Source of the DNA: Methanosarcina sp.
GTDB taxonomy: Archaea > Halobacteriota > Methanosarcinia > Methanosarcinales > Methanosarcinaceae
DNA: 64,000 bases
Assembly: GCF_028693135.1 (NCBI RefSeq)
Contig: NZ_JAQUVZ010000013.1
Location: forward strand, 1-64,000
Direction of reading: 5' to 3'
The position numbers and the translations under genes were made by a program. The notes beneath the pieces are model-generated. The model searched no databases and had not been told where the DNA came from. It saw only the letters and a program-made list of their open reading frames with translations. Shown here one piece after another: positions 1 to 64,000 of this stretch (the first letter of the stretch is position 1; each line of letters begins with the position of its first letter).

Positions 1-157
1 AGGCAATAAAAGGATAACTGTCGCCCAATACATAAAGGGTTTGAAAATGCTTGAGCGGTATGACATGAAAATGTCATGTACCGTTCTTAGAAGAGAAAGG
101 GAGAGTAATCTCCCTGACTTATTCGACCAAGATGGAACCGGAATTTTTGTTTTCTGT

Positions 158-432
158 TTCTCCGGGTCCATCTTTAATCAGTTGATATTATTCCAGAGTG
201 CCCGAAAATGGAATCTTTTAGTATTCTCCCTTCCGCGCAGGACTTAGCCGACCCACCATCAACTAAGAAATAACAACAAGCAAACCTGCCCTACCATTTA
301 GAGAAACCAAATTCTATGGATAAATACCCTCACTTAACCTGTAAAATGCGTCTCATGACCACGAAAACTATATTTCAATCAACAAGCTATAAAGTGCCAC
401 CGTAAGCTTTTCTGGATGCCCTTCTTTTAAGT
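158..432. repeat. Intergenic repeat family, copy A
   Basis: This non-coding stretch aligns by eye along nearly its full length with 6583-6850, and its first 80 bases also with 38985-39065. Shared blocks include CCGCGCAGGA, ACTAAGAAA against GCTAAGAAA, GAAACC-AA-CTATGGA, and TGACC-CG-AAAC. The copies are strongly diverged, with many substitutions and small gaps. The small open frame across 41-247 is not supported by the other copy. I do not recognise the element; it could be an old non-autonomous transposon or an RNA gene. Confidence 0.6.
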
Positions 433-433
433 A

Positions 434-532
434 GTCCTCTTGAGCGCAGCGAAAAGGACCGCAGGCTGTTGCACTTGCAGTGCAACTCCCAGAAAATCTC
501 CGATTTCCTGAGATCCCGAATCGCAATTCGGG
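434..532. other. Cluster of hairpins upstream of rio2
   Basis: Three consecutive inverted repeats are visible: GTCC (434-437) with GGAC (456-459), GTTGCACT (468-475) with AGTGCAAC (479-486, three-base loop, 8-bp stem), and CCCGAAT (515-521) with ATTCGGG (526-532, four-base loop). A direct repeat of CGGGTGGC follows within 20 bases. The cluster lies about 70 bases before the rio2 start, so it may be part of a leader or a decayed repeat. Confidence 0.45.
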
Positions 533-602
533 TGGCGAAACTCGGGTGGCACAATTCAGGCGATCATTTAAATATCGAGGATGATATGTATAACAGGATA
601 GG

Positions 603-1646
603 ATGATCGACGAAGTGCTAAAGGTTTTCAAAAAGATCGATGCAAAAGATTTCAGGATACTTACAGGCATCGAGACAGGGATGAAACATTTTGAGTGGGT
701 GCCAATAGAAGAATTGAATAAGTACACTAAAATGCCTTTTGATAAGCTGGAATACAGACTAAGAAAGCTTGTTCGGGATAAGCTTGTGGTCGGAACCACC
801 CAGCCTTATGAAGGTTACCAGATTTATTTTGAGGGCTATGATGCCCTTGCTCTCAATACCTTTGTGAAAAGAAAAACCATCAGCGCCATAGGGGATGAAG
901 TAGGGGTAGGCAAAGAGTCCGTCATTTTGGAGGCGATCCGGCAGCCTGAGCTTGCAATAGGGAAGCCTTCTCCGGTCATTATCAAATTCCACAGGGAAGG
1001 CAGGACCAGCTTCAAGCAAATAAAAAGAGTACGTGAACACATTGGGGAAAGAGAGCACTTTTCATGGATTTATGCTGCTCGGCTTGCCGCCCAGAGGGAG
1101 TATGAGATCATGACAAAGGTATATCCGCAAGTGTCGATCCCAAAACCCCTGGATCAGAACAGGCATGCAATTGTTATGGAGATTGCAAAAGGCAGCCTGC
1201 TCTCAAAAACAAAGCTCCTTAACGCTGAGTGGTATCTCGATGAGATTCTCAGGCAGGTAAAGATAACCTACTCGCTTGGAATCATCCACGCCGATTTAAG
1301 TGAATATAACATCTTTGTATCCGAAGACGGCGTCCAGCTCATCGACTGGCCTCAGTATATCACTCCCGCCCATCCCCAGGCTGACGAAATTCTCGAAAGG
1401 GATGTTTCAAATGTACTGGTTCATTTTAATAGGAAGTATGGGGTTAAAAGGGATCTGGAAGAAGTAATTGGTGAAATTAAAAGTGCAGCAAACCTGAGCG
1501 AAGCAAGTAAAGAAGAAGCAATCATAGACGAAGAAAGCAGAGACGAAGAAAGCAGAGACGAAGAAGGTAATGAAGAAGCAATCATGGACGAAGCAATCAT
1601 GGACGAAGCACTTATAGAAGGAACAGGTAAAGGAGGGAAGGTCTAA
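603..1646 (+). CDS. rio2: RIO-type serine/threonine protein kinase, Rio2
   Basis: This is a Rio2-family atypical kinase/ATPase, which in archaea and eukaryotes takes part in maturation of the small ribosomal subunit. Residues 1-85 form the winged helix typical of Rio2. The kinase fold follows, with a glycine-rich loop (GVGKES, near residue 100), a lysine in VIIKFHREG, the catalytic loop H229-A-D231 with N236, and the metal-binding D248 in LIDWPQ. The family core ends near residue 285. The last 50 residues are a low-complexity acidic tail built from repeats such as EESRD and EAIMD, which probably varies between strains. The gene stands alone behind a structured non-coding stretch. A tiny basic open frame begins directly after its stop codon. 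Confidence 0.93.
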   Translation: MIDEVLKVFKKIDAKDFRILTGIETGMKHFEWVPIEELNKYTKMPFDKLEYRLRKLVRDKLVVGTTQPYEGYQIYFEGYDALALNTFVKRKTISAIGDEVGVGKESVILEAIRQPELAIGKPSPVIIKFHREGRTSFKQIKRVREHIGEREHFSWIYAARLAAQREYEIMTKVYPQVSIPKPLDQNRHAIVMEIAKGSLLSKTKLLNAEWYLDEILRQVKITYSLGIIHADLSEYNIFVSEDGVQLIDWPQYITPAHPQADEILERDVSNVLVHFNRKYGVKRDLEEVIGEIKSAANLSEASKEEAIIDEESRDEESRDEEGNEEAIMDEAIMDEALIEGTGKGGKV

Positions 1647-1736
1647 ATGAGAGGATCAGCGAAGAAAATAAAGATAAAGAAAATGATAGCGAAGAAAAAG
1701 AATTCGGAGAAGAGAGGAATTAAAAGAAACAGATGA
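1647..1736 (+). CDS. Possible 29-residue basic peptide downstream of rio2
   Basis: An ATG directly abuts the rio2 stop codon and is preceded at a usable distance by a good ribosome-binding sequence (GGAGGGAAGG at 1632-1641). The product would be 29 residues, almost all Lys, Arg, Ile and Ser, with no family I recognise. It sits in the same purine-rich DNA that encodes the acidic Rio2 tail, so it may simply be the decayed end of that repeat in another frame. Confidence 0.25.
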   Translation: MRGSAKKIKIKKMIAKKKNSEKRGIKRNR

Positions 1737-1871
1737 AAGATAAGTGAACTCAGATCGGATAAAGAAAATAAAAGTTCTTTATCGTAAAAATTTTTTATTG
1801 CGATAAATATTAGTATTTTAGAACTTGATTCTCCTCTGAACGAGCTACAATAATGTCACGGTTTATAAGGA

Positions 1872-2030
1872 AGGAAGCCCCTGTGCTTTACAGGCTGTCC
1901 GATAATTACTATTAGTAAGAATTAAATCCCTTCTTTTTTGATTTAAAGGCTTTAACCACCTTTTTTACACGTTTTTACCCTGAAATTGAATTGTCGGACA
2001 GCCTCTTAAGGGTGGGGTGGATGCACGCAA
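1872..2030 (+). repeat. Right-end hairpin of a TnpB element, split by a MITE
   Basis: With the MITE removed, the sequence reads GAAGCCCC-TGTG-CTTTA then GGGTGGGGTGGATG. This matches the GAAGCCCC ... GGGG-T-AG hairpin found beside the intact tnpB at 55.5 kb. No tnpB coding sequence remains next to it. Confidence 0.5.
1892..2004. mobile_element. 113-bp MITE with 16-bp terminal inverted repeats
   Basis: The ends are near-perfect inverted repeats, AGGCTGTCCGAYAATT. The interior is AT-rich, carries no gene and aligns with the reverse complement of 31938-32053. The flanks CTTTA and CTTAA suggest a 5-bp target duplication with one later change. The transposase that moves it is not in this window. 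Confidence 0.75.
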
Positions 2031-2357
2031 TTTGAGATTCCCAATTGAATATAATTAAACAGTATACACGCTCTCAAAAATGATTCTAAAATCTATTGGG
2101 GCCGGTTTTCGAGATATATTCCTTAAATAGACTCTATTTAAAGTTTTTAGTTGCAATTTCACCTCAATGAAAAGGTTAATTGTGGGAAACGGCTAATTGA
2201 AGGGTATATTTTTTCCAGGGAAAATTCAAATACGGATTAAAATTTTGAAAATTGAAGTTAGTTGAGGCGAAAGAGCAGGACCTTATAGACTATGTCAATT
2301 TTGCAAAATAAAAGTAGAAATCAGTTAAATATATATTCAACCAGAGATAAAATATAG
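2005..2357. other. AT-rich spacer without a recognised gene
   Basis: About 350 bases between the MITE and the DUF460 gene. I see no open frame with a ribosome-binding site, no tRNA and no strong hairpin. Confidence 0.4.
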
Positions 2358-4349
2358 GTGTTCATGCAAAACAGAATCATCTATGGAATTGATATCGCCC
2401 GGGGTTCTCCAAGGGCAAAGGAACTTCCTCGCTATGCTCTGGCTATCCTGAAGGACGGAGAAGTTTCCCATCAGAGTATGCTCCGCCGCCAGAAGATCTT
2501 TAATCTGATCCAGAGGGAGAAGCCGGAGATAATAGCCGTTGACAACATTTTCGAGCTTGCGGCTGATAGAAACGAGCTCCTTTCTCTTATGGAACGCCTG
2601 CCTGATGAGGTAAAACTCGTTCAGGTCACTGGCGGGCTTCACCAGGAACCTCTGGTCAGGATTGCACGGAAGCACGGGTTTTTCTTTGACCCCAAAAACC
2701 CTAATGATGAAGCTGAAGCCTGTGCCCGGCTTGCAGACCTGGGGGTCGGGCATGAGGTTTCTCTTTTTGAAGATATTACTAGAATTAAGGTCAGCAGAGC
2801 CCGTTCCCTTGGACGGGGAGGCTGGAGCCAGAACCGGTACAGAAGAAAAGTGCACGGAGCCGTGCTTCAGAAGAGTCGGGAGATTGAAAATACCCTCAGG
2901 GACCTTTCACGGGAAAAAGGAATCAGGTTCGAAACCATAAATGTAAAGGGGTTCGGGGGCTATGTGAGGTCCGAATTTACAGTCTATGCAAAGCGCGGAG
3001 AGATTCCAATACATTCTATGACAAGCAGCGATGCGCAGGTAAATGTGAGAAGTGTCGAACGTGATAAAATCCGTTATGTCCCTCTGAAACCAAAGAACCC
3101 CAGGCGTAAATTCACAATAGTGGGGCTCGATCCCGGAACAAACGTGGGCATAGCTATTCTTTCTCTCGATGGAGACCTCCTCTATTTGAAAAGCTTCAGG
3201 GGAATAGCTCCTGATGAAGTTGTCAAGCTTATTGCCGAATATGGAAAACCTGCAGTAATTGCAAGCGATGTCACTCCAATGCCAGGCTCGGTTGAAAAAA
3301 TCCGGAGGAGCTTTAACGCAGTCCCTGCAAGCCCTGGAATTGAGGTCTCTGCCGAAGAAAAAATTGCGCTTGGAAAAACCTTCGGCTATTCCAATGACCA
3401 CGAAAGGGATGCATTAACTGCAGCTCTTCTCACCTACAGGAGCTACAAGAACGTCTTTATACGGATTGAAAAGAAAGCTCCGGAAAATGCGGATCTTGAA
3501 CTGATAAAGCTTCATGTAATCCGCGGAGACTCAATAGAAGCTGCAATCGAAAAAGTAAAGGCTGCATCGAGTGCTCCTGAAAAACCAGGGGCAAGGGCTG
3601 CTCCTGAAAAACCCGAGGAAAGGGTAGTTGACGAATCTCTCCTGAAAGTGAGAGAGACTGTCCAGAGGCAGGGAGAACAGATTCAGAACCTGCAGGATTA
3701 TGTAGAAGAATTAAAACAGTCACTTATTGCAAGAGACAGGAAAATCTCAAAGCTTGAGTCAAGGTTAAAAGGCTTTAAAAAGGAAGCTTACAGCGAAGTC
3801 CGGAAATCTAAAGAGGTCCGGATAAGGGACAGCACCATAGAAAACCTGAAAAAAGAGCTCAGCAATAAAAATAAAACCGTAAAAGAACTCAGGCGCAGGA
3901 GCAACAAACTGCGTAAAATCCGGAAAATGGAAATTCGCGGAGAAGGTATCCCTGTAAAGGTTATTGCAGCTTTTACAAAGGAATCAATTGCCGAAACACA
4001 GGAAAAGTACGGGCTCAAGCCAGGAGATGTGGTTTTTCTGGAAAATCCAAGCGGAGGCGGTGCTGCAACAGCCCAGATCCTTGTAGAAGCCAAAATTAGA
4101 GCAGTACTTATTCCTGAGGATATTTCACATGCAGCAGAAGAGACTTTCTTTAAAGGAGACGTGCCGGTATTAAAGGGTCTCCCGCTTGAAAGAGCTGAAG
4201 ACTTTGCAATGGCTGAGCCGGAAGGGCTTAAAGCTGCAATTGATGCCTGGGAAAAAGAGGCCGGGTCAAAACGCCACAAAGCCAAGGAAGATGAACTTCA
4301 GAGCCTTTTTGAAGAGTACAAAAGTGAGAGGAGGAGGGGCCTGGTTTAA
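2358..4349 (+). CDS. DUF460 family protein with RNase H-like domain and coiled coil
   Basis: This 663-residue protein belongs to the archaeal DUF460 family, whose biochemical role I cannot state with confidence. The N-terminal half begins IIYGIDIARGSPR and contains a second acidic strand motif, FTIVGLDPGTNVGIAIL (around residue 255), and a DHERDALTAAL motif (around residue 348); together these look like a RuvC/RNase H-type fold. Residues 420-540 are rich in Glu, Lys and Arg and form a long predicted coiled coil. The last 120 residues form a separate compact domain. The start could be GTG 2358 or ATG 2364. The gene stands alone, with the next gene convergent. Confidence 0.85.
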   Translation: MFMQNRIIYGIDIARGSPRAKELPRYALAILKDGEVSHQSMLRRQKIFNLIQREKPEIIAVDNIFELAADRNELLSLMERLPDEVKLVQVTGGLHQEPLVRIARKHGFFFDPKNPNDEAEACARLADLGVGHEVSLFEDITRIKVSRARSLGRGGWSQNRYRRKVHGAVLQKSREIENTLRDLSREKGIRFETINVKGFGGYVRSEFTVYAKRGEIPIHSMTSSDAQVNVRSVERDKIRYVPLKPKNPRRKFTIVGLDPGTNVGIAILSLDGDLLYLKSFRGIAPDEVVKLIAEYGKPAVIASDVTPMPGSVEKIRRSFNAVPASPGIEVSAEEKIALGKTFGYSNDHERDALTAALLTYRSYKNVFIRIEKKAPENADLELIKLHVIRGDSIEAAIEKVKAASSAPEKPGARAAPEKPEERVVDESLLKVRETVQRQGEQIQNLQDYVEELKQSLIARDRKISKLESRLKGFKKEAYSEVRKSKEVRIRDSTIENLKKELSNKNKTVKELRRRSNKLRKIRKMEIRGEGIPVKVIAAFTKESIAETQEKYGLKPGDVVFLENPSGGGAATAQILVEAKIRAVLIPEDISHAAEETFFKGDVPVLKGLPLERAEDFAMAEPEGLKAAIDAWEKEAGSKRHKAKEDELQSLFEEYKSERRRGLV

Positions 4350-4402
4350 GGCTCTTCATATCGATCCTTTATTCCTCTTACCTGTCCTTATCTATCCAGG
4401 GC

Positions 4403-4948
4403 TTATTTCCTGTCAAAGAAGATATTCTTCCCGGTCACACTCAGCGGAATTCCAAAAGCAACATCTACATCCAGCAACCCGGAAACCCTTGCTGCTGCAC
4501 CGATTGAATACATGACCCTGTTGTCAATACAGAAATCTTTGGCTTTTGCAGCAGCTGCGCCTACAGCAATTCCCAGGTCTACATACTTGAGCATACAGTT
4601 TGGACCCTTAAAATCTGCTTCTACCTTCTGCTGGCCCAGCATTTCTGCACAGGTTTTAAACCCGCAGGCTCCGCAATTTAAGCCTGCTACCCCGCTGGTT
4701 TTGACTCCTATGAGGACAACAGCCCCTGCGTTTATGAGGTTTCCGGCATCTCTTTTGAGGAAAGAAAAGCCTTCGCCTTTTTCATATGCCAGCTTTTCCA
4801 TTGCCGAGGCAAGGTTTTCAATATCCTCTTTTTCCACAAGGGCAGTTATTATGTCGTCTACTCCTTTGGTTTTCGGGGCAGTCCGTGCAGCCAGGAGGAT
4901 GCTCTTTGCAAGTGTCTCAAGAACTTCGGATTCAGGATTGAGGATCAT
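4403..4948 (-). CDS. DUF2148 ferredoxin-like iron-sulfur protein
   Basis: The 181-residue product matches the DUF2148 family, small proteins with a ferredoxin-type cysteine cluster found in methanogens and anaerobic bacteria. The visible motif is NCGACGFKTC near residue 91, followed by a further cysteine in GPNCMLKY, enough to bind an iron-sulfur cluster. The rest is alanine- and glycine-rich and soluble, with no signal peptide. The function is unknown; electron transfer is an inference from the cysteines. It converges on the DUF460 gene, and the DNA upstream of its start is a tandem repeat array. Confidence 0.85.
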   Translation of the reverse strand: MILNPESEVLETLAKSILLAARTAPKTKGVDDIITALVEKEDIENLASAMEKLAYEKGEGFSFLKRDAGNLINAGAVVLIGVKTSGVAGLNCGACGFKTCAEMLGQQKVEADFKGPNCMLKYVDLGIAVGAAAAKAKDFCIDNRVMYSIGAAARVSGLLDVDVAFGIPLSVTGKNIFFDRK

Positions 4949-5002
4949 GTTCAGGTAATTGGAACTCGCGAGGCTTAAGCATTTCGCAGGCTTCGTAAGA
5001 AA

Positions 5003-5135
5003 CCTTATCCAGGTCTTATCCAGGTCTTATTCAAGCCTTATTCAGATCTTATTCAAGCCTTATTCAGATCTTATTCAAACCTTATTCAGATCTTATTCAA
5101 GCCTTATCCATGCCCATGCCTTATCCATGCCTTAT
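5003..5135. repeat. Tandem array of an 11/22-bp unit
   Basis: Units of the type TTATTCAAGCC and TTATTCAGATC alternate, with variants ending TTATCCAGGTC and TTATCCATGCC, giving about twelve 11-bp repeats. The array fills most of the space between the divergent DUF2148 and convergent beta-CASP genes and has no meaningful reading frame. Confidence 0.85.
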
Positions 5136-5156
5136 AATCTATTTTCTTTTTCCCCT

Positions 5157-6407
5157 TTAAAAACTGAAAGATTCCCCGTTTGCGGGTGCATAAGCTTCTA
5201 CGCCGATTTCCTCTGAAATCCACTGTGCAAAGGCTTCTGTTCGTTCTCCGTGCATGGCAAAAACCCTTTCAGTGCCCTTTTTGCAGAAGTCCTTTACGAC
5301 CTGTTTCAGCTCCTGATCTCCGCAGTGGGCAGAAAAGTCGTACTGCTCGATTTTGGGCTTGAGGGCAAGGACAGATCCATCGGTTTCAATGACTCCGTGT
5401 TTTAAGGCCAGCCGGCCGTTTGTACCTTCAACCTGATAGCCTGTGAGCAGAATTTTTGATTTCGGGTCTTTGTAAAGGCGGCTCAGATAATACAGTACCG
5501 GTCCCCCGTTCAGCATCCCGGCTGTAGTAACAATGACTGAAGGCTCTTTAAGGATTGACTCCCGCTGTTTGTTTCTTACGGAAATCGCACGTCCGAACGC
5601 CCTGTCAAGGAGGTCCGGATCTCTCAGATACTCAGGAAATTTTTTGAGGATTTTGTACACATCTCTGCCCATACCGTCCACGTAAGCCCTTATACCGTGG
5701 GCGTCAAGCAGCATGAGTATCTCCTGAGTCCTGCCTATTGCAAAAGCTGGGATAATGGCAGTTCCTCCCCTTTCCTGGGTTTCCAGAACGGATTCAATAA
5801 ACCTCTCTTCGGTTTCTTTTCGCGGGATATGTTCTTCCCCGAAGTATGTACTTTCAAGAACAAGTGTATCAGCCTCAGGAAACTTTTCTGCACCGGGCAC
5901 AAGCCTTGTCTCCTGCAGGTTGAGGTCCCCTGTATAAAAAAGGCTCTCTCCGGATTCGGATTCTAGGTGGATTCCCGAAGCGCCCGGGATATGGCCTGCG
6001 TTGTAGAAGCAGGCACTGTAGCCGTGAGTTTTGAAAGTTTCCCCGTAGTCTTTTCTCTGGGCCAGCCGGTTAAGCCTTTGAAGGTCATTAGGGTCAAAGG
6101 GAGCCACGCCTGAAAGGGTGGTTTCTGCAAGCTTGAGGGTATCTCTTCCTAAAAGGTTGGTAAACTCTGCTGTTGGCGGAGTCATGTAGACTTCCGGGTT
6201 CAGGTACATCAGGTTAGGAACCGCTCCGCAGTGGTCCAGATGCCCGTGGGATATCAGTACAGCTTTTGGCTCCATGCCGTTTCCGGGATATTCGGGAATA
6301 TTTCCAGCCTTTATCCCATAATCGAGCAGAACTTCCCCGTTAACAAGCAAACCCGAACGTCCTACTTCTCTGCATCCGCCTTTAAAACTAAGCTCCAGAA
6401 CAAACAC
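5157..6407 (-). CDS. Metallo-beta-lactamase/beta-CASP ribonuclease
   Basis: This is a beta-CASP nuclease of the archaeal RNase J / CPSF-like group, which process or degrade RNA. The metal-binding motif is SHGHLDHCG, with a further histidine in GHIPGASG and the aspartate of FYTGDLN. The beta-CASP part contains LESTYFGEE, PAFAIGRTQE, DFSAHCGDQE and a C-terminal MHGE. No KH domain is present, which separates it from aCPSF1. The frame is open to ATG 6455, but I prefer GTG 6407 (416 residues). The family's conserved sequence LELSFKGGCREVG begins there, and a TATA-like AAATATAA about 25 bases upstream would place transcription start at that codon (leaderless). The gene is monocistronic as far as can be seen. 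Confidence 0.85.
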   Translation of the reverse strand: MFVLELSFKGGCREVGRSGLLVNGEVLLDYGIKAGNIPEYPGNGMEPKAVLISHGHLDHCGAVPNLMYLNPEVYMTPPTAEFTNLLGRDTLKLAETTLSGVAPFDPNDLQRLNRLAQRKDYGETFKTHGYSACFYNAGHIPGASGIHLESESGESLFYTGDLNLQETRLVPGAEKFPEADTLVLESTYFGEEHIPRKETEERFIESVLETQERGGTAIIPAFAIGRTQEILMLLDAHGIRAYVDGMGRDVYKILKKFPEYLRDPDLLDRAFGRAISVRNKQRESILKEPSVIVTTAGMLNGGPVLYYLSRLYKDPKSKILLTGYQVEGTNGRLALKHGVIETDGSVLALKPKIEQYDFSAHCGDQELKQVVKDFCKKGTERVFAMHGERTEAFAQWISEEIGVEAYAPANGESFSF

Positions 6408-6582
6408 TCCTTGAAAGTCATTTTTATATTTAATTTCTCGAATAAGCTTTATCAAAAAGCCTTATGAAATAAATCTGGTTTTAAAGCCCTTATAAGTTAT
6501 GATCCGATAGCTAAAAGTTTAAAGGTACAGGAACTTAAAACTACTGATAAAATATTAATATTCAGTGATGAAAATTGAGTGG

Positions 6583-6850
6583 ATCCTGATCAATTGATTG
6601 ATATTGTCCAGCAGACTCAAAACTGGCATTTTTTGGTTTTAGACTCCCAAGCCGCGCAGGATTTTAGCAGGCCCGCCATTGGCTAAGAAAAAAACAATAG
6701 TAACATGTAACACAACTAAAGGAAACCGAATACTATGGAGAGACTCCCCACCTTGCATAAGAAATAATTTTCTTGACCCCGGAAACCATTTTTTATTTCA
6801 CAGGGTATATAAGCGCCCCCGCCAGCTTGTCTGGCGGCCTTTTTCAAAAA
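6583..6850. repeat. Intergenic repeat family, copy B
   Basis: This matches 158-432 from a TCCTGATCAAT-like start to the AAGAAG at its end. It is the better-preserved copy and ends in a perfect hairpin followed by T residues, as an RNA gene might. The small open frames across it are not shared by copy A. Confidence 0.6.
6819..6845 (+). terminator. Hairpin plus T-run at the end of repeat copy B
   Basis: CCGCCAG and CTGGCGG form a 7-bp stem around a five-base loop, followed within two bases by a run of T. A TATATAAG sequence lies immediately upstream. No protein gene ends here, so the structure may terminate a non-coding transcript. The stem is not kept in copy A. Confidence 0.45.
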
Positions 6851-7340
6851 GAAGAAAGAGGTAGAAGGAAGAACCTTACATATGCAATAAAAAGCAACAA
6901 AAAGCAATAAAAGCAGAAGAAAAAAGCAGTAAAAAGCAGACGTAGATTATTATTTGCCTTTTCTATTCTTCTTATTTGTTTGAAAGGCCGCTCTCCTGCG
7001 TCGAGCTTTCTTCAAAATCTGACTTTAGGGCCATCTAAGATACTTTTAAAATCTCTCTTATGGGAGATTAATCTGGCTCTGCTTCGAAAATCAATCATGG
7101 GAGTTGTGAGTAACTCTGGAAAGAGTCACTCACTTTCCTGCTGTCTAACACACTTATATTTAATGTGAGGTGAATATATTATAGGGCATTTAGAGCTTAC
7201 ACAATTATGTATATAATTTTGTAGAAAAAATAATAGAGTTATAGGCCTTTATAAATGTTTTTAGTCTTTTATGCTTGTATTTTACAGTAATTTTTAATGG
7301 GAATTTGATGTGAGTTAAAATCTGTAATGGAGAACAATAC
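6851..7340. other. Spacer upstream of the universal stress gene
   Basis: About 490 AT-rich bases. The first 90 contain scattered copies of AAAAAGCA. I see no gene with a credible start. The last 150 bases probably hold the promoter of the following gene, but no single TATA box stands out. Confidence 0.35.
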
Positions 7341-7793
7341 ATGACAAGCGATTTATACCGAAATATAGTGATTGCAACAGACGGATCTGAGAATACCCGG
7401 AGAGCTATTTCTTACGGGATTGAGATGGCAAAACTTAGTGGAGCTACTGTCCACGCTCTTCACGTAGTAAATACACAATCAACAATTTCAGAAAGTTGGA
7501 CTGCTGGCAAAGAAGAAATCTACAAAATAATGAGGTGTGATGGGGAGAAAGTAGTATCTAAACTTAAGCAGCTTGGAGAGGACTCGGGGGTGGAGATAAG
7601 AGAGGTTCTTTTAGATGGGTGCCCGAGTGATGAAATTATCCATTTTGCAGAAAATAACAACGTGGACCTGATAGTTATGGGTACACTCGGAAAAACCGGG
7701 CTCGAAAAATTTCTGATGGGAAGTGTTGCAGAAAAAGTAGTAAGAGGTTCAAAAGTCCCTGTCATGGTCGTACGGACTGGTAAACAAAGCTGA
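7341..7793 (+). CDS. Universal stress protein, UspA family
   Basis: A 150-residue single-domain universal stress protein. The fold begins NIVIATDGSENTRRA and ends with the ATP-binding signature G-x2-G-x9-G-S/T, visible as GTLGKTGLEKFLMGSVAEKV, followed by VPVMVVR. Members with this signature bind ATP and form dimers; the physiological role in methanogens is not known. The start is an ATG shortly after GGAGAACAAT. It stands alone, converging on a broken transposase gene. Confidence 0.93.
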   Translation: MTSDLYRNIVIATDGSENTRRAISYGIEMAKLSGATVHALHVVNTQSTISESWTAGKEEIYKIMRCDGEKVVSKLKQLGEDSGVEIREVLLDGCPSDEIIHFAENNNVDLIVMGTLGKTGLEKFLMGSVAEKVVRGSKVPVMVVRTGKQS

Positions 7794-7846
7794 AACTTTC
7801 TGTCAACTACAACAGCACACGATTTAGGAATTCTTGAAAAATAACT

Positions 7847-9067
7847 TCACGTTTTTACTTCTGGAATTGCTCTATAATTCCATTTTCCCAAATAATCATT
7901 AAAGACAATTTTTATTTTTTCCTTGACGTTTTCAGTTACTTTTCTTCCCGTTGCATAAACTTTATTTTTGATAGTTGATAAAACTTTTAGTCCTGTTGAT
8001 GTAGAAGTTTTATCAACAAAGCTTTTAACACCTCAATACTGCTGAAAACAGTACCTTTACAGGCACTCGTAACATGGCAGAATAACCTGTGTTCTATTGG
8101 ATTGTATTTAGAAGTATATGGTGGATAGTGAGCCATTCTGATTTCAATCCCAATTTCATTTGATAGCTTTTGCAGGTCTTCCTTGAAAATATAATGCCTG
8201 CTTGAGTTGCTTCCACCGCCATCTGCTAAGACTAAAATACTACTTGCCTGGTGGTAATCTTCCTTACCGTATTTTTCCCACCAGTATTTAATGCAGTCAC
8301 AACAAAATTCGCTCGTATCCTTACTTATTCCAGGGTGATGTATCCTTCGTTACGTTTCAAGTCGTATATGCCATGTGTAATTACAATACCATCTGAAAAT
8401 GTATTGAAGTCGTGGTCATATACCGTTACTGCCTGGGTACAATATCCTTTTCCATCCCGGTAGAAATTTCCTATGAATTCTTTTTTTTCACATCTATACT
8501 GATAATCGGATTCTCGATTTCAGAGTACTCTTCTTTCAACTCGTTAATCCTCTCAAATTGCTTATTTCTGTCTTCACAATCTTTCATTGCGACGGTTTTT
8601 TGCATTTTTCTCTTTACAAAACCATGTTTCTTCAAAAGCTGCTTTACTACATGAGGTGTTACATTCATATCCCTCAATTTAAAAGCATTTGAAATTTCTT
8701 TGTGATTCAGGTTTGTCCATTTGATTTTTTCATCCATAGGACTTCCAGCAGTATGGTCTTTTAAGATCTCAAAGAAAATTTCATCGAGATTTTCCACCGT
8801 GTCAATGATTTTCTTTTTGCCCCCTCCAGGCTTTCGAATCCTGTCCTCTGGTGTTTCTGTACCATTAGTGAGTTCAGCAATTCCAGCCATGACAGTCTGA
8901 AAATGGCAGCCCAGCACATTACTTATGTATTTTTGTCCCCCATGACCTAATTTCATTGCTTCTATAGCTGCATATCTTCTTCTATCTTTCTCGTTCAATG
9001 AATCATAAAATGCTTTCATTTGCTTTTCAATTTCTTCCGAATATTTTGTGCGCAGCATCAAATTCAA
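7847..9067 (-). pseudogene. Broken ISAzo13-like transposase
   Basis: The first 190 codons (9067 down to about 8470) read as the N-terminal part of an ISAzo13-type DDE transposase, with RRRYAAIEAMKLGHGG and RIRKPGGGKKK. The remaining family sequence follows in other frames: IGNFYRDGK-like, ILVLADGGGSNSSR, then NPIEHRLFCHVTSACKG and a C-terminus ending WNYRAIPEVKT. The acidic triad (D in IDVKKK, D in LADGG, E in PIEH) is still legible. Three one-base shifts are needed: after the A8 run near 8481, near 8330 and near 8020. The first lies on an A-AAA-AAG heptamer and could be natural slippage, but the other two cannot be explained that way. I did not find clear terminal repeats. Confidence 0.8.
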
Positions 9068-9142
9068 TTTCCATTTTCATTTGTAATCGAGTTGAACCAG
9101 AATTATATATTAGGAATAAAAATACTCGGTATTATATATTTA

Positions 9143-9259
9143 TTATCCCTTATCAGTTTTCCAACTACCAACCACTTTAAGAACAGCACTCGCTATACCT
9201 GAAAAAACAGCAATAACAATTGCCACCTTAAACCAAAATGTCGCTCCACCTTTAGACAT
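9143..9259 (-). CDS. Small single-span membrane peptide
   Basis: A 38-residue peptide beginning MSKGGATFWF, with one hydrophobic helix (about residues 8-30) and a charged C-terminus (SWKTDKG). A TATA-like TTTTTTATATTT lies about 25 bases before the ATG with no ribosome-binding site between, as expected for a leaderless archaeal gene. The frame remains open further upstream, but that extension is AT-rich and uninformative. I recognise no family. Confidence 0.4.
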   Translation of the reverse strand: MSKGGATFWFKVAIVIAVFSGIASAVLKVVGSWKTDKG

Positions 9260-9349
9260 AGTGCAACATATGGTGAACAAATATAAAAAATAAGGTATTA
9301 TATTATAGGATAGGTAATATAGAAGCAGGAGAAAAAAAGAGAACATGGA

Positions 9350-9621
9350 GGGGATAAATTTTCTATGTTCTCATCAAATAGTTATTTTTCCAATCATTTA
9401 AAAAACTTTTGAAAACACACTTCACATTGTCCTGATACTCCGGAAACTAAAAACATAGCTAAAAAACGAGAAAATTCTTTTTTAGTTAGTCGGGGACTTA
9501 AAAATAATACCATAGATTGAAATACACAGGAAACTATTTTTTAATCTTCGGATATTCGATAATGCAAAAAATGGATTATAGATAAGATGAGAAAAGAAAG
9601 CCTTATTTAAATATCCTCTTT
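9350..9621. other. AT-rich spacer
   Basis: No gene, repeat or RNA structure recognised here, apart from the run-in to the lysine-rich gene's 3' end. Confidence 0.3.
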
Positions 9622-9810
9622 TTATTTTCCTTTTCCTTTCTTATCTTGTTTCTTATCTTGTTTCTTATCTTGTTTCTTATCTTGATTCTTATCTGGTACT
9701 TTTATGTTGTCTTTTGATTCCTTAACTGCCTCAACTGGTGTTTTTATTTTACCGTTCGTTTCCTTATCTATTTTATCGCGTTTTGCTGCCTTTTGCTTCT
9801 TTGTTGCCAA
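9622..9810 (-). CDS. Lysine-rich small protein with QDKK repeats
   Basis: A 62-residue protein, more than one third lysine, ending in four NQDKK/QDKK units coded by a 12-bp tandem repeat (9640-9690). It starts at a TTG codon preceded by AGAGGT at a normal distance, which decides the start and supports translation. There is no signal peptide or hydrophobic segment. The composition suggests binding to nucleic acid or acidic partners, but this is inference. No family recognised. Confidence 0.5.
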   Translation of the reverse strand: MATKKQKAAKRDKIDKETNGKIKTPVEAVKESKDNIKVPDKNQDKKQDKKQDKKQDKKGKGK

Positions 9811-10078
9811 ATTATAAACCTCTTGAAGTCTTATTTACAAATTAATAATTATAAAACAGTAATGTACTATATAAAGTTCATCTTTTATTCAATTTATTTT
9901 CAAAGTTTTCTGTATCCTCTTCAAATTGTATGTAACTATTCAGCCATAGCCTTGAGTAAAAGCAATTATTCCTAGTTCCGAAGAAAAAATAAAAAAATTT
10001 GAGGTTTAAGGACTTCTTAAACTTAAACCTCTTCTCGAGCTCCGTATAGAATTCTTTTTTTCGGGATAAGCTCCAGGG

Positions 10079-13000
10079 TCATTTTTGTTCCCATAATTGA
10101 ATACCGGGAGAATTCCGAGCTTCAGCCCCAAAGAAGAAGTAATCCTCGTTTTCCCCGGCCATCATCGTTGAAAAGGAAGTCCAGGCTCCATCATTGGACC
10201 TTTTTAGGATGATTGTGGAGATATCGATGTTATTTTCTTCAATCCAGGCTTTTGAAACTCTGAATTCTATAACTACCTTATTGATACCCTCAGAGTTTTC
10301 AAATTCTTCGCTGCCTGCCAGGAGACTCATACCTTGGTAGACCCCAAAACCCTTGAAGAAATCAGTGTCCTGCTTCCCGTCCAGTTCCCGATCATCATCT
10401 GAAGAATCCTCTTTGAGTCCCTCGTCCCCGGAAGCAGCCATTGTAGAATACTTCCAGGGTTCAAAGCTGATTCCGGAAACGCCAGTTTCAGGACTGTTCA
10501 AGCTGAACTCGGTTTTTGATTCTGCGGAAACACCCTGTTGCGAGGCTTCAACTGTCCATAAGTTTTCTGTGAACTCTCCCGAAATGTCCGTATGATCCCG
10601 GGTGTCCTGCCTTTCAGAAATATTATCTTCAGATAGAGCCAGACAATCGAAAAGACAGATTACTGGCAGATAATCCAGGCTGCCGGTGTAAGAATTAATC
10701 TCATAGGGTGTATCTCCTATTCCGTCCCCGTCAGCATCCTGTCCCTCATAATCACTCCAGTAGTTCCCTATTTCGGAACTGTTCCAGGTATTAAGGTCTT
10801 CATCTTCAACATTCTTTGTGTTGTTAAAATAATTGTTGTAAATGAGGTTGCCATAACTCCCATCAATCAGGATGCCCGTATCAAAGTTGTTTGAAACGAT
10901 ATTTGACATCAGGGTATTGCCATTTGGCCTTATTTTGTCTCCGCTGCCTTTGCTGTCATCTGTGAGGCAGACACCATATAGATTTTCCAGGACAGTGTTG
11001 TTGGTTAAATTGTTGTTTTCAGACATCCATAGTAAAATGCCTATTAAGTTTGAACTGGCATCATTGTAAATAGCTGTGTTGTTTCTGGAAACCCACATCG
11101 AAAGCCCGTAATTGTTTAAGTTTGCATTATTGACGTCCAGAGTGTTATTATTTGAAAATGTCAGATCGATGCCGTAAATATTTTCAGAGGCGTTGTTATT
11201 AATTAATTTATTATTGTCTGAAGACTCCAGATAGATGCCTTCAAAATTGTAATTTGCCAGGTTTCCTGCAAACGTATTGTTTTCGGACCCATAGGCATAA
11301 AGTCCGTTGTAATTGTCTGAGGCACTGTTATTAAGCAGGCTGTTGTGCTCTGAACTGTCCAAACATATGCCGTACCCGTTTCCTGAAAGGATGTTGTCTG
11401 CAACTGTGGTATTTTCCGAACTTAAAACAAAAATGCCGGCATCGTTGTACGAGGCACTATTGTTAGCAAGCGTACCGCCCTCGGTACTTTCGAGATAGAT
11501 CCCATAAAGGTTGTCCGATACGCTGTTATTTTCAAGCCTTGCCTCGCTTGTATTGGAGAGATAAATCCCGCATACGTTATATTCCAGGGAAAGGTCCCTG
11601 ACCGAAACGTTCTGGCAGGAAACGAAATAAGCGGTGCCTGCATTTGAGCTGGAATCAAGTTCGATTCCGTCGCCATTTACAAAGAAATATATCGGCTTGC
11701 CGTCCACAAGGTTGTTTGTTTCTATCTGGTTCGGTTCAAGTACCCCTTCGGCTCCAAAGTTAAGATAATTGTCTGACATCGTATTGTATTTGAGCGTATT
11801 CCCCCAGGAACTGATCAGGTAGAGCCCGCAAAGCATATTGGAATCTGCGGTGTTGTTCTCAACGGCATTTCCACAGGCGTTTTCAAACAGAAAACCGAAT
11901 TCATTGTTTGAAACCACGCTGTTGTTTTCGATTTTCCCGTCCCCGGAATCCAGGAGATACATTCCCACGTCGTTATTTGCAAGTGTGTTGTTTTCAAGCA
12001 GGAAATTGCTTGTATTGCATAGGACAACTCCACAATAGTTGTTTTTGAGATCCAGGTCCCGGACAGTAACATTCTGGCAGTTAATACAGAAAACCGTCCC
12101 TGCTCTGGATGAAGCATTTATTTCCAGATCGCTTTCCCCAACAACGTGATATACAGGCTTACCGTCAACGGTATTGCTCTTATCGATATCGTTTAAGGAA
12201 GTAAAGTCTGTAATTATCAAATTATATTCATTGTTTCCCATCTTATTACCGCAGAGTCTGTTATCCCCCGACGCTCTGAGACAGATCCCGTAACTGTTTG
12301 AAATAGCTCTGTTCCGGTAGAGGGTATTGTTAGGGGAATTATACAGATAGATCCCTGTATGGATGTTTGAAATTGCATTGTTTGCCTGCACCGTATTGTT
12401 AGACGAGCCGTACATGCAAATCCCGAGCAGATTATCTATGAGAATATTGTTGCTAATGGTGTTTCCCTTGGCATTGTAAAGAAGGATCCCACAATTGGAG
12501 AACATACTGTTTGAGTAATCGCCTGTCCCGACTATGGTAAATCCGCTGATATTTACGGAATCTGCGGTAACATAAAATACACAATCTTCCGGGTTATCTG
12601 ACTGGACCACTGTATTTTGATATCCGCACTCGGAGCAGATTGTCAGCGTTTTGTCAACATTCACAGTTTCACTGTACCAACCCTCGCGGACAATGATCGT
12701 TGAACCGGCGGCTGCCCTGTCCACTGCTTCCTGAATAGAAGAATAAGTATCGGGTGCACCGTCTACATTGTCATTGTCAACATAAAGAATCGCAGCCTGC
12801 TTACCCACGGAAACACAGTCCTTCCTGGAAGTACTGTTAGCTCCAAATTCGTTTCCCACGGAAAGGGTTACCGTGTAAAGCCCTTGATCAGCGTATGTAT
12901 GCACAGGGTTTTGTTCGGTTGAACTCGCTCCGTCCCCAAAGTCCCAGACCCAACCTGTCGGGGAATTCCTGCTAGCATCAAAGAAACTAACCGCAAGTGG

Positions 13001-14623
13001 GGAAGCTCCCGAAGTAACATCTCGTACAAAATAAGCTTCCGGAGCTGCGTCCCTGTCAGTAAACGCTTTTATGCAGGCATTTGAATTCTCAAGGACAGAA
13101 GAGAGGTCCACCCAGCTCATGCCGTCAGAACTGACATAGCTTTCCCCGGCATTGGAAGAAGCCTGACTGCTGTAATCCTCCACCGGGCACTCCAGAGCAA
13201 CGGGATATCCGTATTCAGGAGCACTTAACCTGAGCACCACTGAGAAATTCTGCCCTTCGACAAGGGGAACTCCCTGGTTCAGCCGGACGGTATGATACCC
13301 TGCGTAAGTAAATGTCCCGTTTCCGGATGCCTTCAGGCCCTCAGGGTTTACAGGTCCGGAAACCGGATCGGTATAAATATAGACCTCATAATCTGCCCCG
13401 GAATCCGTGGTATAGAAACTGACAGCATTGAGCGTCTCATTCTCCCTGGCTGTGAAAAGATTGGCAGCCCAGGCAGATGTTTTTTGGGCATACCCGAAAC
13501 TGTTGACCCAGCCCAGGGGGTCATACTGGTATATGGAATCATAGTCACTGAGGTTCTCTGCGGTGTAAATGGCATTATCTGTGCCTATTTTCGAATCATA
13601 ATAGGAGACATAGAAATAACCTTCTTCTCCCCAGTCAGGTCCCCAGGAGTTCTTTACGATAAAGGCGCCATCTCCCGGAGCAGCCGGACGGAATTTGTTT
13701 TTATCAAAGGAATCGTCCCAGCCGACAATAGCAATCAGGTGATTGGAGAAATCCTGGCCGGCGTAATAATAACTGTTGTTAACAAGATCAAAAGAGGAAA
13801 AATCCACACAGATTGTAGAGGCAACTGCTCCGTATTCCTGCAAAGCCCATTTGATGTTTTCGTTGTCCAGAGGCTCCTGCCGGTTTGGAATAAACAGAAC
13901 TTCCTGCACATGTTTTGCTGTCGGAAGCCCTTCAGGAGAAACACTGGAATGGGGATCATAGGGATCATCCGTTTCAATGACAGGGCCACTCCAGCGGGCA
14001 AGGTAAGCTGCAGACATCAGTGTGAAGCCGCCTTCATAAGAATCAAAACTCTCGGGATAATAGGGTGAGAGCAGGTTTTTCATATTGTTTTCCGAGAAAT
14101 CCCAGGTTTCTGAGGGAAGCAGATAGGACTCAAGCGAAGAATAGGAACCATAAGCCCAGCAGCTCCCCGAATCTTTCTGGTCTTTTACAGGGCTGACTTT
14201 CCCAAGAGCCCGAAGGTCGTAGAAAGATTCAAAAGAGCCTGAATCTTCCCCATTCTCAACCGCTTGAAGATGCGAGAAATCTACAGGAGCAGGCTTCAGT
14301 CCTGTAGCATAAGCTTCAGTCTCCGATTCAGCTTCCGATTCAGCTTCAGCCTCCGATTCGGATGTCAACGCATTCCGAGAGGAAAAAAGCAATATTTCAG
14401 TGTTTTCTTTTTTCTCCATTTGTTCCTGAAATTTCAAAAAGTCGGGATTAAGAGGAGCAAAAGAATATTCTTCCCCGGAACTTCCTTCGACAACCGGGTC
14501 TGAGATCAAAGTCAACTGTGCAATGTTTTCACTTTCATTAGCCACACCTGAACTCACTGCCGCAAGTCCCGAAATAAGGATGACAAAAAGCAATAGCCTA
14601 ATAATAATTTTCATATTTCTCAT
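10079..14623 (-). CDS. Exported papain-like protease with PKD, beta-helix and PGF-pre-PGF-like domains
   Basis: A 1514-residue exported surface protein. Residues 1-28 are a signal peptide. A Glu/Ser/Ala-rich linker covers residues 85-105. Residues 135-345 are a C1A (papain-like) protease with Q149, nucleophile C155 in SGSCWAYGS, H295 in SNHLIAIVGWDD and N325 in VKNSWGPDWG. A lectin-like domain follows (370-525), then a PKD domain with WDFGDGASS (528-608). A NosD-type parallel beta-helix built of NNT/NGIYL repeats runs from 612 to about 1330, interrupted by two DGKPVYH/DGKPIYF modules. The end (about 1370-1514) resembles the PGF-pre-PGF domain of methanogen surface proteins, but no transmembrane sorting tail follows. 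A ribosome-binding site, GGGAG, precedes ATG 14623. The substrate and role are unknown; cell-surface adhesion or processing is likely. Confidence 0.9.
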   Translation of the reverse strand: MRNMKIIIRLLLFVILISGLAAVSSGVANESENIAQLTLISDPVVEGSSGEEYSFAPLNPDFLKFQEQMEKKENTEILLFSSRNALTSESEAEAESEAESETEAYATGLKPAPVDFSHLQAVENGEDSGSFESFYDLRALGKVSPVKDQKDSGSCWAYGSYSSLESYLLPSETWDFSENNMKNLLSPYYPESFDSYEGGFTLMSAAYLARWSGPVIETDDPYDPHSSVSPEGLPTAKHVQEVLFIPNRQEPLDNENIKWALQEYGAVASTICVDFSSFDLVNNSYYYAGQDFSNHLIAIVGWDDSFDKNKFRPAAPGDGAFIVKNSWGPDWGEEGYFYVSYYDSKIGTDNAIYTAENLSDYDSIYQYDPLGWVNSFGYAQKTSAWAANLFTARENETLNAVSFYTTDSGADYEVYIYTDPVSGPVNPEGLKASGNGTFTYAGYHTVRLNQGVPLVEGQNFSVVLRLSAPEYGYPVALECPVEDYSSQASSNAGESYVSSDGMSWVDLSSVLENSNACIKAFTDRDAAPEAYFVRDVTSGASPLAVSFFDASRNSPTGWVWDFGDGASSTEQNPVHTYADQGLYTVTLSVGNEFGANSTSRKDCVSVGKQAAILYVDNDNVDGAPDTYSSIQEAVDRAAAGSTIIVREGWYSETVNVDKTLTICSECGYQNTVVQSDNPEDCVFYVTADSVNISGFTIVGTGDYSNSMFSNCGILLYNAKGNTISNNILIDNLLGICMYGSSNNTVQANNAISNIHTGIYLYNSPNNTLYRNRAISNSYGICLRASGDNRLCGNKMGNNEYNLIITDFTSLNDIDKSNTVDGKPVYHVVGESDLEINASSRAGTVFCINCQNVTVRDLDLKNNYCGVVLCNTSNFLLENNTLANNDVGMYLLDSGDGKIENNSVVSNNEFGFLFENACGNAVENNTADSNMLCGLYLISSWGNTLKYNTMSDNYLNFGAEGVLEPNQIETNNLVDGKPIYFFVNGDGIELDSSSNAGTAYFVSCQNVSVRDLSLEYNVCGIYLSNTSEARLENNSVSDNLYGIYLESTEGGTLANNSASYNDAGIFVLSSENTTVADNILSGNGYGICLDSSEHNSLLNNSASDNYNGLYAYGSENNTFAGNLANYNFEGIYLESSDNNKLINNNASENIYGIDLTFSNNNTLDVNNANLNNYGLSMWVSRNNTAIYNDASSNLIGILLWMSENNNLTNNTVLENLYGVCLTDDSKGSGDKIRPNGNTLMSNIVSNNFDTGILIDGSYGNLIYNNYFNNTKNVEDEDLNTWNSSEIGNYWSDYEGQDADGDGIGDTPYEINSYTGSLDYLPVICLFDCLALSEDNISERQDTRDHTDISGEFTENLWTVEASQQGVSAESKTEFSLNSPETGVSGISFEPWKYSTMAASGDEGLKEDSSDDDRELDGKQDTDFFKGFGVYQGMSLLAGSEEFENSEGINKVVIEFRVSKAWIEENNIDISTIILKRSNDGAWTSFSTMMAGENEDYFFFGAEARNSPGIQLWEQK

Positions 14624-14639
14624 GAAAAATCTCCCTCAA

Positions 14640-15066
14640 GTAGTTAATCGGCTGACATGTTTTCACAATCTACCGGCGTTTTTTACAGGTACCTCTCTGT
14701 TAGATGAAATGAAAAGGCTCAGGTGTTTAAGAAAAAAATCACCATATCTGGACACGGGTGCAAAACCTGAGCATACTGGTTTGAAATCAGCTTGAAAATT
14801 GAATTTAAGAGACTAACAGACTAACATATAAAATATTTTAAAGAAATACACGATGAGGTGTATAAATATATTCCGAAATTTTTGCGCAGCGTTTCCAGAA
14901 AGATCCAGCGAAGAAAAGGCTCCTAAGAAAAGGCTCTAAACTCCAGAAATTATTGGTTGTATGCCGAGGCTCTTGAACTGGCATGGAACGGTCCTTGTGG
15001 ATTTGTGAATAAAAGAGCGACGAAGCAAAGATGTAAAACATATGAATCCCACATTCCAGAGGATCA
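14640..15066. other. Divergent promoter region
   Basis: About 430 bases between the divergent protease and tsr3 genes. No gene is supported; short frames here have no ribosome-binding site or family resemblance. Confidence 0.3.
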
Positions 15067-15591
15067 ATGATGAATCCGACAAAGAGCCGGGACATTCCCC
15101 TATATATCTACCATGCCGGGCAGTGTGACCCTAAAAAGTGCACAGGAAAAAAAATGGCACGCTTTGAGCTTGCCCATCTTTACGACAGGATCTCAAGGCT
15201 GCCCCACTCAGCGATTTTGCTTGACCCTATGGCAGAAAAAGCCCTCTCACCAGCCGATAACCCTAAGAAAGGAATTATTGTGCTTGACTGTTCCTGGGAA
15301 GAAGTGGAAAGGATTTTTCCTGAACTGGAACAGCTGAACCTGGAACACAGGGCCCTTCCTTACATGCTTGCAGGCAATCCTGTGAACTTCGGAAAGCCTT
15401 TTAAACTCAACTCTGCAGAGGCGTTTGCAGCAGCCCTGTATATTTTTGGGTATAAAGAGCAGGCTGAAAAAGTCATGTCCAAGTTTAACTGGGGGCACAG
15501 CTTCCTTGAACTGAACAGGGAACCGCTTGAAGAATATGCAACCGCAAAAAACAGCACTGAAATTGTGGAAATGCAGAGCCATTACATCTGA
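15067..15591 (+). CDS. tsr3: Tsr3, 16S/18S rRNA aminocarboxypropyltransferase (DUF367)
   Basis: A 174-residue protein of the DUF367/Tsr3 family, a SPOUT-like enzyme that transfers the aminocarboxypropyl group of S-adenosylmethionine to a pyrimidine of small-subunit rRNA. Visible family features are [18 protein letters not shown] near the N-terminus, [46 protein letters not shown] and [11 protein letters not shown]. The length is normal for archaea. ATG 15067 is preceded by GAGGATCA. It stands before a tandem repeat and the SLOG gene, with which it may share a transcript. Confidence 0.92.
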
Positions 15592-15697
15592 AGGCGGCTA
15601 CATTCAGAGAAAATCAATTATCCAGAGAAAATCAATTGTTTCGGAGCCTCTAGAAGAAAGGGGCGCAACCTGACCGAATCTCTAATAAAAGGTCTGA

Positions 15698-15780
15698 AGT
15701 TCTGAAAAGGCTGAAAGTTCTGAAAAGGCTGAAAGTTCTGAAAAGGCTGAAAGTTCTGAAAGGCTGAAAGAGCTAAAAGG
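15698..15780. repeat. Tandem array of an 18-bp unit
   Basis: Four and a half copies of AAAAGGCTGAAAGTTCTG, the last partly degenerate. The array lies just before the ribosome-binding site of the SLOG gene, so it may lie within its leader. Confidence 0.85.
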
Positions 15781-15798
15781 GTAAAGGAGTTATGTACA

Positions 15799-16317
15799 GT
15801 GGAACCGTTATTAAGAAAACAGATTGGGGTTATAGGAGCCGGGACCTGCAGCATTGAGACCAGAGCCCTTGCAGAAGCTGTGGGAAAAGAGATTGCAAAA
15901 AAGGGAGCTATTCTTCTCTGTGGAGGCCTGGGAGGAGTAATGGAAGCAGCAGCTTATGGAGCAAAACTTGAAGGAGGAATAACCCTGGGAATTTTACCCG
16001 GAGCCCTGCGGGAGGAAGCAAATCCCTGGATAGATATAGCCGTTCTCAGTGGAATGGGGCATGCCAGAAATGCACTTATATCCCAGTCCTCAGATGCTCT
16101 TATTGCGGTTTCCGGGGAATATGGGACACTTTCAGAAATAGCTCTTGGGCTGAAGATGGGAAAGCCTGTGGTATTGCTGGAGTCCAGATGGAAAATCGAG
16201 GGTACGGAGAGCACAAAAAGCCCGCAGGAGGCTGTAGAGCTTGCTTTCAGACTCATTGAAGACGGGATAAAAAGAAAAATAGAGACGAGGTATAGAGACG
16301 AGGTGTTAAAACCTTAA
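15799..16317 (+). CDS. SLOG/LOG-superfamily protein (TIGR00725 type)
   Basis: A 172-residue Rossmann-like protein of the TIGR00725 group within the SLOG (lysine decarboxylase-like) superfamily. It shows IGVIGAG near the N-terminus, a glycine-rich ILLCGGLGGVMEAAAYGA motif and, further on, GEYGTLSEIALGLKMGKPVVLL, which corresponds to the family's PGGxGTxxE-type nucleotide site. The P-G-G part is replaced by SGEY. Related LOG proteins are phosphoribohydrolases, but the substrate of this group is unknown. The GTG start at 15799 is fixed by AAAGGAG nine bases upstream. Confidence 0.85.
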   Translation: MEPLLRKQIGVIGAGTCSIETRALAEAVGKEIAKKGAILLCGGLGGVMEAAAYGAKLEGGITLGILPGALREEANPWIDIAVLSGMGHARNALISQSSDALIAVSGEYGTLSEIALGLKMGKPVVLLESRWKIEGTESTKSPQEAVELAFRLIEDGIKRKIETRYRDEVLKP

Positions 16318-16426
16318 GTAAAATTTCTGAATAAAAAGAGCCATAAAAAAAGGAAAAAACAGGTAAATAAGGAATATCTGAACCTTATTAGAGTTACGGT
16401 AGTAAAATATTTTGATATTTGATCCA

Positions 16427-16569
16427 TAAATTTATATTGCAAAAGGCAACTTCAAGAATTAGGAGGTAGGCTTCGACTCAGACTGGCAGGAATTTAGGGG
16501 TATGCCAGCATTCCTCCACAAAATGTAATGAAAGCTTTACTTATAAGAAAAATTATACCGGAGTTTTAA
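16427..16569 (+). promoter_or_regulatory. topA promoter and structured leader
   Basis: A TATA-like AAATTTATAT at 16427-16436 predicts a transcript start near 16460, about 110 bases before topA. The leader can fold into a nested hairpin. The outer stem is GGAGG (16462-16466) with CCTCC (16513-16517). The inner 6-bp stem is CTGGCA (16483-16488) with TGCCAG (16503-16508). The alternative pairing GGAAT/ATTCC competes with the inner stem. No known riboswitch class is recognised. Confidence 0.45.
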
Positions 16570-18825
16570 ATGCACCTTATCGTAACGGAAAAAAATATAG
16601 CAGCAAGGAGGATAGCTGCGATTCTGGCTCCAAAAAGTCCTAAGAAGGAAAGAGTCAGCGGAGTAGACGTATACCGGTACGAGATCGGATCCGGCGAAAA
16701 CAGGCAGGAGACTGCAGTGGTAGGGCTTTCCGGCCATATTGTCGGGATAGATTTTCCAAAAGAGTACAACAACTGGCAGAAGGTTGATGCCAGAGCCCTG
16801 GTAGACGCCGAGATTACAACAACTCCAATCAACCGGAAGATAGTGACTGCTTTAAGGAGCCTGGGAAAAGAAGCAGATAGGGTCACGATTGGAACTGACT
16901 ACGACCGGGAAGGAGAACTGATAGGAGTCGAAGCCCTCAATATCATACAAAAGGTAAACCCGGATATCCCTTTTGATAGAGTCCGCTACAGTGCAATAAC
17001 CCCTAAAGCAATTGAAGTAGCATTCGCAAATCCCACAAACGTTGACTTTAATCTTGCAGACGCCGGACATTCAAGGCAGGTCATTGACCTGGTATGGGGT
17101 GCAGCCCTTACCCGTTATATTTCCCTGTCAGCTGGCAGGCTTGGGAAAATGTTCCTCTCGGTAGGAAGGGTGCAGTCACCGACACTATCACTTATTGTAG
17201 ACAGGGAAAAGGAAAGGAATCTATTTGTCCCGACCCCTTACTGGGAGATCCATGCTGAACTTGAAACAGCATCAAAAGAAACCTTTTCTGCCCAGCACTC
17301 AACTCGCCGCTTCCTGGACAAAGAGGAAGCTGCAAAGGTGTTCAAAAAACTGGGGAAAAAAGCGGAAGTAAAGGAAATAGAAAAGGGGACAAAGAGCGAC
17401 CAGCCCCCTACCCCATTTAATACTACAGGTTTTATCAACGCGGCAAATTCAATAGGGCTCAGTCCTTCAAATGCCATGCGCTTAGCTGAATCCCTTTATA
17501 CTAATGGATACATTTCATACCCCAGGACAGATAATACGGTTTATCCTGAGACTCTGGAATTGAAGGCTCAAATTGAGATTTTTAAGGAAGGATATTTTAA
17601 GGAATATGCAAACGCCCTGCTTGAGAAAACCGAACTTGTCCCCACTCGCGGGAAAAAAGAAACAACAGACCACCCTCCTATCTATCCGGCTTCCCTTGCA
17701 AAGAAGACCGACATGAAAGAAGAGGAATGGAAGGTCTACGAGCTTGTAGTCAGGCGCTTTTTTGCAACCTTTGCCGGGCCTAGCACCTGGGAGACCATGC
17801 GCTTGAGACTCGATATCAATGAGGAAGAGTTCAGGGCAAACGGAGCAAGGCTACTGGAACAAGGCTGGCGCTGGTATTATCCCTACAATGCCCCTGAAGA
17901 CAGGCTATTTCCGGAACTCAGGGAAGGAGATCCCCTTAAAGTAGTAAAGAAAGAGATGCTGGACAAGGAAACCCAGCCTCCGGGACGCTACGGACAGGGA
18001 AGGCTGATTAATATTATGGAAGAGCTGGGGCTCGGCACAAAAGCTACCCGCCACGAGATAATCAGCAAGCTCTATTCCAGGGCTTATATCCATGGAAACC
18101 CGGTACAGCCCACAAACACTTCTTTTGCCGTAATGGATACCCTTGAGAAGTATTCCCCTACGATTACAAAACCGGACATGACAAAGCTGCTTGAAGAAAA
18201 TATGGATAAAATTGCAGAAGGCAAAATCCATGAGGATTCCGTACTTGAAGAGTCCCGGGAGATGCTGACCCAGGTCTTCTCGGAACTTGACAAAAACAAG
18301 GATAATATCATAGAGTCCCTCCAGGCAGGCCTCAGGGAAGACAAAATCATAGGCACCTGCTCCTTATGTGGAAACGACCTGCTGATCCGCCGTTCGAAGA
18401 GGGGAAGCCGTTTCATAGGCTGCAGCAACTACCCTGACTGCACTTTCTCCCTGCCCCTGCCAAAGAGCGGGCAGATCATTGTCACCGACAAGTCCTGTGA
18501 GGCGCACGGGCTGCACCATATCCGCATAATCAATCAGGGAAAACGAGCCTGGGACCTTGGCTGCCCTCATTGCAATTTCATCGAATGGCAGAAAACCCAG
18601 CAGGAAGAGCAGGCCAAGCAGCCGAAAAAGGAAAGGCCGAAATCCATAAAGGATATCGAAGGCGTTGGAAAAGCCACGGCAGGAAAACTCGAGGATGCAG
18701 GAATAAAAAGCATAGAAGCCCTGATGAAAGCCGATGCAATTGAGCTTGCGAAAACCATAAAGGTCACCGTAAAGAAGATTAAAAACTGGCAGATTTCATG
18801 CGGCAGTGCAGTTGAGGACTTATAA
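16570..18825 (+). CDS. topA: DNA topoisomerase I (type IA)
   Basis: A 751-residue type IA topoisomerase that relaxes negatively supercoiled DNA through a transient 5'-phosphotyrosine. The TOPRIM domain begins HLIVTEKNIAARRIA and carries the acidic TIGTDYDREGELIG motif near residue 105. The active tyrosine is Y317 in GYISYPRTDNT. A four-cysteine zinc ribbon follows near residue 597 (CSLCGNDLL ... CSNYPDC), then a second degenerate one with CPHC. A helix-hairpin-helix (IEGVGKATAGKLEDAG) ends the protein. This layout is typical of archaeal TopA. The gene has a structured leader and ends in a hairpin that includes its stop codon. Confidence 0.95.
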   Translation: MHLIVTEKNIAARRIAAILAPKSPKKERVSGVDVYRYEIGSGENRQETAVVGLSGHIVGIDFPKEYNNWQKVDARALVDAEITTTPINRKIVTALRSLGKEADRVTIGTDYDREGELIGVEALNIIQKVNPDIPFDRVRYSAITPKAIEVAFANPTNVDFNLADAGHSRQVIDLVWGAALTRYISLSAGRLGKMFLSVGRVQSPTLSLIVDREKERNLFVPTPYWEIHAELETASKETFSAQHSTRRFLDKEEAAKVFKKLGKKAEVKEIEKGTKSDQPPTPFNTTGFINAANSIGLSPSNAMRLAESLYTNGYISYPRTDNTVYPETLELKAQIEIFKEGYFKEYANALLEKTELVPTRGKKETTDHPPIYPASLAKKTDMKEEEWKVYELVVRRFFATFAGPSTWETMRLRLDINEEEFRANGARLLEQGWRWYYPYNAPEDRLFPELREGDPLKVVKKEMLDKETQPPGRYGQGRLINIMEELGLGTKATRHEIISKLYSRAYIHGNPVQPTNTSFAVMDTLEKYSPTITKPDMTKLLEENMDKIAEGKIHEDSVLEESREMLTQVFSELDKNKDNIIESLQAGLREDKIIGTCSLCGNDLLIRRSKRGSRFIGCSNYPDCTFSLPLPKSGQIIVTDKSCEAHGLHHIRIINQGKRAWDLGCPHCNFIEWQKTQQEEQAKQPKKERPKSIKDIEGVGKATAGKLEDAGIKSIEALMKADAIELAKTIKVTVKKIKNWQISCGSAVEDL

Positions 18826-18852
18826 ATACGGTCCTCACGCAGGCTTTTTTAG
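18813..18852 (+). terminator. Hairpin terminator of topA
   Basis: TGAGGAC (18813-18819) pairs with GTCCTCA (18831-18837). The topA stop codon lies in the loop, and CTTTTTTAG follows within ten bases. Confidence 0.5.
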
Positions 18853-19123
18853 TTATTTTAGATCTCACTTCTGTCGAATATATGAAAAAAAAAATTGGAT
18901 ATAAAAAGTAAATTAAATTTGCAAGCTTCATAAAATCTCAGCAGGAAACCCGTTAAATCTTTAGATTTAGAGGGTAGCTGACTCTCTTTTTTGTACTTTA
19001 TTTTGATGAAACAAGCAAAAAACCAAAGAAATAGCAACATTTTTAGGACAAAAAGGTTGCTGTCTGAAAATAAGGTAAAATAAGTTTTACTAAAAACCTA
19101 TTTTCCTTTTGCTTTCTTTATAT

Positions 19124-19399
19124 TTATTCGATTTTTTCAATTTTCTCTTTCTTGACAAAGGGCTTGCTGATTTTCTCTGGCATCCAGGCAGGCCTATTTT
19201 CGGGGGCTTTGACAACCTGTTTCCATGCCTTGAAAACGTGCACCTTCTTTGTCCCGCGTTCCCTGAGGCGGATAATCTCCGGTTTGGATTTTGTCCCTTT
19301 GCTCCGGTTTGCAGCTTTCAGAGCCGCCTGACGAGGCTGTTTTCCAGTGAAAACGCCGTGCTCATTTCCTTCTTCGTCTCTCAAAACAAAATTTCTCAT
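19124..19399 (-). CDS. Non-histone chromosomal protein MC1
   Basis: A 91-residue basic protein of the MC1 family, the main DNA-bending chromosomal protein of Methanosarcina. The sequence starts MRNFVLRDEEGNEHGVFTGK and continues QPRQAALKAANR, then KVHVFKAWKQVV and RPAWMPEKISKP, all family signatures. The frame is open seven codons further upstream, but the conserved start is ATG 19399. It is a single-gene unit with a long non-coding stretch behind its promoter, as expected for a highly expressed gene. Confidence 0.95.
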   Translation of the reverse strand: MRNFVLRDEEGNEHGVFTGKQPRQAALKAANRSKGTKSKPEIIRLRERGTKKVHVFKAWKQVVKAPENRPAWMPEKISKPFVKKEKIEKIE

Positions 19400-19638
19400 G
19401 TCTGTTATAAAGATCACCACGCAAATTAGTTGCTAGATATTGATTAAGCGTTTATGTATATAAAATTTTTCTTTGGATGTTGCCTATAGTTATTGGTTTA
19501 TAAGAAATCCCCATTATTCTATAAAGAGTATATAAACTACATTTTTTTATTTTGTTGAAAATATGGGAAATATTTAAATATTTAGATCTCAGGACCGGGG
19601 GTAAAATAACATCGGTAGTACTAACATAGGCAGTATTT

Positions 19639-19719
19639 AAGAATGTAGTGAACTGCCTAAGAATGTAGTGAACTGCCCCCACCTGCCTTTTGATGAAGAC
19701 GAGGAAGGGGAATTCTCGC
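19639..19719 (-). repeat. Solo TnpB-type right end with duplicated edge
   Basis: GTGAACTGCCCCC ... GAGGAAGGGGAATTC (19668-19715) matches the hairpin found beside tnpB at 55.5 kb and its relatives. The 19 bases AAGAATGTAGTGAACTGCC occur twice in tandem (19639-19657 and 19659-19677), duplicating the outer edge. No tnpB is present nearby. Confidence 0.5.
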
Positions 19720-19946
19720 TGTGCCTCCGCGTTCCCCAAGTTAAAGTTTTTGTGTATCCTTCTCTTTTTGTTAAGGTTTTTGCAGAATAAAAAGAATATA
19801 AAATCTGCAATTAAAGAGCTTCCAAATCCGTTTCCGGATAGCAACGGAGACCTTAAAAATCTCCCGCCGCATGGAAAGTTTCCCTGCCAACAAAGCTCCT
19901 TAAGATATTGGATTACCAGTTGAAGGGGCTTATATTCGATGCCTGA

Positions 19947-20090
19947 GAACCCGGGGATTCGGATAACTTTTTTGAGTGGTATGCGGTAAAAAGAGACCCA
20001 GAAATCCGGGATAAAAGGCTAAAAATTATCTATGGAATTGAGGTGGGAATCTCAAAACCTCAAAATGAAATACAGGCGCAAGCTCGATAA
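19947..20090 (+). pseudogene. Decayed C-terminus of the 96-residue protein family
   Basis: The frame reads EPGDSDNFFEWYAVKR and then RDKRLKIIYGIEV before a stop at 20088. This aligns with the ends of the intact proteins at 21177 and 22783 (GDESDFFDWYAAKRG ... NKRLEVISGI). An in-frame stop lies at 19944, and only short resemblance (LIFDA) precedes it, so the first two thirds are lost. Confidence 0.6.
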
Positions 20091-20434
20091 TATCCCTGTA
20101 CCTCGCAAGTTATATATACCATCCCTAACAAATGATAATATTGTATAAAAGTCTCTAAATTGGAGAGTGTTTTTTCAGATAATGTTGCACCCAGGGATCA
20201 ATTTTAGTGAACCTTCAGATGCATCTGTTGAAGTTTTCAGCTTTTTGTCTTGTTTTAAAAGCTTCAGAGAAGCTAGTTTCCACGCTATAAAACCGGGGAG
20301 ACTATTTAATTTTTGAGCTGGTTGAAAACCGCCTTCAGTAAAACATAATCAAGTAAAAAACGCAAACCAAAATAAAAACAAACTATATATAAAAAAAAAC
20401 CTTTAGCACTTTTATTTGCGAGGTCCGAAACAAA
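20091..20434 (+). promoter_or_regulatory. Spacer with promoter of the two-span membrane protein
   Basis: A clear TATA sequence, ACTATATATAAA, lies near 20383, about 50 bases before the ATG, followed by GAGGTCC as a ribosome-binding site. A second AGTTATATATACC at 20110 is also TATA-like but leads to no gene I can support. Confidence 0.4.
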
Positions 20435-20674
20435 ATGTCAGAAGAATCAGATGATCCAGACAGTAGTGATAGTAGCAGTCGTCAGAAAATGTTCACAGCA
20501 GCCGGAATGATCCTGTGTGTAATACAGTTTGCCTTCTTTATGTACATGATTTTAATGTTCATGGAGATGGACTTTGCCCAGGGCTTTAAGTTCATGCTGC
20601 TTGCATACTCTTCAGCGTTCATTTATAAGAACATGGAGAACTCCGGGATAATTCGTCTTGTAGCCCGGAACTGA
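20435..20674 (+). CDS. Small two-span membrane protein
   Basis: A 79-residue protein with an acidic, serine-rich N-terminus (SEESDDPDSSDSSS), then two hydrophobic helices at about residues 20-42 and 48-66, and a short basic tail. The TATA box and ribosome-binding site upstream support expression. It has no motif I can link to a function. A long tetranucleotide array begins about 100 bases after its stop. Confidence 0.65.
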   Translation: MSEESDDPDSSDSSSRQKMFTAAGMILCVIQFAFFMYMILMFMEMDFAQGFKFMLLAYSSAFIYKNMENSGIIRLVARN

Positions 20675-20771
20675 TGACGGTGTAGGTTTAATTTCCAAAT
20701 CCACACTTTCTACCCCTATCTGTTCTGAATTTTTTTATTTTTTCTTATTCCCCTTCTTTTTATTTTTACTC

Positions 20772-20852
20772 TTCATTCATTCATTCATTCATTCATTCAT
20801 TCATTCATTCATTCATTCATTCATTCATTCAATCAATCAATCAATCAATCAA
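20772..20852. repeat. Tetranucleotide microsatellite
   Basis: Almost fifteen copies of TTCA are followed directly by more than five copies of AATC. It lies between genes, so length changes would not shift a reading frame. Confidence 0.95.
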
Positions 20853-21176
20853 ATAATTCTGGCTTTTTTGTTGTCTATTTGCAGGTGGACCTGAATCCTG
20901 CACCAATCTAAAAAGAGTATTCTGAAGATTGTGAACCCTGAGACAACGGAAGAAAGTCTGTCTGATAAATTATCAAGTTATGTGATCGCAATAAAATACT
21001 TATATATTTGAATCTTAGCCTTATGTTGCCTGTATTTCTGGATTCCAGATGATAAAGCTCATTAATAAATAGAAAAAGAGATATGGGATCAATTTTTAGT
21101 ACCATAATATTTTTATTACCAATATTTTTATTACCAATATTTTTATTACCATTAACAATTCTTATATGGGATAAAC

Positions 21177-21467
21177 ATGGACCACACATTGCAGATTGAT
21201 ACCGATTACTCGCTGCAGGAAGTAAGCGAGGTTATTCGCTCGGCTCTGGAACATGAGAAACATCTTGCAAAATACAAGGTATACCGCTATTCCATGATCT
21301 GCGATGAATATGAAGACCAGTACGACCTGATCTCCACGGAGTTTATACAAAAATTCGAAGCCGGCGAATACATAGACGGCGACAAATATTTTGACTGGTA
21401 TGCCGCAAAAAGAGGGCTTGACCACTGGAAGCAAAAGCTGGCTGTCCTTGATGCTATCAGGTTCTAA
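21177..21467 (+). CDS. 96-residue family protein, copy 1 (antitoxin-like)
   Basis: A 96-residue soluble protein about half identical to the protein at 22783. Conserved parts are the N-terminal DTDYSLQEVSEVIRSALEHEKH, YKVYRYSMICDEYE, and the C-terminal EFIQKFEAGE and KYFDWYAAKRGLDHWKQKL. The latter pattern (xEFxxKFExGE then DxxDFFDWYA) resembles small antitoxin-like proteins often paired with a toxin gene, but no toxin lies beside it here. The antitoxin idea is inference only. ATG 21177 follows GGGATAAAC. Confidence 0.75.
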   Translation: MDHTLQIDTDYSLQEVSEVIRSALEHEKHLAKYKVYRYSMICDEYEDQYDLISTEFIQKFEAGEYIDGDKYFDWYAAKRGLDHWKQKLAVLDAIRF

Positions 21468-21689
21468 CTGGCAGAATACCACCAGAGACAAGAACCGTAC
21501 CCTTTCAGGCAGCCTTTTTTCCGAACCTGTAGAATACTTTTGTCAATTTTCCTTCTTTCATTTTCCTTCTTTCATTTTCCTTCCTTTTTCCATTCGGTTT
21601 TTTTGTACAGCCCCCAAGTGTATAAATTTTATGACAATGTTTAAATAGCTGGTCTGCCGTATTTTTATCATCAGTGTTTTTTTCATGGT

Positions 21690-22487
21690 GTGATGATGAG
21701 GGAGCAAGTCAAATTAATAGAACTGGTTTTTCTATCTGATAAAAGGAAGAAACTCCTTCTTTTTCTGAAAGATAAGCCCGGGAGTATGGCTGAGATTCAG
21801 GAACACCTTTCAGCAACTCCTGTTTCAATTCTCCCTCAGCTCAAAAAATTGAAAGAAGGTAATCTAGTTGTACAGAAGGGGCATATATATGAACTTTCTC
21901 TAATGGGGGGTATAATAACAGACAAAATGCTGCCTTTTCTGGATACCCTGGAAGTCCTGGAAGAAAACTTCGATTACTGGACGAAAAGGAACCTTGAAGG
22001 AATCCCTCCTTTTTTACGAAAAAGACTTTTTGAACTGAAGAACTGCAAACTCATTCGTCCAAAGATGAGCTATATGTTCGAACTTAATCCTGAATTTGTA
22101 GAAGAACTTAATCTTTCCACGCATGTTCTCGGATTTGCTTCCTATTTCCACCCTTCTTTTACCACACTCTACCCGGAACTTGCAAAAAAAGGGGTGAAAA
22201 TTTCTTTGATATTTACGGAGCCAGTGCTCCAGAGGTTCAAAAAGGATTACAGAGAAGAACTGTGCACTTTCCTGAATTTTGAAAACGTCAGGGTGTTTAT
22301 TTTTCCGCACGACCCCAAAATTGCAGACTTGACAGTAACAAATAGGTTTTTTCTGGTCACCCTTTTCCCCAGGGAAAAATTCTTTGAACACGAAAGTCTG
22401 CTCAGTTTCGAACCTGAAGCCCTTAAGTGGGGTACCGTCCTTTTCTCACACATGTTAAAAGAAGCAATTCAGGTAAAGGATGTTTGA
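21690..22487 (+). CDS. Winged-helix regulator with FilR1 (DUF1724) domain
   Basis: A 265-residue archaeal transcription regulator. Residues 8-75 form an ArsR-like winged helix (KRKKLLLFLKDKPGSMAEI, then SILPQLKKLKEGNLV). The rest matches the FilR1/DUF1724 effector domain, with the late HMLKEA end. Its ligand is not known. It lies between the two intact 96-residue paralogues on the same strand, with about 220 and 300 bases of spacer, so each gene may have its own promoter; control of these neighbours is possible but not shown. Confidence 0.85.
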   Translation: MMMREQVKLIELVFLSDKRKKLLLFLKDKPGSMAEIQEHLSATPVSILPQLKKLKEGNLVVQKGHIYELSLMGGIITDKMLPFLDTLEVLEENFDYWTKRNLEGIPPFLRKRLFELKNCKLIRPKMSYMFELNPEFVEELNLSTHVLGFASYFHPSFTTLYPELAKKGVKISLIFTEPVLQRFKKDYREELCTFLNFENVRVFIFPHDPKIADLTVTNRFFLVTLFPREKFFEHESLLSFEPEALKWGTVLFSHMLKEAIQVKDV

Positions 22488-22782
22488 ATTTCATAGGTTT
22501 CTATTATCAGTTATTCTCACCAATTTTTCCTTTGCAATTCTCTTTATTAATCCCTGTTGGCGCTCCTTCTCACTTTCCCTTTTCTTTAAGCTATAAATTC
22601 ACATTAGATGTAAAAAATAAAAATAAATTTAGAAATAGGAAATGAATAAAGCAGTTATGAGAATTAGATCATAAAATGGAAGGTCTGAAAAAGAGATTTT
22701 TTTAAGGTAATAAACCTGTCCAATTGTTTTTTTTCATAATTACTTTATATGAAATAGGTGACTATTCTTTATAGGGATAGAC

Positions 22783-23073
22783 ATGAGTGTCACACTTAAC
22801 ATAGAAACTGATTTCTCACCTCAGGATGTATGTGAGGCTATCCGTTCGGCTCTGGAACATGAAAAGCATGTTGCAAAATACAAGGTCAAGCGGTATTCCA
22901 TAATCTGTGAGGATTTCGAAACAAAGTTCGGGTACAGCTCAAGTGAACTCAGGGCGAAGTTTGAAGCCGGCAACATGGGAGATGAAAGTGATTTCTTCGA
23001 CTGGTATGCGGCAAAAAGGGGATTAGACCACTGGAACAAAAGGCTTGAGGTTATTTCAGGAATTTCCGTGTGA
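22783..23073 (+). CDS. 96-residue family protein, copy 2 (antitoxin-like)
   Basis: Paralogue of the protein at 21177, same length, with SALEHEKHVAKYKVKRYSIICEDFE, ELRAKFEAGN and DFFDWYAAKRGLDHWNKRLE. The two genes also share the GGGATA-AC sequence just before the ATG, so the duplication included the translation start. There is no adjacent toxin candidate. A third, decayed copy lies at 19947. Confidence 0.75.
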   Translation: MSVTLNIETDFSPQDVCEAIRSALEHEKHVAKYKVKRYSIICEDFETKFGYSSSELRAKFEAGNMGDESDFFDWYAAKRGLDHWNKRLEVISGISV

Positions 23074-23386
23074 GAGACAATTTTAAATTCATCAATTTTT
23101 TTGGGAAAGTTCTGCATTCCTGTTCCCCGAAAGTTAACTTTGAAATCCGGATCACTCTTCTACGGGATCGTATTTTTATAAAGCCATCCTGTTGCAGGGC
23201 AAAGTTTCTCCGGGCAAAATAATTCTATTGGCAAGACTGAGAATTGACAAATTATTTATGTACATTTAAAAAAATTACAGGTTAATTTATTCGATACATA
23301 TGGAAATTGTCTTATTCTCTACCTCCCCCATTATCTTAACATCATCAAAATATCAATAAATTTCTCTTTTTGGAGAGGAGTTTGGT
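23074..23386. promoter_or_regulatory. Upstream region of fae
   Basis: About 310 AT-rich bases. TATA-like ATTATTTATGTA occurs near 23250. No gene is supported before the mini-ORF at 23387. Confidence 0.3.
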
Positions 23387-23404
23387 ATGACTTTTCCTTT
23401 GTAG
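23387..23404 (+). promoter_or_regulatory. Five-codon upstream ORF before fae
   Basis: ATG-ACT-TTT-CCT-TTG-TAG is preceded by a very strong ribosome-binding sequence, GGAGAGGAG, at seven bases. It ends about 20 bases before the fae start. The site looks better for translation than that of fae itself, suggesting a leader peptide or ribosome loading site. Confidence 0.35.
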
Positions 23405-23426
23405 AAATAGACTTGAGGTGTTAAAC

Positions 23427-23933
23427 TTGGTAAAAACTGTTTTAAAAAGCATGATAGGAGAAGCTCTCATTGGTTCAGGCCCGGAAATCGCACACATAGA
23501 CCTTATAATCGGGCCAAGAGGGGGACCTGTAGAGGCAGCATTTATGAATTCCCTTGCGATGCCCAGGCAGGGCCATACCCCGCTCCTCGCTGTCCTTGAA
23601 CCGAATCTCCAGCCAAAACCTGTTACCCTGCTCGTAAACAAGGTAACGATAAAGAATGTGGCACAGGCTGCCCTGATGTTCGGGCCGGCTCAGGCTGCGG
23701 TTGCAAAAGCGGTTATGGACTCGGTAGCTGCAGGAGTGCTCCCTGAAGAGCAAGCAGATGATATTTTTATCATTGTTTCTGTCTTTATCGAATGGGATGC
23801 AAAAGACAAAGATAAAGTCTATGAATACAACTATGAAGCTACAAAGCTTGCAATAGCCAGGGCGATGGAGAGCAGTCCAACAGTTAAAGAGGCACTGGCC
23901 AAAAAAGACTCAGCAAAACATCCATTTGCGTAA
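23427..23933 (+). CDS. fae: Formaldehyde-activating enzyme
   Basis: A 168-residue Fae-family protein, which condenses formaldehyde with tetrahydromethanopterin (tetrahydrosarcinapterin in Methanosarcina) to methylene-H4MPT. Family features are IGEALIGSGPEIAHIDLIIGP with the catalytic histidine, GHTPLLAVLEPNLQPKP, TVKVNKV-like LLVNKVTI, MFGPAQAAVAKAV, and the C-terminal FIIVSVFIEWDAKD. It is a stand-alone Fae without the Hps domain. Both GTG 23418 and TTG 23427 are possible; GAGGTG at 23415-23420 is properly spaced only for TTG 23427. A five-codon ORF lies directly upstream. Confidence 0.93.
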   Translation: MVKTVLKSMIGEALIGSGPEIAHIDLIIGPRGGPVEAAFMNSLAMPRQGHTPLLAVLEPNLQPKPVTLLVNKVTIKNVAQAALMFGPAQAAVAKAVMDSVAAGVLPEEQADDIFIIVSVFIEWDAKDKDKVYEYNYEATKLAIARAMESSPTVKEALAKKDSAKHPFA

Positions 23934-24310
23934 AGCAAGCTGTAGCTACTTCAGGGCATATAAAAATATTTCAAGGATATGCCCGGAATATCATCCGGAC
24001 ATCCCTCTTTTTTCAAGAATAACTCTGCCTGAGTCCATCATTAAACATTTGAAAATTCTTAATAGTTATTTGAATATTATTATTGCTGGAAAATATATTG
24101 TCCACCATACCAAACATTATTCCAATAAGACAGAAAATAAAGCTTTGTAATATATCTGATGAGCGCCAGAATTAGCAAGAATTATCTTTAAAAAATTTGG
24201 GTTCTGGGAACATTATTGTGATCAATAGGCTCTGTATAGTTTTTTGAAACACATTAATTTCCATAATTTGTGTTGTTAGATGGAAACTTGCTAATTGCGG
24301 TCCCGAGATA

Positions 24311-24376
24311 GTTTCATACGTAACGATTATATACACAATGAACCTATGAAGCCCCATAATAATTTCATAAGTAACG
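24311..24376. promoter_or_regulatory. Paired direct repeats upstream of marR
   Basis: GTTTCATACGTAACG (24311-24325) and ATTTCATAAGTAACG (24362-24376) are 51 bases apart, close to five helical turns, and precede the regulator's ATG by 65-130 bases. They are candidate operators, possibly for autoregulation. Confidence 0.45.
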
Positions 24377-24440
24377 GCATCACAAATAACTTGAATTCCA
24401 AAACAGGCATCCATGCTGCATAAAAAAGGAAAATAATATT

Positions 24441-24908
24441 ATGAAAGACCCAAGAGAAATATGTGGCCCTATTGCCCACATATACCGGAGCAATCTGGCA
24501 TACATGGTAAAGGAACTGGAAACTTACAGGATAGGAAGTGGACAATTTGATTTTTTAATGGTTTTGTACCATAAAGACGGCATCTCTCAGGAAAGCCTTG
24601 CAAAGATCCTGAAAGTTAGCAAAGCAACAAGTACCAGAGCACTCCAGAGTCTGGAAAAAGAGGGGTATGTGTACAGACAGAGGGACGAAAATGATCACCG
24701 GGCTTACAAAGTTTACCTGACTGAAAAAGGAAAGGAAATAAGAGATGTTGTCCTTGAAAAGCTGATTTCATTTGTCGATACCCTCCTTTCGGATTTCACC
24801 CCGGAAGAAAAAGAAATTTTCAGGCAACTGGTCCAGAAGGCTGCATTTAAACTTCTTGAACCCGGGTTCGAACATCCGCGTCCTGACGGGTCGGGGGACA
24901 TGAAATAA
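24441..24908 (+). CDS. MarR-family transcription regulator
   Basis: A 155-residue winged-helix protein of the MarR type. The helix-turn-helix is around residues 45-75 (ISQESLAKILKVSKATSTRALQSLEKEGYV), followed by the wing QRDENDHRAYKVYLTEKG. MarR proteins usually bind as dimers and respond to small aromatic or toxic compounds. It is followed 360 bases later by an ABC export unit on the same strand, which it may control. Direct repeats upstream could be its binding sites. Confidence 0.9.
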   Translation: MKDPREICGPIAHIYRSNLAYMVKELETYRIGSGQFDFLMVLYHKDGISQESLAKILKVSKATSTRALQSLEKEGYVYRQRDENDHRAYKVYLTEKGKEIRDVVLEKLISFVDTLLSDFTPEEKEIFRQLVQKAAFKLLEPGFEHPRPDGSGDMK

Positions 24909-25270
24909 AAAAGAGAAGGCCACTCTTAAGAGAAAGTCCCTCTTATTACCACCCTGTCACATTTATAAGGTATGTTTGGAGTTTGGGTAGCTTTTCCGGT
25001 TTCAGACCGTCGGTCATTTCTGCTCCCCATGCTACTGCTTTTCCGAGTATACAGGACTTATAAAGAACGTACAGTGTCTTAAAAAAGTAGGGCAATGTCC
25101 GAGATGGCAGATAAGATGTTTCACATATGACAGTTCATTTAAGAATCCTCAGCCCACATCACAAAACCGGGATTATGGGAACGAGGGAAACCATGAACAA
25201 AAAGAAGATCGCAATCAAGATCCCTTAAAAAGTTTCAGCTCAGATATGACTAGCTTTTTAGAGGTAATTT
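24909..25270. other. Spacer between marR and the ABC operon
   Basis: About 360 bases with no supported gene. It presumably contains the promoter of the ABC operon; GAGGT at 25260 is the ribosome-binding site for the ATPase. Confidence 0.35.
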
Positions 25271-26191
25271 ATGACACTTACTGAAATTATAGAGACATTT
25301 AAAACGAAGTTAAATCCTTCAAAAACTATGGATTCACTCGAAAGAACAGCTAATTTCTACGATGAATCCGAGAATGGTTCAGGGGAAAGTGATTCAGGGG
25401 AGGATCTAAAAAGCAACCCTTACAGCAATTCAGCCACCGTGGCTGTCAAAAGCTCTGAAGCTACCAGAATCACTCTGAACGAAAAAGAACCACTTATCAA
25501 ACTGACTGATGTCTGGAAAATTTACCAGATGGGGGAGGTCGAGTTTGCGGCTCTCAAAGGAATAGATCTGGAGATCTACGAAGGGGAGTTCCTGGTTGTT
25601 CTGGGCCCCAGCGGAAGTGGTAAAAGCACACTTATGAACCTGCTGGGATGCCTGGACCTGCCTTCAAAAGGCACGGTTTTCCTGAACTCAAGGGATATCT
25701 CAGAACTTGCTGAATCCGAACTTGCCCGCATCCGGGGACAGATGATCGGCTTTATTTTCCAGAGTTTTAACCTTATTCCTACCCTGAACACTATGGGAAA
25801 TGTCATCCTGCCTCTGGAATTCCAGGAAGAAGAACCTGAAAAAGCAAGGCAAAGGGGGGAATACCTGCTCGAAATCGTGGGGCTCTCGGACAAAAAATTC
25901 AACCTTCCTTCTCAGCTTTCAGGCGGACAGAGGCAAAGGGTTGCTATAGCCCGCTCCCTGGCTGTGAACCCACCCATAATCCTGGCAGATGAGCCGACTG
26001 GAAACCTGGACACGAAAACTGGAGACTACATTCTGGACTTTCTGTCAAAATTACATGAAAAGGAAGGCAAGACAATTATCATTGTCACCCACGATCTGGA
26101 CATTGTAAAACATGCGACAAGGGTTGTGTACATCAGAGATGGGGAAATCGAAAAAATAGAAGAACGCACGAAAAACAAATCGGAGAAATAA
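25271..26191 (+). CDS. MacB/LolD-type ABC transporter ATPase
   Basis: A 306-residue ATPase of the MacB/LolD/FtsE group. Walker A is GPSGSGKS at residues 112-119, the Q-loop is in FIFQSFN, the signature [14 protein letters not shown] begins at residue 216, and Walker B/D-loop [12 protein letters not shown] follows near 235-246, with the switch histidine in VTHD. The first 75 residues are an unusual acidic, serine-rich extension not found in the usual 230-residue members. It begins an operon: the next gene starts three bases after its stop. Confidence 0.93.
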
Positions 26192-26193
26192 AA

Positions 26194-27558
26194 ATGAGAA
26201 GGTTTTCTTTACTAATGATTTTACTGATATTATTATCAGTTATATCCCTGGGAGCGGGGACAGCCCTTGGTTCAAACGGAAATATAGATTCCTCATCCTT
26301 GCGGGTGAACCTGACAAACCAGAACCCTGATGCTGCTCGTCCGGGAGAACCTGTAGAGCTTACTTTAAGTGTGCAAAATGTAGGAAATAAGGATCTAAAA
26401 GACATCATTGTTACAGTTGAACCTGAGTACCCCTTTACCGGGATTTCTGGAGAATCACTTAAAAAGACAGTTTCCTATCTGAACGCACGGCAGGATGACA
26501 ACGATGGAGCTGTCCTTAAATTCAAGCTAATGACAGATTCCAATTCTTCCGAAGGCACATATGATATAGACATCACCACCACTTCAAAAAGCGGGTCCGG
26601 GTCCTCAGCAACTACATACACCACTACAAAAACCATCCAGCTCGAGGTCAGGGGTAAAGAATATGCTCAGATCGTGACCATAAACAAGGCGAACATTGAC
26701 ATAGCAAAGGAAGAAACGCTCGAGTTCATCATAACGAATACCGGAACTTCCCCTCTGAAAAATATGGTCGTTTCCTGGAAAGAGCCAAAAGGGGTTATTC
26801 TACCGGTATACTCGGATAATACCAGGTACATCAAGTATCTGAAAGCCGATCAATCCGTAAATGTTGCTTACTCAGTAATGGCAGACGTAAACGCAGCCCC
26901 TGGACTCTATACTCTGGATGTAAACCTCAGCTTTGAAGACTATGAATCCAATGAAAAAAATATCCAGACCACAGCAGGACTTTTCGTTGGGGGAGAGACT
27001 GACTTCGATGTAGCCTTCTCGGAAAGCGATGCAGGAGAGATTTCTCTTTCAGTTGCAAACGTGGGAAACAATATGGCATATTCGGTGAAAGTATCTGTTC
27101 CAAAACAGGACGGGTACAGGGTATCAGGAAGTTCGTCAACTATTGTAGGAAACCTTGAGAAAGGAGATTACACAATCGCTTCATTTAATGTTGCGAGTAC
27201 ACAGGCTGCAGGCGGGAGTGCAGAAGCAAAACCAGGCACCGCAAAAACAGGTGCCGGAGAAAATATAGCTTCTGCTTCCATGAATTCTAATCCACTCAAA
27301 ATCCAGATTGAGTATACGGATGCAAAAGGAGAAAGAATAACTGTAGATAAGGAAGTAGAACTCGAGACGACTTCCGGAAATATGACTGCACAGGGAGCGA
27401 CAGGCAACAATGGCGGTCTCAGTTCATACCTGCTCTACATCGTGTTAATAGTGCTTGCAGGAGGTGCATTCGTGTACCGCAAGAAAATACAGGAAAAAAT
27501 ACAGGCACGAAAAGAGAAACAATCAGGTAGTAAAAAGCCCGAAAACCGGGATAACTGA
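26194..27558 (+). CDS. Membrane-anchored CARDB/S-layer-like protein of the ABC operon
   Basis: A 454-residue exported protein. It has an N-terminal signal peptide (about residues 1-27), then immunoglobulin-like repeats of the COG1361/NEW3-CARDB type (PGEPVELTLSVQNVGNKDLKDI; EETLEFIITNTGTSPLKN; GEISLSVANVGNNMAYSV). A low-complexity Gly/Ala/Thr stretch precedes one transmembrane helix near residues 408-428 and a basic cytoplasmic tail rich in Lys, Glu and Gln. It lies between the ATPase and permease genes and takes the place of the periplasmic adaptor of bacterial MacA-MacB systems, which suggests an accessory or substrate-capture role. Confidence 0.85.
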   Translation: MRRFSLLMILLILLSVISLGAGTALGSNGNIDSSSLRVNLTNQNPDAARPGEPVELTLSVQNVGNKDLKDIIVTVEPEYPFTGISGESLKKTVSYLNARQDDNDGAVLKFKLMTDSNSSEGTYDIDITTTSKSGSGSSATTYTTTKTIQLEVRGKEYAQIVTINKANIDIAKEETLEFIITNTGTSPLKNMVVSWKEPKGVILPVYSDNTRYIKYLKADQSVNVAYSVMADVNAAPGLYTLDVNLSFEDYESNEKNIQTTAGLFVGGETDFDVAFSESDAGEISLSVANVGNNMAYSVKVSVPKQDGYRVSGSSSTIVGNLEKGDYTIASFNVASTQAAGGSAEAKPGTAKTGAGENIASASMNSNPLKIQIEYTDAKGERITVDKEVELETTSGNMTAQGATGNNGGLSSYLLYIVLIVLAGGAFVYRKKIQEKIQARKEKQSGSKKPENRDN

Positions 27559-27594
27559 AAAGAGCAGCATCAATAGAAAACGGAAGGGTGCAAG

Positions 27595-28827
27595 ATGAGA
27601 AACTCAACCTACCTGAAGATGGCCCTGAACATGCTTCTCCACAGCAAACTAAGAAGCTGGTTGACCATTATCGGGATAGTTATAGGAGTTGGGTCTGTAA
27701 TTGGCATTGTCTCTTTAGGGGATGCTATGCAGGCAAGTGTGCAGAGCAGCCTATCTGATCTGGATCTGACAAAAATAACCATAAGTCCGGGCTATACTCA
27801 AGCCTCCTCCAACATGCATGGACCTCCTGGAATGAGGGAGAGTGGTGCATCAACAGATTCGGAACTAACGAAGGACGATATTGCGGCACTCCGAGGATTG
27901 GATAGCATACAATATATATCCGGCGAGATTTCCGGCAGTGAAAAGGTAAAATACGCAGGACAAACTGCAACTCTTTCAATCACTGGTGTGGACCCCCAGG
28001 TGTGGAAGTACATGACAACGCTGAAGACGCAATCCGGAAGATTGCTCGAGCCAGCTGACAAGTATGTAGCAGTCATTGGGAGCAGCATTGCCAGCGAAAC
28101 TTATGACCATGACATTGGAGTCAATCAGGTAATAACAATAAACAACAAATCCGTGCGTGTTGTGGGAGTCCTGGAAGAAAAAGGAGAGGGGGATGACTCA
28201 AAGATTTACATGCCAATCGATGGAGCATTAAATCTGATTACAGATGCAAAAAAAGATGTTTATGATACTATCACGGTAAAAGCCAGGAGTGAAGATCTGG
28301 TGGACTCACTTATGGATGATATCGTAAAGAAGCTCATGGTCTCAAGACACATTATCCAGGAAGATGACAGGGACTTTTCCGTGACAGCCTCAAAGTCCAT
28401 GGCTGAATCTGTTACCGAAATGCTGAGTTCGATGACCCTCTTCCTTGGAGCGATTGCAGCCGTGTCTCTGCTGGTAGGATCTGTGGGCATTGCTAACACT
28501 ATGTTTACCTCGGTCCTGGAAAAAACAAAAGAGATAGGGACTATGAAAGCCATTGGGGCGAAAAATAGGGATATCCTTATGATTTTCCTCTTTAATTCCG
28601 CAATGGTAGGCTTTGTTGGTGGTATCCTTGGAATTATGCTGGGATGGATTGTTTCATATGGCCTCCAATCTATGATGGGAGGCGATATGACAGCAGGAGG
28701 CGGAGTAAGCATTTCTCTGATGATTGAAGGACTCACCCTTGCAATTATTATAGGAGTAATCTCAGGAGTGGTCCCTGCGTACAGGGCTTCGAAATTAAAG
28801 CCAGTAGATGCATTAAGGTACGAATAA
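27595..28827 (+). CDS. MacB-like ABC transporter permease
   Basis: A 410-residue permease of the MacB/FtsX type. One transmembrane helix near residues 18-42 is followed by a large extracellular MacB_PCD domain (about 45-265). Three more helices follow (about 280-305, 330-355, 370-392), together forming the FtsX domain, and the end PAYRASKLKPVDALRYE is typical. It should act with the ATPase at 25271 as a mechanotransmission-type exporter. The last codons overlap the first copy of a 27-bp direct repeat. Confidence 0.93.
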   Translation: MRNSTYLKMALNMLLHSKLRSWLTIIGIVIGVGSVIGIVSLGDAMQASVQSSLSDLDLTKITISPGYTQASSNMHGPPGMRESGASTDSELTKDDIAALRGLDSIQYISGEISGSEKVKYAGQTATLSITGVDPQVWKYMTTLKTQSGRLLEPADKYVAVIGSSIASETYDHDIGVNQVITINNKSVRVVGVLEEKGEGDDSKIYMPIDGALNLITDAKKDVYDTITVKARSEDLVDSLMDDIVKKLMVSRHIIQEDDRDFSVTASKSMAESVTEMLSSMTLFLGAIAAVSLLVGSVGIANTMFTSVLEKTKEIGTMKAIGAKNRDILMIFLFNSAMVGFVGGILGIMLGWIVSYGLQSMMGGDMTAGGGVSISLMIEGLTLAIIIGVISGVVPAYRASKLKPVDALRYE

Positions 28828-28886
28828 CCGGAAAGAGAGGAACGTAAAATTATGGTAAGAATAACCGGAAAGAGAGGAACGTAAAA
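28823..28886. repeat. 27-bp direct repeat overlapping a stop codon
   Basis: AATAACCGGAAAGAGAGGAA followed by CGTAAAA occurs at 28823-28849 and again, exactly, at 28860-28886. The first copy includes the stop codon of the permease gene, so it is a recent local duplication. Confidence 0.9.
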
Positions 28887-28986
28887 GAAAGGATCAAACC
28901 TTTCTTAATTTCCTGCTTCATTGGAAGAGAGCAGAGTTGGGATAAAATAAATATCTGATATTGTAAAAGAGTTCTAAAACAATATG

Positions 28987-29919
28987 TTAACTGTCAGAAT
29001 AAAGCTCAATTCTCCGGTCTTCAAAAACAGGAATAGCCTTTCGAATCTCTTCTTTTCCTTCAAGGTCAAGGTCACAGACAATCACGCACTCTTTGCTGCC
29101 TGCGTCAGCTTTTACCTCACCCCAGGCATCAATAACCATCGAGTTTCCGAAGTAAGTACAGTCAGGAGCAGAGCCTGTCCTGTTGCAGGCTATGTGAGGG
29201 ATCTGATTTTCGATTGCTCTTGCCTTTGCAAGAGTTTTCCAGTGCTCAGACCGGGGGTTAGGGAAAGCGGCTGTTGTCACAAGCAGGTCAGCCCCCGCAA
29301 GGGAAAGTTTTCTTGCAACCTCGGGAAAGCGGAGCTCGTAGCAGATTTCAAAACCGATTTTCAGACTTTGTTTTTTAAGGGAAATGGGCTCTAGCGAACT
29401 GCCTTTTGAAAAATAACTGTTTTCGGCTTTGAAGGGATGGGTCTTCCGGTAGGTGCCTGCAAGGGTTCCGGACTCAAAACAGAAGCCAAGGTTGTAGTAG
29501 AGAGCAGAACTTTTACTTCCCGTAAGATTCTTACTTCCCGAAATCTCCTTTTCTTTCCCGGAAAAACCCTTTTCTCCTTTCTTAAAAACTTTTTCTCCGC
29601 CAGGTCCCCCCTCATTTTCAATACCGCCTTCTCCATACTCTTCTCTATAGTCTTCTCCACTATCCTTTTGAATAATTGAACCCAGCATAATGCAGTCATT
29701 TGCTTCGGAAAAGCATGCCAGGTTCTCAAGAGTAGGGGACGGGAGGTTTTCTGCTGCATGGCTAAGGTTTTCATAGCAAAAACCTGTGGAAAAGACCTCC
29801 GGAAAAACAATTAACTCGGCTCCTTTCTCAACGGCTTTGAGAGCCATGTAAAGGGCTTTTTCAAGGTTTTCCTGCTTCTTGCAGTGAAGCACGTCCATCT
29901 GGATACAGGCTACTTTCAT
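28987..29919 (-). CDS. Nitrilase-superfamily carbon-nitrogen hydrolase
   Basis: A 310-residue hydrolase of the nitrilase superfamily, which cleaves amide or nitrile bonds. The catalytic triad is E41 (FPEVFSTG), K159 (TYRKTHPF) and C193 (FEICYELRFPE). A second typical segment is ARAIENQIPHIACNRTG. Residues 87-137 form a low-complexity insert rich in Gly, Glu and Lys that ordinary members lack; it would lie between the first and second catalytic strands. The substrate cannot be told from the sequence, but omega-amidase-like activity is possible. It is a single gene, convergent with the ABC operon. Confidence 0.9.
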   Translation of the reverse strand: MKVACIQMDVLHCKKQENLEKALYMALKAVEKGAELIVFPEVFSTGFCYENLSHAAENLPSPTLENLACFSEANDCIMLGSIIQKDSGEDYREEYGEGGIENEGGPGGEKVFKKGEKGFSGKEKEISGSKNLTGSKSSALYYNLGFCFESGTLAGTYRKTHPFKAENSYFSKGSSLEPISLKKQSLKIGFEICYELRFPEVARKLSLAGADLLVTTAAFPNPRSEHWKTLAKARAIENQIPHIACNRTGSAPDCTYFGNSMVIDAWGEVKADAGSKECVIVCDLDLEGKEEIRKAIPVFEDRRIELYSDS

Positions 29920-30005
29920 AATTGGACCAACGTATCTGGCTATTTGAGCTCTGGTTGTAATTCAGATTTGCGGAATGGTTTATCAGGAACGGGAATAAAA
30001 ATTAT

Positions 30006-30632
30006 TTAGGGTAACAGGGTAGTTTGCTTGCTTTTTGCTACCAGCCCTTCGAGGTCCATCCTGTGTTTTATCATCCCTGCAAGCACTTCGTTTGCAAGCC
30101 TGGTTACCTCTTCCCTGTTTTCCCGGAGTTCGTATGCGGGGTCATCTGGAGGCAACTCAATTTTTGTAATGTCGGCTCGGGCTTTTTTCAGGGATGAGTC
30201 AGAGACTTCACAAACCATTCCGGGTTTTTCCATGTATCGGTCAAGGTGCTTCTGGGTGATTCCTGCAAGTTTTAACTCCCTGCGGAAACAGGGCCTTTCA
30301 AACAGCCTGGAAATTACATAAACGCCAACAGGAATCCGGAAGTCCAGATCGATTTTCAGGAGCTGGACCCTGAAAATGAGGTAAATGTCTTCAGAACTGG
30401 AAGGATCTGCCGGACTGGGTTCTCTGCCTTTTTCAGGCAAAGAATAGATTTTGGAAGGGGGAACTTCGGTTTCCTCCAGAAGTTCAAGATCCCTGAGTGC
30501 CCTGAGGTAGCCGGTCAGAACCAACCGGTGTTCTTCTATACCTCCGGCTTTCAGTTCCCGCGAGAGCCCGCTGATTGAGAGCTGTTTGCCGTCAAGTATT
30601 TCCATAACTTTAAGGTTGAGTTTCTCTGCCAT
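30006..30632 (-). CDS. Conserved archaeal winged-helix protein of unknown role
   Basis: A 208-residue soluble protein. The first 65 residues look like a winged helix (MEILDGKQLSISGLSRELKAGG, then LRALRDLELLEETEV). The middle is IPVGVYVISRLFERPCFRRELKLAGITQKHLDRYMEKPG, which may form a second helical domain. No enzyme motif or membrane segment is visible. It lies behind the nitrilase gene on the same strand (about 90 bases upstream of it), so the two may be co-transcribed. The function is not known. Confidence 0.65.
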   Translation of the reverse strand: MAEKLNLKVMEILDGKQLSISGLSRELKAGGIEEHRLVLTGYLRALRDLELLEETEVPPSKIYSLPEKGREPSPADPSSSEDIYLIFRVQLLKIDLDFRIPVGVYVISRLFERPCFRRELKLAGITQKHLDRYMEKPGMVCEVSDSSLKKARADITKIELPPDDPAYELRENREEVTRLANEVLAGMIKHRMDLEGLVAKSKQTTLLP

Positions 30633-31190
30633 TTTCTCTGCCTTTATATCAACATCCGGGTTAATTAATGGTAGTTCAGTCTTCAGGCCTGAAGCCAGAA
30701 AAACATACTCTCCTGCTACAATAAAACATATAATCAGGTCCGCATTTCCGAAAGCTTCCGGAATAAACTGAATTTTTTCCTATCATTAAAAGGCTATGGA
30801 CAGGAAAATTGCAAGGAGTAACACACGATGTAATTATCCTGCATGATATAAAGCTTATGAGAGATTTTGCAAAAGGACCGGTAAATGGAAGAATTTCAGT
30901 AAGAGAATGTAAACGTAAAAGAATCATATAAGTAACATATTAATATTTAGGAGAGTATATTATAGAACCAATTGAATAAAAGTAAAAGGAGTTCAGATTG
31001 AAAAAATGTAGGTAAAAATCTCCTGAAAAACGTATTTAAATATAAAAGTATAGAGATGAACTTCTACAATCCACCAATGCCTGAAAAAACAGAAATTAAA
31101 CTTTTTCCAGCAAAATCGAAGGGCAACGCTTAAAAATGATAATTGCTATTTCAATTAAGTTCAAATTGATGACATCTCAAGGATGCAAAG
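30633..31190. promoter_or_regulatory. Divergent upstream region and pdaD leader
   Basis: About 560 AT-rich bases. A TATA-like ATTTAAATATAAAAG lies near 31033, which would give pdaD a leader of about 130 bases. A small stem AGGAG/CTCCT occurs near 30990-31023. No further gene is supported. Confidence 0.35.
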
Positions 31191-31688
31191 ATGATCACGA
31201 AGTTAATTCCTAGAAAAGTATTCTTTACAAGTGGAGTTGGTACACACCACGAACAACTTGAATCATTTGAGGTTTCACTCCGGGACGCAGGAATTGAAAA
31301 ATATAACCTTGTAACTGTAAGTTCGATCCTGCCTCCAAAATGTGAAATTGTGACAAAGGAAGAAGGTTTGAAAGAACTGAGCCCCGGAGAGGTAGTTTTC
31401 TGTGTGATGTCCAGAATATCTTCCAATGATCCAGGAAGAACGTTAAGTACTTCCGTCGGATGCGCACTTCCCAGGGATATAAGCAAGCACGGCTATATTT
31501 CCGAGTATCATGCTTACGGAGAAAACGCACAGGATGTAGGAGAACATGCCGTAAGACTTGCAGGAAGCATGTACAGCACCTGGGCAAATGAATTACCTCT
31601 AAAAACCTTCAGCTTCCCCAGATCATCACTCGTACACGAAAGCGGAGACTGGATGACTGTAATATCCGCAGCAGTTTTTATTATATAA
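31191..31688 (+). CDS. pdaD: Pyruvoyl-dependent arginine decarboxylase
   Basis: A 165-residue PvlArgDC, which converts arginine to agmatine for polyamine synthesis and works as a self-cleaving trimeric pro-enzyme. The cleavage site is in LVTVSSILPPKCEIV: cutting between S44 and S45 should give a beta chain of about 5 kDa and an alpha chain beginning with a pyruvoyl group. Other family features are RISSNDPGRTLSTSVGCALP and YISEYHAYGENAQDVGEHA. The length is normal. It is followed by a long repeat-rich spacer. Confidence 0.95.
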   Translation: MITKLIPRKVFFTSGVGTHHEQLESFEVSLRDAGIEKYNLVTVSSILPPKCEIVTKEEGLKELSPGEVVFCVMSRISSNDPGRTLSTSVGCALPRDISKHGYISEYHAYGENAQDVGEHAVRLAGSMYSTWANELPLKTFSFPRSSLVHESGDWMTVISAAVFII

Positions 31689-31916
31689 ATTTATTATACA
31701 AATAAAGAGGAATTTCGTACAGGAACTCAAGTAATACTGTTGCTTCATATACATAATCGTATTATTTACAGACAGTACTCATTTACAGATATTACCTATT
31801 TACTAATATTTTCTATTCACAACATCGCCTGTTTATCGATACTGTCCCCCGTACCGCGCACCAGACCGCAATTATCCAGTCCCTGATCATCATTGAAAGC
31901 TATTCAGCCATTATTG

Positions 31917-32078
31917 TCAACTACCCCTGAGCTAAAGAGGCTGTCCGACAATTCAATTTCAGGGCAAAAACATGCAAAAAATAAGGCATATAAAGCCTTT
32001 AAATCGAAAAAGAAGGATTTTGTATATTACTGATAGTAATTGTCGGACAGCCTGTAAAGACTCAGGGGTTTCCTGCTG
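31917..32078 (-). repeat. Right-end hairpin of a TnpB element, split by a second MITE copy
   Basis: Without the MITE the sequence reads CTACCCCTGAGCTAAAG then ACTCAGGGGTTTCC, a perfect 8-bp CCCCTGAG/CTCAGGGG hairpin. It equals the ACTACCCC ... GGGG-TTCC ends near tnpB. The MITE sits in the loop, with TAAAG on both sides as an apparent target duplication. Confidence 0.6.
31938..32053. mobile_element. 116-bp MITE, second copy (inverted)
   Basis: Its ends are AGGCTGTCCGACAATT and the reverse complement, perfect over 16 bases. The interior matches 1892-2004 in inverted orientation. It has no coding capacity. Confidence 0.8.
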
Positions 32079-32086
32079 AGGGTTTA

Positions 32087-32186
32087 TGAATTATCTATAA
32101 ATGATCTATAAACGATCTATAAATTATCTATAAACGATCTATAAATTATCTATAAATGATCTATAAACGATCTATAAACGATCTAT
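32087..32186. repeat. Tandem array of a 12-bp unit
   Basis: About eight copies of a TCTATAAACGA-type 12-mer, alternating with TCTATAAATGA and TCTATAAATTA. It starts ten bases after the split hairpin and has no reading frame of interest. Confidence 0.85.
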
Positions 32187-32406
32187 TACACACCTTTCAC
32201 TTCAACTCATAACTCTTAAACAGGGCAAATCGGTCTTCCTTTGGAGAAGCCTGTAAAGAGTCCTCAGGTGAGATAGTCTGCATATATTGATATTTAATAA
32301 AAAATATATAATCCTTTAACGTTATTTGCGTCTCTTATAGTCTATTGCCGGGTATCTGCAAGACAGGGTATTAGGGTCACAGGCAAACTATCAGTATCTG
32401 CTTATT

Positions 32407-33456
32407 ATGGAGAATGGCATGCATCACAATGTATTTACAAATAACCCAACCGTTCCAATTGATGTGAAAGACAGGTCCGTAAGTGAATTGATGGACGGAA
32501 TGCTCAAGACCGGCTTTCAGGGCAGGAAGCTGGCTGAGTCAGTCCAGGCCTGGCATAACATGCTCAAAGAAGAGAACACAACAGTGCTTATGGGCTTATC
32601 CGGGGCCATGGTCCCTGCCGGAATGCGCAGGGTTCTTTCCTATATGATCCGGGAAAGAATGATTGATTGCCTTGTAAGCACAGGGGCAAACCTGTTCCAT
32701 GACTGTCACGAAGCTCTCGGCAGAAAACACTATGTGGGCTCACATCTGGCTAATGATGAAAAACTCTTTGAACACGGTGTGGACAGGATTTATGACGTCT
32801 TTGCAGTGGAAGAAGAATTCAGGACCGCAGACAACCTGATTGCAGATTTTGCAGAGGAGATCGGAGAAATTACCTGTTCCTCAAGAGAGTTCATGTACCT
32901 TCTTGGAAAGGAACTTGTAAAGAGAGGAGCCGCTGAAGACTCGATAGTTGTAAGCGCATACAGGCACAATATCCCTATTTTTGTACCTGCTCTGTCGGAC
33001 AGTTCCATAGGGATAGGGCTCACCATTGCAAGGAGAAGAGGGCTGAAACTTGAAATCGACCAGATAAAAGACGTTGACGAGATCACACAGATTGTGGAAA
33101 AATCAGGACGTACAGGCGTTGTCTATGTAGGAGGTGGAGTCCCGAAGAATTTCATCCAGCAGACCGAGGTAATAGCTTCGATTCTTGGAATGGATATTGG
33201 CGGGCATGACTATGCAATCCAGTATACTTCCGATTCTCCTCACTGGGGAGGACTCTCAGGATGCACTTTTGACGAAGCAGTTTCATGGGGAAAGATCGCA
33301 CCTCAGGCAAAAAAAGTACAGGTTTTTGTGGATGCTACTATCGCCCTTCCAATTGTTATCCATGCTCTGCGTGAAAAAACACGTGATATGAAGCGTGCAG
33401 CTCCTGTTTTTAACTGGAATGAGCCCGAAGGGCTTGATATCGTTTATAGCGAATGA
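32407..33456 (+). CDS. dys: Deoxyhypusine synthase
   Basis: A 349-residue archaeal deoxyhypusine synthase, which uses NAD and spermidine to modify a lysine of initiation factor aIF5A. Family features are VSTGANLFHDCHEALG for NAD/spermidine binding, SIGIGLTIARRRGL, VYVGGGVPKNFIQQ, and the catalytic lysine K296 in EAVSWGKIAP. The frame opens at ATG 32407, but GGAG inside the first codons is well placed for ATG 32419, which would shorten the product by four residues and begin MHHNVFTNNP. It fits with pdaD upstream, since both act in polyamine-dependent chemistry. Confidence 0.95.
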   Translation: MENGMHHNVFTNNPTVPIDVKDRSVSELMDGMLKTGFQGRKLAESVQAWHNMLKEENTTVLMGLSGAMVPAGMRRVLSYMIRERMIDCLVSTGANLFHDCHEALGRKHYVGSHLANDEKLFEHGVDRIYDVFAVEEEFRTADNLIADFAEEIGEITCSSREFMYLLGKELVKRGAAEDSIVVSAYRHNIPIFVPALSDSSIGIGLTIARRRGLKLEIDQIKDVDEITQIVEKSGRTGVVYVGGGVPKNFIQQTEVIASILGMDIGGHDYAIQYTSDSPHWGGLSGCTFDEAVSWGKIAPQAKKVQVFVDATIALPIVIHALREKTRDMKRAAPVFNWNEPEGLDIVYSE

Positions 33457-33519
33457 TCAAATAACAAATCTTTATTATATTGAAAGCCGATAACATAAGG
33501 CGAGATGGAGAAGACATAA

Positions 33520-34041
33520 ATGGGCAAACGAACTCGAATAATTAACGATCCTTCCTATTTAGTACCATTACTCAGGACTTTTGGATCAAGAACCCATAAA
33601 AAAATATTCGATGCACTTTCTAACAAATGGATGACCAGAACAGAAATCGATGAGTTCATAGGCACAGACTCATCAAAAAACCTTCATATATTGAAAAAGG
33701 CAGGACTCCTTGAAAGTCAGTGGAGAATCCCTGAATCAGGACAAAAACCCTCTAAAGAATACCACAGTTCTTATTCAAAGGTTCAGGTAAACTTTCAGTG
33801 TTCCTTTGAAGACCTCAGTGACATTATTATGCTTACCTTCAAGCCATATGAAGAGGTGAAGGATGCCATGGAGGAACTGGAAAAACTGGTTGAAGAGGGC
33901 AATACATCAATGAGCAACCTTACACGGACTCTTAACAGGAACCCATTTTATATTTGCGCCGTTGCCCGCAGGTCCGAAAGGCTTTCAGTAATGGGGCAGA
34001 GGTTAAAAATAATTGAAGATGTTGAGGAGAATTACGATTGA
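33520..34041 (+). CDS. ArsR-like winged-helix regulator
   Basis: A 173-residue protein with a winged helix in its first 75 residues (LLRTFGSRTHKKIFDALSNKWMTRTEIDEF, then SSKNLHILKKAGLLE). The second half is predicted to be helical. It has no effector motif I can name. GGAG precedes the ATG. Its stop overlaps the start of the next regulator gene by one base (TGATG), so the two are translationally coupled. Confidence 0.8.
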   Translation: MGKRTRIINDPSYLVPLLRTFGSRTHKKIFDALSNKWMTRTEIDEFIGTDSSKNLHILKKAGLLESQWRIPESGQKPSKEYHSSYSKVQVNFQCSFEDLSDIIMLTFKPYEEVKDAMEELEKLVEEGNTSMSNLTRTLNRNPFYICAVARRSERLSVMGQRLKIIEDVEENYD

Positions 34042-34829
34042 TGATTAAGATACTCCAGACAAAGAGTGGAGTCACCAAATTTCAGGTCCTTATTGAGGTT
34101 GCTGCCCATCAGCCCAATGTCAGGCAAAAAGAGATTGCCGGAAAGATAGGAATAACCCCCCAGGCTGTTTCCGAATACATCAAGGAGCTTGTAAATGATG
34201 GGCTTATTATAACAGAGGGCCGCGTCAGGTACAGGATAACAAAAGAAGGCGTAGAGTGGGTCCTTGAAAACGCAGCCGAAATGAAGCGGTATGCCCGCTT
34301 TGTCATGGAGGACATAATCAGCCATGTCTCGACCTGGACAGCCATCACAAAAGAAGAAGTCAAAGAAGGCCAGCAGGTTTACCTGAAAATGGATCATGGG
34401 CTCCTCTATGTAAGCAGCACGGAAATGACAGGTGCATCAGGCACTGCCATATCCGATGCCGCCCTGGGGGACGAGGTGGGAGTAACCAACCTCAGGGGCC
34501 TTATAGACCTGGAAAACGCAACCATCACGGTCTGCAAGGTTCCCAGGGTTGAGCGCGGAGGTTCAAGAAAAGTGGATCTCGAGCGTCTGAAGACGCTGGC
34601 AAACTCAAAACCCTATATAGCAGCAATCGGTGTGGAGTCGTTAATTGCTCTTCGCAAGATCGGCATAAGCCCCAATGTCATGTTCGGGACAAACGAATCC
34701 GTTATCGAGGCTGCATACCACGGACTTTCATCCCTGGTAGTTTCAGTGGATGAACAGGTCGCTGCTCTCCTGAACAGGTTAGAAACCGAGAACCTTGAGT
34801 ACGAACTTGTTGACCTGACAACCGAGTAA
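34041..34829 (+). CDS. Archaeal HTH regulator with C-terminal sensor-like domain
   Basis: A 262-residue protein with a MarR-like winged helix in residues 15-75 (QKEIAGKIGITPQAVSEYIKELVNDGLI, then RVRYRITKEGVEWV). A middle region includes SSTEMTGASGTAISDAALGDEVGV, and a C-terminal alpha/beta domain ends SSLVVSVDEQVAALLNRLETENL. Conserved in methanogens as a predicted regulator; its ligand and targets are unknown. Its ATG overlaps the stop of the ArsR-like gene, so the two may act on the same pathway. Confidence 0.8.
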   Translation: MIKILQTKSGVTKFQVLIEVAAHQPNVRQKEIAGKIGITPQAVSEYIKELVNDGLIITEGRVRYRITKEGVEWVLENAAEMKRYARFVMEDIISHVSTWTAITKEEVKEGQQVYLKMDHGLLYVSSTEMTGASGTAISDAALGDEVGVTNLRGLIDLENATITVCKVPRVERGGSRKVDLERLKTLANSKPYIAAIGVESLIALRKIGISPNVMFGTNESVIEAAYHGLSSLVVSVDEQVAALLNRLETENLEYELVDLTTE

Positions 34830-35241
34830 CTTTCCTGAAATTTAGCTTCCGGTTCGAGGCATTCCTTACTCACAGGTTTGGAATTCGAACCTTTTGTTTT
34901 TCCATAACTAGTGCTTCGATTCCCAAATAAATCCATTATTTGGTGAGGGATTTGTTGATCACGAGATGGATTTTGAATTTTAGGTTTATGGATGTAATCT
35001 GGAATCGATACACTAGTGTCGCGTCAATCCTCAATGATTGAAAGATTCTGAATAATTGCAATCGAGTTTATAAGACATTTTACTGCTGATGCGACACTAG
35101 TATCGGTTTTTTTGTTATTCAGGTTAACTGTAATTTTTCAGGTTTAACTGCAATAACCATCTATAATTATGCTGCACACTTTTATTTTAATACCTTAATA
35201 TATTAATACTACAGAACCATCTGATAATATGGTGTTTTTCC
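34830..35241. other. Spacer containing a small inverted-repeat element
   Basis: About 410 bases. The only structure is the 90-bp element at 35012-35101. A TATA-like ATTTTAATACC near 35185 may serve the phosphoesterase gene. Confidence 0.35.
35012..35101. mobile_element. 90-bp MITE-like element
   Basis: The ends are ACTAGTGTCGCGTCA and, inverted, ACTAGTGTCGCATCA, 14 of 15 bases matching. The interior is AT-rich and non-coding. It is unrelated to the other MITE pair. No clear target duplication is seen. Confidence 0.6.
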
Positions 35242-35790
35242 ATGAAACTGATCGTACTTTCCGATACCCATCTTAAAACAGGAGAAATCCCCCCGAAACT
35301 TCAAAGCATTCTCGAAGACTGTGACCTGATTGTCCATGCAGGGGACTTCAGTACTGTAGAAGCTTATAAGGCATTCAATGCCAGCGGCAAGCTAAAAGCC
35401 GTTTCCGGAAATGACGATACCTTCGAGCTCAGGAAGCTCCTTCCCGAAAGGCTAAAATTTGAAGTTGAAGGAGTGAAAATCGGGGTGATACATGAAGGAG
35501 GGCTTTCAGTAATGGATACAACTGCCCAGGGTTACCTCGCAAAAGAAATGGGAGTAGATGTCCTGATTTTCGGGCACCTTCACCGCCCTTTGATTGAACA
35601 GAAAGATGTTATGCTTGTCTGTCCGGGTTCTCCGACAAAACCCAGGATGTCAAATCCAAGTGTTGTGGAACTAATAATTGAAAAAGGAAGTATTAAAGGC
35701 AGGATACTTACTCTTGAAGGAGATAGTTGTGAGTATATCAAATTCCGGGATACCCTGAAAAAACAAAAACAGGAAGAGAATCAAAAATAA
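35242..35790 (+). CDS. YfcE/MJ0936-type phosphodiesterase
   Basis: A 182-residue calcineurin-like metallophosphoesterase of the YfcE/MJ0936 group. The metal ligands are visible in order: LSDTHL, HAGDFS, SGNDD, VIHEGG (where the usual form is H-G), and IFGHLHRP. Relatives hydrolyse phosphodiester bonds in vitro with Mn or Ni; the natural substrate is uncertain. The length is normal for the group. It is monocistronic. Confidence 0.9.
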   Translation: MKLIVLSDTHLKTGEIPPKLQSILEDCDLIVHAGDFSTVEAYKAFNASGKLKAVSGNDDTFELRKLLPERLKFEVEGVKIGVIHEGGLSVMDTTAQGYLAKEMGVDVLIFGHLHRPLIEQKDVMLVCPGSPTKPRMSNPSVVELIIEKGSIKGRILTLEGDSCEYIKFRDTLKKQKQEENQK

Positions 35791-35935
35791 AAGGAGCCTG
35801 AGTGCCTGAAACCGACTCACAAATCCTGAAAAAGTTATAAACAGGAACCTGCCAGGGGTTTTATTGCCAGAATTCAGGCAAATGCCTCGCTAAGCGAGGT
35901 CTCTGGAACTATGTATTTGGCAAATCCCCGTCAGT

Positions 35936-36157
35936 TCACGTAGTCTCCAGTTTGAACATTACACCTGTTCCCTGAAGGCTCAGGTAGACTTTGTCTCCAA
36001 ACTCGAGAATCTTCTCGACACCAACATTGCTGTTCCAGTTATATATAAAATCGTAACTGCCTTGCATGGGTTCGAAACCCAGAGACAAAAGCCTCCGGTT
36101 GACTTCAGACGGGCGAACTCCTTCACTACTGAACCAGACCACAAGATAGGTTTTCAC
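35936..36157 (-). CDS. Small conserved-looking protein of unknown function
   Basis: A 73-residue soluble protein, MKTYLVVWFSSEGVRPSEV, with a compact alpha/beta-like pattern ending VYLSLQGTGVMFKLE. The start is GTG 36157, preceded by GGATGATC, a partial match to the methanogen ribosome-binding sequence. No membrane segment or motif that I can name. Confidence 0.6.
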   Translation of the reverse strand: MKTYLVVWFSSEGVRPSEVNRRLLSLGFEPMQGSYDFIYNWNSNVGVEKILEFGDKVYLSLQGTGVMFKLETT

Positions 36158-36360
36158 AGGATCATCCCATATACCAATTAATTAACTTATTTTAGCGTTG
36201 ACTCTTATTCAATTACTCATTGCTCATTTTATATCATGTTTCGTTTATTTATCTATATTTTGCCTCTTATTGCCCGAATTCCAGGAAAAAACGAAAAAAC
36301 GTAGTCAGTGAATGAAAGTTTAGAGTGAACGATCTGGTAAAAAATAAGAAATAAGAACAG

Positions 36361-36435
36361 ACAAAAAGAGAAAAGAAATAAAGAGAACAAACAAAAAGAG
36401 AAAAGAAATAAAGAGAACAAACAAAAAGAGAAATA
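36361..36435. repeat. Tandem array of a 30-bp purine-rich unit
   Basis: Two full and one half copy of a 30-bp unit made of ACAAAAAGAG, AAAAGAAATA and AAGAGAACAA. It lies behind the RPA operon. Confidence 0.85.
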
Positions 36436-36486
36436 ATTAAGAAGCAAAGAGCTTCCTAATTTGATTACGGATACTTTTTACAATTA

Positions 36487-37056
36487 TCAGGCATTATCTT
36501 TAAGAGACTCAAGGGCTTTTTTAACCATTTCACGGTAAATCTCAGTATCAGTGGAATAGTGCTCCTTTGCAAGCTTTGAGTTTGGGTCTTCCTGTGCCTC
36601 AACTGCCCTTATTCTCTCAAGAGTCTGCTTTGCAGTATCGAGTACCCACAGATTTCTTGTCAGTTCGTCTACCTGCTGGATAGATTCAGGGCGGATAGAG
36701 GTCAGGACATTTCCATCGTCTGTGGTATAGGTGCTGGTTTTGCCGACGACCGCTACGAAAGCAGGCAGTTCGCACTCTTCAAGGAACTGAGCGGCTTCGG
36801 GCTGGTACTGCCCTGCATAGACAAGGAAGGAACCTGTTGGGTCGGAAACCCTGCCTCTCCAGTATTCGGAGTCAGTACCGATATCCTCCTTTTCTATAAG
36901 AGTCCCAACAATGAAGATACGGTTCACCTTCGCCCCTGTTGGAGTAAGGAGATACTGAGGGGCATACTGGTCACTTTCGTCCCTGGATGTGAGGTTTGAG
37001 TCTCTCAGTTCCTGGGAAAAAACCCTGCGCGATACTTCTCTAAAGAAGCCTGTCAT
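36487..37056 (-). CDS. RPA-associated OB-fold protein
   Basis: A 189-residue protein of the COG3390 RPA-associated family. It has an N-terminal helical part, an OB-fold around residues 45-125 (KVNRIFIVGTLIEKEDIG; YWRGRVSDPTGSFLVYAGQY), and a helical C-terminus. It is encoded directly after the RPA gene, whose stop codon abuts its ATG, with the ribosome-binding GGTGGAG inside the end of the upstream gene. The tight coupling points to a single-stranded-DNA-binding complex in replication and repair. Confidence 0.9.
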   Translation of the reverse strand: MTGFFREVSRRVFSQELRDSNLTSRDESDQYAPQYLLTPTGAKVNRIFIVGTLIEKEDIGTDSEYWRGRVSDPTGSFLVYAGQYQPEAAQFLEECELPAFVAVVGKTSTYTTDDGNVLTSIRPESIQQVDELTRNLWVLDTAKQTLERIRAVEAQEDPNSKLAKEHYSTDTEIYREMVKKALESLKDNA

Positions 37057-38310
37057 TTACTCCACCTCCAGTTCAGCAAGCACTTCATCAAGGAGTTCCC
37101 TATCCAGGAAAGTCCTTGGAATAATTGAATCCACAAGGATATAGCGGTCAAGCCTGTGTCCGCTAATAGTATAATACCTGCCGACAAGCTCGTGTTTTAA
37201 TTTATCAAGTACAACTCCGGGATCAAGGGCATCTGCAGCCATTGCAATGGCGCTGTCAAGAGATACTCCGGAAAGCTCTTCGGTAAGCCCCCGGTTAATC
37301 AGGGCGTCCTGGGTGGAAGTTCCCGAGTCAAGGACTGCCTTTATCCTGAGGTCATATTCTCCTTTCACTTTCCCGTGCTCTGCACAGGCGCCTTTAACCA
37401 GGGCCCGTTTGCACTCAGGGCACCGCTTTATAAGTCCGGAGCCTGTCTGAATGTCAATCATTGCCCCGAAATATGTAAAAGCAGAAGTCCCCACTTCGAT
37501 ATCTTCATCGAGTGTTTCTATGGAGCTTGACCTGTTAAGCTGAATCTGGAACTTGCCGTTCCACTCGTTAACGACCACATTTTTCAGCATGTAACTTTTT
37601 CCTTCCTCCATATCAGGAAGTTCGGAGCTTGCCCAGTTAGTGAATTTAATAACACCGGTTTCATCTCCTATAAGCCCTGCCTGTTCTATCGACTCATGGG
37701 AGTTTTCCCAAAGCTGGACCACTTTCCCTCTTACCGTAGCCCACTGGCCCCCCACAAGGTCAACAATGTTTCGGAGCTCAGCTTCTCTTGCTGAAGGAAC
37801 GAAATCGCCGCCACCTACTTCAACGGGCTCGGAGAGCTTCTCTATGGAACTGTTTTTGTTAACCTGGACCTGAAACCTTTCATTGTATTCTCCGACAACG
37901 ACGCTCCGGAGAAGGTAGCTCTCACCCTGCTCGAGGGGAGGAAGTTCGGCATTTTTCCAGATGGTGAACTTTATGATTCCAGTCTCATCTCCAAGGAGTC
38001 CAACCTGAGATATGGATTCATGAGTATTTTCCCAGAGCTGAATAACCTTTGCCTTAAGGTTTGCCCACTGCCCATTCTCCGTAATATCCATAATTTTGGT
38101 GAGCTGGGGTTCGGCCTGCCTGACATAAAACTCATTTTTAGGAATGGAATATTTCTTCAAAAAATAGTTTGTTACGCTGCGTTGCGCCTCGTTTGAAGGC
38201 ACTTTGAACTTCGTAATCAACTCGTCAAGTCTGCTTTCGACGTCCTCAACAGGCACATCGATGCCAAGTTTCATAAACCGGTCTCTAATGGATTCTGCAA
38301 TCTGTTTCAT
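37057..38310 (-). CDS. Replication protein A with two OB-folds and a zinc finger
   Basis: A 417-residue single-stranded-DNA-binding protein. Residues 1-60 are a helical domain. Two OB-folds lie at about 70-160 and 185-280. They are near copies of each other, sharing QLWENTHESISQ/QLWENSHESIEQ and LIGDETG-I-KFT. A zinc finger, CPECKRALVKGACAEHG, follows at about 295-311, with a C-terminal domain beyond. This arrangement matches the RPA2/RPA3 type of Methanosarcina. The partner gene follows immediately, making a two-gene operon. The internal OB-fold similarity shows the domain duplication. Confidence 0.92.
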   Translation of the reverse strand: MKQIAESIRDRFMKLGIDVPVEDVESRLDELITKFKVPSNEAQRSVTNYFLKKYSIPKNEFYVRQAEPQLTKIMDITENGQWANLKAKVIQLWENTHESISQVGLLGDETGIIKFTIWKNAELPPLEQGESYLLRSVVVGEYNERFQVQVNKNSSIEKLSEPVEVGGGDFVPSAREAELRNIVDLVGGQWATVRGKVVQLWENSHESIEQAGLIGDETGVIKFTNWASSELPDMEEGKSYMLKNVVVNEWNGKFQIQLNRSSSIETLDEDIEVGTSAFTYFGAMIDIQTGSGLIKRCPECKRALVKGACAEHGKVKGEYDLRIKAVLDSGTSTQDALINRGLTEELSGVSLDSAIAMAADALDPGVVLDKLKHELVGRYYTISGHRLDRYILVDSIIPRTFLDRELLDEVLAELEVE

Positions 38311-38710
38311 CTTAATTCTACCTCAAGCCTCATGGTTAGTTATCTTATTGAGAGGCATTCTAAAGTACAACGACAGAGAATATAAAGCTAAGTGAAGCGG
38401 GGTGAAAGTATTAAACAAGCAGGAAGCGGCTGCCCCTGAAAGAGCTCTTCCCTGGTGAATTGCAAAGCCCGAAAAAATACTTGCTTCACACCCTCAACCC
38501 AATTTTGAGGAACGGATCTATCCTTTTTAAGACAGTCCCACTTCTCCTCAAAGAAAATTCACTTGTATTCCCCTCATCTCTGTTTCGGATTAGCCTCAAA
38601 TTTTATTATATCTTGTTTGTTAATTGGTTATGTAACCGGATAGTTGTTTTAATTATACAATTATTCATCAGTAGACCTGTTATTTTAGATTACCAATAAC
38701 CATCCAATAA

Positions 38711-38770
38711 TCTGTCCACAAGGCACTTTGTAATAAGAAGTTTTTGTAGTGTTGATCGAACTATTCATAA
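38711..38770 (-). pseudogene. Remnant of a tnpB 3' region
   Basis: Around 60 bases, with TCCACAAGGCA and TGTTGAT as the best-preserved parts, align with 55679-55738, the part of tnpB that encodes NSAINI and the residues after it. No hairpin or further coding sequence remains. Confidence 0.5.
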
Positions 38771-38984
38771 CACCAGAAACTCCCTATAAAATTTTTCTTA
38801 GTAACTTTAGAATAGATTGTTTTTTAATATTGATATATTTTGGGATGTCGAACATCTTCTAATAACTGAAAAAACATATAAAAAGGATTTTATCATATTC
38901 AATGTTTGAACCTTCAAAATTAAATGTTTTATATTTATTCGAGTTTTTCCCGGAAGTGGAAGGAAGCATATTGTACGGCTGTCT

Positions 38985-39065
38985 ATACGACGGCTCCTGA
39001 TCAATCGGGCGGTATTCAGAATGTCCGAAACTGGCATCTTCAGCTTTTTCCCTTTCCGCATAGGC
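38985..39065. repeat. Intergenic repeat family, copy C (partial)
   Basis: CGGCTCCTGATCAAT, AAACTGGCATCTTC and CCCTTTCCGCATAGG correspond in order and spacing to the start of copies A and B. The rest of the element is missing or unrecognisable. Confidence 0.4.
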
Positions 39066-39241
39066 TGTACAACCTTATCAGGAAATGTCATCCACAAAGT
39101 ACTTAAGTACTTAGTAACTGTCCCAAAATAAATCAGGCCGATTTTTTATAAATTTTATATTCAATTGGTGAAAATGATCTTGAAAATCAAGGCATCCAAT
39201 CGAAACCTGTGCAAAGTTTGTTCGGCAGTTACCCATTGTAA

Positions 39242-41080
39242 TTATTTGTGGAGTATACTCGCGGTCCGCTTGGCGGCGTCTCCTTCCCCAATAACGGTTA
39301 CGATATCTTCATATTCAAGCACAAGGCTCCCATTGGCGATAATCGAATCACTTCCCCGCTGGACCATAACCAGAAGGCTCTTTTCAGGGAACTGGATATC
39401 CTTAATGGCTTTCCCGATTACCCTGGGGTTCGTGACCTTGACTTCCATCATGTCCCCCTCGCCTCCTACCTCGCACATAGAAAATAGATGAGGCCTTCCG
39501 ATCATGTTGTCAAGCACCACGGCAGTGGTCGTGGCCGGGCTCATGGCACGGATGCCCATATTCCAGAAAGCCTGAAGGTTTTCTATCTCGTTTACCCTGG
39601 CTACCAGCTGGTCACCCCTGAATCCGAAAGAAGCTTTAGCAATCTGACAGAAGAGAAGGTTCGTGTTATCCTGATTGGTTGTTGCAACCACATATTTGGC
39701 ATTCTCTATTCCTGCCTTTTTCAGGACATTTACATCCCCTCCATCCCCCTGGACAATCCGTATCCCGAGTTCCATGCATTTCTTGCAGTTGTCCTCGGAA
39801 ATGTCCACAACAACTACATTTTCTCCTCTTTTGTCAAAACGTTCGGCAAGAATCCTGCCTACCTTTCCTCCACCAATAATAAGGATTTCCATAGGGATTA
39901 CCTCCAGCACCTCTGCCACTTTTTTTGACAAGCTGCCACTCATGAAGACCGTGATGATAACCGTAAGGAAGACAAGCCCCACAAGGGTCTGCCCTCCCGG
40001 AATGCCCATCGAATCGAGCTTGATTGCAAAATAGGTCGCAACCGACGTCGGCACAACGCCCCTGGGCCCAACAAAGGAAATGAAAAGTTTCTCATTCCTG
40101 CTGATCTGCGAGTTCCACATAGAAACAAAGACCGCCACCGGGCGGATAAGGAATATGAGAAGCAGTACAAGGACTATCCCGCTTACCCCTATTCTCTGGA
40201 TATCTTCGAATTTAAGCATTGCCGCAAGCAGGATGAAAAGCAAAGAGAGCATCACAATCACAATGTCGCTCTTGAATTCCTTGATAGTATCCTTGTAAGG
40301 GAATTCCGAAGTCCCAAGGATGATCCCGAAAACGGCTACCGCCAGAATCCCAGACTCGTTGCCCAGGGATTCTGAAAGGACGAAGCAGGCAAATACTGCA
40401 GTCAGGGAAACCAGCCTTGCGGTCCGATTGCTGATCGCTATCCCCCGTGTATAAAACCAGCGGAGAGAAAACCCGCTCAAAGAACCCAGTACAATTCCGA
40501 TCCCCAATCTGTAAAGGATAAAGATCACAGCATCAATCCCGGAAAGTTCTGCTGCGACCCATTCGAAGACCATGGCTGCAAGGATCACACTGGCAGCGTC
40601 ATTCAGGACCCCCTCAAGTTCCAGGATCTTGCCAAGCCTGTGGCTAATCTGGATATTCCTTACAATAGGAGTTATCACTGTCGGACCTGTTGCCGTGACA
40701 AGGGCTCCGAAAAGGGCGGCTAGTTCGAGAGGGACCCCTATCAAGAGGTTGGTCAGAACCGTGGTCCCCAGGAAGGTTACAAAGACCCCTATTGTTGTCA
40801 GCTTCAGAACACTATCCTGAACCATCCTTATATGCTTCAGGTCAATGTGAAGCCCACCGTCAAAAACAATCACGGATATAGAGATTGCCACTATAGCGCT
40901 TAACCCCTCGATATAGAGAGCAGGATCCAGCAGGTTAAGGACCTCGGGCCCTACGATGACTCCTTCGATCAACAGGAAAATGATAAAAGGAATCCGGAAA
41001 TAGCAACTGAGTGCCTGCGCAACAAGGGACATGATAAGTACGGCAACTACCAGCCCAAGTAGAAGTATCGGATCAAGCAT
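39242..41080 (-). CDS. CPA-type Na+(K+)/H+ antiporter with RCK domain
   Basis: A 612-residue membrane protein. The first 385 residues form a cation/proton antiporter domain with 12-13 helices and the VTATGPTVITPIV and FVGPRGVVPTSVATYFA signatures of the CPA1/NhaP group. Residues 394-510 are a TrkA-N/RCK nucleotide-binding domain (MEILIIGGGKVGRILAERFDKRG), and the last 80 residues a TrkA-C domain. The RCK part suggests gating by NAD(H) or another nucleotide. It fits with the neighbouring transporters in ion and osmotic balance. Confidence 0.92.
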   Translation of the reverse strand: MLDPILLLGLVVAVLIMSLVAQALSCYFRIPFIIFLLIEGVIVGPEVLNLLDPALYIEGLSAIVAISISVIVFDGGLHIDLKHIRMVQDSVLKLTTIGVFVTFLGTTVLTNLLIGVPLELAALFGALVTATGPTVITPIVRNIQISHRLGKILELEGVLNDAASVILAAMVFEWVAAELSGIDAVIFILYRLGIGIVLGSLSGFSLRWFYTRGIAISNRTARLVSLTAVFACFVLSESLGNESGILAVAVFGIILGTSEFPYKDTIKEFKSDIVIVMLSLLFILLAAMLKFEDIQRIGVSGIVLVLLLIFLIRPVAVFVSMWNSQISRNEKLFISFVGPRGVVPTSVATYFAIKLDSMGIPGGQTLVGLVFLTVIITVFMSGSLSKKVAEVLEVIPMEILIIGGGKVGRILAERFDKRGENVVVVDISEDNCKKCMELGIRIVQGDGGDVNVLKKAGIENAKYVVATTNQDNTNLLFCQIAKASFGFRGDQLVARVNEIENLQAFWNMGIRAMSPATTTAVVLDNMIGRPHLFSMCEVGGEGDMMEVKVTNPRVIGKAIKDIQFPEKSLLVMVQRGSDSIIANGSLVLEYEDIVTVIGEGDAAKRTASILHK

Positions 41081-41335
41081 GAGATTCCCTGTAATGATGC
41101 GTAATCTTACTAAAAATTATTAGTACCCATTCCAGATAAATTGAATTGAAAGATATGTCAAGGTTGTATTGCCAAAAAAGCATTACCCTCTGAAAACGTC
41201 CCTCTCGGGAACTCTGATTATATAATATACTTTATACAAATTGGGGCTGTAATTTCAACCCTCTGGCTACATTCTGCACGATTGCTCTCATCATATATAA
41301 ATGAGAGAGGTAATTCCCAAATAAAGAACGGTTTC

Positions 41336-41950
41336 TTACTTTTGAAGGTACACCGGAGTAAGCCAGTGTTCTATTTTCGAAAAAGAAAAATCCAGGAAAA
41401 GAGCTATGGCTATGACCGGCAGGGTTCCTGCCAGAATTTTAGTAGTATTGAAATTTGTAAGCCCTTCAAAAATCATAGACCCCAGGCCTCCTCCCCCTAT
41501 AAGAGCCGTCAGGACTGCAATGCTGTTGGCGAGGATGGCGGCAAACTTTATTCCGGCAAATATGGCAGGGTATGCATTCGGGAGCCTCACATACCTGATA
41601 ACCTGAAATTCTGTCAATCCAATTCCTTTTGCGGACTCGATCAGCGAAGGGTCCACATTAAAAAGTCCTATATAGGTGTTTTTAATAAGCGGAAGCAGTA
41701 CCCTCAACATTATGGCTATAACCGCAGGTGTAAAGCCAATTCCTATCAGGGGCACAACCACAGCCACAACCGCAAAACTGGGGACTGCCTGAACAAGGTT
41801 GGAAAACCTCATGATAAGGGAGGCCAGCTTTGCATTGTACAGGGAAAGGAGTATCAGAGGGATGGAAACAAGAGCCCCGATAAGCAGAGCGGTATAAGCA
41901 AGAAAAAGGTGCTCAAGCGTAGCCTCCAGGATTTCCACAGTTATGACCAT
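41336..41950 (-). CDS. Glycine betaine/choline ABC transporter permease (second)
   Basis: A 204-residue inner-membrane permease of the OpuCB/OpuCD group, with about five helices. The typical EAA-like loop is SLIESAKGIGLTEFQVIRYVRLPNAYPAIFAG. It should form the channel with the other permease, whose coding end it overlaps by ten bases. It is the last gene in a four-gene minus-strand operon (binding protein, ATPase, permease, permease). The transport substrate is probably glycine betaine or a similar osmolyte. Confidence 0.92.
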   Translation of the reverse strand: MVITVEILEATLEHLFLAYTALLIGALVSIPLILLSLYNAKLASLIMRFSNLVQAVPSFAVVAVVVPLIGIGFTPAVIAIMLRVLLPLIKNTYIGLFNVDPSLIESAKGIGLTEFQVIRYVRLPNAYPAIFAGIKFAAILANSIAVLTALIGGGGLGSMIFEGLTNFNTTKILAGTLPVIAIALFLDFSFSKIEHWLTPVYLQK

Positions 41951-42603
41951 GTCCCATACCTCGCTTTAAGAGTGCTTTCTATTATACCTGCAATTCCGTC
42001 CAGGAGCACAGCAAGAAACCCTACCCAGGCTCCGGTGACAAGAATCGTGCCCATATCATAGAGCTGAATCCCGTTCTGAAGAGCTGCCCCAAGCCCGCCT
42101 GCGGCGATCAGCCCCCCGAGGGTTACGACTCCCATTGTAAACACTACTGCAATCCTGATGCCTCCTGCGATCAGGGGAAGGGACAGGGGAAAACGAACCT
42201 GGAAGAGAACTTCTCGCTGTGTCAGGCCCAGTGCCTCGGCAATCTCTATGTATACCCTAGGCACGTTTGAAAGGCCGGTGTAGGTATTTCTGGCAATCGG
42301 AAGGAGGGAATAAAGGATAGAAGCTACGATTGTTGGCTCTGTGCCTATCCCGAATATGGGAAGCAGAAGGACCAGCAGGGCCACATCGGGAACTGATTCT
42401 ACTACGTTTAAGCCATTCAGGACAGGAGCTGCAAATTTCGGGTTCCGGTAGGTAAAGATTCCAATAAACACACCTATAAGAATAGAAAAGAAGAGAGCAA
42501 CTAAAAACATGTAGAGGTGCTCAAATGTGCGCAGAGAGAGCAGCTGAGTGTTCCAGACTCTTAGAATTTCTACAGTGAGCTCATTAAGACTCTCAATTAT
42601 CAG
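41941..42603 (-). CDS. Glycine betaine/choline ABC transporter permease (first), probable CTG start
   Basis: The permease partner of 41336-41950, with YIEIAEALGLTQREVLFQVRFPLSLPLIAGG as the EAA-like loop. The first ATG (42510) gives 189 residues and cuts off the segment that related permeases carry before the first helix. In frame upstream, 31 more codons (IIESLNELTVEILRVWN and on) look coding. They contain no ATG, GTG or TTG, but a CTG at 42603 is preceded by AAAGGTGAT. The real start is therefore probably that CTG, giving about 220 residues. Confidence 0.85.
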   Translation of the reverse strand: MIIESLNELTVEILRVWNTQLLSLRTFEHLYMFLVALFFSILIGVFIGIFTYRNPKFAAPVLNGLNVVESVPDVALLVLLLPIFGIGTEPTIVASILYSLLPIARNTYTGLSNVPRVYIEIAEALGLTQREVLFQVRFPLSLPLIAGGIRIAVVFTMGVVTLGGLIAAGGLGAALQNGIQLYDMGTILVTGAWVGFLAVLLDGIAGIIESTLKARYGTWS

Positions 42604-42645
42604 ACAATCACCTTTCGCTAAACCTGAACAGATTCCGGACCAGAC

Positions 42646-42706
42646 TTAATGTAAACTAATGTAAACTAATGAAAACTAATGAAAACTAATGTAAACTAAT
42701 GTAAAC
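42646..42706. repeat. Tandem array of a 10-bp unit
   Basis: Six copies of GTAAACTAAT, two of them as GAAAACTAAT. It lies between the permease and ATPase genes of the betaine operon, within the transcript. Confidence 0.9.
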
Positions 42707-43840
42707 TTAAATCAGGTTCTGGAGCACCCTGTCGGAAAACAGGACTCCGGCAGGTTCGTTATCTTCGAGTACGAGCCCCATAGATTCACCCTCTGACTTG
42801 AGCTTTGCAAGGGCTTCAATAAGTGTGGTGTCAGAGGAGAAAAGGGGCAGGGCCCTGGTGACTTCTTTAAGTTCTATTCCTCTGGTTCTGGCTTTCAGTA
42901 CATCGTTTAAGCAGACGCGCCCTGAAACTTCGGATTTTCCCATCACAAAAGCAAACTCAAGCCCTTTCCTTACCATCAGGTCAAGGGCGCTTTCTGCGGA
43001 CATGCCAGGGTCCAGAGTGTCCTCTCTGGCAAGAGGCTGCATCATATCCCCGACCTTCAGGGTATCGATGTGCCTGTACTTCCTTTTAGAGTCCACAATC
43101 TCGGAGACAAGGTCACTGACTGGCGAGAAAATTAACTCTTCAGGGGTTCCGACCTGGATGAGTTCAGCATTGTTCATAATTGCAATCCGGTCCCCAAGTC
43201 GGAAAGCTTCATTGATGTCGTGCGTAATGAAAACAATGGTTCTTCCAAGCTCTTTTTTAATCTTGAAAAACTCGTCCTGCAGCTGAGTCCGAAGGAGAGG
43301 GTCAAGCGCCCCGAAGGGTTCATCCATAAGGAAAAGAGGTGGGTCCATTGCCATTGCTCTGGCAAGCCCGACCCTCTGCTGCTGGCCTCCGCTCAGTTCA
43401 TGAGGGTACCGGTCCATAAAACGCTCGGGGGGGAGAGAGACAAGGGTTAGCAGATCCCTCACCCTCTTCCTGATTTCCTCTTCGTTCCAGCCCTCAAGTT
43501 TAAGGAGCAGCCCGACATTTTCCGAAATGCGGAGATGAGGGAGCAGCCCGATATTCTGGATCACGTAGCCAATATTCCGCCTGAGGCGGACAGAGTCAAA
43601 CTCCCTTACATCAGCCCCGTTTATGGACACCGTGCCCGAATCAGGCTCTATCAGGCGATTTATAGTCCGCAGAGCAGTGGTCTTCCCTGAGCCACTTCTC
43701 CCTATAAGGATAAGGAGTTCTCCGCCCTGAATCTCCAGGTTCAGGTTTTTGATGGCAAATTGCTCCCCGTACTTTTTAGTAATATTTTCAAGCCGGACTG
43801 AATCTACCCGGTCAAAAAGCTTTTTGATTGTCATGGGCAA
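42707..43840 (-). CDS. Glycine betaine/choline ABC transporter ATPase with CBS domains
   Basis: A 377-residue OpuCA/ProV-type ATPase. Walker A is GRSGSGKTT (about residue 52), signature LSGGQQQRVGLARAM, Walker B LFLMDEPFGALDP, and switch histidine in ITHDINEAF. A CBS-type region covers about residues 250-377 (DMMQPLAREDTLDPGMSAESALDLMVRKGLEFAFV), which in OpuA-type systems senses ionic strength. It forms an operon with the binding-protein gene upstream (six bases away) and two permease genes downstream. Confidence 0.93.
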   Translation of the reverse strand: MPMTIKKLFDRVDSVRLENITKKYGEQFAIKNLNLEIQGGELLILIGRSGSGKTTALRTINRLIEPDSGTVSINGADVREFDSVRLRRNIGYVIQNIGLLPHLRISENVGLLLKLEGWNEEEIRKRVRDLLTLVSLPPERFMDRYPHELSGGQQQRVGLARAMAMDPPLFLMDEPFGALDPLLRTQLQDEFFKIKKELGRTIVFITHDINEAFRLGDRIAIMNNAELIQVGTPEELIFSPVSDLVSEIVDSKRKYRHIDTLKVGDMMQPLAREDTLDPGMSAESALDLMVRKGLEFAFVMGKSEVSGRVCLNDVLKARTRGIELKEVTRALPLFSSDTTLIEALAKLKSEGESMGLVLEDNEPAGVLFSDRVLQNLI

Positions 43841-43846
43841 CCATAT

Positions 43847-44767
43847 TCAGGCAGAAATCAAACCTTCCTCTTTCAGGAAATCCCTGGCAATATCTCTCGC
43901 TTCCCTACCCTCTACATCATATTCTCCATTAAGTCTTCTCATAGTGTCCTGGTCAATTCTGCCATTAAGCTGTGCAATTGCCTCCATTGCACCAGGGTTT
44001 TCCTGTGAAAAGGTCTCAGTAACAAGAATCACTGCGTCATAGGGAGGGAGAGCATCCTTATCATCTTCAAGCACTTTTAGCCCGTAGACGTCGTTTCGGG
44101 TATCCGTGGTATATGCACTTATGGCATCGACTTCATCGTTCTTTATGGCCTCATACATGATACCCGGAGCCATTGAATTGTAGTTTTTGAATGAGAACCT
44201 GTAAATACGGGCAATCTGCGGAAGCCCGTCTTCCCTTGTGGCAAATTCCGGGTCCGTACCTATCGACATTTCTGAGGCATACGGTTCAAGCTCACTGATT
44301 GTGGACACATTCCGGCTTTCAGCCCATTCCCTGTTAACAGCTATAGCATAGGCATCCTCAAACCCCAGACGGGCTGCAATAACTACCCCATCACTTTCAA
44401 GCATGCCCTGTTCGGACTCCTCATATATTACTGCTGGATCCCATTCCTCAAGAGGCGGTTTTTTTAGAATCTGGCTATAAATTGTCCCTGTATATTCGGT
44501 ATAGGACTGGATATCCCCTTTCTTCAGAGCCTCATAATTTACAAGCGTGCCCCCGAGATTTTTTTTGACCTCGGTTTCATAACCCTGCTCTTCGAGCAAA
44601 AGTGAGACCATCTCAGCGGTAATATAGGATTCCTGGAAAAGCTTTGTCCCAATTACAATTTTTTCGGCAGGTTGTGTACCATTCCCTTCATTCGAACTAT
44701 TCTCCGTGCAGCCGCTGACCAGAAGCGAGGCTACGAGCAGCAAGACTGTAATAAAGCGAAATTTCAT
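43847..44767 (-). CDS. Glycine betaine/choline-binding lipoprotein
   Basis: A 306-residue substrate-binding protein of the OpuCC family. The signal peptide MKFRFITVLLLVASLLVSGC ends in a lipobox cysteine at residue 20, so it is anchored by a lipid at the outer membrane face. The body has KIVIGTKLFQESYITAEM, LEEQGYETEVKKNLGG and IQSYTEYTGT, typical of this group. The frame opens at GTG 44785, but GGGGGG is well placed for ATG 44767, which also gives the normal signal peptide. It is the first gene of the osmolyte operon. Confidence 0.92.
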   Translation of the reverse strand: MKFRFITVLLLVASLLVSGCTENSSNEGNGTQPAEKIVIGTKLFQESYITAEMVSLLLEEQGYETEVKKNLGGTLVNYEALKKGDIQSYTEYTGTIYSQILKKPPLEEWDPAVIYEESEQGMLESDGVVIAARLGFEDAYAIAVNREWAESRNVSTISELEPYASEMSIGTDPEFATREDGLPQIARIYRFSFKNYNSMAPGIMYEAIKNDEVDAISAYTTDTRNDVYGLKVLEDDKDALPPYDAVILVTETFSQENPGAMEAIAQLNGRIDQDTMRRLNGEYDVEGREARDIARDFLKEEGLISA

Positions 44768-44965
44768 TTCAGTTCCCCCCAACACCCTATAGTTTGTTAG
44801 GCACCCTTATCCACTTTAATAAATTATTCATTTTAATAAATAAACGGATTTGTTTTGTAAATTTACTGTCAATAGTAGTTATAACTTCGGAGGACCAAAA
44901 AAGTTATAAAGTACTGCAAAAAAAGAGCGTTTGAGTTATATTCTTTGTCTTCTTTAAAGGACCCC

Positions 44966-45913
44966 ATGGACTTGCTTTTGATCTTTCTTTTTCTGCTCAG
45001 CCTTGCTATGATAAGCAAGGGTTCGGACTGGTTCATTGAAGCTGCGATTGCAATATCAAACAAAAGCGGGATCCCGAAAATGCTTATAGGGGCTACGATT
45101 GTGAGTTTTGCAACCACAGCTCCGGAGTTTGCAGTTTCTGCAACAGCGGCTTATATCGGGCATACAGACGTAACAATAGGAAATGCAGTGGGCTCAGTCA
45201 TATGCAACACCGGGCTTGTACTGGGTTCGATTATAGCTGTAAAAGCGATCCCTATGAAGGATGATACGTTTCCCATTAAAAGCGGGCTTATGCTCCTTTC
45301 AGGAATTGTCCTTATCATACTCAGCCGCGACGGAAATGTTAACCGGCTTGATGGGCTTATACTTCTGCTTGTGTTTTTTGCTTTCCTCTTCCACGCTTCA
45401 AAGACCCAACGCGTATTGTTTGGAGATAATGAAACAGGTAGACAAAAACTGAAAATCAAAGATATCCGGAAAGATATAGCTTATTTTGTCCTTGGCTCCC
45501 TTTCCGTAGTCATAGGAAGCAGGATCCTGGTAGATTCAGGGATAAAAATAGCCGAATGGATGGGCATCCCTGAAGTAATAATAGCCCTGACAGCAGTTGC
45601 AATAGGAACATCCCTGCCCGAACTTGCAACTGCAATTACCTCCCTCAAGAAAGGGCACCAGGACCTCTCCATAGGAAACATCCTCGGGGCAAACACAATG
45701 GACATTGCCATGATCCTCGGGGCATCATCCCAGATTCGCGTGCTCCCTGTTTCGGAACAGCTTGCAGGATACGATTTTCCATTTATGTTCCTTATATCTC
45801 TCGCGCTTATAGTCTTCGGGATCACTGGAAAAAAGCTGGAAAGGTGGGAAGGAGGCGTAATTCTAGGGGCATATCTGGTTTATGTGGCAGGGCTTTTTAT
45901 CCTCTATGGATAA
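44966..45913 (+). CDS. CaCA-family Na+/Ca2+ exchanger, YrbG type
   Basis: A 315-residue membrane protein with ten helices in two inverted halves. Each half carries the conserved alpha-repeat: IGATIVSFATTAPEFAVSA ... GNAVGSVICN in the first, and ALTAVAIGTSLPELATAIT ... GNILGANTMD in the second. These are ion-coordination motifs of the Ca2+/cation antiporter family. ATG 44966, preceded by AAAGGA, is preferred to TTG 44945. It is divergent from the betaine operon. Confidence 0.92.
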   Translation: MDLLLIFLFLLSLAMISKGSDWFIEAAIAISNKSGIPKMLIGATIVSFATTAPEFAVSATAAYIGHTDVTIGNAVGSVICNTGLVLGSIIAVKAIPMKDDTFPIKSGLMLLSGIVLIILSRDGNVNRLDGLILLLVFFAFLFHASKTQRVLFGDNETGRQKLKIKDIRKDIAYFVLGSLSVVIGSRILVDSGIKIAEWMGIPEVIIALTAVAIGTSLPELATAITSLKKGHQDLSIGNILGANTMDIAMILGASSQIRVLPVSEQLAGYDFPFMFLISLALIVFGITGKKLERWEGGVILGAYLVYVAGLFILYG

Positions 45914-46132
45914 ACCTGCACCCCAACTTCTAAAAAGTTAAAACTTTTTCATTCCCCAAATTCCAGTTTTTTACTTAATATATATATTTTTCTCTTGTTA
46001 TATACCTTACATTCACTATTATATTTTATAGGATGTTTGTAAATCTTCAGTTTTTATAGAATTGTTTTTATATATTCATTGAATCTCTTCTGAAGGCAAT
46101 GTATAAATTCTAAAAAAATATTCTTTAACTCT

Positions 46133-47350
46133 ATGAAAGCTATTATCCTCGCAGCAGGAGAAGGACTGCGCTGCAGACCTCTTACTCTTACCCGTTCCAA
46201 AGTAATGCTTCCTGTAGCCAACAGGCCCATTCTGGAACATGTCATATCTTCACTTGAAATAAATGGAATCAATGAGATCATCCTGGTTGTCGGGTATGAA
46301 AAAGAACGCATAATGAACTATTTTGAAGACGGGCTGAATTTCGGGGTCAATATAAAATATGTCGAGCAAAAAGCCCAGCTAGGGACAGCGCATGCGATTG
46401 AACAGGCAAAAAAACTAATAAGTCCCGAGGATTCCGAATTCCTTGTCCTGAACGGAGACAACCTGGTAGAACCAAAAACCATAGCCGATCTTCTTAACAA
46501 CTATGAGGGAGATGCGAGCCTTTTAACCGTAAGAATGGAGGACACAGCAGGTTATGGAGTGGTACTGAAAGAAAAGAAGAGAGTTATCCAAATTCTGGAA
46601 AAAAGACCCGGAGATTTAAGCCATATTGTAAACACGGGAATTTATATTTTTACGCCGCAGGTCTTTGAAACCATTGAAAAAACTCCTATATCCGAAAACG
46701 GAGAATATGCGATAACCGATACTCTACAGCTTATGATTGACGAAGGGAAAGTAGTCACTCCAATCTCAACTGAATCCAAGTGGCTGGATGCAGTCCATGC
46801 CTGGGATCTCCTGAAAGCAAACTCAATTGTATTAAACTCCTCCAGAAACCTGAAGCAAGAAGGAGAACTTGAAGAAGGAGTAATAATTCGCGGGAAGGTT
46901 GCAATCGGGAAAAATACAAGAATCCGTGCCGGAACCTATATTGTAGGTCCGGTGGTAATAGGGGAAAACTGTGATATAGGACCTAATGTAGTAATTCTGC
47001 CCTCCACTACTATAGGAGACAATGTGTCCATAAGGTCCTTTACCGAAATCCAGAACAGCATCATAATGAATGATTGCAGGATTTCTTCCCACGGGCAGAT
47101 CTCCAATTGCATAATTGGAAGCAACAATACCCTTGGCCCGGGTTTTACTGCAGAGGAAAAAGAAAACCTTGAGATAAACATTAACTGCAGGATCCACAAA
47201 GCCCCAAAGCTCGGAACTATAATTGGGGACGATAACCGGATAGGAAGCAGGGTACTCGTGAAAGCCGGAGTAATGATTGCTGTCAACTGTCAGGTAGAGT
47301 CTGGAAACACCATTTACAGAGACCTTCCCCGTGATTCGGTGGTACTCTGA
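46133..47350 (+). CDS. GlmU-like sugar-1-phosphate nucleotidylyltransferase/acetyltransferase (first)
   Basis: A 405-residue two-domain enzyme. The nucleotidyltransferase domain opens LAAGEGLRCRPLTLTRSKVMLPVANRP and carries VLNGDNLVEP; the second half is a left-handed beta-helix of hexapeptide repeats (IIRGKVAIGKNTRIRAGTY and on). Archaeal enzymes of this type make UDP-GlcNAc from GlcN-1-P by acetylation and uridylylation. The residue after GLR is Cys where Met is usual. It is the first gene of the glm cluster, 22 bases before glmS, and is related to the enzyme at 50658. Confidence 0.9.
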   Translation: MKAIILAAGEGLRCRPLTLTRSKVMLPVANRPILEHVISSLEINGINEIILVVGYEKERIMNYFEDGLNFGVNIKYVEQKAQLGTAHAIEQAKKLISPEDSEFLVLNGDNLVEPKTIADLLNNYEGDASLLTVRMEDTAGYGVVLKEKKRVIQILEKRPGDLSHIVNTGIYIFTPQVFETIEKTPISENGEYAITDTLQLMIDEGKVVTPISTESKWLDAVHAWDLLKANSIVLNSSRNLKQEGELEEGVIIRGKVAIGKNTRIRAGTYIVGPVVIGENCDIGPNVVILPSTTIGDNVSIRSFTEIQNSIIMNDCRISSHGQISNCIIGSNNTLGPGFTAEEKENLEININCRIHKAPKLGTIIGDDNRIGSRVLVKAGVMIAVNCQVESGNTIYRDLPRDSVVL

Positions 47351-47372
47351 CCTCTTAAGAAGGAGATAAAAA

Positions 47373-49229
47373 ATGTGTGGAATTGTCGGATATGCAGGGC
47401 AACGTGCTGCTGCACCAGTTATTATAGAATCTCTTAAAAAACTTGAATATAGAGGATATGACTCCGCAGGGGTCACCGTTCTTGGCAGTGGAATTGAGAC
47501 ATATAAGGCAGTAGGAAAAATTGTAAATCTCGAATCCGAACTCCCGAAGAACCTCGGAGGGGCTGTCGGAATAGGACACACCCGCTGGGCAACCCATGGA
47601 CGTCCAAATACGGTAAATGCCCACCCTCATAACTCGGGGAGAAACCCGGAAAAAATCTCTATAGTGCATAATGGGATTGTCGAAAATTACATGTCATTGA
47701 AAGAGAGGCTTATTGGAGAGGGTTACGAATTCAAATCCGAAACCGATACCGAAGTGATCGCACATCTTCTGCACAAACACATCTATGGGAAACCGGATGG
47801 AAAAGAAGCTCAATGCGAACTTCTTGTGGGACTCAGAGAGGCCTTAAAAGAGATTGAAGGGTCCTATGCTCTTGGAATCATCTCTGCTGACGAACCCGGA
47901 AAACTCGTGCTTGCCCGCAAGGACAGCCCTCTCGTCATAGGGCTCGGGAAAGGGGAAAATTTTGCTGGATCTGATGTAACTGCTTTTCTGAACTATACCA
48001 GGGATGTTATCTTTGTAAACGACTTTGAGACAGCAGTGCTGACTCCAACAAGCGTGGAGATATTTGACAGGGAAGGAAATCTCACGGAAAAGAAGATAGA
48101 AAAGATAGAGTGGGACTTTGAGGCTGCAGAAAAAGCAGGTTATGAACATTTCATGCTGAAAGAGATTCATGAACAGGTCAGTGCAATCCACAATACCCTG
48201 GCAGGCAAAGTCTCTGAACTTGATGGAGCTATATACTTAAACGAACTGAACCTCAGTGAGGATGAAATAAAGAAACTTTCAAGGGTTCAGATCCTGGCAT
48301 GCGGAACTTCCTGGCATGCAGGCTTGCTTGGAAAATACCTGTTTGAACAGCTGGCAGGAATCCACTGCGACATTGACATATGTTCGGAATACAGGTACAG
48401 AAATCCTGTTATGAATGAAGGGACCCTTGCCATTGCGATTACTCAATCAGGAGAAACTGCAGATACCCTTGCAGCCGTGCGGGAGATTATGTCTTACAAC
48501 TGTCCCACGCTTGCAATTACGAATGTTGTTGGAAGCACCATTACAAGGGAGGCAAACAGTGTGCTCTATACACGGGCAGGGCCCGAAATAGGAGTTGCTG
48601 CCACAAAGACCTTCAGTACCCAACTTACCCTTCTTTATCTCCTCGCCGTAAAGTTTGCTCTTGTAAGGGGCAAGCTCAGCCCTGATTACGTAAAGGGGTT
48701 CATCACGGAAATCCGGAAAGTCCCGGGAGAGATCCAGCAGATCCTTAACCAGAAGGAAGCGATAAAGGAATGTGCTGAGAACTTTGCCCGTTCAAAGAGC
48801 TACTTCTTCCTTGGCAGGCACCTTAACTACCCTATAGCTCTTGAAGGAGCCCTTAAGCTCAAAGAGATCTCATACGTGCACGCCGAAGGCTTTGCTGCAG
48901 GAGAACTGAAACACGGACCTATTGCCCTTCTTGAAGAGGGATCTCCTGTAGTTGCAATTGCCACCAGAGGGCAGACATATGAAAAGATGCTCAGCAATAT
49001 TAAAGAAGTGAAAGCCAGGGACGCTATTGTGATAGCAGTTGCCGACATTAAGGACACGGAAATAGGAAAGTATGCAGACATTGTCCTCAGAGTCCCCCAG
49101 AGCGGCGAACTGCTGGCTCCCCTTCTTAATGTTGTCGTGCTTCAGCTGCTTGCTTATTACACTGCTCTTGCCAGGAAATGCTCTATTGACAAACCCCGCA
49201 ACCTTGCAAAGAGTGTAACTGTCGAATGA
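47373..49229 (+). CDS. glmS: Glutamine-fructose-6-phosphate aminotransferase
   Basis: A 618-residue enzyme that makes glucosamine-6-phosphate from fructose-6-phosphate and glutamine, the entry step of the amino-sugar pathway. The glutaminase half starts MCGIVGYAG with nucleophile C2, then RGYDSAG, GHTRWATHG and HNSG. Two SIS domains follow, with ACGTSWHAG, ITQSGETADTLAA and EGALKLKEISYVHAE, ending KPRNLAKSVTVE. It has the strong ribosome-binding site AAGGAGAT. It lies between glmU-like and glmM genes and probably shares their transcript. Confidence 0.95.
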   Translation: MCGIVGYAGQRAAAPVIIESLKKLEYRGYDSAGVTVLGSGIETYKAVGKIVNLESELPKNLGGAVGIGHTRWATHGRPNTVNAHPHNSGRNPEKISIVHNGIVENYMSLKERLIGEGYEFKSETDTEVIAHLLHKHIYGKPDGKEAQCELLVGLREALKEIEGSYALGIISADEPGKLVLARKDSPLVIGLGKGENFAGSDVTAFLNYTRDVIFVNDFETAVLTPTSVEIFDREGNLTEKKIEKIEWDFEAAEKAGYEHFMLKEIHEQVSAIHNTLAGKVSELDGAIYLNELNLSEDEIKKLSRVQILACGTSWHAGLLGKYLFEQLAGIHCDIDICSEYRYRNPVMNEGTLAIAITQSGETADTLAAVREIMSYNCPTLAITNVVGSTITREANSVLYTRAGPEIGVAATKTFSTQLTLLYLLAVKFALVRGKLSPDYVKGFITEIRKVPGEIQQILNQKEAIKECAENFARSKSYFFLGRHLNYPIALEGALKLKEISYVHAEGFAAGELKHGPIALLEEGSPVVAIATRGQTYEKMLSNIKEVKARDAIVIAVADIKDTEIGKYADIVLRVPQSGELLAPLLNVVVLQLLAYYTALARKCSIDKPRNLAKSVTVE

Positions 49230-49356
49230 TTGTAAAGGCTGAGAATCTCAGAATAATGGCTGAGAATCTCAGAATAATGGCTGAGAATTTCAATCTAACA
49301 ACAGAATATGAGAATTCAGAACTGAACTGAACTTCATGAAATATGGGGTGGAATTT

Positions 49357-50661
49357 ATGAAACTCTTCGGATCTTCAGGAATTAGAGGCATAGTTAATAA
49401 AGAAGTTACACCCGAACTTGCACTGCAGGTAGGGCTTGTGCTGGGAAGCCGGAAAAAGACCGCAGTTATCGGGAGAGACCCCAGAACTTCTGCGCCTATG
49501 ATAGAGCACGCCCTGGTCGCCGGGCTGACTGCAGCGGGCTGTGATGTTACAAAGGTGGGCATGGTAACTACCCCGACCCTGGCATATGCGGCCAGAAAAT
49601 ATGAGTGCGGAGTAATGGTTACAGCCTCCCATAACCCCTCAGAGTATGTGGGGATAAAGCTGTGGAACCCTGACGGCATGGCTTTTGACTCAGCCCAGCA
49701 GGAAGAGGTTGAAGAAGCTATAGAGAAAGAAAACTTTTCGCGGGCTACCTGGGACCTTATGGGGAAAATTGCTGAAGACGGAAACGCCATTCGGGACCAC
49801 ATGGATATGATCGAGGGGCTTGTAGGGAAGTCAAAGCTACGCGTGGTTCTCGACTGTGGATGCGGAGCGGGAAGCACAATCACTCCTTATCTCCTGCAGG
49901 AACTTGGCTGTCAGGTAATAACCCTGAATTCCCAGCCTGATGGACACTTCCCGGCAAGGAACCCTGAGCCTAACGACCAGAACCTTTCAATGCTTAAAAA
50001 AGCAGTTGTGGCTTTCGAAGCCGACCTCGGAATAGCCCATGACGGAGATGCGGACAGGATGATGGCAGTCGACGAAAAAGGCAACTTCGTATCCGGAGAC
50101 GACCTGCTTGCAATATTCGGGCGTTTTGAATGCGGGGACCAGAAGGGAGCTGTTGTCGTGCCTGTGGACACCTCCATGATGGTGGGTGATTATCTTGAAG
50201 GTTCTGAAATCATAAGGACAAAAGTAGGGGACGTCTATGTTGCAGAGGGCATAAAGCAGTACGGAGCCGTCTACGGTGGAGAGCCTTCAGGCAGCTGGAT
50301 TTTCCCGAAGATTTCCTACTGCCCTGATGGGATTTATGCAGCTGCTAAGCTTGTTGAGATTGTCAGGGAAAAGAAGTTAAGCGAGCTCAGGGCGGAACTT
50401 CCTGTTTATGCCACAAAAAGGGGTGCTCTTCCATGTGCAAACGAAAAGAAAGCCGAGTTCATGGAAAAGGTAAAAACAAAACTTGAACCCCTTGGAAAAG
50501 TCCTTGATATTGACGGCATCCGCGTGGAACTTGAAAACGGCTGGGTGCTTGTCCGCCCCTCGGGCACGGAAGCAAAGGTAAGGATTACGGCAGAAGCCCG
50601 GAAAAACGTAGATGAGATATACGATATGGCAGAAAAAATAGTGAAGGAGGCGCTTAAATGA
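49357..50661 (+). CDS. glmM: Phosphoglucosamine mutase
   Basis: A 434-residue alpha-D-phosphohexomutase that interconverts glucosamine-6- and 1-phosphate. The phosphoserine is S91 in TASHNPSE; the metal loop is DGDADRM and the sugar-binding loop GGEPSGSW, with the C-terminal phosphate site [15 protein letters not shown]. The frame is open from 49336, but ATG 49357, preceded by GGGGTGG, gives the normal family start [11 protein letters not shown]. Its stop overlaps the next ATG as ATGA, so translation is coupled. Confidence 0.93.
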
Positions 50662-51851
50662 AAGCAGTTGTCCTTGTGGCAGGCAAAGGCACAAGGATGG
50701 AACCTCTCACCTCCGACTGCCCTAAAGTAATGCTTGAGGTTGCAAACAGACCTATACTTGAACATATCCTGAACGCAGCCGTAGAAGCTGGTATTGAGGG
50801 TTTTGTCTTCATTACGGGATACCTGGAAGAGCAAATAAAAGATTACTTCGGGGACGGAAGTAAATGGGGAGTGAGCATTGAGTATGTGCAGCAAAAAGAA
50901 CAGCTAGGGACTGCAAATGCTATTGGCTATGCCAGGGGACACGTTGAAGGGGCATTCCTTGTACTTAACGGGGACATGCTAATCGGGCAGGAGGACTTAA
51001 AATCTCTGGTTTCAAGGAAAGAAGAAGCAGTTATCTGCGTAAAAGAGGTGGAAAACCCCTCGGATTTCGGGGTGCTTGAGACCGATAATAATAAAGTGGT
51101 CAGGATAATTGAAAAGCCAAAAAACCCCCCAACCAACCTTGCAAATGCCGGGATTTACCTTTTCAGAGAGTCCCTGTTTGACTTCATTGACAAAACCCAG
51201 CTTTCCGTAAGAAGAGAACTTGAGATAACAGACTCCATTCAGATGCTGATCGACAGCGGAGCGCCTGTGGGCTACCACCCCCTCACAGGCCGGTGGATTG
51301 ACATAGGATATCCCTGGGACCTCCTGAAAGCAAACGAACACCTTTTAAAAGATCTCAAGGGCAGCTGCGAAGGTACCGTGGAGCCAAATGCAACCATAAA
51401 AGGGGAAGTTGCAATCGGAAAAGGTACTCTCATCAGAAACGGTTCCTATATTGAAGGGCCTGTAGTAATAGGTGAGAACTGCGATATAGGGCCTAACTGC
51501 TTTATCCGCCCTTCAACTGCAATAGGCAACCGTGTAAGGATAGGAAACGCTGTGGAGTTAAAAAACACAATTGTCATGGAAGGCACTCATGTAGGGCACC
51601 TGAGTTATGTAGGAGACAGCATCATCGGGCGCCGTTGTAATTTCGGAGCCGGTACGAAGGTTGCAAATCTCCGCCACGATGGGAAAAATATAAAGGTAAT
51701 ACTGAAAGGCAGGATTCTTGACTCAGGCAGAAGAAAACTCGGCGTGATCATGGGGGATGATGTGCATACCGGCATCAATACCAGTATAAATATAGGCGTG
51801 ATAATGGAAAAAGGAAAAGTCACACTTCCCGGAGAAGTTGTCAAGCACTGA
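50658..51851 (+). CDS. GlmU-like sugar-1-phosphate nucleotidylyltransferase/acetyltransferase (second)
   Basis: A 397-residue enzyme paralogous to 46133-47350. It starts [21 protein letters not shown], carries LNGDMLIGQ and NAGIYLF, and ends with a left-handed beta-helix of hexapeptides ([47 protein letters not shown]). The late [13 protein letters not shown] segment matches the acetyltransferase part of bacterial GlmU. Of the two enzymes in the cluster it is the better candidate for UDP-GlcNAc synthesis. It overlaps glmM by four bases. Confidence 0.9.
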
Positions 51852-51989
51852 GCCGGTCAGGCGCTGAACCCGGCAATAAAGTCATAAAAAGAAGCAGGGA
51901 TCCTTTCCTTTATGCGGGGAGACGGAAGGGGGAATCCCTGAATATTTTGTTTGAATCCTTATTTTTTATTTGAATCTATTTTAAAGGGT

Positions 51990-52517
51990 TCAGGAATACA
52001 GCTGCTTTATGCTCCAGAACACTGTGTTTCGGAAGAAACCTTTTACTTCCACATTGAGAGATCCTTCATTCATGTTCTCTACAGCTTTCCTTAAAGGGTC
52101 TTCCGAGTCAAGTATCTCTCTTATAGTCTTTTCGTCGGATTTCACAATGATGGAGGGGCCTAACTTTGAATTAGGATCATTGGGGGTGTCATACCTATAA
52201 AAATCTCCTACTTCCCCACCCCTCATAAGTACAGTTACGTAGAGCATCTCACCATTTTCGAGTTCAATTTTCCCCGCAACCTCTTCACTTGCCACCAGCC
52301 TTTTAACAAGTAAAGGCACGTTATCAAAGTTATCGTTATAAAACTCCATCTGGGCACTTAATTCAGAAAAAAGATCGTTTTCCGGACTGGAATTAATAGG
52401 GGTTGTAAAGAGTTCAGCTGCTGTAATGTCACCCACACCAGAAGCCGGCCCTGCTATCGAAGCAAGCAAAAGCAAAACAAGAAAGGAAACCATAACCCTA
52501 TTTTTGCTATAAACCAT
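51990..52517 (-). CDS. Exported protein, copy 1 of a secreted paralogous pair
   Basis: A 175-residue protein with a signal peptide (about residues 1-27, ending near ASG-VGD). The mature part shows ELSAQMEFYNDNFDNVPLLVKRLVASE, LENGEMLYVTVLM, and PSIIVKSDEKTIREILDSEDPLRKAVE. The last pattern resembles the SCP2 sterol-carrier fold. It is related to the neighbour at 52675 on the same strand. The ligand and function are unknown. The two are separated by about 160 bases, so each probably has its own promoter. Confidence 0.8.
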   Translation of the reverse strand: MVYSKNRVMVSFLVLLLLASIAGPASGVGDITAAELFTTPINSSPENDLFSELSAQMEFYNDNFDNVPLLVKRLVASEEVAGKIELENGEMLYVTVLMRGGEVGDFYRYDTPNDPNSKLGPSIIVKSDEKTIREILDSEDPLRKAVENMNEGSLNVEVKGFFRNTVFWSIKQLYS

Positions 52518-52674
52518 AGTTGAAAATAAGAAGTAGAGATATAAAAAGTTATCAATAGAAAGTAAAATTCTCCAAAAAGGGGAGAGAAGTCGGTTAATTG
52601 AAATATCCAGGGACTGAATCCCTCTGGTATTATTATAAATTAATAAAAATTAGCAGTATATAATACTGCATGAC

Positions 52675-53199
52675 TTATATAAGCAGGTCAGCAAGCCCTA
52701 TTTTCATTGCCCATAGCATGAGCCTTTGCAGTAAACCTGCATCTTCAACTGTCACTTTCCCGGATTTCAGGGCTTCATTGAATTCCTGCATCGGGGAAGA
52801 AGAGTCAATAATTGAGCGAACTGTTGATTCATCGCTCCGGACTGTTACTGAGGGCTCCTTATCAGATAATGCCTCAAGTTTTTCAAATTCGACAAATTCC
52901 GCAGCTTCCGTGATACCCCAGGCGTACAGTTCTCCCCCATTCTCAAGGGTTATGACGAAAAGGATCTGTTCGTCCCCTACGAGACTTTTCAAAATACCGG
53001 GGGTAAGGTTGAGGTTCTGGTTGTAAATCCCAATATTATAATTTATCAGGTCGAACAGTTCTGATCCCGGGTCTCCAGTTCCTTGAGGAGAAGTGCTATT
53101 TCCATATGTCGAATCTTCAGCAACTGCCGCTAATGGCATCAAAAACAAAGAAAAAATAACAGATAAAATCAAAAACTTTATTGAATTATTTAAAGCCAT
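52675..53199 (-). CDS. Exported protein, copy 2 of a secreted paralogous pair
   Basis: A 174-residue protein with a signal peptide (residues 1-27, SLFLMPLAAVAE). The mature part aligns with the downstream paralogue: LINYNIGIYNQNLNLTPGILKSLVGDE, LENGGELYAWG, and PSVTVRSDESTVRSIIDSSSPMQEFNEALKSGKVTVED. The AALxxGKVxVE end again recalls SCP2 domains. It lacks cysteines and has no enzyme motif. Function unknown. Confidence 0.8.
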   Translation of the reverse strand: MALNNSIKFLILSVIFSLFLMPLAAVAEDSTYGNSTSPQGTGDPGSELFDLINYNIGIYNQNLNLTPGILKSLVGDEQILFVITLENGGELYAWGITEAAEFVEFEKLEALSDKEPSVTVRSDESTVRSIIDSSSPMQEFNEALKSGKVTVEDAGLLQRLMLWAMKIGLADLLI

Positions 53200-53390
53200 A
53201 GTTGCATATCGGCACTTATATTAAATAAAAATAATGGTTCAGTAGATTTCATGAAATGAGCTATATAAGCCTTTTATTATCTAGTAGAGAGATTTTATCC
53301 CCTTGAAATTAATATATCTATCTAATAATATAAACCAACAATTTTCAAGTTCCGGATAAATTATTAAAAAAATAAAGAAAAGGATTAAAC

Positions 53391-53449
53391 CAAAAATCAA
53401 AACTAAAAATCAAAACTAAAAATCAAAACTAAAAATCAAAACTAAAAAA
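53391..53449. repeat. Tandem array of a 13-bp A-rich unit
   Basis: Four and a half copies of CTAAAAATCAAAA within an almost pure purine and T stretch behind the small gene at 53538. Confidence 0.85.
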
Positions 53450-53537
53450 GCTCAAAATAAGTCAAAAGCAAAAAATTAAACTCAAAAAAACCAAAAATAA
53501 AAAACTTACCGGGATATGTTTTATCCAGCGGCAAGAG

Positions 53538-53735
53538 TTAAAGTTTAAGAGAGGGTCTGAACACCTCAGTACAGTACATGTCGAAGACCTGGTCTTCAAC
53601 CTGTTCGTAGATTTTTTTATAATCTTTCGACTTTGGGTCGTGCTTGCTCATAGTCTTTTTGACTTCAGCATTCATCTTATCAAGAGTTTTCTGGTCGAAA
53701 CCTTCCGTATTCTCCATAGTAAACATATAAATCAT
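53538..53735 (-). CDS. Small charged protein of unknown function
   Basis: A 65-residue protein rich in Lys, Asp and Glu; the body reads MENTEGFDQKTLDKMNAEVKKTMSKHDP, then YKKIYEQVEDQVFDMYCTEVFRPSLKL. ATG 53735, 53726 or 53717 could each be the start; ATG 53717 (MENTEGF) gives the most natural beginning. It is predicted to be helical and soluble, with one cysteine. I do not recognise a family. Confidence 0.5.
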   Translation of the reverse strand: MIYMFTMENTEGFDQKTLDKMNAEVKKTMSKHDPKSKDYKKIYEQVEDQVFDMYCTEVFRPSLKL

Positions 53736-53739
53736 ACTC

Positions 53740-54414
53740 TGGAACTAACTTTGTTAAATGCTTAAGATTTTTTGCATTATTTAAATTTTTATATTACATA
53801 TACAGTATTACCATACAAATAGATTAATCATCATAAAAATTGATTAATCAGGTAACATGCTGGTAATTAATTGCCAGCTCGGAACTATTTTTGAAAGTGG
53901 TTTTAATTCAATGAATAATATATTTATATTATTACTCTAATATATTAAATTTCCCTTTTATGACTTTTATTTGTATTTCAAATGAATAGACCTGAGGGTT
54001 TGCCAAATGATCCATTATAAAAGCCTCTTTATTCAAAGAAATAATTTCTCAAAGCCTGCATAAATAGTTGTTCAAGTAAATTTTAAACAATAAGCTTTTT
54101 AGTTCTTACTCCTATAAATATTTTACATATATAGAATCTCCTTCAGGACATGCACATCTATACATTAGATTAAATATATGAATATATAATGATTACCTGA
54201 AGTACATAGGCAGTATTATACAGATAAACGGTAGGGAAATAATATCCTTCATGAATAATTTTCAGTAAACGGGTTTCTGTTTTGCGGAGTCAGGATAAGG
54301 CTTTCGCAATCGAATATCCATACTGGTTCAGGGGGTTAATTTTATTAGCTCTTCAGGTTACTATAAGACATAGAAAGATATTAGGTATAGAAAAGTATTC
54401 GAGTTGATAACAAA
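53740..54414. other. AT-rich spacer upstream of the AAA ATPase
   Basis: About 670 bases, no gene supported. Several TATA-like stretches are present (for example near 53930 and 54170), but none can be tied to a start. Confidence 0.35.
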
Positions 54415-55533
54415 GTGCGACCGATCTCACAAAGAGTGAACGCTAAGAAAATTCACGAGAAAAATACCGAGCTCGGGAAATCCACATCCGAACTTCTTAT
54501 CCTGAAGGCCGAAGGATATCCCCTGAGCGGCATGATGGAAGAATATCCTGTTATTGAAAACAGGGATGTTTTTGAATTCTATGCACGGGAACAGTGGAAC
54601 GGGAATGTTGCCCGCAAAGGAGATTATCTCTTTGACAAGAGAATGTTCCCTGACTTTGCATACCGCATTATCGATGTGGAACCTGCAGAATCCATAATAG
54701 GAAACTCAACATCCATTATCGTAACTGAAGAGGAAAATGGAATATCTCCCTCTGAAGAGATAAAAAGTGATGTTAAATTTGAAGATGTGATAGGGCAGGA
54801 ACTTGCAAAACAGAAGTGCAGGCTGATCGAGCGCTTTCTGGAAGAGCCCGAACGTTTCGGGAAATGGGCACCAAGAAACATTCTGTTCTTTGGCCCCTCA
54901 GGAACTGGAAAAACCATGCTTGCAAAAGCCCTTGCAAGCAAGACAGATGTGCCGATCATTCCAGTCAAGGCTACCCAGCTAATAGGAGAATATGTCGGGG
55001 ACGGAGCCCGTCAGATCCACCAGCTCTATGACAAGGCAGAAGAGATGTCCCCCTGTATAATTTTCATTGACGAACTTGATGCCATTGCCCTGGACAGGCG
55101 ATTTCAGGAGCTCAGAGGAGACGTAAGCGAGATCGTAAATGCCCTTCTTACAGAAATGGACGGGATAGTTGAACGCGACGGAGTCTGTACCATCTGTTCA
55201 ACAAACCGTGTCAATTCTCTGGACTCTGCTGTGAGAAGCAGGTTCGAAGAAGAGATTGAGTTTGTCCTTCCTGAGGAAGACGAAATTGTTCATATACTGG
55301 AATCAAATGTGAAGACTTTCCCTCTGAAGGCAGAGGAATTTGATTTCCAGACACTTGCAAAGAAAGCTAAAGGGCTTTCAGGCAGGGATATTGTAGAAAA
55401 AATCCTTAAGACCGCCCTTCATCAAGCAATCATCGAAGATAGGGAAATTGTCAGCGGTAAAGACTTTGAAAAAGCCCTTGCAAGATTGGGAAGGAAAGAT
55501 TTTGCTCAGGACCCAACCCATCTGTATGTATAA
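54415..55533 (+). CDS. AAA+ ATPase, archaeal COG1223-like
   Basis: A 372-residue single-ring AAA ATPase. Residues 1-115 are an N-terminal domain I do not recognise (LLILKAEGYPLSGMMEEYPV; VFEFYAREQWNGNV). The ATPase core begins KFEDVIGQELAKQKC. Walker A is GPSGTGKT from residue 160, Walker B has D219 and E220 in FIDELDA, and the arginine finger region is SAVRSRFEEEIEF. The C-terminal helical lid ends DFEKALARLGRKD. The start is GTG 54415. It is close to the AAA proteins that unfold substrates for a protease, but no protease is nearby. The TnpB right end abuts its 3' end. Confidence 0.85.
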   Translation: MRPISQRVNAKKIHEKNTELGKSTSELLILKAEGYPLSGMMEEYPVIENRDVFEFYAREQWNGNVARKGDYLFDKRMFPDFAYRIIDVEPAESIIGNSTSIIVTEEENGISPSEEIKSDVKFEDVIGQELAKQKCRLIERFLEEPERFGKWAPRNILFFGPSGTGKTMLAKALASKTDVPIIPVKATQLIGEYVGDGARQIHQLYDKAEEMSPCIIFIDELDAIALDRRFQELRGDVSEIVNALLTEMDGIVERDGVCTICSTNRVNSLDSAVRSRFEEEIEFVLPEEDEIVHILESNVKTFPLKAEEFDFQTLAKKAKGLSGRDIVEKILKTALHQAIIEDREIVSGKDFEKALARLGRKDFAQDPTHLYV

Positions 55534-55534
55534 A

Positions 55535-55590
55535 CGTGAACTACCCCTCCCTGTCAGGCTAGCGCCTGCTGAGGAAGGGGCTTCCTTCGA
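55535..55590 (-). repeat. Right end (reRNA/omega-RNA hairpin) of the tnpB element
   Basis: Read on the minus strand, GGAAGCCCCTTCCTC pairs across a large loop with GAGGGGTAGTTCAC. It lies just behind the tnpB stop, as expected for the 3' end and guide-RNA scaffold of an IS200/IS605-type element. It begins two bases after the AAA gene stop codon. Confidence 0.75.
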
Positions 55591-55594
55591 GTAT

Positions 55595-56860
55595 TTACTT
55601 CATTTGAAAATCAGATTCTAAGAATCTAATTCTCATCGGTAAACCTGTTTGTCGAAGATTATCTACAAATTGTAGATAGCCTATCCACAAGGCATTCTGT
55701 GATAGGAAACGTACCATGATGTTGATAGCACTATTTCTATCCCTATCAATTACATTTCCACAATCGCATTCCATAGTTCGCTTCCATAAAGGCATATCGT
55801 GCCGTTTTCCACATAGGTAGCATTCTTTGGAAGTATAGCTTTCATCAATTCTTATTACTCTTTTACCTCTGAGCTCTGCTTTATAGGTCAGGAATTCGAT
55901 GAAGCGAGATAAATAACCCTGATTTTGAGTTGATCTATTTCTGGATCTTATCCTCTTAGTTTTCTTCTGCTTTTCCCCATTGATTATTTTGGGTTGAGCC
56001 ATTTTCTTAACTTTAAGATCTCCCACAATAATTGTATTGGCTCTGGTATTTTCTATCATTTTCCTGGATAGTTTATGCTGGAAATCCTTCAGCTGATTGG
56101 ATTTTTTAGTTTCCATCACCCGATAATTTTTATGTAGTTTAAGGTATTTCCTGCTGTTTTTTATACAGTGATCTTTTTTTGATTTTATACTATCCATTTT
56201 CTTTTGCCAATATTTATCAGGTCTGGGAGTTTTGACTTCGTGGATTTTTCCTTTGAGATTGATACAGGTTACTATTTTGGTTATGCCTGCATCAATCGCC
56301 TGATAACATCCGTTGTCAGTATACACTTTGGGAAAAACATCATATATTACGGAAAGGTAAAAGTCTCCTCTGCCTTTGTAAGGATCATCATTGTAGATCT
56401 CTACCTGTCTTACATTTTCTAATTTGAGGTCAATTTCAAACTCAAGAGACGTTTTATTGACAGAGTGAGCAAATTTAATGTTTTCATTGTTAATTTTATA
56501 TCCACTCTGATTATAACATAACGTCATGAAATATTTGCTACTTCGGAACTTAGGAGGTCTTGCCTTCAGGTCTCCGTTTTTCCTGAGTGCAAAAAAGGAC
56601 TTGTAATTAGCATCAAGTTTTTTAAGTACACCCTGGAGAACTTTTGAATAAACCACCTTATATTCAGGATTATTTTCCTTGAATTCAGGCAATTTGTTCT
56701 GCTGTTCTATATACCCTACACTACGTTGTTCATTACGCCATGCGTTTTTTCTATCAGCCAGAGCAAGATTATAGATACATCTACATTTATTGGATAATTC
56801 CCAGAGAACATTAACCTGTTCATCTGTAGGATATATCTTAATCTTTTTTGTTAGCTGCAT
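55595..56860 (-). CDS. tnpB: RNA-guided endonuclease TnpB with altered RuvC-II site
   Basis: A 421-residue TnpB (IS1341-like, no tnpA in the window). It has the N-terminal TnpB fold, RuvC-I aspartate D190 in AIDAGITKIV, a four-cysteine zinc ribbon (CYLCG ... CDCG, residues 347-367) and RuvC-III D374 in DRDRNSAINI. The RuvC-II position reads IIVGDLKVKK: G280 replaces the usual catalytic Glu. E340, in RIDESYTSKEC, takes the place of the usual VDPxYTS proline and could be the substitute acid. Its end is followed by a right-end hairpin. The gene is intact and may be active as a guide-RNA nuclease. Confidence 0.9.
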   Translation of the reverse strand: MQLTKKIKIYPTDEQVNVLWELSNKCRCIYNLALADRKNAWRNEQRSVGYIEQQNKLPEFKENNPEYKVVYSKVLQGVLKKLDANYKSFFALRKNGDLKARPPKFRSSKYFMTLCYNQSGYKINNENIKFAHSVNKTSLEFEIDLKLENVRQVEIYNDDPYKGRGDFYLSVIYDVFPKVYTDNGCYQAIDAGITKIVTCINLKGKIHEVKTPRPDKYWQKKMDSIKSKKDHCIKNSRKYLKLHKNYRVMETKKSNQLKDFQHKLSRKMIENTRANTIIVGDLKVKKMAQPKIINGEKQKKTKRIRSRNRSTQNQGYLSRFIEFLTYKAELRGKRVIRIDESYTSKECYLCGKRHDMPLWKRTMECDCGNVIDRDRNSAINIMVRFLSQNALWIGYLQFVDNLRQTGLPMRIRFLESDFQMK

Positions 56861-56991
56861 GGTTACCCCGACTTTCCATATATTTTTTCAAAGAGTCAAC
56901 TGGCATAGAATATAATATCAATAAAAAGATGAAACTATGAATATATGTATTTAACTAATCACGATGAATATTAATGGGGAAGTTGACGGCT

Positions 56992-57038
56992 TTCATCCCC
57001 CACCTGTCGCTTCGCTCCGAGGAAGGGGACTTCCCGCC
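56992..57038 (-). repeat. TnpB-type hairpin end upstream of tnpB
   Basis: ATCCCCCACCTG ... GAGGAAGGGGACTTCCCGCC has the same layout and orientation as the right end at 55535. It may be the left end of the tnpB element or the right end of a lost neighbour. Confidence 0.55.
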
Positions 57039-57348
57039 TTCTCGTTAAAAGAGAAAGAACATACAAGAGATAGTGCCTTTTAATCCATTTTCTATGAGAT
57101 ATTTTCAGGCACCTCTCTTATGAATCATTTTGTATGTGTCCCTTTACTTTTGACTGCTCTTATAATTTTTCCTTATAGATTAATTTTCCAGTCAATTGAA
57201 ACTTTATTTTCAGGCTTTTGAGTTCATAAGAAGCTTTAATAATTATAACACAATAAAAATTTATTTCAGTATATATTTTTTACTCATTTACATATGTACC
57301 TGATATTTGTATATTTGGGGAATTATCCACATTGATTTGTAGAATCGG

Positions 57349-57392
57349 TGTGAACTGCCCCTGAGCCAAAGATTCAAGGGTTTTACGCTTCC
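57349..57392 (-). repeat. Solo TnpB-type right end
   Basis: GTGAACTGCCCCTGAG ... TTCAAGGG ... GCTTCC, the same pattern as at 31917 (CTACCCCTGAG, CTCAGGGG) with more changes. Confidence 0.45.
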
Positions 57393-57409
57393 TTATATAA
57401 AGATTATTC

Positions 57410-57931
57410 TTAGAATCTGTATTTGAACTCAAAGCCAAATTTATTCAAGAAGAATAATGCCATCATTATAAAAAAGCAAATGAAAGAAACAGATACAAAA
57501 GATATTACAAGATTATGAAGAAATCCGGTTTCCTGAAAATTTACTTTCATCAATGGGAATAGGCTTATTTTTTCATTATAGATTGGATAGAAGTAAGTAC
57601 AATTGGCGCCACAAGCATCATCCAGCAATAGATGAGAAAGGAAAGCAGCTTCGCCAAAAACTCCTAGATATATTGCCTTACCAACCTTCCTATATGCCAT
57701 GTATCCTGCAAGTGTTCCGAACAGGAGCGCAGAAGAACTGAATAGAAGTAAATGTGTTGGGACAGAGCCAATCCAGCAGTATTCAATAGTGCCGTTTACG
57801 AGCAAATTATAAACAACCATGATGTCTGGAAACAGTGCACATAAACTGCTTACAAGTAATAGCAACATTAAGCATTGAACCCTCAAAAGAGGCTTCCCTG
57901 TGAAAAATTGATCTGATAGTAGCATACACAA
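57410..57931 (-). CDS. YdjM/DUF457-like membrane protein, possibly shortened
   Basis: A 173-residue membrane protein with five hydrophobic segments. It carries LFPDIMVVYNLL, THLLLFSS and FLSHLLLDDACGANCTYFYPIYN, the histidine/aspartate motifs of the YdjM/DUF457 family of putative membrane metal-dependent hydrolases. The normal N-terminal segment with its first His motif is absent, and a TAG lies directly before the TTG start, so the gene may have lost its beginning. It stands between solo element ends, which agrees with rearrangement here. Confidence 0.65.
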   Translation of the reverse strand: MCMLLSDQFFTGKPLLRVQCLMLLLLVSSLCALFPDIMVVYNLLVNGTIEYCWIGSVPTHLLLFSSSALLFGTLAGYMAYRKVGKAIYLGVFGEAAFLSHLLLDDACGANCTYFYPIYNEKISLFPLMKVNFQETGFLHNLVISFVSVSFICFFIMMALFFLNKFGFEFKYRF

Positions 57932-58275
57932 CTACTGCACTGATACAGAATACAAAGAACAAAATATGTACAACTGGATAGGATATAACAAACTACTCTT
58001 TTAGAATATATTTTCGGCAGAGAACTTGTTTATTACTTAATATTTTACTGACTGTGTTTTATCACCTATTTAGTATACATATCTTAATTAAAAGTAATAA
58101 TCTCTATAAAACTGTTAGAGAAAATGTATTTAGAAACTGTTGTCACGATTCCATATAATTTGTATTCGACAGCAAATCAAAGAATGTGAGTATTATTAAT
58201 GATGGGGGTTTTGAAACTAATTTCATAACCTCGAATGTTCAAGGGGTTTGCATATATCCCAAATGTAACAATAAA
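57932..58275. other. AT-rich spacer
   Basis: No gene supported. The stretch between the shortened YdjM-like gene and the next solo element end shows no RNA structure I can name. Confidence 0.3.
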
Positions 58276-58340
58276 ACGGGAAGTTCCCTTCCTCAAAAAT
58301 CCGAGTCATCAGGTTAAGAGTTCAGGGAGGAGTAGTTCAC
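58276..58340 (+). repeat. Solo TnpB-type right end, plus orientation
   Basis: CGGGAAGTTCCCTTCCTC ... GGGAGGAGTAGTTCACG, the reverse orientation of the other ends in this cluster. No tnpB upstream. Confidence 0.5.
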
Positions 58341-58802
58341 GAAATTTGCTGACATTTCGTTCTATAGAATATCAATCAAGTAAGAGAGAATACAAAAATC
58401 ATATTTCGTTTGTTGTGCAAAACGGATTATAAGCTACTGGTCAACTACGTCCCTATTTTTTATCCGACAAACCGGAATTTCTGAGAAAGAGGCCTGCATA
58501 TCCTCCCTGTTACAGATCATTTTATGCATATTAATGGTCGACCTGAGAGAACCACTCCTAAATTCTCTTGCGAGAATGGCAACCCAGTTCTATCGAAACG
58601 CTTCAAAGGTTACTTTCGGCAGAGTTGTTGCCGACCTTATATCAGATAGAACCGATTCCGATGATAGTAGACTCAACTTAAACTGTTATCTGCTTATTGC
58701 AGTACCCTACTCCAATCTGAAAGTGTCAAAACTATCTGGTACAATATACGCAGCCGAGGCATAATAATGTTTAATGATAAAGAAAATCGAGAGTGATTAC
58801 GC

Positions 58803-58860
58803 ATTCCTCCCCACCTTTCAGCTTCGATATATCCGGCCTGTATAGGAAGGGAAATCCCGC
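58803..58860 (-). repeat. Solo TnpB-type right end
   Basis: ATTCCTCCCCACCT ... AGGAAGGGAAATCCCGC matches the layout of 56992-57038. With 58276 it encloses about 460 bases containing one open frame that I do not consider a real gene. Confidence 0.5.
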
Positions 58861-59093
58861 TCAGGCGATTGGATCTAGAAGTTTATTAAGATGTTTTTAA
58901 AAGAAAATCCCCAGCCATTCTTTAAATAGTTAAGATTTTTTTAGGACTACCAGACGTAAGTAATATTTATTCTTTAATGTTTTTCTATACTCCTGTAGCT
59001 TATATGTTTACTGTGATGTGACTTTGAAGACAACATGTATTCGAGTAAATGTTTACTTAGAATAATTATCATCTCAGGAAGGGAGTTTTGTAT

Positions 59094-60047
59094 TTGACTC
59101 TTACAATTGCTGCAATGCCTGCATATAATGAGAGCCATGTGATTGCAGAAGTAATTCTGGGTTGCAAAAAATATGTTGATAAAGTTATCGTGGTGGATGA
59201 TGGAAGTTCGGATAACACTGCAGAAATTGCAGAATCTCTGGGAGGATATGTAGTAAGACATGAGGTAAATAAAGGATATGGTGCGGCTCTCAAATCCTGT
59301 TTCAAATTAGCTCGTGAATTTCATGCAGATGAAATGGTAATAATAGACTCTGATGGACAGCATAATCCGGATGAGATTCCTCAGTTGTTGGAACCGTTAA
59401 AACATGGGGTAGACCTCGTAATCGGCTCCCGGTTCATAAACGGTAATGGGAAAAACGTTCCAACCTACAGGAAAATTGGCATGAAAATTCTAGACATTGC
59501 CACATACTTTGCAGGTGGTATCCATGTTACGGATTCTCAGAGTGGTTTTCGAGCTTATGGGAAAAAAGCCATTGAGAATATCTGGCTTAAGGGGGACGAT
59601 ATGTCTGCAGGCTCTGAGATTTTGCTCTATACGAGGGATCATAATCTTAAGTTTGTAGAAGTTGAGATTCACTGCAGATATGATCTTGATCAGTGTTCAA
59701 GCCAGAATCCGTTTGTACATGGTCTGAATGTGATGCTTCAAATTCTAAAGGATATGGAGTTAAGGAGACCTTTGTATTGTTTCACAGTTCCGGGAATGGT
59801 GTCAGTAATAGCGGGATTGTTTATAGGAATGAAGTTTTTACAGGATTTTTATTCTGGAGGGAGTTTGAGATTTGGACCGACTTTATTGCTGATTTTGATA
59901 ATGTTGGTTGGGATTTTGATGGTGTTTACTGGGATTATACTTCATACAATTTCTAAGATGATTTCTCAGATAGTATCAAATCAAAAAGAAATTGAGTCTC
60001 TCGACAAGGTTTTTGAATACAGATTTGAATATAAGTCCGATGAATAG
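59094..60047 (+). CDS. Family 2 glycosyltransferase with two membrane helices
   Basis: A 317-residue enzyme like dolichyl-phosphate mannosyl/glucosyltransferases. The GT-A domain has IAAMPAYNE, VVDDGSSDNT, IDSDGQHNPDE (the metal-binding DxD region) and IGSRFINGNG. Two C-terminal helices (about residues 228-285) anchor it. It probably makes a lipid-linked sugar donor for surface glycans. GGGAG lies eight bases before TTG 59094, which I prefer to TTG 59088. It opens the glycan locus. Confidence 0.9.
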   Translation: MTLTIAAMPAYNESHVIAEVILGCKKYVDKVIVVDDGSSDNTAEIAESLGGYVVRHEVNKGYGAALKSCFKLAREFHADEMVIIDSDGQHNPDEIPQLLEPLKHGVDLVIGSRFINGNGKNVPTYRKIGMKILDIATYFAGGIHVTDSQSGFRAYGKKAIENIWLKGDDMSAGSEILLYTRDHNLKFVEVEIHCRYDLDQCSSQNPFVHGLNVMLQILKDMELRRPLYCFTVPGMVSVIAGLFIGMKFLQDFYSGGSLRFGPTLLLILIMLVGILMVFTGIILHTISKMISQIVSNQKEIESLDKVFEYRFEYKSDE

Positions 60048-60114
60048 TTTTAGAAGTGGAGATGAATTTTCATTGTTTATTAAATTCATTAAAAAATCGG
60101 GAACAGGAATCTGA

Positions 60115-60666
60115 ATGGAATACTTTGAGGACTTTAACACACGAATGGAAGACCCTGAGGAAATTAACCTGAGGGAAGTTATGGAGTATTATGGTTACAC
60201 AGGCTCATTCGGTGTAATTAAATTTTATTTTCGTTATGCAATTAACTGGATATTGCAGACAATGGCTAAAATTTGTCCTCATTTTGGAATCTCAGTAAAA
60301 CTCCAGCGGATGAGGGGCGTAAAAATCGGAAAACATGTATTTTTGGGGCCTGGCGTCAATCTCGATGATCTATACCCGGAATTAATTACAATCGAAGATT
60401 ACGTCGGTATCGGAATGGGAACAATGATCTTTGCACATTCTAATCCCACCTGTTCCCCATATCTAAAAAAAAAGTACTATCCAAGGGAAGTAAAACCTGT
60501 AACTATAAAAAGTGGTGCCTGGATTGCGCCTGGTAGTATAATTCTTGCAGGAATTACAATTGGGGAACATAGTGTTGTTGGAGCTGGGAGTGTTGTTATG
60601 AAAAACGTAGAACCCTATACAGTTGTAATTGGCTGCCCGGCTAGAGTTTTAAAGAAACTTGAGTGA
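60115..60666 (+). CDS. Hexapeptide-repeat acyltransferase (first)
   Basis: A 183-residue left-handed beta-helix transferase of the WbbJ/maltose acetyltransferase group. The repeats begin MRGVKIGKHVFLGPGVNLDDL, include VGIGMGTMIFAHSNPT with the catalytic His, and end IAPGSIILAGITIGEHSVVGAGSVV and CPARVLKKLE. It probably O- or N-acetylates a sugar of the surface glycan. It follows the GT2 gene at 65 bases and may share its transcript. Confidence 0.9.
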   Translation: MEYFEDFNTRMEDPEEINLREVMEYYGYTGSFGVIKFYFRYAINWILQTMAKICPHFGISVKLQRMRGVKIGKHVFLGPGVNLDDLYPELITIEDYVGIGMGTMIFAHSNPTCSPYLKKKYYPREVKPVTIKSGAWIAPGSIILAGITIGEHSVVGAGSVVMKNVEPYTVVIGCPARVLKKLE

Positions 60667-60899
60667 TCAGTGGAAACTAACTTTTGAATTTGCTTTAGCA
60701 GCAAGTCGTTATATTTTTGACAGAAATATGTAGAAAAATCATTCTAAGAAAAACCAATTGAATCAAGGTAAGTACATATTAGAAAAACAACTGAGGTAAC
60801 ACATAACTATTTCGGAATTTAATTGACGAACATGTTTGTGAAAATAGGGTAATACAGTGTGAAAAAATGCCAAAGTTATTTCGTGGGGGGGTACTAAGC

Positions 60900-61727
60900 A
60901 TGATTAACGCACTAAGTTTCGATTTGGAATATTGGTACACTGCAGAACTAGTTTGTAGATTTGCACCTGATGAAAAAGAAGATCAAGTAATAGAAGCTGT
61001 ATATCCTTTACTTGACTTACTAGATAAATATGATACGAAAGCCACATTTTTTGTTCTGGGAAAATTAGCAGAAAAATATCCCGAGTTAATCATAGAAATC
61101 TCCAAAAAGGGTCACGAAATCGGCTCCCATTCGTATTCCCATAAGACTCTTCATGAGCTTGGAATGAAAAATTTTGAAGATGAGATTGAAAAGACCAACA
61201 GCATTTTGAAATCAATTACTGGAAAATCTCCACTTGGATTCAGGGCTCCGACTTTTTCAATCGACAATACGAATAAATGGGCTTTAGATATACTGGTTAA
61301 AAATGGTTATAAGTATGATTCCAGTGTTTTTCCAGTGAAGACAAATTTATATGGAGTTCCGGATGCACCAGTATTTTCATACTGTCCTTCTAAAGATGAT
61401 ATTACTGTGCATGATCCAGATGGCCCGATAATAGAGTATCCTTTAAGCGTTATAAAATTTGGAATAAATATCCCTATTGCAGGCGGATTTTATCTTAGAC
61501 TTCTTCCGATTTCTTTTTTAAAATCTGCTATAAATCGAGTTAATATGAAAAGATCTGTGGTTATCTATATGCATCCCTGGGAAATGTATTCTTATACACA
61601 AAAGGTTCCACTTCCTTTAATTTCTCGTTTCATTACTTATTATGGGGTTGATTCAGCCTTTAGTAAACTTGAAAATTTACTCAAAAGTTTCAAATTTTCT
61701 CCAGTAAGGGAGGTATTAGGTTTATAA
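60900..61727 (+). CDS. Polysaccharide deacetylase
   Basis: A 275-residue NodB-fold deacetylase of the type found in exopolysaccharide loci. The metal motif is visible as SFDLEYW (first Asp) and HEIGSHSYSHKTL (two His). RAPTFSIDN and MHPWEMY supply later active-site residues. It should remove acetyl groups from a surface glycan or its precursor, inside or at the membrane; there is no signal peptide. GGGGGG with good spacing supports ATG 60900, not the ATG 33 bases upstream. Confidence 0.9.
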   Translation: MINALSFDLEYWYTAELVCRFAPDEKEDQVIEAVYPLLDLLDKYDTKATFFVLGKLAEKYPELIIEISKKGHEIGSHSYSHKTLHELGMKNFEDEIEKTNSILKSITGKSPLGFRAPTFSIDNTNKWALDILVKNGYKYDSSVFPVKTNLYGVPDAPVFSYCPSKDDITVHDPDGPIIEYPLSVIKFGINIPIAGGFYLRLLPISFLKSAINRVNMKRSVVIYMHPWEMYSYTQKVPLPLISRFITYYGVDSAFSKLENLLKSFKFSPVREVLGL

Positions 61728-61829
61728 AATAGGATTTACATATACATTCTAAGAATTTTAAGTAGTTACTTATTAAGCCTTAAAATATTCTCAAAATTGC
61801 AAAAATTAGGATTGTAAACTAATTTTGGG

Positions 61830-62912
61830 GTGGCTTGTATTAAAATATGTTTTATATTGTTGATAAATAAAGGTGGAATGGTGCATTATGTATCACAGCT
61901 TTGCAATTCTCTAGCTAATAATACAGAATGTAATGTTTATCTAATCACTCCAAAAGGTATCAATGAAAATCTCTTTGACAGGCGTGTAATTTTGAAAAAA
62001 ATTCCTTCTGTTGACAGACATGGATATCGAATTGATTTGATGATAAAGTATCTTTTGGAAATAAAACCTGATATTATACATACGAGTATGGTACATCCTT
62101 TTATAGTTCCTTTATTGCCAATCTTAAAAAAAATAGCTCCTGTTGTAGCTACAGTGCATGACGTTCAGCTGCACTCTGACCAAAAGAATTTCATTTTTGA
62201 TCTGAGTACATTAATTACTTCCAAATGTGCGGATTTAGATTTTGTTCATGGTGAAAAATTAAAGTTAGAATTAATAAAGAGAGGTGTTTTAAATTCAAAA
62301 ATATCTGTTATACCCCATGGAGATTATTCATTTTTTAGTAGCGTAAATCAAAAAGAAATTACTGAAGAAGAAAATACAATTTTATTTTTTGGCAGAATAC
62401 TTGACTACAAAGGAATAGATTATCTAATAAAAACAGAACCTTTGATCTCCTCAAAAGTATCTAATTTTAAAATAATTATTGCTGGTAATGGCGATTTTTC
62501 TAAATATGAAAATATGATAGGTAATAAAAATCACTTTGAAATAATTAATGAATATATCCCGGATGAAAAGGTCTCTGAATTATTTCAAAAATGTTCAGTT
62601 GTCGTTTTGCCTTATATAGAAGCATCACAAACAGGAATAATTCCAATAGCTTATGCGTTTAAAAAACCAGTAGTTGCAACAGACGTGGGGAGCCTTTCAG
62701 AAGTTGTTATAGATGGTGTTACAGGTTTTATCGTACCACCTAAGGATTCACAAAGTCTAGCTGATTCATTATTAAATGTCTTATTAAATAAAAATCTAAA
62801 GAATAGTATGGGCAACGCAGCATATGAATTTATGAAAAAAAATATGTCCTGGGAAGGAATAGCACAAAAAACAATAGGAGAATATACAAAACTCATTCCT
62901 AATAATTGCTGA
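61830..62912 (+). CDS. Family 4 glycosyltransferase
   Basis: A 360-residue GT-B enzyme. It begins IKICFILLINKGGMVHYV and has the C-terminal donor-binding part LFFGRILDYKGIDYLI, IIAGNGD, VVLPYIEASQTGIIPIAYAFKKPVVATDVGSLSEVV, typical of family 4. The start is GTG 61830. The DNA is noticeably more AT-rich than the first 50 kb, and codons favour A/T in third position. It overlaps the region of the next gene's ribosome-binding site. Confidence 0.9.
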   Translation: MACIKICFILLINKGGMVHYVSQLCNSLANNTECNVYLITPKGINENLFDRRVILKKIPSVDRHGYRIDLMIKYLLEIKPDIIHTSMVHPFIVPLLPILKKIAPVVATVHDVQLHSDQKNFIFDLSTLITSKCADLDFVHGEKLKLELIKRGVLNSKISVIPHGDYSFFSSVNQKEITEEENTILFFGRILDYKGIDYLIKTEPLISSKVSNFKIIIAGNGDFSKYENMIGNKNHFEIINEYIPDEKVSELFQKCSVVVLPYIEASQTGIIPIAYAFKKPVVATDVGSLSEVVIDGVTGFIVPPKDSQSLADSLLNVLLNKNLKNSMGNAAYEFMKKNMSWEGIAQKTIGEYTKLIPNNC

Positions 62913-62920
62913 GGGATAGA

Positions 62921-63478
62921 ATGAAGACTAAAACCTATTTTGGTATATTTTCAATGATTTTCTATTTTTTTAAAAAAAGAGCTAATGCTTTAATCCTCAA
63001 AAATAAACTTATGTTCGAAAAAAATGTGTTTGTTGGTCCGAATGTAGTATTAGATACCGAATATCCCTGGCTAATCTCTATTGGGAAAAATAGCTATTTG
63101 ACAAAAGGAGTAGTCATTTTAACTCACGATGCAAGCACTAAATTACACACAGGATATTCAAAAGTAGGAAGAGTAGTCATTGGTGAAGACACTTTTATTG
63201 GAGTAAATAGCATAATACTTCCACATGTTACTATCGGAAATAATGTAATCATTGGGGCTGGTAGCATAGTAACATCAGATATTCCTGATAATTGTGTTGC
63301 GGCTGGAAATCCAGCTAAAGTCATATGTTCTACCTCCGAAATTATAGAAAAACATAAGCAAAAAATGCTCTTATCTCCTATATATGAAAATGGATGGACA
63401 AGTAGAACAGGCGTTACGGAAAAAAAGAAAGAAAAGATGAATGAAGATTTGAAACAAACGATGGGGTATATAATTTGA
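62921..63478 (+). CDS. Hexapeptide-repeat acyltransferase (second)
   Basis: A 185-residue left-handed beta-helix transferase, related in type to the one at 60115. It shows VFVGPNVVLDTEYPWLISIG, VVILTHDAST with the catalytic His, and IGVNSIILPHVTIGNNVIIGAGSIVTSDIPDNC, AAGNPAKVI. GAGGG ten bases upstream favours ATG 62921. It is coupled to the family 4 glycosyltransferase gene, and the last 45 residues are a Lys-rich tail. Confidence 0.9.
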   Translation: MKTKTYFGIFSMIFYFFKKRANALILKNKLMFEKNVFVGPNVVLDTEYPWLISIGKNSYLTKGVVILTHDASTKLHTGYSKVGRVVIGEDTFIGVNSIILPHVTIGNNVIIGAGSIVTSDIPDNCVAAGNPAKVICSTSEIIEKHKQKMLLSPIYENGWTSRTGVTEKKKEKMNEDLKQTMGYII

Positions 63479-63618
63479 AATGCTGACATTCCTTTCAAAA
63501 TAGTTAAATCTAAAATTCTTTATTTTAAGGTTACTTTTCATAGAGAAACATTATGATATTATGATATTATGATCCAACTATCCTATAAAATTAATTGTGT
63601 ACAACCTAGGAATCCATT
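63479..63618 (+). promoter_or_regulatory. Short spacer before the last gene
   Basis: About 140 AT-rich bases with the direct repeat ATTATGATATTATGATATTATGA near 63550. No gene. Confidence 0.3.
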
Positions 63619-64000
63619 ATGACAGAAGATAACAAAGTGGAAATCAATATTACAGGTATTGCCTTATCAATTCAATTTGCAGCCTTGGGTTTGATATGTG
63701 CTGATATTATGGGTATTAGCATTCCAATAATTAGCATTCCAATATTAAGGTATATTGTAGTTTTTGTATATTTGGCCTTTATTCCGGGAATTTTAATTCT
63801 CAGTATTTTAAGAATTAATCTAAAATTTATAGATTTGATCTTATTCTCTTTTGGTTTAAGCTTGTCATTTGTTACGATATCAGCCTTATTTGAAAATGTA
63901 ATCGCATTTATTTTAAACGTTGAAAACCCAATATCTGAAATATATTTGACTGTATTTTATAGCATTATAATAGTATTTCTTATTTTATTGTCAAAATGGA
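63619..64000 (+). CDS. Multi-span membrane protein, cut by the window end
   Basis: An open frame from ATG 63619 to the last base with no stop: 127 codons in the window. It begins MTEDNKVEINITGIALSIQF and contains at least four hydrophobic segments. It continues the glycan locus on the same strand; related positions often hold a large membrane glycosyltransferase or flippase, but this part does not show which. Function not determined. Confidence 0.7.
   Translation, partial: MTEDNKVEINITGIALSIQFAALGLICADIMGISIPIISIPILRYIVVFVYLAFIPGILILSILRINLKFIDLILFSFGLSLSFVTISALFENVIAFILNVENPISEIYLTVFYSIIIVFLILLSKW

What the first reader, a model, noticed from the sequence alone, without database searches (positions are those of the whole stretch)
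55535..58860. Cluster of solo TnpB-type ends around one tnpB
Five hairpins with the GAAG-CCC ... GGGG-T-AG/ATGA layout lie within 3.3 kb (55535, 56992, 57349, 58276, 58803) beside a single tnpB. Three more are at 1872, 19639 and 31917. If such ends are guide-RNA scaffolds, solo copies could supply additional guides in trans or be relics of lost elements.
Basis: partly seen in the sequence, partly recalled or inferred. Interest (0 to 1): 0.6.

Follow-up and report, generated by a model that had tools for sequence, protein, structure and literature searches.

The report
Fused ends of lost TnpB transposons
The scattered hairpins are the two ends of one intact TnpB transposon plus worn-down, 70-base leftovers of others; they lack most of the guide-RNA scaffold and drift like the DNA around them, so this is a known kind of transposon relic rather than a supply of extra guides.

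Summary
The hairpins are real, but they are not five solo ends. 55536 and 56997 are the right and left ends of the same tnpB element (55536-57044; site empty in related Methanosarcina genomes). 58270 and 19668 are true solo copies: 69-75 nt elements joining a left-end 5' part to a right-end tail around one hairpin, with no tnpB. 57350 and 58809 are decayed ends. 1872 and 31917 are hairpins split in the loop by a 115-bp MITE. In this genome 27 of the 39 best hairpin matches have no tnpB beside them. Precise empty sites in relatives show that such solos are insertions after TTTAA without target duplication. The 58270 copy is also in genome G008, where the neighbouring tnpB site is empty, so it is older than that tnpB. 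A covariance model of the guide-RNA scaffold finds the tnpB-linked copies (89.8 bits in the window) but no intact scaffold at any solo. Solos diverge at the same rate as their flanks. So 'relics of lost elements' is supported and 'extra guides in trans' is not, for these copies. They match the terminal-only PATEs of Haloquadratum. About 450-bp tnpB-less elements elsewhere keep a complete scaffold and remain possible trans guides.

The parts
55536..57044 (-). Complete IS200/IS605-type (IS1341-like, no tnpA inside) element carrying tnpB
   Evidence: LE and RE found, 1.51 kb; contiguous empty site in G011 (92% identity), degenerate empty sites in G008 and G010
55595..56860 (-). tnpB, 421 aa, with the rearranged RuvC-II glutamate (Ealt)
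   Evidence: Pfam Cas12f1-like_TNB 9.4e-21, OrfB_IS605 1.1e-10; matches solved TnpB chains 8h1j and 8bf8; IIVGDL plus IDESYTSKECYLC
55581..55654 (-). Guide-RNA (omega RNA) scaffold upstream of the terminal hairpin, overlapping the tnpB 3' end
   Evidence: Model R2 89.8 bits, the only significant hit in the window; stem with compensatory changes
55536..55579 (-). Right-end hairpin ending TAGTTCAC
   Evidence: R1 57.9 bits
55516..55535 (-). Predicted guide (DNA just outside the right end)
   Evidence: Position by analogy with IS200/605 TnpB loci (PMC10278001); inference
56985..57049 (-). Left end of the same element, with target TTTAA at 57045-57049
   Evidence: R1 33.7 bits; GGTGGGGGATGAAAGC tail shared with the LEs of related tnpB elements
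58269..58340 (+). Solo fused element (short LE 5' part + hairpin + RE tail); left target TGTAA 58264-58268; would-be guide 58341-58360
   Evidence: R1 58.4 bits; orthologous copy in G008 with flanks 91-94% identical
19668..19740 (-). Solo fused element (long LE 5' part TTTAAC-TTGGGGAACGCGGAGGCACAGCG + hairpin + CAGTTCAC)
   Evidence: R1 66.4 bits; no tnpB within 1.5 kb
57350..57394 (-). Degenerate right end of a different end family (GTAAAACCC..GGGGCAGTTCAC)
   Evidence: R1 15.4 bits; orthologous hairpin with further changes in G008
58803..58870 (-). Degenerate left end (GGTGGGGAGGAATGCGTAATC)
   Evidence: R1 11.2 bits, not significant alone; same tail as the LE-like sequence in C16 (locus L056); degenerate orthologue in G008
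1872..2022 (+). TnpB-type end hairpin split in its loop by a MITE (1892-2004)
31917..32066 (-). Right-end hairpin (..CTCAGGGGTAGTTGAC) split in its loop by a MITE (31938-32053)

Best explanation
The window holds one complete IS200/IS605-type tnpB element plus remnants of older ones. The true solo copies (58270, 19668) are 'terminal-only' elements: the 5' part of a left end, one subterminal hairpin and the AGTTCAC tail of a right end, next to a TTTAA-type left target (TGTAA at 58270) (shown; insertion without target duplication shown on sibling copies). They most likely arose when the similar hairpins of LE and RE recombined or slipped and deleted the tnpB core, like a solo LTR (inferred). Some may then have moved as 70-nt units with Y1 TnpA supplied from elsewhere in the genome (inferred; two uninterrupted Y1 genes exist). 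Having lost the upstream scaffold, they most likely make no working TnpB guide RNA and drift neutrally. TnpB in this element probably cuts the empty site with its own 3'-overlapping guide RNA (inferred from the family).
For: Solo copies share TTTAAC-TTTGGGAGYGCRGAGGCACAGCGRGAAGTC with the LEs of full tnpB elements (L002, L175, L183, L189) and switch to the RE tail TAGTTCAC at the hairpin. Precise empty sites: the L058 and L059 sites read TTTAA|guide in three aligned relatives each. 27 of the 39 best matches have no tnpB beside them (C80:135 moved to the linked group because one search finds a tnpB fragment there). The R2 scaffold (stem with 97% paired cells, 11 double-change cells, 0/500 shuffles) hits only tnpB-linked copies at 73.6 bits or more; best solo 17.9 bits at L071. 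58270 is shared with G008, where the tnpB site is empty. Solo and decayed ends differ from G008 at 20 of 185 sites against 124 of 1434 in flanks, Fisher p 0.34. Haloquadratum ISHwa23 collapses from 1500 bp to a 52-bp PATE through a 19-bp repeat in its palindromes (PMC3119063). Three Y1 genes in the genome, two without internal stops.
Against: No site was found where one genome has the full element and another the solo; the full elements of G008 tested have empty sites, not solos, in relatives. So deletion in place against movement as a unit is not resolved. In typical TnpBs the 3' hairpin is the only conserved scaffold feature (PMC10278001), so a copy that keeps it is not strictly excluded as an RNA. 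No expression data. The selection test has low power.
Confidence: 0.85

Rival explanations
1. The solo copies are working guide RNAs that load TnpB made elsewhere and point it to extra sites in trans.
For: They keep the 3' hairpin and the TTCAC|guide boundary; the 3' hairpin is the only scaffold feature conserved across typical TnpBs (PMC10278001). The window TnpB has a plausible D-E-D triad, so it may be active.
Against: The covarying scaffold upstream is missing in every solo tested with R2; elements diverge as fast as flanks, and the two guides checked have 1 change in 20 each, no clear excess of conservation. Upstream sequence is LE sequence, not the tnpB 3' end from which the RNA is made.
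Confidence: 0.06
2. The hairpins are REP-like palindromes kept for a host role such as transcript termination or mRNA stability.
For: They lie between genes and form strong hairpins; 55536 follows directly on the stop codon of the AAA ATPase gene.
Against: Recent, lineage-specific insertions with exact empty sites; no excess conservation; orthologous hairpins accumulate mismatches in the stem.
Confidence: 0.07
3. The 70-nt solos are a class of mobile unit amplified as such by Y1 transposase, and not remnants of individual full elements (a variant of the best explanation, not exclusive of it).
For: Two copies (C72:77058 and C66:108123) are about 96% identical at unrelated sites; solos outnumber full or decayed elements of the same long LE type about 11 to 2. 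Haloquadratum terminal-only PATEs were suspected to move.
Against: Loops differ widely among copies, some LE-like and some RE-like, which suggests several independent fusions. One hairpin instead of two has not been shown to be enough for Y1 transposition.
Confidence: 0.3

Closest known systems
Terminal-only PATEs of Haloquadratum (e.g. the 52-bp form of ISHwa23; PMC3119063)
   Same: Fused ends of an IS605-type tnpB element with the core deleted, palindrome retained, no target duplication, many copies, also hit by small mobile repeats in the palindrome
   Different: Different lineage of archaea and sequence; 69-75 nt here; the parent carries an Ealt TnpB; loss of the guide-RNA scaffold is tested here
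IS200/IS605 (IS1341-type) elements with TnpB
   Same: tnpB, LE and RE subterminal hairpins, TTTAA-type left target, guide-RNA overlapping the tnpB 3' end
   Different: tnpA absent from the window copy; related copies in other genomes have a Y1 gene upstream
REP elements and their Y1 (RAYT) transposases
   Same: Short intergenic palindromes related to IS200/IS605 ends
   Different: These copies are joined LE and RE pieces of tnpB elements; no RAYT was identified
'Ghost' Spu-1 elements around Fanzor (PMC10432273)
   Same: Copies keeping ends but lacking the nuclease gene
   Different: Eukaryotic, with inverted repeats; a different transposon type

Membership tests
IS200/IS605 tnpB element (55536-57044) | tnpB with OrfB/Cas12f-like TNB domains | tested here: met
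IS200/IS605 tnpB element (55536-57044) | Subterminal hairpins at both ends, fixed left target, no target duplication | tested here: met
   contiguous empty sites without duplication; left target TTTAA seen exactly at the L058 and L059 sites; the G008 and G011 sites of the window element have diverged (TCAG, CAAG)
IS200/IS605 tnpB element (55536-57044) | Mobilised by Y1 TnpA | not testable with these tools
   Y1 genes exist in the genome and upstream of tnpB in related elements; activity not tested
Terminal-only PATE (58270, 19668) | Fused IS605-type ends, palindrome, no coding capacity, no target duplication | tested here: met
   empty sites shown for sibling copies L058 and L059, not for 58270 or 19668 themselves (no relative with a clean empty site or matching flanks found)
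Terminal-only PATE (58270, 19668) | Derived by deletion between LE and RE repeats of a full element at the same site | tested here: inconclusive
   Hybrid anatomy supports it, but no full/solo pair at one site was found
TnpB omega RNA, solo copies | Structured scaffold upstream of the 3' hairpin | tested here: not met
   R2 finds none at 58270, 19668, 57350 or 58809; R2 covers the window's TnpB family only
TnpB omega RNA, solo copies | Transcribed and bound by TnpB | not testable with these tools
   No RNA data
Ealt (rearranged RuvC-II) TnpB | D(not P)G in RuvC-I and E six residues before the first zinc-finger Cys, canonical E lost | tested here: met
   DAG, IDESYTSKEC, IIVGDL; the full pattern matches in 15 loci of the family, the others being truncated, interrupted or not picked up by the script; the second zinc-finger pair is CxC, not the published CxxC
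TldR (nuclease-dead TnpB) | Loss of RuvC catalytic residues | tested here: not met
   An alternative glutamate is present

The most novel reading that the evidence does not exclude
Non-autonomous ~450-bp elements of the same transposon group (C78:7817 and C50:63686 in this genome, four more in G008) carry LE, RE and a complete guide-RNA scaffold almost identical to that of resident tnpB genes, each with its own guide but no tnpB. They may supply extra guides in trans to TnpB. The 70-nt solos in the window would be the worn end of the same process.
Probability: 0.2. Interest if true: 0.6.

Novelty: new member of a known kind. Interest (0 to 1): 0.33.

Why it matters
It answers, for these copies, whether scattered TnpB-type ends are a hidden supply of guides: most look like neutral scars. 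Annotating guide RNAs from the terminal hairpin alone would overcount them here by roughly three to one. It also points to a small set of elements that do keep a full scaffold and are worth testing as trans guides.

Tried and rejected
Rfam scan: only a group II intron match at 51-127. Catalytically dead TnpB (TldR-like) was considered because the canonical RuvC-II glutamate is Gly, and rejected because the alternative glutamate is conserved. One decayed element spanning 57350 (RE) to 58809 (LE) was considered because the distance is about 1.5 kb; G010 keeps 57403-58219 but lacks 58220-58875, so a single insertion does not fit. Search for tnpB remnants at 57000-58950: none. Covariation in the outer stem of the hairpin: none, it is conserved in sequence. 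Flank-joined search for full elements turned solo in relatives: none found. Literature search for Methanosarcina TnpB or IS605 PATEs gave nothing specific.

Full report
What is there. The host genome (G000, 4.2 Mb, 89 contigs; window = C77:1-64000) groups with Methanosarcina: the LE pattern was found only in Methanosarcina contigs. The tnpB at 55595-56860(-) is a TnpB by Pfam and by match to solved TnpB chains. It occurs 16 times in the genome against 0 for the reversed pattern. A covariance model R1 of the core finds 79 places at E<=0.01 in the genome, against 24 tnpB matches, and hits in 28 of 31 genomes of the genus and in 7 of 14 genera of the family.

Sorting the eight sites. 55536 (RE) and 56997 (LE) are the ends of the one tnpB element; LEs end GGGGGATGAAAG and REs end GGGGTAGTTCAC in the related tnpB elements of the genus where both were read. 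58270(+) and 19668(-) are strong, genuinely solo copies (no tnpB around 19668, and the nearest tnpB of 58270 is the separate element). 57350 and 58809 are weak matches, recognised by their tails as an RE and an LE of other end families and decaying in the G008 orthologue. 1872 and 31917 are end hairpins split in the loop by a ~115-bp MITE.

What the solos are. Typical solo copies read TTTAA|C-TTTGGGAGYGCRGAGGCACAGCGRGAAGTC-hairpin-GGGGTAGTTCAC|guide, 69-75 nt. The first 35 nt are the LE of full tnpB elements (L002, L175, L183, L189), and the last 8 nt are the RE tail. The hairpin loops resemble an LE loop in some copies and an RE loop in others, which suggests more than one crossover point (inference). 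At the L058 and L059 sites three aligned relatives each have TTTAA (TTTAA or TTAA in context) directly followed by the guide sequence, so these are precise insertions without target duplication. At R1 >= 38 bits, a script with a 600-base limit gives 11 tnpB-linked and 28 solo hits. One of the 28, C80:135, carries a tnpB fragment at the contig edge, so the corrected count is 12 and 27.

Age and constraint. G008 is orthologous to the window at 90-96%, carries 57350, 58270 and 58809, and has an empty site where the window has tnpB. Thus the solo at 58270 predates the tnpB next to it and did not come from it. Between window and G008 the three solo or decayed ends differ at 20 of 185 sites and the flanks at 124 of 1434 (Fisher p 0.34), with 1 change in 20 in each of the two guides examined. 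No sign of selection is seen, though the power is low.

Could they be guides? For the tnpB family of the window, 16 right ends align into a scaffold with a 6-bp stem (GTTTAC/GTAAAT) that shows compensatory changes: on 13 of them 97.4% of cells are paired, 11 cells have double changes, and the covariation score is 0.53 against 0.23 in shuffles, 0 of 500. A model of this part alone (R2) finds the window tnpB (89.8 bits) and other tnpB-linked copies (73.6 bits or more), and nothing significant at a solo; the best is 17.9 bits at C54:26919, a truncated right end. R2 models only this tnpB family, so scaffolds of other families were judged by eye. TnpB makes its guide RNA by processing its own mRNA (PMC10278001); the solos have no such upstream sequence. 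The caveat is that in typical TnpBs the 3' hairpin is the only conserved scaffold feature.

Where the trans-guide idea survives. C78:7817 and C50:63686 are 449- and 454-nt elements with LE, an interior without an open frame over 72 codons, and a right end whose ~105-nt scaffold is identical or nearly so to that of intact tnpB copies. G008 has four more with 97-98% identical interiors, and every one of the six has a different guide.

TnpB itself. In the subfamily the canonical RuvC-II glutamate is Gly (IIVGDL) and a glutamate stands six residues before the first zinc-finger cysteine (IDESYTSKEC), the Ealt arrangement of Fanzors and some TnpBs (PMC10711439). It is thus probably active rather than dead (inference).

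Relation to what is known. The Haloquadratum genome paper describes IS605-type elements reduced to 52-bp terminal-only PATEs by deletion between 19-bp palindrome repeats, and ~110-bp SMR-A repeats that insert in those palindromes (PMC3119063). Both behaviours recur here. The solos therefore fit a known kind. What this adds is their hybrid LE-RE anatomy in Methanosarcina, exact empty sites, an age order, and the test that they lack the guide scaffold.

Noticed in passing
window 1892-2004, 31938-32053; L197-L220: A ~115-bp MITE (TIR AGGCTGTCCGAC..GTCGGACAGCCT) has about 24 long copies in the genome; in most of the 23 examined the flanks look like the two arms of a TnpB-type end hairpin, with the MITE in the loop next to CTAAA(G/C)..GTAAAG. 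Several copies share both flanks, so they are not all independent insertions. Resembles SMR-A of Haloquadratum.
   Followed up: partly
window 55595-56860 and L002, L171-L190: TnpB subfamily with the rearranged (Ealt) RuvC-II glutamate in Methanosarcina IS200/IS605 elements; some copies in other genomes have a Y1-like tnpA directly upstream.
   Followed up: partly
window 19648-19700 and L163 (G010): Tandem duplications across the right end and start of the guide: GGCAGTTCACTACATTCTTA x2 at 19668, and GTAGTTCACAAATG x3 in the G010 copy of the C7:24689 element. Cause unknown.
   Followed up: no
C78:7817 (L074), C50:63686 (L085), G008 L228, L233, L236, L238: ~450-bp tnpB-less elements with complete guide-RNA scaffold, 95-98% identical over the four measured in full, each with a different guide.
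   Followed up: partly
window 57742-57900 against L151 1744-2076: G008 carries a further TnpB-type end (GTCAACTACCCGTCAC..) at a point where the window has none; this intergenic stretch looks like an insertion hot spot.
   Followed up: no
window 51-127: Group II intron match (Rfam RF00029, 60 bits).
   Followed up: no

What the first reader, a model, noticed from the sequence alone, without database searches (positions are those of the whole stretch)
55595..56860. TnpB with displaced catalytic glutamate
The RuvC-II motif reads IIVGDLKVKK, with Gly280 where nearly all TnpB proteins have the catalytic Glu. About 60 residues on, Glu340 stands in IDESYTSKEC, where ordinary TnpB has VDPxYTS. Rearranged RuvC-II sites of this kind have been described for some TnpB and Fanzor proteins; the exact match to those is my inference. 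D190 and D374 are in place, so the enzyme may be active with a shifted acid.
Basis: partly seen in the sequence, partly recalled or inferred. Interest (0 to 1): 0.6.

Follow-up and report, generated by a model that had tools for sequence, protein, structure and literature searches.

The report
Archaeal TnpB with displaced catalytic glutamate
This is a mobile-element gene in a methane-producing archaeon for an RNA-guided DNA-cutting enzyme whose third catalytic acid sits at an alternative place, an arrangement already described for a branch of TnpB and Fanzor proteins; the sequence evidence agrees that this copy belongs to that kind.

Summary
The ORF at 55595-56860 (-) encodes a 421-residue TnpB with D190, G280 (canonical Glu place), E340 and D374. 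It is not a chance substitution. Of 175 aligned TnpB rows, 62 have G280+E340, 110 have E280 without E340, none has both, and 3 are truncated there. On a tree of 118 representatives the state changes only twice (shuffled mean 30.4). A confident AlphaFold model puts E340 at the end of a RuvC strand just before the zinc finger, where Fanzors carry their glutamate. Mimivirus Fanzor2 (9b0l) aligns with the same Gly/Glu pair. Distances were not measured: coordinates are not returned. The gene lies in a 1508-bp tnpB-only IS200/IS605-type element (55536-57043), inserted after TTTTAAC and ending in a covarying hairpin, probably the omega-RNA scaffold. Relatives in Halobacteriota often carry an adjacent Y1 TnpA (14 of 43). 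The 'Ealt' arrangement is in print (Yoon 2023; Nety 2023). Verdict: a new member of a known kind, probably active; modest interest for the archaeal Y1-linked lineage and its predicted TTTAAC TAM.

The parts
55595..56860 (-). tnpB ORF, 421 aa, Ealt-type RuvC
56291..56293 (-). codon of D190 (RuvC-I), end of strand 186-190
56021..56023 (-). codon of G280, at the canonical RuvC-II Glu position
55841..55843 (-). codon of E340, the displaced (alternative) glutamate, directly after strand 334-339
55760..55822 (-). zinc-finger codons C347-C367 (CxxC...CxC)
55739..55741 (-). codon of D374 (RuvC-III), start of helix 373-388
55536..57043 (-). whole tnpB-only IS200/IS605-type element (1508 bp), no tnpA inside; left end at 57043, right end at 55536
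   Evidence: comparison with paralogues and with empty sites
57044..57050 (-). target/TAM candidate TTTTAAC immediately 5' of the left end
55536..55592 (-). right-end hairpin ending GTTCAC, 3' part of the probable omega-RNA scaffold; covarying stem
55516..55535 (-). predicted guide region (flanking DNA read just past the right end)
   Evidence: inference from the RE boundary

Best explanation
The protein is a TnpB RNA-guided nuclease whose RuvC triad is D190-E340-D374. The canonical Glu of RuvC-II is replaced by Gly (280), and its metal-binding role is taken by a Glu at the end of the next RuvC strand, in the loop leading into the zinc finger, as in Fanzors. It would bind the omega-RNA formed by the 3' end of its own element, take its guide from the DNA past the right end, recognise TTTAAC as TAM and cut the empty donor site so that the element is retained. 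Shown: residues, their fixed and mutually exclusive pattern, model topology, element ends, insertion site, RE hairpin covariation, purifying selection. Inferred: metal binding by E340, RNA guiding, TAM use and cleavage.
For: G280 and E340 always go together: 62 G/E, 110 E/not-E, 0 both, 0 neither among 172 readable rows of 175. One deep split on the tree, 2 changes against a shuffled mean of 30.4. Model pLDDT 91.5, E340 right after strand 334-339. Fold match to TnpB 8h1j (Z 27.2) and to Fanzor2 9b0l (Z 22.5, 369 residues, 3.9 A). Profile alignment pairs G280 and E340 with G and E of 9b0l. In SpuFz1 the Mg ions are held by E541, D383, N385 and D606 (passage, PMC10432273), with the Glu in the loop between strand 5 and the TNB domain (passage, PMC11423790). 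Codon rates indicate constraint: dN/dS 0.12 and 0.16 against the two halves of the broken sister copy and 0.13 against L033. The RE stem keeps pairing through changes on both sides in 5 of 12 pairs, 23 sequences. TTTAAC lies upstream of the left end in 13 of 13 TnpA-bearing loci examined, 0.90 expected from shuffles.
Against: No catalytic test; side-chain distances not measured since the model's coordinates are not returned. The G369 empty site does not itself read TTTAAC, so the motif has drifted in one of the two genomes or is not strictly needed. The window's copy has no tnpA, so its own mobility is unproven. Only one RII-r5 ortholog is reported active in Nety et al., and it is not known whether this lineage is RII-r5.
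Confidence: 0.82

Rival explanations
1. A catalytically dead TnpB: loss of the RuvC-II Glu inactivated the nuclease, and the protein is a relic or works as an RNA-guided binder (TldR-like; name recalled).
For: Canonical Glu absent; one sister copy in the genome is broken by stops; the window's copy lacks tnpA.
Against: E340, D190 and D374 are fixed in 39 of 39 full rows of the clade; codon rates show purifying selection; omega-RNA-like right ends and adjacent Y1 TnpA in relatives; RuvC-II-rearranged TnpB can cleave (one ortholog).
Confidence: 0.1
2. Another acid, such as D281 next to G280, replaces the canonical Glu, and E340 is structural.
For: D281 is adjacent, and is D in 34 of 42 readable rows of the clade.
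Against: Position 281 is K in 7 of those rows and E in 1, while E340 does not vary; the Fanzor structures use the E340-equivalent place (passages).
Confidence: 0.05
3. A chance substitution or sequencing error at codon 280 with an unrelated Glu at 340.
For: None found.
Against: Same pair in every readable member of the clade across many genomes.
Confidence: 0.01

Closest known systems
Ealt TnpBs, the D-phi-G branch (Yoon et al. 2023, PMC10711439)
   Same: RuvC2 Glu six residues before the zinc finger, none at the canonical place; not DPG at RuvC1
   Different: Second zinc-finger pair is CxC, so the paper's strict expression misses it; window has DAG, most kin DLG. Their sequences were not held, so clade membership was not tested on a common tree.
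RuvC-II-rearranged TnpB clades RII-r3 and RII-r5 (Nety et al. 2023, PMC10278001; classification paper not held)
   Same: RuvC-II Glu missing from its usual column, other two acids kept
   Different: Which numbered clade this lineage falls in could not be tested.
Mimivirus TnpB-like protein L79 / Fanzor2 (PDB 9b0l)
   Same: Fold (Z 22.5) and the Gly/Glu pair in alignment
   Different: About 100 residues longer, from a virus of eukaryotes; low overall identity (21%)
ISDra2 TnpB (PDB 8h1j, 8exa)
   Same: Closest fold (Z 27.2), same domain order, IS200/IS605 setting
   Different: Canonical RuvC-II Glu (recalled: E278); TAM TTGAT (passage) against the predicted TTTAAC here
Pro-Fanzors of cyanobacteria (Yoon et al. 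2023)
   Same: Ealt
   Different: They have DPG and IS607 TnpA; here DAG/DLG/DIG, and Y1 TnpA in relatives

Membership tests
RNA-guided TnpB (NCBIfam guided_TnpB NF040570) | Score over the curated cut-off | tested here: met
   187 bits against 100
RNA-guided TnpB | TnpB fold with RuvC and TNB domains | tested here: met
   pLDDT 91.5; Z 27.2 to 8h1j
RNA-guided TnpB | omega-RNA-like structured right end ending at the element border | tested here: met
   covarying hairpin in 23 sequences, fold z -7.28; transcription not shown; no Rfam match
RNA-guided TnpB | Guided DNA cleavage next to a TAM | not testable with these tools
   needs an assay
TnpB with displaced RuvC-II Glu (Ealt / RII-r) | No Glu at the canonical RuvC-II column | tested here: met
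   G280
TnpB with displaced RuvC-II Glu (Ealt / RII-r) | Glu six residues before the first zinc-finger Cys | tested here: met
   E340-x6-C347
TnpB with displaced RuvC-II Glu (Ealt / RII-r) | Glu in contact with the other two acids | tested here: inconclusive
   topology agrees, distance not measured
D-phi-G Ealt set as written in Yoon et al.'s expression | D{P}G-x(120,160)-E-x6-CxxC-x(12,18)-CxxC-x(4,8)-D | tested here: not met
   fails only because the last pair is CxC; passes when CxC is allowed. So it is not filed under that exact set
Fanzor / pro-Fanzor | DPG at RuvC-I | tested here: not met
   DAG in the window; 29 DLG, 7 DIG, 6 DAG, 1 DTG in 43 clade rows
Fanzor / pro-Fanzor | IS607-type serine TnpA partner | not tested
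   no search for the serine recombinase was made; Y1 TnpA is adjacent in 14 of 43
IS200/IS605 element | Insertion 3' of a short fixed motif without target duplication | tested here: met
   joined flanks align to the G369 empty site without duplication; TTTAAC at left ends of kin
IS200/IS605 element | Y1 TnpA in the element | tested here: not met
   none within this copy (183 bp between left end and tnpB; the genome's three Y1 matches lie elsewhere); present next to 14 of 43 kin. It is called a tnpB-only derivative, not an autonomous element

The most novel reading that the evidence does not exclude
Displaced-Glu TnpB is one deep, old branch that includes a Y1-mobilised lineage in methanogenic archaea with a TTTAAC TAM, and the same genome holds a second, much diverged displaced-Glu family without the usual zinc finger in which some copies read DPG (3 of 7 rows), so the DPG+Ealt combination would not be confined to cyanobacteria and eukaryotes.
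Probability: 0.3. Interest if true: 0.42.

Novelty: new member of a known kind. Interest (0 to 1): 0.25.

Why it matters
It supplies a small (421 aa), well-bounded archaeal TnpB with the Fanzor-type active site, a predicted TAM and a defined right-end hairpin. That makes it a convenient test of whether moving the glutamate changes cleavage: Yoon et al. suggest that the repositioned Glu may lower trans-cleavage (passage). The arrangement itself is not new.

Tried and rejected
Rejected: random substitution (the pair is fixed in the clade); D281 as substitute (varies to K or E); Fanzor or pro-Fanzor membership (DPG not met). A dead enzyme is thought unlikely (purifying selection, fixed acids) and is kept as a rival.

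Led nowhere: Rfam on 55000-57600 gave no match up to E 1. A pattern for further left ends in the own genome was written with the wrong spacing, missed the window's own copy, and gave as many control hits on one strand as real ones; it is not used. A viral scan with L081 found only itself. The classification paper for the RII-r clades (DOI 10.1073/pnas.2308224120, recalled) is not held. Paper searches made; in their listings I saw no paper on this archaeal lineage, which is no proof of absence. The SpuFz1 chain 8gkh appears in the Foldseek list (E 1.9e-6) but is not among the 50 rows.

Limits of counts: the 175 rows come from loci fetched by likeness to the window, ORFs of 300 aa or more, near-identical ends among the non-viral rows dropped; they are not an unbiased sample, and 7 of the 62 G/E rows are near-copies of one family. 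The 118 tree rows are those of 171 (320 aa or more) under 80% identity to each other, quick method, with long branches (L007, L018, L142, L144) whose place is unsure. The 43 tnpB rows leave out weaker fragments and second halves of split matches; neighbours were picked by eye, whose list is cut, so 14 is a lower bound. 4 of the 21 genomes had no Y1 match at all. TTTAAC was looked at in 13 of the 14 TnpA-linked loci. In one search a right end was recognised in 26 of 44 rows; 23 distinct right ends (some from other loci) went into.

Full report
Observation. The minus-strand ORF 55595-56860 starts with ATG and encodes 421 residues. Pfam and NCBIfam place the protein in TnpB over curated cut-offs. 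The window is the start of contig C77 of an 89-contig, 4.2-Mb genome; that it is Methanosarcina-like is my inference from the nearest named relative (Methanosarcina sp. Ant1).

Not chance. I aligned 175 TnpB rows from the own genome, the phylum, named genomes and viral contigs. 62 have Gly at 280 and Glu at 340, 110 have Glu at 280 and something other than Glu at 340 (Pro in 89), 2 have Gly and are cut short, and 1 is cut before both; no row has both Glu or neither. In the Halobacteriota clade 39 of 43 rows read D/G/E/D and 4 are truncated. On a tree of 118 representatives, with the trait columns left out, the label needs 2 changes (shuffled mean 30.4, 0 of 500 as low), and 19 rows of the archaeal family form one starred clade (99). 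The sample was gathered by likeness, so this describes these rows, not all TnpB.

Structure. With 69 rows, AlphaFold gave mean pLDDT 91.5 and pTM 0.85. D190 ends strand 186-190, G280 lies in strand 276-281, E340 follows strand 334-339, and D374 is the second residue of helix 373-388. Best fold matches are TnpB 8h1j (Z 27.2, 3.5 A, 348 aligned), ISFba1 TnpB 8iaz (Z 26.7) and 8exa (Z 26.6); mimivirus Fanzor2 9b0l has Z 22.5, 3.9 A, 369 aligned. In the profile alignment, Gly and Glu of 9b0l stand opposite G280 and E340. Passages of the Fanzor papers put the catalytic Glu in the loop between the fifth strand and the TNB domain (PMC11423790) and list E541, D383, N385 and D606 as Mg ligands in SpuFz1 (PMC10432273). 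E340 has the same topological place. I could not measure the distance, because the tool returns no coordinates.

Element. Comparison with a sister copy (L012, 94% identical DNA over 1515 bp, tnpB broken) and with L010 bounds the element. It runs from 57043 (left end) to 55536 (right end), 1508 bp, and its right end lies 2 bp past the stop codon of a PRS2-like AAA ATPase gene on the other strand. It lies 3' of TTTTAAC and ends GTTCAC. Relatives G139, G369 and G339 have the site without the element; the joined window flanks align to G369 without a duplication, whereas G139 and G339 are 17-18 bases shorter there. The G369 site does not read TTTAAC.

Guide RNA and transposase. Right ends share ACTCGNAGGAAG (with small variation) and a stem before GTTCAC. 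In 23 distinct right ends 12 pairs are predicted and 5 keep pairing through changes on both sides. The window's last 145 nt fold at -56.7 kcal/mol, z -7.28. No Rfam family matches. Same-strand Y1 TnpA lies within 1 kb upstream of 14 of 43 clade tnpBs, 12 of them within 16 bp. In the 13 of these 14 loci that I read, all 13 have TTTAAC about 500-620 bp before tnpB, in front of the left-end hairpin (0.90 expected from shuffles). The window's copy has no tnpA. The genome holds one further intact member (L010, 66%), the broken C3 copy and several fragments.

Selection. Window tnpB against the two halves of the broken C3 copy: dN/dS 0.16 and 0.12; against L033: 0.13 (against L053 and L010 dS is saturated). 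Intact close pairs in the clade mostly give 0.08-0.33, and pairs with truncated copies are often higher, up to 0.75.

Comparison with what is known. Yoon et al. 2023 (section 23 read; passages) separate TnpBs into Ecan and Ealt, and Ealt into D-phi-G and DPG branches. Nety et al. 2023 (passages) name RuvC-II-rearranged clades and report one active RII-r5 ortholog. The window's protein has the Ealt features and not DPG. It misses Yoon's strict expression only at the CxC, a shortening shared by most kin and seen also in a canonical TnpB, L080. So it is a TnpB of the displaced-glutamate kind; its exact published clade was not tested.

Verdict. It is a new member of a known kind. What is added here is an archaeal, Y1-linked lineage with a predicted TTTAAC TAM, a defined element and a covarying right end.

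Noticed in passing
own genome, loci L018-L025 (e.g. L020:1411-2643): A second, much diverged multi-copy TnpB family with Gly at RuvC-II and Glu in EESHTSK, NADVN at RuvC-III and no regular zinc finger. Of 7 full-length rows 3 read DPG and 4 DLG at RuvC-I.
   Followed up: partly
57358-57400: A repeat found many times in related genomes; in G236 copies lie 21 bp downstream of Y1 TnpA genes, so this is probably a right-end remnant of a TnpA-only IS200-type element.
   Followed up: partly
L147, L150, L151, L153, L155, L158, L167, L178, L192, L198 (viral contigs): Ten displaced-Glu TnpBs on viral contigs with an altered first zinc-finger motif form one starred clade (100).
   Followed up: no
L012 (own genome C3:24729-25987): A 94% identical sister copy of the whole element with a tnpB broken by stops, pointing to recent mobility or duplication.
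   Followed up: partly
L062, L063, L065, L069, L086: Clade members with E or K at position 281 beside G280, showing that the neighbouring acid is not required.
   Followed up: yes
L080: A canonical-Glu TnpB that also has a CxC second zinc-finger pair, so the shortening is not tied to the displaced Glu.
   Followed up: no
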